From contig MIZA01000006.1 in assembly GCA_001875345.1 (NCBI GenBank), positions 1-34,349 of the forward strand: a stretch of DNA of 34,349 bases, in the 5' to 3' direction. Below the pieces are notes generated by a model, which was not told the origin of the DNA, made no database searches, and saw only the letters and a list, made by a program, of their open reading frames with translations. Positions 1 through 34,349 of this stretch are shown here, piece by piece. Origin of the DNA: Marine Group III euryarchaeote CG-Epi1 (GTDB lineage: Archaea > Thermoplasmatota > Poseidoniia > MGIII > CG-Epi1). Positions within the stretch are counted from its first letter, which is position 1. Every line of letters starts with the position of its first letter. The position numbers and the translations under genes are program-made.

Positions 1-1
1 A

Positions 2-1081
2 TTGGATTTGGAAATATTTTCGGTTGATGTTGCTCTAAATATTACAGAACTTTCTGATGAAGAATTACACGCGTTACCAACTATGTATGTTGATGGTACG
101 CATCATGGAAACGAGGGAATGTCTGCTGAAGCATCTTTCCTTTTCTTACAGGATGTCCTACAAAGATCTGCAGCCGACCCTTCTTACTTAGAGGGTAAAA
201 GATTGGTTGTTACTCCATCTGTTAATCCTGATGGATATGTTTTAGACTGTCGAAGTAATTGGAATGGTGTCGATCTAAATCGAAATTATCCCTACATGTG
301 GGGAATGTATGGAACAAGTGATACTCCAAACTTTTGCCCAGTGTCTGGAACGTACAGAGGTGCTAGTGAAGGAAGTGAAATTGAAACTCAAGTGAATATG
401 GAATTTATGCGAAACATGAATTTATATGTTTATTTTTCAGCACATACTGGCTCAAACGACATTGTATTGCCTTGGAAAATTACGGGTGAATTTGCAGTTC
501 CAATTGCAGATTGGGAATTGTATGAATATTTCTTAAATGAATCTGCAAATGTTTCTGGCCTTACATACAGAGATCCAGGAGGTGCTGGTGAATCTATTGC
601 ATGGGGATACGGTGCTAGAGCGGCACTAAGCCTCATAGTTGAAGTTGATGATATGCAATGGTCTCCTTTAGTGTCTACAACTATTCGAGGTGCCTTGAGT
701 AATGAATTACTAATGTATGATTTAGCATGGGAAAACCTAGAACTGGTAGGAGGGCATTTACAAATTATTGATGAAACTTACAATTCAGTCACGTTACAAA
801 ATATTGGTTGGGGGGCTGCTTACAATGTAACTGCTGGAAATGAGATAGTTGAAAAGGTTGAAAGAAATCAAATAATTACAATATCTAAAAATTCTAACTT
901 CTTACAATATAATAGGCTGATTCATGAAGGTGAAGAAGCAGATTTAACTCTAATTAGCATGAATCTGACTTCAATGCAAAATCCCGAAAATGGAGACACG
1001 CCATCAATCGGTTTTATTTCGGCCAGTCTAACTTTACTAGCAATAGCAACCTCGAGGAAGAGAAATGACTATAATAATTGA
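2..1081 (+). CDS. M14-family zinc carboxypeptidase, 5'-truncated by the window edge, with C-terminal membrane/sorting segment
   Basis: HxxE zinc motif in 'DGTHHGNEG', 'NPDGY' and 'DLNRNYP' substrate motifs, third His in 'FSAHTGSN', catalytic Glu in 'LIVEVDD'; hydrophobic C-terminus followed by RKRN. Confidence 0.88.
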   Translation: MDLEIFSVDVALNITELSDEELHALPTMYVDGTHHGNEGMSAEASFLFLQDVLQRSAADPSYLEGKRLVVTPSVNPDGYVLDCRSNWNGVDLNRNYPYMWGMYGTSDTPNFCPVSGTYRGASEGSEIETQVNMEFMRNMNLYVYFSAHTGSNDIVLPWKITGEFAVPIADWELYEYFLNESANVSGLTYRDPGGAGESIAWGYGARAALSLIVEVDDMQWSPLVSTTIRGALSNELLMYDLAWENLELVGGHLQIIDETYNSVTLQNIGWGAAYNVTAGNEIVEKVERNQIITISKNSNFLQYNRLIHEGEEADLTLISMNLTSMQNPENGDTPSIGFISASLTLLAIATSRKRNDYNN

Positions 1082-1838
1082 GAATAACGAAAACATAAGA
1101 ACTATAATCTTAAACAGGCCTGAAAAATTAAATTCAGTAAATTTGAAAATGGCTACAGAATTAAATCAAGCTGTAAATAATGCAGCTAACGATAAATCTG
1201 TCCAATGCTTAGTAATTACAGGGAATGGAAGGGCTTTTTCTTCAGGTGGAGATGTTAATGAAATGGGAGAACATCTACCTAAAGCTGGTGACTTATTTTA
1301 TGACTTAACCGAGCAAATACATTCGATATTTTCTACAATCTTAAGAATGGAAAAACCTGTCATTAACTCACTGAATGGAGTTGTCGCTGGTGGATCTTTA
1401 GGATTTGCTTTAGCTGGCGATTACCGAATCGCTTCAGAATCTGCAAAAATCTTGAGTGCACATTTCAAGAGAGGTTTTGTACCTGCTGGAGGTGCTACGT
1501 ATATTCTTCCAAGATTAATTGGACTTGGAAAAACTCAAGCTCTCTTTTTTGGTGGTAAGACTCTAAACTCTGAAGAGATGCTAGAATGGGGATTAGTGCA
1601 TGAAGTTGTTAGTGATGGGGAACTCAAACAAAGAACTATGGAAATGGCGAAGGAAATTGCAGCAGGACCAAAAACGGCTCTTGCTGAAACTAAAAAACTT
1701 CTACTTGAATCTGAACGGCTATCATTAGATGAAGAACTTAGAAGAGAGCGTGAGAAGAACCGAAATAGTGGAAACAGTGGAGATGCTGTGGAAGGAATCA
1801 AAGCATTTTTAGAAAAAAGAGAACCTAAATTCGAATAA
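1065..1838 (+). CDS. Enoyl-CoA hydratase/isomerase (crotonase) family protein
   Basis: Crotonase features: 'LNRPEKLNSVN', 'GNGRAFSSGGDV', 'NGVVAGGSLGFALAGDYRIAS'. Confidence 0.92.
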   Translation: MTIIIENNENIRTIILNRPEKLNSVNLKMATELNQAVNNAANDKSVQCLVITGNGRAFSSGGDVNEMGEHLPKAGDLFYDLTEQIHSIFSTILRMEKPVINSLNGVVAGGSLGFALAGDYRIASESAKILSAHFKRGFVPAGGATYILPRLIGLGKTQALFFGGKTLNSEEMLEWGLVHEVVSDGELKQRTMEMAKEIAAGPKTALAETKKLLLESERLSLDEELRREREKNRNSGNSGDAVEGIKAFLEKREPKFE

Positions 1839-1839
1839 T

Positions 1840-2439
1840 ATGGAAATAAAAATCGCAAATACTGAACTAAAAGAAATAACTAGTATATTTTATCGAATAT
1901 TAATTCCCAGACCTATTGCTTGGGTTTCAACTATCTCCAAAGAAGGGATAGATAATTTGGCTCCGTTTTCGTTCTATGGTGGTGTAACTGCAAACCCGCC
2001 AATAGTATCGCTAGGAATAGGAAAGAGAAAAGGAAAACACAAAGATACTGCTCAGAACTTACTCGATACAAAAGAATGTGTCATTCATTTGACCAATGTT
2101 GAACTATCTGAAAAAATGGTTATGACGTCAGCTGACTTACCTCCTGAAGAGGATGAGTTTGAGATGGCTGGAATAAGTAAATTGAGATCAACAGATGTAA
2201 AACCTTCAAGAATAAAAGAAGCTCACATAGCTATGGAAGGGAAATTATATCGCCATATAGAAGTTGGAAACACACCTGGTGATATGATTTTAGTAGAAAT
2301 TGTTAGAATTCACATTGATGATTCTATCTTAGATGAGAATGGTAAACCTGATGTTTCAAAAATCGACCCTCTTGCCAGATTAGGCGGAAGAAAGTATGCT
2401 TCATTGAATGAAGCATGGGATATAATTCGTCCAAACTAG
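1840..2439 (+). CDS. Flavin reductase-like (flavoredoxin-type FMN-binding) domain protein
   Basis: 'YRILIPRPIAWVSTISKEGIDNLAPFSFYGGVTANPPIVSLGIGKR' is typical of the flavin reductase-like/flavoredoxin family. Confidence 0.88.
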   Translation: MEIKIANTELKEITSIFYRILIPRPIAWVSTISKEGIDNLAPFSFYGGVTANPPIVSLGIGKRKGKHKDTAQNLLDTKECVIHLTNVELSEKMVMTSADLPPEEDEFEMAGISKLRSTDVKPSRIKEAHIAMEGKLYRHIEVGNTPGDMILVEIVRIHIDDSILDENGKPDVSKIDPLARLGGRKYASLNEAWDIIRPN

Positions 2440-2440
2440 A

Positions 2441-2516
2441 TGGCGGGCTCGGGGGGATTTGAACCCCCGGATCTGGGTTCGAAGCCCAGCATGTTTCCAA
2501 GCTACATCACGAGCCC
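2441..2516 (-). tRNA. tRNA-Arg (anticodon TCG), CCA encoded
   Basis: Reverse complement GGGCTCGTGATGTAGCTTGGAAACATGCTGGGCTTCGAACCCAGATCCGGGGGTTCAAATCCCCCCGAGCCCGCCA folds with 7-bp acceptor, CTGGG/CCCAG anticodon stem, loop CTTCGAA, and T-arm GGGGG-TTCAAAT-CCCCC. Confidence 0.95.
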
Positions 2517-2631
2517 TAATAATTTCTAGTTGATTGGGTTGCACTTATGCTTAACGGTATTGTGATAAAATTTGTTAAACGTTTAAATTATAATAATTAT
2601 TACTATATTTTATAAATTAGTAAAAAATTTA

Positions 2632-2892
2632 TTATTTAATTACAAAAATTGAAGCAATATTCGATAGCATCCATGAGGAGGCTGCCATTAGTTGAAGCCA
2701 ATCGCCAGTAGAACTTATTCCGTAAACGAATACACTAATTATCCAACAAAGGCTAGCGAGCGTCTGTCCTATCCATTCAAAGCTCATCATTTTACTGACG
2801 CGAGTCTCTACTGGACTCGAAGATACATTCAACCTTTCTAATGATTGATTATCGTCGCCAGTTAGCATGTCAAACACTCCTGACCACAGCAA
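2632..2892 (-). CDS. Small hypothetical membrane protein (about 2 TM segments)
   Basis: 86-aa ORF overlapping the 3' end of the upstream oxidoreductase gene by 31 nt; hydrophobic segments 'TLASLCWIISVFVYGISS' and 'LQLMAASSWMLSNIASIFVI'. Confidence 0.6.
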   Translation of the reverse strand: MLWSGVFDMLTGDDNQSLERLNVSSSPVETRVSKMMSFEWIGQTLASLCWIISVFVYGISSTGDWLQLMAASSWMLSNIASIFVIK

Positions 2893-4034
2893 GATAAATC
2901 GTCAAGATACATTCCCCAACCTTTGTAAGTTTCAATAAACTCTTCAGTAGGGAGGTCGAAAGATGATGCAATCGCTTCGGCTACTATAGCAAAGCGCTGA
3001 CGATATTTGTATATGAAGCAAAAATCATGATCATCATGCCGAACTGACGGGCCACACAGGAATATTCCCGGAGTAACAGTAGATTCATCACGCTCACTAA
3101 GTAAAGGAAAACCATCTTCCCTCTTATCAAATAAATGAGAAACAAAATTATGGCTGCCTTGGAATCCGCTAGCTAATAATGGCTGTGTTTGTGATTTGAA
3201 GATTTGCCCTTCAACTGTTTTAACATTGTAAGTTCCATCGATGAGAGTTACGGAAATGATTGGGCTCTGAGGAAATAATTCTACATTATCACCAAATGCA
3301 GTATCCCTCATACGCTCATAAGAAAATGTAGATAACGAAACACTAGGGTCTGAACTATCTTCATCCCAAGGATTATCTTTATCAAAAACAACTACTTTTT
3401 TACCACTTTTAGCAAGATGGTATGCGGCATCTACTCCACTTTCATAACCTCCAATTACAATTATATTGTCGCCGTCAAAATTACTGTAGTTGGAAACTGT
3501 AGAAGTGTGACGGCATAATTCAGATCCTACAAATCCATCTAAGCGAGGATATTGGAATTCACCACCTGCCCAAATAAGATTTTTAGCCAACAAAGTACCA
3601 TCACCGCACTCAAGATTAAATGTATTTTTTTCCTTGAAAATCTTTTTTACATTAGTATTTTGAAGGATAGGGAGATCAAAATACTTAGCGATATCAAGCA
3701 AATGTGCCGCAAATTCCTTACCATTAGGATGCTCAACTTTCATGCTAAATGCAGGTGAAACACCAATAGCGATTGAATTCAAATCAAGCATTCCTATTGA
3801 ATTGCTGGGAAATGAAGGCGTAATAAATCTAGTTTCGTCGGGCCATGATGTAAAGGATGAACCAACAGAATCACGGTCTACAATTAAAAAATTTTCAACA
3901 CCTGAATGCTGAAGTGCAATGCCAACGCCGATGCCTGCCGCACCTGCTCCAACAATAATAGTATCGAATTCTTCTGAAAGATCTATCAAAGTAACATCTT
4001 CATTATCTGAACTATCCTTAGTACCGCTCGCCAT
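2862..4034 (-). CDS. NAD(P)/FAD-dependent oxidoreductase with Cys-rich C-terminus
   Basis: N-terminal 'DTIIVGAGAAGIGVGIAL' FAD Rossmann motif, second dinucleotide motif 'NIIVIGGYESGVDAAYHLAKSGKKVVVFDKD', C-terminal tail 'DDLSCCGQECLTC'. Confidence 0.88.
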   Translation of the reverse strand: MASGTKDSSDNEDVTLIDLSEEFDTIIVGAGAAGIGVGIALQHSGVENFLIVDRDSVGSSFTSWPDETRFITPSFPSNSIGMLDLNSIAIGVSPAFSMKVEHPNGKEFAAHLLDIAKYFDLPILQNTNVKKIFKEKNTFNLECGDGTLLAKNLIWAGGEFQYPRLDGFVGSELCRHTSTVSNYSNFDGDNIIVIGGYESGVDAAYHLAKSGKKVVVFDKDNPWDEDSSDPSVSLSTFSYERMRDTAFGDNVELFPQSPIISVTLIDGTYNVKTVEGQIFKSQTQPLLASGFQGSHNFVSHLFDKREDGFPLLSERDESTVTPGIFLCGPSVRHDDHDFCFIYKYRQRFAIVAEAIASSFDLPTEEFIETYKGWGMYLDDLSCCGQECLTC

Positions 4035-4086
4035 ATCCTGCCGTCTACTGGTAATATAAAAAGATTATGATTCTATTAGGATTCTA

Positions 4087-4707
4087 TTATTTTAACTCAT
4101 CAATTAACTCAGATACATTAGATACTTCAATGATTGACAAAATTTTCTTTCTTGTTTCGCTATGAATACGTAAGTTTTCAGCCATAGTCTTTACACGCTC
4201 CCTTTCAAGATTAGCAAATCCTGAAAGTTGTCTTATTGATGATTCCATATTCAAAGCAATCTCCTCCGGTGTTTCACCTTCTATTCCTGATTTAGTCATA
4301 GAACTTTCTAACCTACCTCGCTTGAACAGCTGCCATGTGGAAATATTTTTAGTGTAGGCTTCAGTGAATGAAACTTCGTCCATATCAATTCCGATTACAT
4401 CTATTTCTTTAGAATCTGAAATTTTAATCGCAGTGCTGAATGAAGGTGGAGGTAATTTGACTCCTTTGTCTCCTACTATTTTACGCAGACTTAAACCATA
4501 AATTTCATCCCAACCAGACATATCATAAGGCTCTCCGTCCCATTCCCTAGTACCATTGATTTCTTCTGGTCCCATACCTAGTGCGACTAAGTCTGGATCG
4601 AATGAATCTATTTCTGTTTCAACAATCTTGGACTCAGAAACTAAACCTTTTACAGTGGATAAAATCCGGATTTCGACGTTTCCCAGATTAATGGTTTGTG
4701 GATTCAT
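4087..4707 (-). CDS. Uncharacterised protein with possible divergent TraB/PrgY-like fold
   Basis: Remote resemblance to TraB pattern: 'DSFDPDLVALGMGPEEI' near the N-terminus and 'ERERVKTMAENLRIHSETRKKILSIIEVSNVSELIDEL' at the C-terminus. Confidence 0.5.
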   Translation of the reverse strand: MNPQTINLGNVEIRILSTVKGLVSESKIVETEIDSFDPDLVALGMGPEEINGTREWDGEPYDMSGWDEIYGLSLRKIVGDKGVKLPPPSFSTAIKISDSKEIDVIGIDMDEVSFTEAYTKNISTWQLFKRGRLESSMTKSGIEGETPEEIALNMESSIRQLSGFANLERERVKTMAENLRIHSETRKKILSIIEVSNVSELIDELK

Positions 4708-4731
4708 TATAAATTCTGAGAGAAGTGGGTA

Positions 4732-4851
4732 CTAAAAACTCAAAGGTTTGCAATTATGCCATTGAAAGCATGCTTTGCATAATATTTCTGAACACGTTTT
4801 ACAGTTACTTGTTGCTAAATTTCCACACTCTTTGCAATTACCTGCAATCAC
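4732..4851 (-). CDS. 39-aa Cys-rich zinc-finger-like microprotein (GTG start overlapping the ubiX stop)
   Basis: Hand translation of minus strand: (M)IAGNCKECGNLATSNCKTCSEILCKACFQWHNCKPLSF*; three CxxC pairs plus H/C; GTGA overlap with ubiX; not in the supplied ORF track because it is below the length cutoff. Confidence 0.65.
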   Translation of the reverse strand: MIAGNCKECGNLATSNCKTCSEILCKACFQWHNCKPLSF

Positions 4852-5414
4852 TCAGTTCCTTCCCAACGTGAAAAAATATCTGAGTCATAACCAAGTAAAT
4901 CAAGAACTCTGCCTACTATAAAATTTATATTATCATCGAGAGTTTTAGGTTTATTGTAAAATGCAGGTGAAGCGGGAACCATCAAAGCACCTGCTTTAGA
5001 TAATTTTAACATATTTTCAATGTAAATTGTGTTAAGTGGAGTTTCTCTAGGAACTAAAATTAAAGGTCGATTTTCCTTCAACATGACAAGTGCTGAACGC
5101 GTTACCAAATTATCAGAGATTCCTGCAGCTAATTTTCCTAATGTAGTGCCTGAGCAAGGAATTACTGCCATAGCCTTGGCTTTGAATGATCCTGATGATA
5201 TACTTGCAGCCAAATTTTTACTGTCATGAACTACGTCTGCTAAAGAAAGGACCTCCTTCCAACTTCTTCCATCTCCCTCATGTTTGTTAACCAAGGAAGC
5301 TGAATCACTGCATGTTAAGTGAATCTCTACATCAAATTCTTTTAGAATTTCTAAAAGGCGAATTCCGTAGGGAATTCCGGAAGCTCCAGTAATGCCCACT
5401 ACGATTCTATCCAT
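4848..5414 (-). CDS. ubiX: UbiX-family flavin prenyltransferase
   Basis: 'IVVGITGASGIPYGIRLLEIL', 'LVPRETPLNTIYIENMLKLSKAGALMVPASPAFYNKPKTLDD' are characteristic of UbiX/Pad1. Confidence 0.95.
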   Translation of the reverse strand: MDRIVVGITGASGIPYGIRLLEILKEFDVEIHLTCSDSASLVNKHEGDGRSWKEVLSLADVVHDSKNLAASISSGSFKAKAMAVIPCSGTTLGKLAAGISDNLVTRSALVMLKENRPLILVPRETPLNTIYIENMLKLSKAGALMVPASPAFYNKPKTLDDNINFIVGRVLDLLGYDSDIFSRWEGTE

Positions 5415-5436
5415 ACAGTTCCCCAGCTTGGGGATT

Positions 5437-5444
5437 CTTATAAG
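5437..5444 (-). promoter_or_regulatory. TATA-box-like element for ubiX
   Basis: 'cttataag' 23-30 nt upstream of the ubiX ATG (5414, minus strand), a spacing compatible with a near-leaderless archaeal transcript. Confidence 0.5.
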
Positions 5445-5467
5445 CTTTGGTTAACTGCCTAACGAGA

Positions 5468-5485
5468 TTAACTGACGACAGTTAA
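5468..5485. promoter_or_regulatory. Perfect inverted repeat TTAACTG-ACGA-CAGTTAA (candidate operator)
   Basis: 7-bp arms, 4-nt spacer, in the ubiX/mvk divergent intergenic region; a further TTAACTG copy at 5451-5457. Confidence 0.6.
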
Positions 5486-5486
5486 G

Positions 5487-5503
5487 CGTATAAGTACGTA
5501 TAT
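5487..5503 (+). promoter_or_regulatory. TATA-box-like element for mvk
   Basis: 'cgtataagtacgtatat' approximately 15-30 nt upstream of the mvk ATG at 5516. Confidence 0.45.
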
Positions 5504-5515
5504 TTCCATCGTATT

Positions 5516-6439
5516 ATGAAAAACCCTTTCACCGCACCTGGAAAAATTATTCTATTCGGTGAACATGCAGTAGTTTATGGCAAACCAGCAATCGCAATTC
5601 CTGTGAGTGGTATGAGAGCCAGCGCTTGGAGCGAGCCCGGTGAGGGAAAGCTAACCATAAACGCTTTAGACTTAAATGAGAAAATTGGACTAGAAAATAA
5701 GGCCAGTCAATTCAGTGTATTAGCTCAAGCATTATTGGCGAAAACTAAACAAAAGGAACCAAATTTAACAATAAATTTAACATCTAAGTTACCACAAGGT
5801 TCAGGAATGGGAAGTAGTGCAGCAACTTCAACTGCTGTGTGCAAAGCGTTATCCAATTATTTAGGAGTTGATTTGGAGCATAACCAAATCTCAGAGCTTG
5901 TTTTTGATGCTGAAAAAATTGTTCACGGAACTCCGAGTGGAATAGATAACACTGTAGTAGCTTATGAATCTCCAGTATATTTTGTCAAAGGTGAAGACCC
6001 TCTAACTTTTGACTCTGGCCGTAATTTTTACTTGGTAATTGGAGATACCGGAATTGAAGCCTCAACTAAAGAAACTGTGGGAAATGTAAGGAAGCTGTGG
6101 GAAAAAGAACCTAACTTAATGAATGGATATTTTGATGAAATTGCAAACGTCACCGAAGGTGGAAAGATGGCAATTGAAGAAGGAAATAAAGAAGCTGTAG
6201 GAGAGCTTATGAATAAGAATCACGAATTACTCAATAAAATTGGAGTGGGGCATCCTTTGCTAGAAAAACTAGTCGACCTTACTTTAGACGCTGGAGCACT
6301 AGGTGCAAAGCTAACTGGTGGGGGAGGTGGCGGAAATATGGTTGCTTTAGCAAATAACGCTGAAGAACAAGCTGAAATATGTGAAAAGATAACAGAAGCC
6401 GGATATAGGGCGTACCAGACTACGTTTGGTGAGGATTAA
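5516..6439 (+). CDS. mvk: Mevalonate kinase (GHMP kinase family)
   Basis: 'APGKIILFGEHAVVYGKPAIAIPV', 'LPQGSGMGSSAATSTAV', 'GTPSGIDNTVV', 'GAKLTGGGGGGNMVAL'. Confidence 0.95.
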   Translation: MKNPFTAPGKIILFGEHAVVYGKPAIAIPVSGMRASAWSEPGEGKLTINALDLNEKIGLENKASQFSVLAQALLAKTKQKEPNLTINLTSKLPQGSGMGSSAATSTAVCKALSNYLGVDLEHNQISELVFDAEKIVHGTPSGIDNTVVAYESPVYFVKGEDPLTFDSGRNFYLVIGDTGIEASTKETVGNVRKLWEKEPNLMNGYFDEIANVTEGGKMAIEEGNKEAVGELMNKNHELLNKIGVGHPLLEKLVDLTLDAGALGAKLTGGGGGGNMVALANNAEEQAEICEKITEAGYRAYQTTFGED

Positions 6440-7716
6440 TGAATCTAAAAGAATTTGTTGATTTACTGGAGAAAAATGGAAAACTCAAAAGAGTTACAAA
6501 AGAAGTTGATCCAGTTTATGAAGTCGCAGCCTTAATGGAAGATGCTGGAGATACTCCATTGTACTTAGAAAATGTGAAGGGGAGTGTTCTACCTTGTATT
6601 ACCAATATATGTTCTAGCAGAGAGCTAGTTGCACTGGCCCTTGAATGTGGTCCAAATGAGATTATTTCAAAAATTTCTAATGCAATTAACAACTTAAGTG
6701 AGCCTAAGACAGTCGACACAGATAGTTACAAGGAAATCGAAGCATCTCTTGACAATTTACCAATACTCACTCACCAAACAACAGACGGTGGTCCTTACAT
6801 AGCTTCAGCAATGGCAGTTGCTCATGATGAAGAACATGGAAGAAACATTTCTTTCCACAGAGCTATGAAAATTGATAGTAAGCATATGGTAATGAGAATT
6901 TTAGACAGACACCTTAAAGAATATATGGATAGAGGATTGAAAGAATTTGCTTACTGTAATGGGGTTTCGGTGCCTGTTTTACTTGGATCTGCAACTTCTT
7001 TTGAAATTGAGAGCGACGAAATGGCTGTAGCAAATGCTCTCGCAGATTCTCCTGTTATCGAAGTAGGCGGACATATGGTGCCCCAATCGGAAGTAGTTAT
7101 GATATGTGAATTTACAGGAGAGCTACACGATGAAGGCTCTTTCCTTGATTTAACAGAAACTCCTGACATTATTAGAAAAGGACCCGTAATTGAGATTAAG
7201 AAAATCTTCGTCAGAGACGATTCAATCTTTCATGCTTTATTGCCAAGTGGACCTGAACATAAAGTTCTCATGGGAATGCCTAGAGAACCAACCATATACA
7301 ACAAAGTGAATCAGGTTGTTGACTGTCATGATGTCTTTATGACACATGGTGGAGGCTCATGGTTGCATGGTGTTGTTGCCATCAATAAGAAAAACGATGA
7401 TGATGGATTGAAGGCTATTGACGCTGCATTTGCTGGGCATGAGTCAATGAAACATGTTTGGATTGTAGATTCTGATATTGATATCACGAACCCACAAGCC
7501 GTGGAATGGGCTATGGCTACAAGATTTCAAGGCGACAGAGGAATTGTTGTAAAAACTGGAGTCAAAGGATCTTCTTTGGATCCAAGTTCTAACCCAGAGA
7601 CACGTGAAACTGTAAAAGTCGGATTTGACTGTACAATACCTCTCGATAGGGATAAAGAAGATTTTACAAAACCTAAACCTGCTATGAAAGTAAAACTAGA
7701 AGATTACTTAGATTAA
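6439..7716 (+). CDS. UbiD-family decarboxylase; by context anhydromevalonate phosphate decarboxylase
   Basis: UbiD features: N-terminal 'LKEFVDLLEKNGKLKRVTKEVDPVYEVAALM', 'EFAYCNGVSVPVLLGS', 'EFTGELHDEG', 'VDSDIDITNPQAVEWAMATRFQGDR'; neighbours mvk, aconitase X and ubiX. Confidence 0.9.
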   Translation: MNLKEFVDLLEKNGKLKRVTKEVDPVYEVAALMEDAGDTPLYLENVKGSVLPCITNICSSRELVALALECGPNEIISKISNAINNLSEPKTVDTDSYKEIEASLDNLPILTHQTTDGGPYIASAMAVAHDEEHGRNISFHRAMKIDSKHMVMRILDRHLKEYMDRGLKEFAYCNGVSVPVLLGSATSFEIESDEMAVANALADSPVIEVGGHMVPQSEVVMICEFTGELHDEGSFLDLTETPDIIRKGPVIEIKKIFVRDDSIFHALLPSGPEHKVLMGMPREPTIYNKVNQVVDCHDVFMTHGGGSWLHGVVAINKKNDDDGLKAIDAAFAGHESMKHVWIVDSDIDITNPQAVEWAMATRFQGDRGIVVKTGVKGSSLDPSSNPETRETVKVGFDCTIPLDRDKEDFTKPKPAMKVKLEDYLD

Positions 7717-9431
7717 TGATATTAACACCTGAACAAGAAAACATTCTGGAAGGTAAGCAAGGTAAAACAAGACAAAAAGCTATCCGTTTACTAATCGATT
7801 TAGGTAAAGCTGCTAAAGCAAACAGATTAGTTCCAGTAACTTCAGCTCATGTTTCTGGAGTTTCTCCTTTGACAGGAGGTGACGGGTTGATTAAATTTTT
7901 AGAGGATTTAGTAAGTGATAGTGACGGAACTGCAGTTGTAGAAACTAGCCTGAATTCTGCAGGTTGCGACAGGAATCGATTTGAAGAAATGGATATACCT
8001 GTAAAAGATTACGTTGAAAAACAGCAAATGATTTTAGATGCTTATGAAAAATTAGGAATTGAATTATCATTATCGTGTACACCTTACGATAACATACTAG
8101 AGAGGGGAAATGCTTCTTGGGCTGAATCAAATGCAGTATGCTTTGCTAATTCATACAGTGAACTTAGAACAAATAGGGAATCTGGTCTTTCAGCTCTTGC
8201 AACATCATTATCTGGATATACTCCTGAATATGGACTATTGCTAGATGAAAACAGAATTCCTAACATAAAAATTAATGTCCTATGTGAATTAAATGAGCCT
8301 GTAGATTATTCAATATTAGGTGATTGGATTGGAAAACAGATTGACCCAAGATGGAAACTTGAATTTGGTCCAATTCCCCACATACATGGGATTAAAGAAT
8401 TCGATTTTGAATCAAAAAAAGCTCTTACAGCAGCCTCTGCAAATTATGGTAGTGCTTTACTATTTGTGGACTCTTTTACTAAAAATCCAGACAAAACCAA
8501 TTACCAAGCAGAAATAGATTTTAACTATGAAGATTTGCAAAAAAGATATAGCGAATTGGCTCCTAAAACTAAAGTAGATTTAGTGACTATTGGATGTCCT
8601 CAAGCTTCAATTGAAGAAATTGAAAGAACTGCTGAATTAGTAGATGGTAAGGAAATTCCTGATAAACGACTTTGGGTTTTTACTTCTGCAATAAACTTTG
8701 ATAAAGCAAAAAAAGAAGGATATGTTGACATTATTGAGAGTGCTGGAGGTATGGTACTAAGAGAAACCTGTCCTGAAGTAGTTCATTACAACCACGATAA
8801 AGTTAAGCATATACTTACTAATTCAATGAAAGCTGAACACTACTTGAAATCTGGCTTAAATTCAATAAATACTTCAGTATCTAGACTTTCTGAATGCATA
8901 AAATTTGCAGAAAACAAAGATTTAGTAACTGGCAAAACTGTAAAATCGATAAAAACAAAAAATAAAACTTTAATCACAAATAAGACTTTGAAAACTGGAC
9001 CACTTGAGAGTTCAGGTAAAGGGCTAGAGTCACAAAGTGAATGGGAAATTACAGGAGAAGCTCTTGTTACAGATGTACCAATCACTTTCTTGGGATTTGT
9101 AAACAGGGAAACTGGAACTATTGAAGAGGAAGGACATCCGCTAGATGGTATATCAATGGCAAATAAAATACTTATTTTTCCAAAAGGGAGTGGATCCACT
9201 GTAGCACCCTACGTTTTACTAGGATTATTCTATAACGGGAATGGACCAAAAGCAATTATTAACACTGACTTGGATCAACAAACTATACCTGCTTGTAGCT
9301 TATTGGCAGTACCATATGCACATTCTTTTGAGGATAATCCGTGTTTAGAAATTAATTCGGGAGATAAAATCAACCTAGCTTTAAAAGATGATAATGTATC
9401 ATTAAGGATTATTGATAGAAATGGACATTAA
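7716..9431 (+). CDS. Aconitase X, catalytic domain and swivel (DUF126-like) domain fused; by context phosphomevalonate dehydratase
   Basis: AcnX catalytic part ('SAHVSGVSPLTGGDGLIKFLEDL', 'LSLSCTPYDN', 'WAESNAVCFANS', 'TIGCPQASIEEI', 'LRETCPEV') followed by small-subunit-like C-terminus ('GHPLDGISMANKILIFPKGSGSTVAPYVLLGL...AIINTDLDQQTIPACSLLAVPYAH'). Confidence 0.88.
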   Translation: MILTPEQENILEGKQGKTRQKAIRLLIDLGKAAKANRLVPVTSAHVSGVSPLTGGDGLIKFLEDLVSDSDGTAVVETSLNSAGCDRNRFEEMDIPVKDYVEKQQMILDAYEKLGIELSLSCTPYDNILERGNASWAESNAVCFANSYSELRTNRESGLSALATSLSGYTPEYGLLLDENRIPNIKINVLCELNEPVDYSILGDWIGKQIDPRWKLEFGPIPHIHGIKEFDFESKKALTAASANYGSALLFVDSFTKNPDKTNYQAEIDFNYEDLQKRYSELAPKTKVDLVTIGCPQASIEEIERTAELVDGKEIPDKRLWVFTSAINFDKAKKEGYVDIIESAGGMVLRETCPEVVHYNHDKVKHILTNSMKAEHYLKSGLNSINTSVSRLSECIKFAENKDLVTGKTVKSIKTKNKTLITNKTLKTGPLESSGKGLESQSEWEITGEALVTDVPITFLGFVNRETGTIEEEGHPLDGISMANKILIFPKGSGSTVAPYVLLGLFYNGNGPKAIINTDLDQQTIPACSLLAVPYAHSFEDNPCLEINSGDKINLALKDDNVSLRIIDRNGH

Positions 9432-9888
9432 CTTAATTATTTTAATCCTGTTAGCCACAGTAATAGTTGGATATTTAGTCATGATTAATGTAATTTATTA
9501 CTTGTCACCAACAGTTCCAAGAGATGTTTTTCCAAAAAAAAGATTCGGTAGAAATAATTGTACAAGAATAGCTGAAAATCCTAATAGAGGAGAGGGGATG
9601 AAACCATTAATTACGTTATCATCTATAGAGGAAGTTCAAGAAAATGCAAAAAATATAATTATTAACATGCCGCGAACAAGAATAGTAACTGAAAAAAATG
9701 GATTTATGCACTTTGTTCAAATTACACCTTTATTCAGGTTTTACGATGATATTTTTGTAAAGTTGTTCACCGAAGATGGAAAAACAAATATTTGGCTTCA
9801 AAGTCAATCAAGATTAGGCCTGCATGACTTAATGGTAAATGAAAAGCGGATTAAGCATATATATTCTAAATTAAAAGAACTAACGTAA
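9421..9888 (+). CDS. DUF1499-like protein with N-terminal TM segment
   Basis: 'NIIINMPRTRIVTEKNGFMHFVQITPLFRFYDDIFVKLF...SQSRLGLHDLMVNEKRI' matches the DUF1499 pattern; ATG at 9421 preferred over the track's TTG at 9412. Confidence 0.72.
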   Translation: MDINLIILILLATVIVGYLVMINVIYYLSPTVPRDVFPKKRFGRNNCTRIAENPNRGEGMKPLITLSSIEEVQENAKNIIINMPRTRIVTEKNGFMHFVQITPLFRFYDDIFVKLFTEDGKTNIWLQSQSRLGLHDLMVNEKRIKHIYSKLKELT

Positions 9889-10569
9889 TTTGTCTTTAAT
9901 GTAATTTTTCATTCGAGGTAGTATTTTTCTAGATTCCCAATAATCCTCACATTCTTCAGAAAGTAATTTGATTTCTTTCATGACTTCATCAGTAAATTCT
10001 CTTAGATTTTCTTTATTAGATTCCGAATTTGGGAAATACATTGGTTCTCCAAACTTGTAATAAAATTTCCTCCAAGGTCTTGGTACTCTTTTAGACACTG
10101 GCCACACTCCATCAGTTTGCCTAATTGCAACGGGAACTACCGCAGCACCTGTGTGAGCTGCAAGTCTGGCTACTCCTGTTTTTCCTTGTGCCATTTTACC
10201 ATCTTTTGATCTTGTACCCTCTGGAAAAATACCAATAGCTCCATCCTCTTCCAATATCTTTATTGCATTCTCTAAACCTTTAACTCCTCCAGCTTCTCTA
10301 TCTACAGGAATTACTCCAACTCTCTCAAAAACTAAACGTCTAATTCGACCGTCAAAGTGCTCCTTTTTTGATAAGTATGAAACTGGCCTTTTGACTGCTG
10401 TCATTATGAATGCAGGATCTATGTGAGAAAGATGATTAGCTGCAATTATTAGAGGGCCATCTACAGGTATTTTATCTCTATCGAGGTACCTAGGACGAAA
10501 CATTATTCTCAAAAACGTACCCAACGTTAATCTCGTTGTTGTGTAAGATAATGGAGTACGCTTTGACAT
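9880..10569 (-). CDS. 1-acyl-sn-glycerol-3-phosphate acyltransferase-like (PlsC family)
   Basis: NHxxxxD motif 'AANHLSHIDPAF', 'FPEGTRSKDGKMAQGKTGVARLA', 'VPVAIRQTDGVWP'. Confidence 0.92.
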   Translation of the reverse strand: MSKRTPLSYTTTRLTLGTFLRIMFRPRYLDRDKIPVDGPLIIAANHLSHIDPAFIMTAVKRPVSYLSKKEHFDGRIRRLVFERVGVIPVDREAGGVKGLENAIKILEEDGAIGIFPEGTRSKDGKMAQGKTGVARLAAHTGAAVVPVAIRQTDGVWPVSKRVPRPWRKFYYKFGEPMYFPNSESNKENLREFTDEVMKEIKLLSEECEDYWESRKILPRMKNYIKDKLR

Positions 10570-10611
10570 TAATTTGTCAATAGAAGGTAGATAATATAGT
10601 ACTTTGTTTTT

Positions 10612-10878
10612 TTAAATCAACGATTGTTCTTCTAAAATTACAGTTTGTACATCTTTTAATGAATTTAAGCCATCTTCAACTTCTGTAGCAAAGCCATCTC
10701 TATCGATTCCTATAATTGCTATCATAATTGCTTTAAGTCCAAAGGCAAACGGTTTAATTTCATGTGCACCAAATTTTGCATCTTCAGGAAGAACTCCTGG
10801 TATTTCTGAAACAATAGCTTCTATATCTGAATCTGGAGATTCTGGCATCAATCTGTATTTTAGAGCAACTTCACCCAT
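10612..10878 (-). CDS. Translation elongation factor 1-beta (aEF1B)
   Basis: 'MGEVALKYRLMPESPDSDIEAI...KPFAFGLKAIMIAIIGIDRDG..EVEDGLNSLKDVQTVILEEQSLI'; start placed at the internal ATG (track ORF starts at 10929). Confidence 0.9.
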   Translation of the reverse strand: MGEVALKYRLMPESPDSDIEAIVSEIPGVLPEDAKFGAHEIKPFAFGLKAIMIAIIGIDRDGFATEVEDGLNSLKDVQTVILEEQSLI

Positions 10879-10960
10879 AATTAATGTAGCTAAAAGGGGC
10901 CAATTAATTAATTTGGGCATCCAGAACAAATATTATTACTACTGATTAACATCATTAGTT

Positions 10961-11614
10961 ATGGAAGAACCTGAATTGCGTATCGGAGGTTGGGTTCAAC
11001 AAAAAAAACGAGGTAAAATTAGAAGATTATTTAGCTTTTTACTTATCATAACTGTAGGATTAATAGTTGGAGGTCCTGCACTAGTTAGTTACCATAGCGT
11101 AGATGTTGACGACGGCTCACTTTATCTAAATGCAGGAGTGTGGAATGGACCTTTTGAAAATGAAAATACCAAAGAATTTAATGGACACTTAAAAATATCG
11201 AAAAAAAGTTATGAAAGTTTAGATGGAGAATCTGGAAAACTAATTATCTTATCATTAAGTTCTTTAGTTAATTTAGAAAATTTAAATTATCAAAATATAG
11301 TCGTTAACAAAGTAAAACAACAAATGGTAAACGAGGGCCTAGAACTTCAATCTAATGGAAACATTCTTACTGAAGTAAACTCTGTACTTCCTATCGGGAC
11401 TTCCATATATCAGTGGACTGCTAAAACAACTGATGATTCCATTTATTTCAGCTCAGATTATGATGGTGAACTATTTGTCAAAGTCTATTCATGGAGCCTT
11501 TGTACTGGTCCAATGGAAGAATTTGACTGCAAAGCAATTATTAGTATAGCGATTGGAGTGGCTCAAAAGGATATATTACAGGCTACTGACTTGATCGAAA
11601 ACGTGAGAATCTAA
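10961..11614 (+). CDS. Hypothetical protein with one N-terminal TM/signal-anchor
   Basis: 'RRLFSFLLIITVGLIVGGPALVSYHSVDV' anchor followed by soluble domain; tightly followed by TFS. Confidence 0.75.
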   Translation: MEEPELRIGGWVQQKKRGKIRRLFSFLLIITVGLIVGGPALVSYHSVDVDDGSLYLNAGVWNGPFENENTKEFNGHLKISKKSYESLDGESGKLIILSLSSLVNLENLNYQNIVVNKVKQQMVNEGLELQSNGNILTEVNSVLPIGTSIYQWTAKTTDDSIYFSSDYDGELFVKVYSWSLCTGPMEEFDCKAIISIAIGVAQKDILQATDLIENVRI

Positions 11615-11615
11615 A

Positions 11616-11930
11616 ATGTTCTGTCCAAAATGTAAAGCCATGCTCGTTTTAAACCGAGGAACCGGTCAAAGAGAGTGTAAAAGACCTAATTGTGGATACT
11701 CTGAAGGTAAGGGTGAAACTAAAATCACAAGCAGAGAAATGGAAAAAAAGGAAATTGTAGTAACTGAAGGTTTAGAGGGAACTCTGCCCACTGCAAAGAT
11801 AATTTGTGAAAAATGCGGACATAATGAAGCTACTTGGGTGATAAGGCAAACCCGGGCTGCAGATGAACCATCAACTCGAATTTATCAGTGCACTAATTCT
11901 AAGTGTAAGCATAAATGGAGAGAATATTAA
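11616..11930 (+). CDS. tfs: Transcription factor S (TFIIS/RPB9-like)
   Basis: Two zinc ribbons: 'MFCPKCKAMLV...CKRPNCGYSEG' and 'CEKCGHNEATWVIRQTRAADEPSTRIYQCTNSKCKHKWREY'. Confidence 0.95.
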   Translation: MFCPKCKAMLVLNRGTGQRECKRPNCGYSEGKGETKITSREMEKKEIVVTEGLEGTLPTAKIICEKCGHNEATWVIRQTRAADEPSTRIYQCTNSKCKHKWREY

Positions 11931-14308
11931 ACAAACTTAGCATTAAATTCCAATAACTTGTTTTTAAGATACAAGGCCATCTCCTCTTTCAATTCAGATG
12001 AATTATCAATATCGTTAGAATGACAAATTAATTCTAAAGCAACCCTCAATGATTCATCCTCACCTAATTTACGTAAGAAAATCATAGACAAATATTTGGA
12101 TCCCTCTAAACTAGATTCTCCAGAGTGGTAAATTATTGATCGTGTATCTTCTTCTTTCAAATTACAAAGGTGAAGACCTGGCATTCCCTTTGCAATTTTT
12201 GTAATTTTACTAAGCTGTAAGCCTTCAACATTAAAGGAAGTATGTGATGTATTATCCTTAAAATTCAGTCTTTCGGATTCATGCTCTGATTCAGATAACT
12301 GTAGAGGTTTTACGTAACAACCTAAAAAATTTGTTTCGATTTCTCCTAGCCAATCCGTACATTTTCTTCCAACTGCATCAAAGTACTGTATAACTAAAAT
12401 AACTCTCGTATTTGCTCTACTTTTAGGAGAAAATGAGAACGTAATTGGAGAAGACTCTCCAGACTTAAGATGATTAATTCTAATAACGCCTGAAGGAGGT
12501 GAAAGTAAATCTAGACCATTACCTTCAATCTTAGCTCTGACATTCATATTTTCTAACTTATTTTCTGAATTATTCAACAGATCTAATTTTAGCTCAACAT
12601 CCTTTCTACTCCTAAAACGAGCTCGGTTTAATTTTATTGAATCATTAGAGGTATTATAATCAACAAAAGCCATGTGACTCTCCATTTTTTCTAAAATTAC
12701 TTCACTCTTGAGAGAGCGGGCAGCTATATTGTTAGAGTAAGTGTGGAAAAAATCTTGAAGTTTATTGTCCACATTTCCAGACTCTAGCCAACCTATTATC
12801 AAGCGATTAACATCAACTTCTAATTTTTTTAAGTCATTAACCGATTGATCAATTAATTTTTTGATGTTTAGAACTTCATCTGTAATTCCTTTCTTTGCAT
12901 CTCTGATAAAAATTTTTTGATCAAAAATGCTATCATTCTTAATTTTTGTTAAATCATACCTTTCTAATTTGGATAACAAATGATTTGCAAATTCAGATAG
13001 GTTGTCATAATTGGAATTGTCCTTAATATCACCATACAAAGAAAAGTAAGGATATATGAGAGGAACCATTTCGTCAGTTTGTGCACCTTGAAGAGACAAT
13101 AAATCCATAAATTCGGGCAACGAATCTAAATAATTGACATGACGTCTATGAAGATGTTCTAACTTAGTCCTTAATTCCACTATCGTTTTGAAAGAATTCT
13201 TAAGTGACACAAAATTGCCTCCGGATTGTTCACTTACTAAAGTAAAATTATCTTCTAAGTCTCCAATATTTGACTCATAGAAAGATACTTTAGAAATTAA
13301 AGACTCTATATTTTCTAGGTTAAGGTTAACTTGATTTCTTAAAAAACCTTCATTTTGAAACCAATGAATTTTATTTTCTGATGCTATAACTACGTCTCCT
13401 CCAAAACTCGAAAAAGAAAAATCTACTACTCTTTCTCTAGCATAGTATGACCAGGCTTGTTCTCCATTTTCATCTAAAACATGAAAGTAATTATTAGAAT
13501 ACAATCCAGTCATCATTCCTGAATTAACTATATTGAAATTTTGCAAATCATCTTCAGATGAATATGTCCATAATTCATCACCGTTCCTATCTTGACAAAC
13601 TAATTTTTTATCACCCTCAACATAATAGTTCATTAATGAGTTATTAGAATATCTAACACGACGTACATCTGCCAAATCTTTTTGCCATATATGGTGCCCA
13701 GTCAATGAAAAAGATATAAGATTTTTATCATTAATTGAAATTCCTCCGTCATCTGAAAAAAAAGTCTTTACCTGCCCTGATATTTCTAAAATTTTATCAA
13801 ACTCATTTTCTGAAGATAATGAATATATTTGATTCGTAGTTGAAATCAAAAAAGCTCCGCTCGTCGTATAGTACATATCAATAATATATTCTGGAAAATT
13901 ATAATCCCATTCTAGATCACCAAACCGATTTAAAAATACTACAAATTTTTCTCCCCTCAAAACTATATTTTTTCCAAAAGGATCTAGCTCAAAATCATCA
14001 ATAAGGCCATCTGAAATATACTCCCATTTTAAATTGCCCCAATAATCAAAACAAAATAACTTTTTTGAGCTCAAAACAAAAATATTTTCCAAATCACTAG
14101 ATATTTTTAATTCATAACCTCCATCAATATCCACGACATTCAGTAACTCTCTATCGTTGAAAATATTCATTGAAGTTGAAGTCAATGCAACGGCTATTTT
14201 ACCTTCTAAATCACATTCTAGAGATAAAATTTTATCTTTAACTGGCTGTTTAGCCAATAGCTTAACCGGTTTCCAAGACTCCTGCTTTACTGAGGTACTT
14301 CTTAACAT
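11927..14308 (-). CDS. Large beta-propeller-like (PQQ/WD-type repeat) protein with coiled-coil and CARDB/NEW3-like region
   Basis: Recurring G-x-x-x-W-x-Y/K units: 'GNLKWEYIS', 'GDLEWDYNF', 'GHHIWQKDL', 'GDELWTYSS', 'GEQAWSYYA'; later 'VELKLDLLNNSENKLENMNVRAKIEGNGLDLLSPPSGVI'. Confidence 0.75.
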   Translation of the reverse strand: MLRSTSVKQESWKPVKLLAKQPVKDKILSLECDLEGKIAVALTSTSMNIFNDRELLNVVDIDGGYELKISSDLENIFVLSSKKLFCFDYWGNLKWEYISDGLIDDFELDPFGKNIVLRGEKFVVFLNRFGDLEWDYNFPEYIIDMYYTTSGAFLISTTNQIYSLSSENEFDKILEISGQVKTFFSDDGGISINDKNLISFSLTGHHIWQKDLADVRRVRYSNNSLMNYYVEGDKKLVCQDRNGDELWTYSSEDDLQNFNIVNSGMMTGLYSNNYFHVLDENGEQAWSYYARERVVDFSFSSFGGDVVIASENKIHWFQNEGFLRNQVNLNLENIESLISKVSFYESNIGDLEDNFTLVSEQSGGNFVSLKNSFKTIVELRTKLEHLHRRHVNYLDSLPEFMDLLSLQGAQTDEMVPLIYPYFSLYGDIKDNSNYDNLSEFANHLLSKLERYDLTKIKNDSIFDQKIFIRDAKKGITDEVLNIKKLIDQSVNDLKKLEVDVNRLIIGWLESGNVDNKLQDFFHTYSNNIAARSLKSEVILEKMESHMAFVDYNTSNDSIKLNRARFRSRKDVELKLDLLNNSENKLENMNVRAKIEGNGLDLLSPPSGVIRINHLKSGESSPITFSFSPKSRANTRVILVIQYFDAVGRKCTDWLGEIETNFLGCYVKPLQLSESEHESERLNFKDNTSHTSFNVEGLQLSKITKIAKGMPGLHLCNLKEEDTRSIIYHSGESSLEGSKYLSMIFLRKLGEDESLRVALELICHSNDIDNSSELKEEMALYLKNKLLEFNAKFV

Positions 14309-14367
14309 GAATTATTGATTTTTTCCTATTGTGTATAACTAAATGCTGCTAAATAAATACAAATGCT

Positions 14368-14444
14368 TGGAGCCACCGGAGGGATTTGAACCCTCGGCCT
14401 GCTGATTACAAGTCAGCCGCTCAACCGGGCTAAGCTACGGTGGC
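14368..14444 (-). tRNA. tRNA-Thr (anticodon TGT), CCA encoded
   Basis: Reverse complement GCCACCGTAGCTTAGCCCGGTTGAGCGGCTGACTTGTAATCAGCAGGCCGAGGGTTCAAATCCCTCCGGTGGCTCCA; anticodon stem GCTGA/TCAGC, loop CTTGTAA. Confidence 0.95.
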
Positions 14445-14520
14445 TCGAAACCCTTTCGGACTACTCTAACAAAAAGCTTTACCCCAACTTTTCACATTTT
14501 TTAGAAAAAATGCCGAACAG

Positions 14521-14527
14521 TATATAT
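14521..14527 (+). promoter_or_regulatory. TATA-box-like element upstream of the rps12-rps7-EF-2 operon
   Basis: 'tatatata' element at about 14521; Shine-Dalgarno-like 'aaggag' at 14565-14570 precedes the GTG start at 14579. Confidence 0.5.
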
Positions 14528-14578
14528 ACGGGCCTCTTGTCGGCTGAAACCTCGATTCATTGAGAAGGAGATATGTAA

Positions 14579-15007
14579 GTGGCAAAAGGTCTTTACACAG
14601 CATCAGCACAACGTAACAAAAGACAAAAACATCGTTGGAATGATAGATACTATCGTAAGAGAGCTATGAAGCTCAAAGAAAAAGCTGACCCTCTACAAGG
14701 TGCACCTCAGGCAAAGGGTATAGTTGTAGAAAAGGTAGGTGTAGAAGCAAAACAGCCTAACTCAGGTATTCGAAAATGTGTAAGAGTTCAATTAATTAAG
14801 AATGGCAGACAAGTGACAGCTCTAGCTCCAGGCAACCTCGCTATAAGTTTCATCGATGAACACGATGAAGTTGTAATCGAAGGTGTCGGTGGAAGAATGG
14901 GAAGATCATATGGAGATTTATCTGGTGTACGTTACAGAGTTGCAAAAGTAAATAATGTTTCATTGAAAGAAATGGTCCGTGGCAGAAAAGAGAAACCAAT
15001 TAGGTAA
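14579..15007 (+). CDS. rps12: Ribosomal protein uS12
   Basis: '[42 protein letters not shown]'-type uS12 sequence; GTG start with SD. Confidence 0.97.
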
Positions 15008-15012
15008 ATTAT

Positions 15013-15648
15013 ATGGCTGAAGATAAAGAAATTAATAACGAAGAGGCTTCTGAAACCAAATCCGAAGAACCAGAAGTAGAACTACCCGTAGTTCCACTAT
15101 TTGGTAAATGGGACTTAACTGAAGTAGATGTTGAAGACAAAACATTGGAGCATCACATAAATTTGAACGCATTTCAAGTTCCGCATACTGGTGGAAGGCA
15201 CTCTAAGAAAAGATTTGGAAAAAGAAATCTAACCGTCATTGAAAGAATAATTAATAACTTGATGAGATCCGAAAAATATACTGGTAAAAAAGCTCAAGCA
15301 TATTCTGTTTTGAAGAATTCGTTTGAACTTATTCATGAAAAGAAAAAAGACAATCCTGCACAACACATGGTTAAAGCACTTGAGAATTCAGCTCCAAGAG
15401 CTGAGGTGGTTTCTCTAAGATATGGTGGAATAAGGGTATACAGCGGTGTAGATGTTTCTCCAACAAGGAGAATTGATACAGCTATCCGAAATCTATGTAT
15501 CGGTGCTTTAAGTTCATCAAAAAAACAACGTTCAATTGAAAAAGCTCTTGCAAAAGAAATTATGCTAGCTTCTGAAGCTAACCCTGATTCTTATGCAATC
15601 GGTAAAAAAGAAGAAGTTGAGCGTCAAGCTGAAGCTGCACACAACTAA
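15013..15648 (+). CDS. rps7: Ribosomal protein uS7
   Basis: 'HTGGRHSKKRFGKRNLTVIERIINNLMR...ALENSAPRAEVVSLRYGGIRVYSGVDVSPTRRID'. Confidence 0.96.
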   Translation: MAEDKEINNEEASETKSEEPEVELPVVPLFGKWDLTEVDVEDKTLEHHINLNAFQVPHTGGRHSKKRFGKRNLTVIERIINNLMRSEKYTGKKAQAYSVLKNSFELIHEKKKDNPAQHMVKALENSAPRAEVVSLRYGGIRVYSGVDVSPTRRIDTAIRNLCIGALSSSKKQRSIEKALAKEIMLASEANPDSYAIGKKEEVERQAEAAHN

Positions 15649-15659
15649 AGTGAAAAAAA

Positions 15660-17855
15660 ATGGGCCGTAAAGAAGACAACATAAAGCGGGCAACTGCTTT
15701 ATTTACAAAGCTAGGACAAATAAGAAACATAGGTACTGCCGCACATATTGATCATGGTAAAACAACATTATCTGACAACTTAATCTTCGGAGCTGGAATG
15801 ATGTCTGAAGATTTAGCTGGAAAACAGTTAATGCTAGATTTTGATGAACAAGAATCTGCCAGAGGAATTACAATCAATGCAGCTAATGCATCTATGGTTC
15901 ACGAGCACAAAGGGGAAGATTACCTAATCAATTTAATTGATACTCCAGGTCACGTTGACTTTGGTGGTGACGTTACAAGAGCAATGCGTGCTCTTGACGG
16001 TGTTATTATCGTTGTTTGTGCTGTTGAGGGAATAATGCCTCAAACTGAAACTGTGATTAGGCAGGCTCTGAAGGAGAAAGTTAAACCTGTTTTGTTCATA
16101 AACAAAGTAGACCGCTTAATTGCCGAGTTACAAGTTACTCCTGAAGACATGATGCAAAGATTTGGTAAAATAATTACTGAAGTTAATAAATTAATTAGCC
16201 GAATGGTACCAGAAGAATTCAAAAAAGAGTGGATGGTTGATGCTCAAGCAGGTACTGTTGCATTTGGTTCCGCATATCACAATTGGGCAACATCTCTACC
16301 ATTTATGGCTAAGAAGAATGTTAATTTCAAACAAATTTATGAATTTATGGAAAAAGAGCAAAAGAGAGAACTAGCTCAAGCAGCTCCTTTACATGAAGTA
16401 TTATTGGATATGATTGTAGAAAAATTACCTTCTGCAGATGACGCTCAAAAATACCGTATCCCTCATATTTGGAGAGGTGAAGCCGAGGAAGACATTGGGC
16501 AAGCTATGGTAAATGCGGATGGAAAGGGAGATTCTGCTTTTATGGTTACCAAAGTTGTATTAGATCCACATGCTGGAGAAATTGCAGTTGGTCGCTTATT
16601 CTCAGGTTCTATCAAAAAAGGCGATCAAATGTATGTTGCAGGTATGCCAAATGCAAACAGAGTACAATCTGTAGGAATGTTTGTTGGCGGCGATCGTATT
16701 GCAACTGAGACTGTAACTGCAGGAAACATAATTGCTGTTTCTGGACTAAGAGACGCTCAATCTGGATCAACTATTTCATCTAATAAGGAAATGACACCAT
16801 TTGAAAGAATTGTGCATAATTCTGATCCTGTTGTGACTACTGCAATAGAAGCTAAACACACTAAAGATCTTCCTAAACTTGTTGAAGTTCTTCGCGCTGT
16901 AGCTAAATCAGACCCTTCTATTCAAATTGACAGTAATTTAGAAACTGGAGAACATTTAATGTCCGGAATGGGTGAGTTACATTTAGAAATTACAGAATAT
17001 AGAATTAAAAATGAACACGGTGTTGAAATTACTACTTCACCACCTATCGTTGTCTACAGAGAAACTGTAGCAATGCAGTCTCCTGGAGACTTTGAGGGTA
17101 AATCACCTAATAAGCACAACCGTTTCTATATTACTGTAGAACCGCTAGAGGATGATGTTAGAGAAGCTATTGTGGATGGAACTATACCGTCTGGTAATAT
17201 CAAAAAATCGAAGGAAGTTGCACGGCAATTAATAGACATGGGATGGACAAAAGTCCACGGCCGTGGTGTTTTGTGCATAGAAAATGGTTGCGTTTTTGTT
17301 GATGCAACAAAAGGTATTCAGAATTTATTCGAAACTAGAGAGTTATTAATTGAAGCTTTCAACGAAGTTGTAAAGAGAGGACCTCGAGCGCACGAAAAAA
17401 TGATGGGGGTAAAAATTATCTTGAATGATGCTAAACTGCATGAAGATGCTATTCACAGAGGACCTGCACAAACCATTCCTGCTGTAAGGAATGGAATTAA
17501 TGGAGCACTTGTTTCTGCAGGTGTTGCGTTGTTAGAACCAAAACAAAATGTTTACATTAACGTTCCTCAAGAATTAATGGGATCTGTAACTGGCGAAATG
17601 TCACAGAGACGTGCTGAAATTGCAGGCATGGAAACTGAAGGTGATATGGCCATAATTACTGCTAAAGCTCCTGTCAAAGAAATGTTTGGATTTGCAAGTG
17701 AAATTCGATCGGCCACTGGAGGCAGAGCCCTTTGGAGTACTGAGTTTGCAGGTTACGAAGCATTACCTAGAGAATTAATCGACGGAATTACTGAAGACAT
17801 TAGACAACGAAAAGGCTTGAAAGCTGAAATGCCAAGACCTGAAAATTTCTCTTAA
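15660..17855 (+). CDS. fusA: Translation elongation factor 2 (aEF-2)
   Basis: GTPase motifs 'AHIDHGKTT', 'DTPGHVDF', 'NKVD'; diphthamide-site context 'AIHRGPAQTIPAVRNGI'. Confidence 0.98.
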   Translation: MGRKEDNIKRATALFTKLGQIRNIGTAAHIDHGKTTLSDNLIFGAGMMSEDLAGKQLMLDFDEQESARGITINAANASMVHEHKGEDYLINLIDTPGHVDFGGDVTRAMRALDGVIIVVCAVEGIMPQTETVIRQALKEKVKPVLFINKVDRLIAELQVTPEDMMQRFGKIITEVNKLISRMVPEEFKKEWMVDAQAGTVAFGSAYHNWATSLPFMAKKNVNFKQIYEFMEKEQKRELAQAAPLHEVLLDMIVEKLPSADDAQKYRIPHIWRGEAEEDIGQAMVNADGKGDSAFMVTKVVLDPHAGEIAVGRLFSGSIKKGDQMYVAGMPNANRVQSVGMFVGGDRIATETVTAGNIIAVSGLRDAQSGSTISSNKEMTPFERIVHNSDPVVTTAIEAKHTKDLPKLVEVLRAVAKSDPSIQIDSNLETGEHLMSGMGELHLEITEYRIKNEHGVEITTSPPIVVYRETVAMQSPGDFEGKSPNKHNRFYITVEPLEDDVREAIVDGTIPSGNIKKSKEVARQLIDMGWTKVHGRGVLCIENGCVFVDATKGIQNLFETRELLIEAFNEVVKRGPRAHEKMMGVKIILNDAKLHEDAIHRGPAQTIPAVRNGINGALVSAGVALLEPKQNVYINVPQELMGSVTGEMSQRRAEIAGMETEGDMAIITAKAPVKEMFGFASEIRSATGGRALWSTEFAGYEALPRELIDGITEDIRQRKGLKAEMPRPENFS

Positions 17856-17864
17856 GACTAAACC

Positions 17865-18536
17865 TTATTCGTTATTTTGTTGAACTCGTCGGAAAGGATG
17901 AACCCAGGCTGCTAGATTACGAGGACTTCGTGTTTGTACCCACAATTTACCATTACCGTGGTAATTACAAATCAATTGATCTCCAAATAAAAAGCTACGA
18001 ATTCTCCTTCCTGAACGGCCGATACTGTAATCCAAAGAACTTTCCCAGGCAACTGCATAACCATTATCTACAGAATAGGAACCTTGAACATCTACTTCTT
18101 GGACATCTCCATACGAACCAAAGAATAGTAAGCCAGTTCCACTAACTCTAAGTCCTAACATTCCTTCTGCAAATGTACCCATAAAACCTTCCCAAGAGGC
18201 ACTGGTTTCAATATTTCCTACGTGGCAAAGATAGGCGCCACGTTCCATGTAAATTGTCTCATTATTAAGCTCTTTTACTATAATATCTCCAGAGTAACCT
18301 GGTGCAATTCCAATCTTACCTGAACCACCTTCTGCAGTATAAGTATTAAGAAAGAAAGACTCCCCACCCATTCTTCTCTTGAGACCTGCTAAGAAACCTC
18401 CTTTCATCTCGGTTTTAGGTTTAATTGTAGTATCCATCCAAGACATTGATCCAGGCTCAACAATAACCGACTCGCCCTCTTTTAATGACATTTCAACAAG
18501 TGCGTATGAAGGTGCTGAGATTATGTCGTATTTCAT
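17865..18536 (-). CDS. AIM24/TIGR00266-family protein, paralog 3 of 3
   Basis: 'PSYALVEMSLKEGESVIVEPGSMSWMDTTIKPKTEMKGG', 'GGESFFLNTYTA'; shared with both neighbours. Confidence 0.88.
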   Translation of the reverse strand: MKYDIISAPSYALVEMSLKEGESVIVEPGSMSWMDTTIKPKTEMKGGFLAGLKRRMGGESFFLNTYTAEGGSGKIGIAPGYSGDIIVKELNNETIYMERGAYLCHVGNIETSASWEGFMGTFAEGMLGLRVSGTGLLFFGSYGDVQEVDVQGSYSVDNGYAVAWESSLDYSIGRSGRRIRSFLFGDQLICNYHGNGKLWVQTRSPRNLAAWVHPFRRVQQNNE

Positions 18537-19237
18537 TAGCCCTCCCTTGGTGGTAATAAAGGACCCAAGGCTCCACCAAGCCTACTTGGATCGTGTGATT
18601 GAACTAATATTTTACCTTGTCCTCTAAATTTCATAACTAGTCCTTCGCCAGACATCATGGAAGAAATCCAACCTCCACCAGCCTTACTAATTTCATACTC
18701 TAGCCCTTCTGTAAAGGCAATCAAATGTCCGTTATCAATTGTTATTCCATTTCCGATAGACACCTCTGAGATTCTACCGAAACCATTTACAAGCAAGTCT
18801 CCTTTTCCTGAAGCTCTTACAAAAACTAAACCTTCTTTGCTAAACATCCCTTTTACTAATCCTTGATATTGAGTATCTAAATCTATACCACCTGAAGAGC
18901 CAAGGTAACTTCCGCCCGAACATATCCAAGTATCTGAACCAACTTCTACCTTTCGTACTTCTCCCTGGTGTGTTGGAGCAAGGCCTACTTCTGCAGCAGT
19001 ACTATCTGATGTTTGATAGGAAGATAAAAAGAAAGACTCTCCGGCAAACATTGCTTTCACACCCGATTTGAAAGCACCCCATAAACCTTCATCCTTTTTT
19101 CTACGAGATTCAACCTCGATGGACATATTCGGAGATGCCCTGTACATTGCACCTGCCTCCGAGACAAATTTTTCTCCTGGTTCTAGAACTACAATTGCTG
19201 AACCGAAGGCCCCTTCTGTATCTATTTTTATATTCAT
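18536..19237 (-). CDS. AIM24/TIGR00266-family protein, paralog 2 of 3
   Basis: 'GSAIVVLEPGEKFVSEAGAMYRASPNMSIE', 'AGESFFLSSYQT'; start moved from 19258 to the ATG at 19235-19237, forming an ATGA overlap with the upstream gene. Confidence 0.88.
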   Translation of the reverse strand: MNIKIDTEGAFGSAIVVLEPGEKFVSEAGAMYRASPNMSIEVESRRKKDEGLWGAFKSGVKAMFAGESFFLSSYQTSDSTAAEVGLAPTHQGEVRKVEVGSDTWICSGGSYLGSSGGIDLDTQYQGLVKGMFSKEGLVFVRASGKGDLLVNGFGRISEVSIGNGITIDNGHLIAFTEGLEYEISKAGGGWISSMMSGEGLVMKFRGQGKILVQSHDPSRLGGALGPLLPPREG

Positions 19238-19890
19238 ATTAACCTCGGTGTAAGCCAAGAAGCAATACCATCTATAGTCCTTGTTTGTAAGTATATTTTT
19301 CCAGTGCCGTTAAAAGTCATAACTAAACCTTCTCCTGAAAGCATCGTTGATTTCCAATTCCCCATTCCTGATATTTTATAATTCAGTGTAGGTTCAAAGC
19401 CTACAACATGCCCGGTATCAACTATAAACTCTCCATTAATCTCTTTCTCGATTATTCCTCCAAAGGAATTGAAAAACAAATCGCCATTGCCTGAAGCTTC
19501 TAAAAGAAAGGCTCCCTCTCCTGAAAACAAAGCTTTGAGACCCCCAAATTTAGCTTTGATATTTATCCCTGGCGTACACGCCAAGAAAGAACCTGCCATT
19601 ATGTTCAAACGATTATTAGATAGATTGTAGTGCTCAACAGCGCCCGGTATTGAAGGGGCAAATGTAAGAGTACCACCATTTTCATGACTATATTTACCTA
19701 AGAAAAAATTTTCTCCTCCAAACATTTTGCGAAACATTGCGGAAAAGAAACCTCCCTGCCTCTGAAAACTAGACTTCATATTTGAAGACATTCTAGACAT
19801 GGCACCAGGCTCTATCAAAAATACTTCTCCAGGACCTAGTTCTACGTCAACTTCCCCGTAAGAAGGATTACCTTTGATGTCAAACTTCAT
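19234..19890 (-). CDS. AIM24/TIGR00266-family protein, paralog 1 of 3
   Basis: 'NPSYGEVDVELGPGEVFLIEPGAMSRMSSNM', 'GGENFFLGKYSHENGG', 'LSGEGLVMTFNGTGKIYLQTR'. Confidence 0.88.
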   Translation of the reverse strand: MKFDIKGNPSYGEVDVELGPGEVFLIEPGAMSRMSSNMKSSFQRQGGFFSAMFRKMFGGENFFLGKYSHENGGTLTFAPSIPGAVEHYNLSNNRLNIMAGSFLACTPGINIKAKFGGLKALFSGEGAFLLEASGNGDLFFNSFGGIIEKEINGEFIVDTGHVVGFEPTLNYKISGMGNWKSTMLSGEGLVMTFNGTGKIYLQTRTIDGIASWLTPRLI

Positions 19891-19949
19891 ATCTCATTAT
19901 TAATGGCTGAGGTATTTAACTTAAATCGTCCACTCCACATGTTTATCTG

Positions 19950-21185
19950 ATGAGCAAAGAAAAACCTCTGATAACTCCTGTTTTATTGGCTGGATGTTTC
20001 ATTATTCTGGTAGGTTTTTCTATACGTGCATCATATGGAGTTTTTCAAATTCCGATAGCTAATGAATTTGGGTGGCCAAGAGCTGAATTTAGTTTGGCAA
20101 TAGCAATTCAAAATCTAGCTTGGGGATTTGGTAGCCCTTTTTTCGGTGCAATGGCTGAAAGAATGGGAGATAGAAAAGCCATAATTTTAGGGGCCATACT
20201 ATATGCCTTAGGTTTAGTTTTGTCTGCTGGAGCCACTACTCCTTTAGAACATCAAATTTATGAGATATTAGTTGGCTTTGGTATTGCTGGAACGGGGTTC
20301 GGCGTTATTCTTGCAGTAATAGGCAGAGCAAGTTCGGACGATAATAGGCAGATGAGTTTGTCTATAGCTACAGCATCGGGTTCAGCTGGCCAAATTATAG
20401 GACCGCCTGCAGCCATTGCTTTACTATCTCTAATGGAATGGCAGATGGTCTTCATTGTTTTTGCTGCATCCATATTGTCAGTGTTAGTCCTGTTGCCTTT
20501 CATGAAAGCCCCTGAAATGGCAACCAAAGACGAGATTGAAGAGAGTCTTGGCGATATATTGAAACTTGCATCTAGAGATCCTTCTTTTGCTATGATTTTT
20601 ATTGGCTTTTTTGCATGCGGTTACCAATTGGCATTTATTACAGCACACTTTCCAGCTTTAGTTACAGAAATGAGTGCTCCTGTTGAATCTTACGGATGGT
20701 GCGGAGATTTAGGAATTACTACTACTGCGGCATTAGGCGGACTATCTATATCAATAATTGGTTTTGCTAATATAATTGGAACACTAGTTGCCGGGTGGGC
20801 TGGTAAAAAGTATAAGAAAAAATGGTTGCTTTCTGGGATTTACGCAGGAAGATCTATTGTATCTGCTTGGTTTATCTTGACGCCTATTACTGCAAATACT
20901 GTGTTAATTTTTTCTTTCGCTTTAGGGTTTTTATGGTTAGCAACAGTTCCGTTAACAAGTGGACTTGTAGCTCACATATATGGCCTAAAATATATGGCCA
21001 CATTGTACGGAATAGTTTTCTTTTCTCATCAATTAGGTAGCTTTGTAGGTGTGTGGTTAGGTGGTGTATTGTACGATGACTACGGAACATACACTTTTGT
21101 ATGGTGGGTAGGAATAGCTATAGGAATTGTTTCAGCCATAATTCATTTACCGATTAAAGAAGAGAAAAAAATATTACCTCAATAA
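19950..21185 (+). CDS. Major facilitator superfamily transporter
   Basis: About 12 hydrophobic segments; 'FGSPFFGAMAERMGDRKAIILGAILYALGLVLS' MFS loop 2-3 signature. Confidence 0.88.
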   Translation: MSKEKPLITPVLLAGCFIILVGFSIRASYGVFQIPIANEFGWPRAEFSLAIAIQNLAWGFGSPFFGAMAERMGDRKAIILGAILYALGLVLSAGATTPLEHQIYEILVGFGIAGTGFGVILAVIGRASSDDNRQMSLSIATASGSAGQIIGPPAAIALLSLMEWQMVFIVFAASILSVLVLLPFMKAPEMATKDEIEESLGDILKLASRDPSFAMIFIGFFACGYQLAFITAHFPALVTEMSAPVESYGWCGDLGITTTAALGGLSISIIGFANIIGTLVAGWAGKKYKKKWLLSGIYAGRSIVSAWFILTPITANTVLIFSFALGFLWLATVPLTSGLVAHIYGLKYMATLYGIVFFSHQLGSFVGVWLGGVLYDDYGTYTFVWWVGIAIGIVSAIIHLPIKEEKKILPQ

Positions 21186-21272
21186 CACACCAATTATTCC
21201 TCGATTGATTGAGGGAATGCTTTATTTACCCCCTATCCTGCCGACATATCAATCCCAAGGAGGGAAATTATA

Positions 21273-22562
21273 ATGGCTGAAAAACAACATTTGAACGTAG
21301 TATTCATTGGTCACGTCGACCATGGTAAGTCAACAACAGTAGGTAGAGTCCTATTGGAAGGGGGTGCTATCGAACAGCACTTGATAGATAAATTCAGGAA
21401 AGAAGCCGAAGAACGCGGAAAAGCTGGTTTCGAATTGGCTTATGTCATGGATAATCTAAAAGAAGAAAGAGAGCGTGGTGTAACTATCGATGTAGCTCAC
21501 AAAGAGTTTAAAACTGATTCGAAACATTTCACAATTATTGACGCTCCTGGACACAGAGATTTCGTCAAAAATATGATTACTGGTACTTCCCAAGCTGATG
21601 CCGCTGTATTAGTTGTTGCAGCAGACGATGGTATTGCTGCCCAAACTAAAGAACACTTGTGGTTATCAAAAGTTATGGGAATTGAACAGATGATTATATC
21701 TGTAAATAAAATGGACATTACAAAACCTGCATACAGTGAAGATAGATTCAACGAGGTTGTTAAGGAAGTTAAGAGTATGTTAGCAATGGTTGGATTCTCA
21801 GATGATCAAGTTAGCATTTTACCTGCTTCAGGTTGGAAAGCTGATAATATCAAGGAAACCGGAGACAATCTCTCATGGTGGAAAGGAGATACCTTACTAG
21901 GTGCTTTAGATAAACTAAATCCACCATCAGGATCTGCTGATGCAAGCGTAAGAATTCCAATACAAGATGTTTACAAAATATCTGGTATCGGTGCTGTGCC
22001 CGTAGGCCGTGTCGAAACCGGAACAATTAAAGCAGGTACAAAACTGATTTTCAAACCATCAGCTCATTCTGGCGGTAAAGTCGGTGAAGTTAAATCTGTT
22101 GAAATGCACCACGCTGAAGTTCCATCCGCTGGACCTGGAGCTAATATCGGATTTAATTGTAGAGGTATTTCTCACACTGATATTAGAAGAGGAGATGTTG
22201 GAGGGCCAGAGAATGACCCACCTACCGTAGCTCGTGCATTCAAAGCTCAAGTAATGATTCTAGATCACCCTAACGTAATCACTCAAGGTTACACTCCAGT
22301 ATTCCACTGTCACACTGCACAAGTTGCATGTACATTCGATAAACTTCTTGCAAAAATGGACCCAAGAACTGGACAAGTTACTGAAGAGAACCCTGACTTC
22401 TTGAAGAAAGGAGATGCAGCTATGGTTCTTATCAAACCAACTAAACCTTTGGCAATTGAAGAACAGTCTAAGTTCAAGCCTTTGGCAAGATTTGCAATTA
22501 GAGACATGGGAGCTACTGTGGCTGCCGGTATGTGTCTAAAAATCGAAGAACACTGGGATTGA
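21273..22562 (+). CDS. tuf: Translation elongation factor 1-alpha
   Basis: 'VFIGHVDHGKSTTVGRVLLEGGAI', 'DAPGHRDFVKNMITGTSQADAAVLVVAA', 'NKMD'; SD 'aaggaggg' upstream. Confidence 0.98.
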   Translation: MAEKQHLNVVFIGHVDHGKSTTVGRVLLEGGAIEQHLIDKFRKEAEERGKAGFELAYVMDNLKEERERGVTIDVAHKEFKTDSKHFTIIDAPGHRDFVKNMITGTSQADAAVLVVAADDGIAAQTKEHLWLSKVMGIEQMIISVNKMDITKPAYSEDRFNEVVKEVKSMLAMVGFSDDQVSILPASGWKADNIKETGDNLSWWKGDTLLGALDKLNPPSGSADASVRIPIQDVYKISGIGAVPVGRVETGTIKAGTKLIFKPSAHSGGKVGEVKSVEMHHAEVPSAGPGANIGFNCRGISHTDIRRGDVGGPENDPPTVARAFKAQVMILDHPNVITQGYTPVFHCHTAQVACTFDKLLAKMDPRTGQVTEENPDFLKKGDAAMVLIKPTKPLAIEEQSKFKPLARFAIRDMGATVAAGMCLKIEEHWD

Positions 22563-22573
22563 GTAGATAACTA

Positions 22574-22900
22574 ATGGCTCCAAAGAAGGCATCCAGTAGA
22601 GCTTGTATTTCGTTGCATTCTTTGAGCTATGACATTGTCGATAGTGTTTGTGAACAGATTAAGACTATTTCAGATAGAACTGGAGTTGGAATGACTGGGC
22701 CAATACCATTACCAACCAAGAAGTTGAAGGTACCTGTAAGAAAATCACCTGATGGTGAAGGTTCTGAAACTTGGGATCGATGGGAAGCAAGATTGCATAA
22801 ACGATTGATTTACATTGACGCAGATGAAAGAGCTATGAGGCAATTAATGAGAATTCAAATTCCTGATGGCGTTAAAATTTCTATCCAAATTCAAACTTAG
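22574..22900 (+). CDS. rps10: Ribosomal protein uS10
   Basis: 'ARISLHS'-type start, '[70 protein letters not shown]'. Confidence 0.96.
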
Positions 22901-24654
22901 ATATAAGAAGAAGCAATCATGCAAAACATTGTTGCTGAAGAATATATTGGTAACCATGAATAGCGAGCGACCTCAATAATTGAATTAGCCGCCGCACTGA
23001 TCTTGTCTTGCTTGCCTTGACCCATTATTTCGACACCATCAACATAAACTGTACCCATTGCAGACTCAGCATCTGAAATATCGTCTATAGCTTCATCGAG
23101 AACTTGATTTGCTGAAGATAAAAGACCATCAGAATCTGATAATGGATTAAAACCTCCAGGTTTAATATTCACAAAGTGATTATCAGTTGTTGAAATAAGC
23201 AAATTATCTACCTTTCCTTTTAATTTATTTTGTAAGTCTTCATTCATTCCTGGACCTAACCCATTTGCATCCCAGAGTAAAATGCCAGTTAATTCTTTCT
23301 TATCATTAACTTCATTTTCAAAAACTGCAGCCCTGACGCCACCTGGACCTATGCCTCTACCCAAATTTTCACCAGGAATATGTGAGAAGCCTACTTTCAA
23401 GTCATTAAAATCTAATTTACGACTTTCTGAAATAGCTGAAGCCGCATGCTTTTCAAGTAATGAACCTTCTTTAGAACCTGCTGCCAAAGGTGGCCTTCCC
23501 CAACCTTCTTGATTGTGTAGATCTATAACAATTCGTTCCCCTTTAGTGTCTAAAGATGAACTTTCCAAACGTGCAGATAATTCTGGAAGAATGTCATCAC
23601 TATCTCCAGGACTAGCGAAAATGAGACTACCTTCACCAAAATTTAGTACATGAGCTGAAGGTGTTTTTCCCTTACTAACCAAAGCTCTTGATTTATTTGA
23701 ATAAACTGCATCTTCAGACGCTTCTACCATTGCCTTACCAATCCTTGTTATATCTTCATCACGTAAGGGGTTATGATCATTAGTTGAAGAACCATGAAAG
23801 GCAAAACCCAAACCTGGCAAGGTGGGTTCTATTTTTACCGGAAGGTTCGAGCCTCCGAGATTTCCTAGAGGACCTGGATGAACTCCAGGTACCGCGAAAA
23901 ACGCTGCTGACTTCCCATCCTTCTTAATAGAAACCCAACTATTTCGTGTCTCAACAACTTGACAAATTTCTCGTATTGCCTCGGTCAATCTTCGACCATC
24001 TCCGGTCGAAAAATGATCAATAAAGGCAGCCATGTGTCTTGTTCCACTTACTCCAACTGCTTTTTTGTACGGAGAATCTACCAAGAAAAGATAGAAATGA
24101 CTTGCAAAAACGAGAGAAAGAGTTGCTAACAATCCAAAATTAAAAGAATGCTCTGAATCGCCATACCAAAAGAAGTAGATACTAACAAATGGAGAAAACA
24201 ATGATAAAGGTAAAGCAACTCTTGCTGGCGCACTTCCATGTGTTCTAAGTGTAAGATACCATAATCCACCCATACAACCAAAACCAAATGCTAAACCCTC
24301 ATTAGCTAAATCATATGAATGACCTACAAAGGTTGTAATAATCATTAATACTGAACCTGTAGCGCCAGCTTGAAGTCCATATCTTAGGGGATATCTTCCA
24401 TCCCAAATCCAAGAAATGTTAGTTACTAAATAAGACGTTAAAAGAACCGGGAGCGAAAAAGTGACCATGCTAAAAATAGCATAATCGATATTAGTTTCAG
24501 CCCTACCTAGCCAAAGTATTCCACTATATACTAACAAAGAGGTTGTAAAGAAAAATAATACAAAACTGAATAGGCTTGTAGGTGTATGATACAAAAATGC
24601 AGATAGTCTCGCTGGAGGAGGACTTATCTTATCTACTTTTAATTCAGGAACCAT
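22897..24654 (-). CDS. DUF2070-family archaeal membrane protein
   Basis: N-terminal multi-TM region then soluble domain with '[21 protein letters not shown]'; directly downstream of GGGP synthase. Confidence 0.85.
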
Positions 24655-25394
24655 TATTTTGAATGAATTGCGTTAGTTAAAGCAGTCATTTCCTCTTTAA
24701 GACTTTGAGATGTTTCTACAAAAGTACCAGTAACTACTATATCAGCTCCTGCCGCAACTACCTTACGTGCTGATTCAGGCGTACGAATACCTCCGCCAAC
24801 TATTAATGTTACGTCAATTGACTCTCTTACTGACTTAATAATATCTTCAGGAACAGGTTCAGATGCACCAGAACCGGCCTCAAGATATATGTATTTCATA
24901 CCTAAATATTGTCCTGCTAGCGCATGGGAAACTACCAAATCAGGCTGATCCCTAGGCAGAGGTTGCGCTTGACCAACTCTACCGGCAGTCATTCCTGGCG
25001 CCACTACAAGATAAGCCATCGATAATGGCTCCAATCCAGTCTTCTTAACCCATGGTGCGCTTGCTATTTGCTCACCAACGAGAAATTGTCGACTTTCACT
25101 ATTAAGAAGTGACATGAAGAAAATTGCATCAGCTTTGCCTGAGACTGAAGAAGCATGTGTAGGAAAAAGAATCACTGGCATGTGTGTTGTTTGTTTAATT
25201 GTTTCTACAGCCAAATCCACGTTTTCGAGGCTTAAATCTGTAGAACCTCCGACCATAAATCCATCGGTTCCAGCTTCTGCAGTTTGTTTAGCTAATGTAA
25301 TCAAATCATCAGCACTAGTTTTACCGGGATCAAGAAGGGTGAAGTGTAGAGGACGTGCCTCTCTTCGGCTGGAGATGTATTCTTGTACTTTCAA
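24654..25394 (-). CDS. Geranylgeranylglyceryl phosphate synthase (GGGPS)
   Basis: 'HFTLLDPGKTSADDLITLAKQTAEAGTDGFMVGGSTD', 'YIYLEAGSGASEPVPEDIIKSVRE', 'LIVGGGIRTPESARKVVAAGADIVVTGT'. Confidence 0.95.
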   Translation of the reverse strand: MKVQEYISSRREARPLHFTLLDPGKTSADDLITLAKQTAEAGTDGFMVGGSTDLSLENVDLAVETIKQTTHMPVILFPTHASSVSGKADAIFFMSLLNSESRQFLVGEQIASAPWVKKTGLEPLSMAYLVVAPGMTAGRVGQAQPLPRDQPDLVVSHALAGQYLGMKYIYLEAGSGASEPVPEDIIKSVRESIDVTLIVGGGIRTPESARKVVAAGADIVVTGTFVETSQSLKEEMTALTNAIHSK

Positions 25395-25450
25395 CTTATT
25401 AGCGATGAAAGTATGCCATTAAAAGAACAACCCATGACCTTTACTAAAAT

Positions 25451-26227
25451 CTAATCCCATTCCATATCGAAGTCCATATCCTCTGTTTCTTCTTCAACTG
25501 GCTTTGTCGGAGTTACTGGAACTGATTCAGCTGCTGCGACCGGTTCTGCTGCTACTGCAACCGGTTCTGCTGCTACTGCAACCGGTTCTGCTGCTACTGC
25601 AACCGGTTCTGCTGCTACTGCAACCGGTTCTGCCGCCATAGGATTAGACGTTACATTCTCCAGAACGTTTGCTATATCATCTGCTGAAGGCAGAGAAGAC
25701 AATCTACTTCCTGGTAAAAATTTTGTCCCCATTTCAGGAACCATTTCGCCCCTAAGACGCAAAACTGTATCTTTATCAATCTGAGTATAAGAATCAGAAT
25801 AGTCTCCGCTTCCTACTGAAGGCGGGTACATCACAAACTCTCTTTGACGACGAGCTGCCTTAGTTGGCCTAGGAGGCAATCTAACTTCGGACGTGGAAAA
25901 ATCCTCTGGGACTTCGGTAAGTCCTACTGTTGAGGGAAGAGCTGTGTAAAATTGAGGTTCATCTGAAACTACTTTTCTCTTTGGACGTCGCTTCTTTCTA
26001 GGTTTCTTAGGAGAGTTAACAATAAAATAAGATAAGATTGACAACGAAATCATGCATAAAAGGGCTCCAGTAATGTTACTGATTATCTTTGCAGCTATAA
26101 GAAAAAAAACAATAAAAACTATTACCAAAACGGAAACCAATTGAACTGCTAATGAACCAAAACTAATGCCCTTCTTTTTTGATTTTTTAGGTGGGCGCCT
26201 TCCTCTTTTCTTTTGACTGCGGGCCAT
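25451..26227 (-). CDS. Hypothetical membrane protein, basic N-terminus, two TM segments, C-terminal VAAEP heptapeptide repeats
   Basis: 'MARSQKKRGRRPPKKSKKKG' then two hydrophobic segments, 'PKKPRKKRRPKRK', C-terminal (AAEPVAV)n. Confidence 0.75.
   Translation of the reverse strand: MARSQKKRGRRPPKKSKKKGISFGSLAVQLVSVLVIVFIVFFLIAAKIISNITGALLCMISLSILSYFIVNSPKKPRKKRRPKRKVVSDEPQFYTALPSTVGLTEVPEDFSTSEVRLPPRPTKAARRQREFVMYPPSVGSGDYSDSYTQIDKDTVLRLRGEMVPEMGTKFLPGSRLSSLPSADDIANVLENVTSNPMAAEPVAVAAEPVAVAAEPVAVAAEPVAVAAEPVAAAESVPVTPTKPVEEETEDMDFDMEWD
25536..25640. repeat. In-frame 21-bp tandem repeat, about 5 units (gcaaccggttctgctgctact)
   Basis: Units at 25536, 25557, 25578, 25599 and 25620 (first and last slightly diverged); encode AAEPVAV repeats. 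Confidence 0.95.
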
Positions 26228-26309
26228 TTGGTTAGATTGTCACAGTAGATGGAGTATAAGGATTTACCTATAGGAAAGTCTTTTTGTATTGATGGCTTAA
26301 GCAACTAAA

Positions 26310-28292
26310 ATGATTAAGGTTGAATGTAACGGAGAGGTGCTTGAATTTTCCAATGAAATAAGTGCAAATGAAGTCATTAAAAAAACGTATGGAAAAAAAT
26401 CTGGTGCTGTTGCAGCCTTGGTCAACAATGAACAAAAAGATTTATCCTATTTATTAAACGAAAGTTGTCGAGTTGAACTAATTCGAGAGGATTCTAATGA
26501 AGGTTTATACATAATGAGACATTCGTGTGCGCATCTTTTAGCACAAGCTGTTACAGAATTGTTTCCTAATGCAAAACCGACAATTGGACCTCCTATAGAT
26601 GATGGTTTTTATTACGATTTTTTTATGGATCCCATAAATGAAGATGACTTAAGAAGAATCGAAAAGTTAATGAAAAAAATAGTCAAACAAAATTTACCAA
26701 TCCAAAGACAAGAACATAGTAATGAGACTTTGAGGAAGATGTTTTCTGATAACTCATTTAAAATGGAAATAATGGATGACAAAATTGGACAAGAAGTGGG
26801 TTCTTCAACATATAAGCAAGGTAATTTTGTGGATCTATGTAGGGGGCCACACGTCGAAAGTACTTCTAAGTTAAGGTGGTTTAGGCTGACTAATACAAGT
26901 CAAGCATTTTGGAGAGCTGATTCATCAAGGGAAACACTTGTTAGAATTTATGGAATGTGCTATTCATCAAAGGAAGACCTTCAGAATCGTGAAAAATTAC
27001 TTCGTGAGGCTGCAAAGAGAGACCATCGAAAATTAGGGAAAGATTTGCAACTATTTCACATTGATGAAATGGTAGGTCAAGGATTAGTTCTTTGGACACC
27101 ACGTGGAACCATAATCCGAAATGAACTACAACAGTTTATTTCAGAACATTTAATCCGTCAAGGTTACCAACAAATATACACTCCACATATTGGAAAGCTT
27201 GATCTTTATCGGACATCCGGCCATTTCCCATACTATCAAGACAGCCAATATCCTCCAATCATAAAACGAGATACTTTACACAAATTATCCGATGAAAACT
27301 GTACCTGTGGAGACCTATCTAATCTGATGTCAGAAGGTGAAATTGATGGATATATGCTAAAACCTATGAATTGTCCACATCATATTCGTGTGTACGCAAG
27401 TCAACCAAGATCATATCGTGACTTACCTTTAAGATTAGCCGAATTTGGAACTGTGTATCGCTGGGAGCAGTCTGGAGAAATCTCAGGGATGACTAGAGTA
27501 AGGGGCTTTACTCAAGATGACGCTCACTTATTCGTTACAGAAAATCAAATTGAACAAGAGTTGCTTGGTTGTATTGAATTAGTCAAAGTTATTTTTGGGA
27601 CATTAGGAATGAAAGATTATCGTGTTAGGATTGGACTCCGAGATTCAGATTCTGATAAATATGTTGGTAGTCCTGAAAAATGGAATACCGCTGAAGAAGC
27701 ATGTCGAAATGCTGCAGCATCACTAGGCGTTGAATTCAGTGAAGAGCCTGGCGAGGCTGCATTTTACGGTCCAAAGATTGACTTTGTAGTAAAAGATGTA
27801 TTGGGAAGAGAATGGCAATTGGGTACTGTACAGGTAGACTATAACTTACCAGAAAGATTTGACCTTACATATGTTGGTTCAGATGGTGAAAAACATCGCC
27901 CAGTTATGATTCATAGGGCGCCATTTGGTTCAATGGAAAGGTTTTGCGGAGTATTGATCGAACATTTCAATGGAATGTTTCCAACTTGGCTTTCTCCTAC
28001 ACAAGTTCATATTTTGACTATTTCTGAAAAGCATAAAGAATACGCAGAACGAATTGCTCAAACCCTACGCGATTTAGCACTACGAGTCGAAGTGGACTCT
28101 GGTGATGATACCATCGGAAAGAAACTAAGAACTCATCGAAAAATGAGGCCTGCATACCTTATGATTCTTGGGGACGATGAACAAAATAATGAGACTGTAT
28201 CATTTATGGGGCCCGACAGAGAACAAAATACAGGAATATTATTGGAGAAATTTATTTCAGATATAACTGTAGAAATAAAATCAAAATCATAA
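26310..28292 (+). CDS. thrS: Threonyl-tRNA synthetase with TGS and HxxxH editing domain (bacterial-type architecture)
   Basis: N-terminal TGS-like region, 'MRHSCAHLLAQAV' editing motif, 'FVDLCRGPHVEST', class II core 'YMLKPMNCPHH', 'VYRWEQSGEISGMTRVRGFTQDDAHLF'. Confidence 0.95.
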   Translation: MIKVECNGEVLEFSNEISANEVIKKTYGKKSGAVAALVNNEQKDLSYLLNESCRVELIREDSNEGLYIMRHSCAHLLAQAVTELFPNAKPTIGPPIDDGFYYDFFMDPINEDDLRRIEKLMKKIVKQNLPIQRQEHSNETLRKMFSDNSFKMEIMDDKIGQEVGSSTYKQGNFVDLCRGPHVESTSKLRWFRLTNTSQAFWRADSSRETLVRIYGMCYSSKEDLQNREKLLREAAKRDHRKLGKDLQLFHIDEMVGQGLVLWTPRGTIIRNELQQFISEHLIRQGYQQIYTPHIGKLDLYRTSGHFPYYQDSQYPPIIKRDTLHKLSDENCTCGDLSNLMSEGEIDGYMLKPMNCPHHIRVYASQPRSYRDLPLRLAEFGTVYRWEQSGEISGMTRVRGFTQDDAHLFVTENQIEQELLGCIELVKVIFGTLGMKDYRVRIGLRDSDSDKYVGSPEKWNTAEEACRNAAASLGVEFSEEPGEAAFYGPKIDFVVKDVLGREWQLGTVQVDYNLPERFDLTYVGSDGEKHRPVMIHRAPFGSMERFCGVLIEHFNGMFPTWLSPTQVHILTISEKHKEYAERIAQTLRDLALRVEVDSGDDTIGKKLRTHRKMRPAYLMILGDDEQNNETVSFMGPDREQNTGILLEKFISDITVEIKSKS

Positions 28293-28303
28293 AAAAAATT
28301 TAT

Positions 28304-28390
28304 TGGCGCCGAGGGAGGGATTTGAACCCCCGAGGGAAATTTCCCACCGGCTTTCAAGGCCGGCGCTATACCGGGCTAAGCGACCTCGGC
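28304..28390 (-). tRNA. tRNA-Ser (anticodon TGA), class II long variable arm, CCA encoded
   Basis: Reverse complement GCCGAGGTCGCTTAGCCCGGTATAGCGCCGGCCTTGAAAGCCGGTGGGAAATTTCCCTCGGGGGTTCAAATCCCTCCCTCGGCGCCA; variable arm GGGAAATTTCCC. Confidence 0.95.
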
Positions 28391-28407
28391 TCATAAAAAA
28401 AGAGATC

Positions 28408-28427
28408 AGCCCAAACTAATTTGGGCT
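28408..28427 (-). terminator. Hairpin followed by T-tract, candidate terminator of the 76-aa gene
   Basis: AGCCCAAA-ctaa-TTTGGGCT perfect 8-bp stem; on the minus strand it is followed by GATCTCTTTTTTTAT. Confidence 0.5.
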
Positions 28428-28457
28428 AACCATTTTTGACTCTAAGTAAATTTAAAT

Positions 28458-28688
28458 TTACTTTCGACCGCGAGCCATCTCGGACCTAGCTACATCACCG
28501 TCTTTATCGATGTAGTATAGGAATTTGTCTTCTCTAGTGACACCTGCATCTGCAACTTTTTCTGGTCCGCCACCGGTCTTTTTACCGCCTCGAGCCATCT
28601 TAGTTCTCCATACGTGTCCGTCTTTTCCTAAGTAATATAGGTAGCCTGCTTCTTTTGTTACTCCTGTCTTTTCAACTTTTTCAGCCAT
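28458..28688 (-). CDS. Small protein made of two about 30-aa repeats
   Basis: 'EKTGVTKEAGYLYYLGKDGHVWRTKMARGGK' and 'ADAGVTREDKFLYYIDKDGDVARSEMARGRK' align internally; TATA-like 'tatatatact' upstream. Confidence 0.8.
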   Translation of the reverse strand: MAEKVEKTGVTKEAGYLYYLGKDGHVWRTKMARGGKKTGGGPEKVADAGVTREDKFLYYIDKDGDVARSEMARGRK

Positions 28689-28800
28689 GGTTTAACACCA
28701 ATTGTTTAGAAAGTGTAGTGTATATATACTTATCCTGTGAACGTCGTCGAGAAAAAAAAGGATAGATATGTTTATAACTAAGGTTCTAAAATAACAACTT

Positions 28801-29256
28801 ATGGACATGTCCACTGAAATCGGCGATGGAGTAATTATGGACTATTTCGTATCTATGTTATTGATCGGAATCGGAGTTGCTCTCTTAGCTACAGGCTTAT
28901 TCACATCATACTTTGGTGCAGGTAAATCTCAAAAGATTGGTCTCGGCCTCCTTGTAACTGGAATTTTAGCAATAATCATAACATACATCCTAACTTTTGA
29001 AGCTGGAACTGGAGTAACAACCCAATTTGATGATGGAGTATTCATGGATGCTCTAGTATCTGGAATTTCGGCGCTAGCCGGAATGATTATTGGAATGTTT
29101 GTAATCTTATTTGTACTTATGAAAGTAGATACTGTTGACGATTTAGAAGATTTAGACTTAGAAGATCTCGAAGATTTAGACTTAGATGAAGAACTTAAAA
29201 AATTAGAAAAAGAATTAAATGCTGAATCAACTGATTCATCAGGAGAGGAGGAATAA
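28801..29256 (+). CDS. Small multi-TM membrane protein with acidic C-terminal tail
   Basis: Hydrophobic segments plus 'VDDLEDLDLEDLEDLDLDEELKKLEKELNAESTDSSGEEE'; TATA-like 'tttataac' about 30 nt upstream of ATG. Confidence 0.78.
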   Translation: MDMSTEIGDGVIMDYFVSMLLIGIGVALLATGLFTSYFGAGKSQKIGLGLLVTGILAIIITYILTFEAGTGVTTQFDDGVFMDALVSGISALAGMIIGMFVILFVLMKVDTVDDLEDLDLEDLEDLDLDEELKKLEKELNAESTDSSGEEE

Positions 29257-29257
29257 A

Positions 29258-29533
29258 ATGGCCGAAACATCTGAAATTGCAATATCTATGCTTATTGTTG
29301 GCTCTGCCTTATCTATGCTACTGATGGGATTACTCATATCATATTACGGCAGTAGTAAAACTAGAAATGTTGGAATTTTATTTTTAGCGCTAGGTATAGC
29401 TCTGATGTACTACGTAACTTCCATGGCATACGACAGTGTAGTATTCATGAACTCTATCCTCGCTTTCGTCGGTGGAATGCTAGGTGGAATTATTGGCATA
29501 GTTATTTTCTTAGTTGCAATAATTAAATCATAA
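29258..29533 (+). CDS. Small multi-TM membrane protein, paralog of the preceding gene
   Basis: 'SMLIVGSALSMLLMGLLISYYGSSKTRNVGILFLALGIAL...DSVVFMNSILAFVGGMLGGIIGIVIFLV' aligns with upstream protein; SD 'ggagaggagg' before the ATG at 29258 (track start 29219 is probably too long). Confidence 0.75.
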   Translation: MAETSEIAISMLIVGSALSMLLMGLLISYYGSSKTRNVGILFLALGIALMYYVTSMAYDSVVFMNSILAFVGGMLGGIIGIVIFLVAIIKS

Positions 29534-29577
29534 TTAATCAGCATTAGTCTAAAATAGAATAGCGATGCCTAAGCTTT

Positions 29578-31506
29578 GTGAAGTCGGAAGACGACCTTTG
29601 GGATACGGGAAAAGAAGACGATACATCTAGTTCAAATTCTGACGATGATAGTTCAACTCTAGACTTATCTGAAACTTCGCCTGAAAAAGATGAAAAAGAA
29701 ATTAATCTAGCCATACCTGAAGAAAGTGAAGCTATTGAAAAAGACGAGGATTGGGCAATCCCTTTAGCTGAAGATGTTGATGGCTTAAATCTAAGAACTA
29801 TTGGAATAGTAGGCACTGTTGTTATTCTCCTCCTAACAGGAACTCTTTTTTTCTTATTAAATGAAACAAACGCTGAAATTGAAGTTCCCAATGAAAGATA
29901 CGATGAACAAATTAATTATAACGTAAATGGCTTCTTAAATTTTGACAGTAATTTAGATGTTCCTATACCATTTGGATTCTTTGACAATGATATTGTAATA
30001 AACAATTTAGACGTTGTTTTCCAGGGTGAGCTATCTCTTGGAATAGAAGGGCCTCGCCATGTTGAAAAAAATGGATATGGTGAGACTAAAAATTCTCTTT
30101 TTAGGAAATACATAGAGCAAGACCTTGACGATGTTGATGGTACAATCACTGAAGAAGGATCTGAACCTGCTGAACTAAAGAATTCAAACATAAAAAGTAC
30201 ACAAGACCAATATGTTGATAGTAGTTCTCTAAATATTATACGATCGGATATAGTTTCCAATGCTTCTACTGCAAAAATCTCAGGAATAGGTCAACGATGG
30301 GCATGGCAGAGTGCTACAGATTGGATACCTCGTCAACATAGCAGCGGCATATTGCCTCATGGGAATGCATATATTGGAAAGACTTTGACAGTAGGTGACA
30401 GTGGAACTCTATACGAAAGTGGCATTCAATTTACTACTAAAGTGGATAAAGGTGAAAAAATAAAAGATTATGATACGGTAAAAATCCAGATAATGACCTC
30501 ATACGTCTCAGATTCATTACTTGGATATGAATATGAATACAGTTATACGTTTTCTTTTTACATGTCAGAAGTCAGTAGCCTCCCTTTAAAATTTGAAATG
30601 AGATTAACTTCTGAAGCGAAATCACCAGGTGCTCAATTATATTCAATTGATTTAAAATATACTGCCACAGCTAAAGATGTATTTGAGGGAAATGAATTTG
30701 TTCCCACCAAAAATTACGACTCTGTTTCACCTAACAGTGAGGGGGAATTTTTGGCTTGGGACAATGGTGCGCCTGCCTTAGGCACATCTTGCGATGAAAA
30801 TTCACAGCTGAATGGAAATTTTAACTTACAATCTGGAATTGCTGAAGCTAGAAACAATATCTCTTCTTTTGACAATTACATCAAAGACCAACAGGCCAAA
30901 AAAGAAGAAGCTTTTGTAATTGAAGCTAATTTTAGCTCTAACAATGATAATAGATGGAATTTTACAATGGCACATAGTAATGAGCAATCTCAAAAAGTAG
31001 ATGGCTGGATTGTAGACTACCGCCAAGAGAAAATTAATGGTACTACTTTTGTAAACGGAACTGAAAAAGAACTAGATAACCCAATTCTAAAAATGGAAGA
31101 AATAGACACTCCATTGACTGTTTGCTCAGCTGAAAATCTTATGACTGATTTTGAAGAAATTGCCGATTGGGCTATTGACAAAAATACTAATAATGTTAAT
31201 TACGAAACTACTACTCTAATTTTAGGTCAAAATTTGATATCTGAACAAAGCCTTTCATCTCCAACCTCTATTCTTGACTTTGGAAATTTAGATCTAATCA
31301 GCGCAATCTCAGACTTAAATTCTGGGAACTGGAATTTCAATGATTATTCTAATAACATTGATGTTGATACTGCAGGAAGTTACGCATATTTCCTTGATAG
31401 GAGTGGAGGTAGTGACTCTTTAGGTTATGATTATCAGGAAGTAGCTGGAATTGATGCAAAAAACGGATTAGTTATGTTTAATTTGCAATCTAAAAACGCA
31501 CTTTAG
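29578..31506 (+). CDS. Hypothetical single-pass membrane protein with acidic N-terminus and large external domain
   Basis: GTG start; acidic N-term 'MKSEDDLWDTGKEDDTSSSNSDDDSS', TM 'TIGIVGTVVILLLTGTLFFLLN', then about 530 aa with N-x-S/T sites. Confidence 0.75.
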   Translation: MKSEDDLWDTGKEDDTSSSNSDDDSSTLDLSETSPEKDEKEINLAIPEESEAIEKDEDWAIPLAEDVDGLNLRTIGIVGTVVILLLTGTLFFLLNETNAEIEVPNERYDEQINYNVNGFLNFDSNLDVPIPFGFFDNDIVINNLDVVFQGELSLGIEGPRHVEKNGYGETKNSLFRKYIEQDLDDVDGTITEEGSEPAELKNSNIKSTQDQYVDSSSLNIIRSDIVSNASTAKISGIGQRWAWQSATDWIPRQHSSGILPHGNAYIGKTLTVGDSGTLYESGIQFTTKVDKGEKIKDYDTVKIQIMTSYVSDSLLGYEYEYSYTFSFYMSEVSSLPLKFEMRLTSEAKSPGAQLYSIDLKYTATAKDVFEGNEFVPTKNYDSVSPNSEGEFLAWDNGAPALGTSCDENSQLNGNFNLQSGIAEARNNISSFDNYIKDQQAKKEEAFVIEANFSSNNDNRWNFTMAHSNEQSQKVDGWIVDYRQEKINGTTFVNGTEKELDNPILKMEEIDTPLTVCSAENLMTDFEEIADWAIDKNTNNVNYETTTLILGQNLISEQSLSSPTSILDFGNLDLISAISDLNSGNWNFNDYSNNIDVDTAGSYAYFLDRSGGSDSLGYDYQEVAGIDAKNGLVMFNLQSKNAL

Positions 31507-32258
31507 CCAATATAGTTAACGTCTACTTTTTCTTCAACTTCAGATTCACTTTCTTTCAATTGATTTGTTATGCTATCAACTTGCTTAGCTCTCTTTTCTA
31601 ATTCCTCAAGATCTATTTCAATATCTAATAATTTCTGAAGAGATTTCAAAACAACACTTGCAGATTTAGGATCTACCATATATCCACTAGTTTCTCCCAT
31701 TAAACAACCACCTTCCATTCCTTGCAACTTACCCAAACCTAACAAAAGCCCTGAAGCTCCAACGATTCCAGCACCAGGTTCACCATCTATGAATTCAACA
31801 TCTGCTGATTTGAATAACTCTACCACATCTTGAGAAGTAGCTGCACCAAGAACCCTAGGCTCGGGAACTAATTTACCCAAACCATAACCTCCTAATGTAT
31901 AAATGCTAGAAACTCCCATCTCTTTGACAAGTGAGATTAATTGACTGCATAATTCATACTGCCCGGAAGAATCCATACCTTGGTATTCGCCTACTAAAAA
32001 TAACAAATCTTTGTTTTTCCCTTTACCCTTATGATAATAGAGTTCATTATTAACTAATTTAACAACACCATCATCATCAATCAAAACTTGTGGAGGAAAA
32101 TGGGAAGAATATATTTCAGTACATTTTTTAGCTTTCAATTCTTCAATTAAATGCATTGCTGCTAATTTACCAACATTTCCTACACCTGGCAAACCTTCGA
32201 GAAGTATTGCATCTTTTAATTTAATATCTTCAATTTTAACAACTTCTGTAAAGCTCAA
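31503..32258 (-). CDS. PAC2-family (proteasome assembly chaperone-like) protein
   Basis: 'LKDAILLEGLPGVGNVGKLAAMHLIEELKAKKCTEIYSSHFPPQVLI', 'LVGEYQGMDSSGQYELC', 'YTLGGYGLGKLVPEPRVLGA'; TTG start in TTGA overlap with the nop10 stop. Confidence 0.88.
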   Translation of the reverse strand: MSFTEVVKIEDIKLKDAILLEGLPGVGNVGKLAAMHLIEELKAKKCTEIYSSHFPPQVLIDDDGVVKLVNNELYYHKGKGKNKDLLFLVGEYQGMDSSGQYELCSQLISLVKEMGVSSIYTLGGYGLGKLVPEPRVLGAATSQDVVELFKSADVEFIDGEPGAGIVGASGLLLGLGKLQGMEGGCLMGETSGYMVDPKSASVVLKSLQKLLDIEIDLEELEKRAKQVDSITNQLKESESEVEEKVDVNYIG

Positions 32259-32416
32259 AATGATTTCTCCTTTAGCATTCTTCGATATTTACCATATTTA
32301 TCTTCAGGAGAATATTTAGGAGGGAGTGGATTGGATGTTTTACTGTTACAACTATCACAAACGGAACCTAAAGTAAACATATTGCATTTCTTACAGTGCA
32401 AAATTGAAGAACGCAT
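32255..32416 (-). CDS. nop10: H/ACA ribonucleoprotein component Nop10
   Basis: Hand translation: MRSSILHCKKCNMFTLGSVCDSCNSKTSNPLPPKYSPEDKYGKYRRMLKEKSF*; 'PPKYSPEDKYGKYRR' is diagnostic; not in the ORF track (53 aa). Confidence 0.93.
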   Translation of the reverse strand: MRSSILHCKKCNMFTLGSVCDSCNSKTSNPLPPKYSPEDKYGKYRRMLKEKSF

Positions 32417-33189
32417 TATGCCCTCTCAAAGGAACCTATACCACCCTCTTTTTTGAGGAGACTTAAAACCAAATCTACTGCAGATTTTAGTTCTTCTTCT
32501 GCCTGTTTGTAGTTTGGGGCTTTAACTAATACTCTATAGTTAGGAGCTCCATCTGAAGTTATTGTCAATTTGCTGTCTTCATGGATCGCTTTAGGACCCA
32601 TCAATGAAGCTTTGATTCCTTCTACGCCGTCTTCTTTTTCGGAAACCAAACTGAGCATTCCTCCTATGGTAACATATGGTGGAGTAACATTTTCAATTCC
32701 TACTTTGATAAATTCAGACACCCATTTCCCTTTCCACGCTTTTTTGAAATCATCACTGTTAATGACTGATTCTTCAAACGCGCGATATAGACTTTCGTAA
32801 TCATTAACTAAGTCTTCTCTAATTTCATTACGTAATTTTTCGTAATCTACCTTTATGTTCTTCGCAACAAGTTCAAGTAATTTGGAAGCGCGTTGTTCAT
32901 TCTTCCATTCTCTTATTTTCTCTTTTTTTCTATGCCCTGAAACTTGTCTTACTGACGCATCGATGATTTTACTACCTTTTTTAACTTTAGTAACCTTGGC
33001 AACAACCATTTGGCCTTCGCGAATAAAATCTCGTATATATTTTACCCAACCTGAGGCTACTTCTGAAATATGAACAAAAGCTTTCTGATCAGTATATTCA
33101 AGTAAATCTAGAGTAGCGCCGAAATCTTTTACTTCAATAACACGCCCAATAATATAATCGCCATCTTCAGGTACGTCCAAAGGACTCAC
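32416..33189 (-). CDS. Translation initiation factor aIF2 subunit alpha
   Basis: S1 domain 'GDYIIGRVIEVKDFGATLDLLEYTDQKAFVHISEVASGWVKYIRDFIREGQMVVAKV', 'SVRQVSGHRKKEKIREWKNEQRA'; GTG start. Confidence 0.95.
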   Translation of the reverse strand: MSPLDVPEDGDYIIGRVIEVKDFGATLDLLEYTDQKAFVHISEVASGWVKYIRDFIREGQMVVAKVTKVKKGSKIIDASVRQVSGHRKKEKIREWKNEQRASKLLELVAKNIKVDYEKLRNEIREDLVNDYESLYRAFEESVINSDDFKKAWKGKWVSEFIKVGIENVTPPYVTIGGMLSLVSEKEDGVEGIKASLMGPKAIHEDSKLTITSDGAPNYRVLVKAPNYKQAEEELKSAVDLVLSLLKKEGGIGSFERA

Positions 33190-33356
33190 TCAAGCTCCTC
33201 TAGTATCTCCCCAAGAATCTTTGCCTTACCGCCAGTAGGAAGTGCAATTGTTGAACCTGTAACTGGATCCTTTACTACAGTATCACACTTATCAAAAATC
33301 ACTACAGTGTAGTCGCTATCAGGACTTTTAACTTTTAGAAATTTACTTTTTGTCAT
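33186..33356 (-). CDS. rps27e: Ribosomal protein eS27, lacking the zinc-ribbon cysteines
   Basis: Hand translation: MTKSKFLKVKSPDSDYTVVIFDKCDTVVKDPVTGSTIALPTGGKAKILGEILEELE*; 'LPTGGKAKILGEILEEL' matches eS27; position between eL42 and aIF2alpha is conserved; not in the ORF track. Confidence 0.9.
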   Translation of the reverse strand: MTKSKFLKVKSPDSDYTVVIFDKCDTVVKDPVTGSTIALPTGGKAKILGEILEELE

Positions 33357-33358
33357 TT

Positions 33359-33637
33359 TTACTCCGTTAACTCGAACTTTTTAGCTCTAAAGTTTTTCTT
33401 GTGGTGTGCTTTACCTGTCTCAGTACATCTGTACCTAACATAAACTCTTTTTGTAGGCTTTTCACGGCCTTCTGGTTTAGGTCTAGGAAAACCACCGTAG
33501 CCAGACGTTACACTTCTAAACTTTCTCTGCCCTCTAGCTAACTCAGAAGCTCGCTTCTTTTTAACTACTTCAATTTCATGAAGTGTATGCTTTTTTGCAT
33601 AAGGGCTGTACATCTTAACTTTTCGTGGTATTTTCAT
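33359..33637 (-). CDS. rpl44e: Ribosomal protein eL42 (L44e), with most zinc-ligand cysteines lost
   Basis: 'MKIPRKVKMYSPYAKKHTLHEIEVVKKKRASELARGQRKFRSVTSGYGGFPRPKPEGREKPTKRVYVRYRCTETGKAHHKKNFRAKKFELTE'. Confidence 0.96.
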   Translation of the reverse strand: MKIPRKVKMYSPYAKKHTLHEIEVVKKKRASELARGQRKFRSVTSGYGGFPRPKPEGREKPTKRVYVRYRCTETGKAHHKKNFRAKKFELTE

Positions 33638-33698
33638 GATACCTGAGTCCTCAGGAAACGCTCCGAGCCAAAGGGTTTAATAAAGCTAATCCGAGAAA

Positions 33699-34349
33699 TC
33701 AATTTAACGCTTTAATTTCTTTGTGCTTGAAACCAAAAAGAGCTTGAATTAACGCTAAGGGTAGTTTAAACCAAAAATTAGTTGTGGCTTTCCCTTTATA
33801 CTCTCCTCTTGTTAAATCAGCTAACATTCCAAAAAGAGCTGGTGTTCTACCTAAAGCGAAACCTACTTTCATAAAAAATGGCTTGTAAATTTTATGTTTA
33901 GTGTTTGCAGCACGATACATATCTCTACTGTAATGCGAACGCCAATACTGTTCAAATAAAGTCGGATCTCCTTTAGAAATTGCTTTAGCTGCAAGTCTTC
34001 CACCTAACGCACAATGATTGAGACCTTCTCCATGAATGGGATTTACATGACCTGCCGCATCACCACAAAGTACCCAATTTTTGCCAGAAACGGGCTCATC
34101 GAACAGCTTCGGATCATTGTAGGAAGGAATTACTGAACCAAACTTCTTACAGTCGACAATCTCTCCAGTATCCTTCAACTTCCATTTACCATTGCGGACA
34201 AACTCACCGGGCCATCTTTCTGCAAGAAGTTTATCCAAAGCTTCACGCATACCTGGAGTTCCTGAGTTGTAACAATAACCAATATTGTAATGATCACTCT
34301 TAGGGAATACCCAAAGATATCCTTCTTCTCCAGGTAGAGCTCCTACAAT
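33699..34349 (-). CDS. Geranylgeranyl reductase family protein, 5'-truncated by the window edge
   Basis: Frame stays open from 34250 to 34349 (IVGALPGEEGYLWVFPKSDHYNIGYCYNSGTPG); 'WVLCGDAAGHVNPIHGEGLNHCALGGRLAAKAI' is typical of the GGR family. Confidence 0.92.
   Translation of the reverse strand: MVGALPGEEGYLWVFPKSDHYNIGYCYNSGTPGMREALDKLLAERWPGEFVRNGKWKLKDTGEIVDCKKFGSVIPSYNDPKLFDEPVSGKNWVLCGDAAGHVNPIHGEGLNHCALGGRLAAKAISKGDPTLFEQYWRSHYSRDMYRAANTKHKIYKPFFMKVGFALGRTPALFGMLADLTRGEYKGKATTNFWFKLPLALIQALFGFKHKEIKALN

Follow-up and report, generated by a model that had tools for sequence, protein, structure and literature searches.

The balance of evidence suggests that eS27 and eL42 of a Marine Group III (MGIII) archaeon are the sole, working versions of these ribosomal proteins and no longer bind zinc, the sites having been lost at different times and a lower demand for zinc being the most likely advantage. 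The corresponding genes belong to a minus-strand cluster that closes the window, i.e. the whole stretch of 34,349 nucleotides that was analysed, which represents contig C6 of a 1.18 Mb genome (G000) that is 87% complete. In the order of the cluster, the genes are as follows.

33359 to 33637, minus strand: eL42 (L44e), C-minus, 92 amino acids; open reading frame, Pfam PF00935 and alignment to solved archaeal eL42.
33186 to 33356, minus strand: eS27, C-minus, 56 amino acids; open reading frame, Pfam PF01667 and alignment to solved archaeal eS27.
32416 to 33189, minus strand: aIF2-alpha, downstream neighbour; open reading frame with homologues in 90 of the 91 loci searched.
32255 to 32416, minus strand: Nop10, with two CxxC motifs kept; open reading frame and Pfam PF04135.
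31503 to 32258, minus strand: PAC2-family protein, downstream neighbour; open reading frame, family named from sequence, with homologues in 81 loci.

Elsewhere in the window, a 76-amino acid protein encoded at 28458 to 28688 (minus strand) comprises two similar halves (GVTKEAGYLYYLGKDGHVWRTKMARG and GVTREDKFLYYIDKDGDVARSEMARG), and overlapping open reading frames at 28801 to 29256 and 29219 to 29533 (both plus strand) encode two similar small membrane proteins, with a large membrane-anchored protein encoded directly downstream. Searches against phage records returned no match.

Alignment of eS27 with solved archaeal homologues revealed that the four ligand cysteines are replaced with S,S,D,T (KSPDSDY ... 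KDPVTGS), and that the cysteine of the FDKC motif lies outside of the ligand positions, as the initial annotation had proposed. The protein nevertheless matches PF01667 with 47.5 bits against a cut-off of 24.5, a profile that does not require the two CxxC knuckles that are typical of the family and missing here, and the AF2 model (pLDDT 91; TM 0.88 versus P. abyssi eS27) retains the small beta fold. Archaeal eS27 proteins with a C4 site (PDB 1qxf and 7zhg) have family and fold in common with the window protein, as well as being present once per genome and adjoining eL42, but differ from it at all four ligands. The window protein is, then, eS27 by descent, fold and place, yet is not a zinc-ribbon protein. 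Equivalent alignment of eL42 placed S,A,C,T at the ligand positions (YSPYAKKH ... RCTETGKAH), which bears out the earlier count of three ligands gone from four. In this case the match to PF00935 is 90.8 bits against a cut-off of 25, this profile likewise not requiring the Zn-Cys4 site that is typical of eL42/L44e and missing from the window protein. The AF2 model of eL42 fits the solved protein only loosely (TM about 0.6) and was left out of the argument.

Both genes are under purifying selection within the window's genus (hereafter g1), with mean pN/pS values of 0.053 for eS27 and 0.065 for eL42. The same combination that marks the bacterial C-minus proteins, namely replaced ligand cysteines in a protein under selection (pN/pS 0.05-0.07), is therefore found in eS27 and eL42, in agreement with the original view that these are conserved forms of functional appearance, and we infer from the sequences that both proteins function without zinc. 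No second copy of eS27 or eL42 was detected in the window's genome at its 87% completeness, and no C-plus paralogue of either was found in g1, where every genome with a match (genomes up to 92% complete) has one only. An assembly error was rejected, since the ligand states are identical in every g1 genome read.

The distribution of the ligand states was examined across the g1 species, two other genera of the same MGIII family (g2, comprising MAGs such as NP112, NP106, Cayman_92_shallow and ALOHA_A2.5_61, and g3, which is CG-Bathy1), two families of MGII (f2 and f3) and some 40 additional Thermoplasmatota families. Counts refer to loci as opposed to species, some genomes being present in two collections, with at least 10 distinct g1 species read. 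The SSDT form of eS27 is present in 21/21 g1 loci, and none of the 167 other Thermoplasmatota loci has this form or any other site-less eS27. Instead, eS27 is CCCC in CG-Bathy1 (2/2), g2 (7/9), MGII (44/44) and the other Thermoplasmatota (112/112), the remaining two g2 loci reading CCCX with one position unreadable. The SACT form of eL42, conversely, extends beyond g1 (21/21) to CG-Bathy1 (2/2) and MGII (43/44), whereas eL42 is CCCC in g2 (9/9) and in 111 of 113 loci from other Thermoplasmatota, the other two being CDCC. The single deviating MGII locus (L177; SLCS, 1/44) has a different C-minus pattern, SPSLKKH ... CTESGK. In another Thermoplasmatota lineage, L104 (family f32) and L194 have eL42 with CPFDKK, in which one zinc ligand is changed to Asp. 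No report of a C-minus archaeal eS27 or eL42 was found in the open-access literature.

The initial annotation envisaged a coordinated loss of zinc sites in two neighbouring proteins, which does not hold given that eL42 is C-minus across MGII and CG-Bathy1 while eS27 is so only in g1. The partner of eL42 is eL24, the gene for which sits away from eL42 in the genome. This protein is C-minus in g1 and CG-Bathy1 (KCSFTGKPI ... FINSKAKKN) and in MGII (ICSFSGEEI ... FKNSKARKN), whereas g2 has the C4 form (NCSFCGKRI ... FCSSKCRKN). At the DNA level, the pattern of the C4 first knuckle was found in 74/89 non-Poseidoniia Thermoplasmatota and also in g2, but in none of the 26 genomes tested from g1 and MGII. 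The two proteins that change in step thus appear to be eL24 and eL42, with eS27 having apparently changed later, or at least separately, and in g1 only.

Other common zinc ribosomal proteins, the family identity of which was checked with Pfam, retain their sites. All four cysteines are intact in uS14, eL37, eL40, eL43 (read in the family's genomes) and eS31 of the window's genome; for eL40 the Pfam score of 20.8 is below the cut-off of 23, with the phmmer match being 3e-21. The first knuckle of eS31 is CX4C in most g1 species (L316-L320, L325, L326, L328 and L329), and CX2C in L322 and the sister genera. Judged by sequence, therefore, the zinc sites of the ribosome are reduced from eight to five, with eS27, eL42 and eL24 lost and uS14, eS31, eL37, eL40 and eL43 remaining, where eight refers to the common zinc ribosomal proteins surveyed and eL34 and rarer proteins are outside of the count. 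Within the window, Nop10 with its two CxxC motifs and TFS with both of its zinc ribbons keep theirs, as previously noted. It had been suggested on this basis that the zinc requirement of the ribosome was selectively lowered. The selectivity stands, in that three of the eight zinc ribosomal proteins are siteless while other zinc motifs are kept; an actual saving of zinc is plausible for eS27.

The order and number of these losses were considered next. In a tree of aIF2-alpha and the PAC2-family protein, MGIII (g1, g2 and g3) forms one clade (100/100), and a clade of g1, g3 and MGII that excludes g2 is rejected (p 0.0005). With the ligand columns masked, the eL42 tree also places g2 inside MGIII (99/93), and horizontal import of the C4 eL42 of g2 is accordingly unsupported. 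The order within MGIII is less settled, with two small concatenations in disagreement: one has CG-Bathy1 branching first and the other places the root inside g1. Loss of the eS27 site, with all four ligands lost once in the g1 ancestor, would be a single event provided that g1 forms one clade. Loss of the eL42 site appears to be older, being common to MGII and CG-Bathy1, but the pattern of eL42 and eL24, which are C-minus across MGII, CG-Bathy1 and g1 with g2 as the exception, calls for either two to three losses or one loss that was later reversed in g2.

The less probable of these histories seems to be that the eL24 and eL42 sites were lost once, ancestrally in Poseidoniia, and later regained in g2, although it has some appeal. 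It would explain why MGII, CG-Bathy1 and g1 share the eL42 letters S,A,C,T, and is compatible with g2 belonging to the well-supported MGIII clade and with rejection of the grouping that leaves it out. However, it is improbable that two proteins would each regain three cysteines, the masked eL42 tree offers no outside source from which they might have been imported, and the unsettled order within MGIII counts against it also. Neither do identical replacement letters decide the history, because a solved archaeal eL24 from outside of the MGII/MGIII group (PDB 9l94_M) is C-minus with a pattern nearly identical to that of g1 eL24 (C-x-Y/F-S/T ... F-x-N-S-K-A), indicating that convergence on the same letters occurs. 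In that ribosome eL24 is C-minus and eL42 is C4, whereas in g1 both are C-minus. Ribosomal protein S4, the history of which has been studied, likewise has a zinc site in some lineages and not in others. The S4 forms spread by gene transfer, whereas for eL42 the masked tree and the order of the genes favour vertical inheritance inside MGIII.

Genes for zinc uptake and light harvesting were examined with respect to the selective cause. The window's genome has znuA, znuC and znuB adjoining a COG0523-type GTPase gene (L062:6491-12750, G000:C14). Its ZnuA comprises 891 amino acids, including 78 His, with long Asp/His tracts and an EF-hand-like stretch, and the opposite strand after znuB encodes a DUF1636-like cysteine protein and then the COG0523 GTPase. 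The set as a whole is likely to be a zinc-scavenging cassette, the combination of znu genes beside a COG0523 GTPase having been linked to zinc shortage (PMC2770081). According to the same paper, the archaea sequenced by then had no recognisable Zur. Homologues of znuA, znuB and the COG0523 gene were not found in CG-Bathy1. More broadly, a znuB-type permease was found in 7/14 g1 genomes and rhodopsin in 6/14, compared with 0/7 genomes of g2 and g3 in each case, absences that are soft since the MAGs are incomplete. The rhodopsins indicate that g1 probably occupies a light-exposed habitat, the depth of the g1 and CG-Bathy1 lineages being taken from record names and rhodopsin. Several g1 genomes (G001 and G012; about 90% complete) have neither rhodopsin nor permease, yet have the C-minus eS27. 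A zinc transporter is present in most MGII but not in the deep genera, a distribution that was tied to zinc-poor surface water (Rinke et al. 2018; PMC6461757).

A lower zinc demand fits best for eS27, because g1 has zinc-scavenging and light-harvesting genes that were not found in the sister genera, and zinc sparing in sunlit water is a plausible account of that loss. A shortage of zinc in surface water cannot account for all three losses, however, because CG-Bathy1, which we take from its name to be a deep-ocean bin, has C-minus eL24 and eL42. The adaptation to zinc-poor surface seawater that was first proposed is thus retained for eS27, on the circumstantial evidence of rhodopsin and znuACB/COG0523 in g1, but not for eL24 and eL42.

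The light-exposed habitat also raises the prospect that cysteines were removed to avoid thiol oxidation in sunlit, oxygen-rich water, as opposed to saving zinc. The presence of rhodopsins in g1, which probably lives in light, is in keeping with this idea, but it appears very improbable in view of the five ribosomal zinc sites that remain and of a comparison between G000 and CG-Bathy1 conducted on nearly whole genomes. Across 686 orthologous pairs, cysteine content is 0.97% in G000 and 1.02% in CG-Bathy1, and of the 141 CxxC motifs of CG-Bathy1 in the alignments, G000 keeps 121. Only four of the 36 orthologues with at least two CxxC motifs in CG-Bathy1 have lost any in G000: eS27, which loses both, two with partial changes at clustered-cysteine (iron-sulphur-like) motifs, and one that is of low complexity and poorly aligned. 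Given that eS27 is the sole clear whole-site loss and that most CxxC motifs are kept, zinc sites are not eroding in general, and erosion of zinc and cysteine sites across the genome was rejected on this comparison.

Neutral loss has a somewhat better claim, and we regard it as possible but doubtful. Stabilising changes could have rendered the zinc sites dispensable, with subsequent decay bringing no zinc-saving benefit; drift accompanied by structural compensation would leave identical sequences, and a difference of three zinc sites in each ribosome may be too small to be of consequence. The haphazard distribution, with C4 eL24 and eL42 in g2 and their loss in CG-Bathy1, is as expected under neutral loss, as is the repeated loss of the eL24 site, which is seen in the archaeal 9l94_M structure and in eukaryotes, where eL24 often lacks the cysteines. 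Against this, the eS27 loss coincides with a genus that has zinc-uptake and light genes, all four of its ligands were replaced and then fixed across g1 at a pN/pS of 0.05, and other CxxC proteins show no decay.

The preferred reading is that of working proteins with a reduced need for zinc, in which the fold would probably be held by the protein's own core and by rRNA contacts in place of Zn-Cys4, and the most likely advantage would be a permanently lower zinc demand. A more ambitious version, which we put forward tentatively and with no great expectation, has zinc being removed from the archaeal ribosome stepwise and permanently, first from eL24 and eL42 in marine Poseidoniia and then from eS27 in one sunlit MGIII genus, with scarce zinc as the selecting agent and no zinc-binding backup.

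C-minus paralogues of the bacterial proteins L31, L33, L36 and S14 were reportedly described by Makarova in 2001. Such paralogues belong to the Zur regulon, and a role in zinc saving has been proposed for them. The change is the same as that seen here, in that the ligands of a Zn-Cys4 ribbon are replaced and the protein is retained, and the g1 proteins would represent a constitutive counterpart. However, bacteria usually have C-plus and C-minus copies that are switched by zinc level, whereas only the C-minus copy was found in g1, and the families concerned (eS27, eL42 and eL24) are archaeal/eukaryotic, unlike L31, L33, L36 and S14. Stepwise removal, if true, would be to archaea what the regulated switch is to bacteria, but in obligate form.

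Ribosomal proteins without zinc are familiar chiefly from bacteria, as second copies under regulation, whereas here single-copy archaeal core proteins have given up their sites for good. The eS27 zinc site, which is intact in every other readable Thermoplasmatota locus, can evidently be dispensable. Moreover, since the losses occurred at different times and can be mapped on a tree, the question of whether scarce ocean zinc shapes the ribosome becomes testable.
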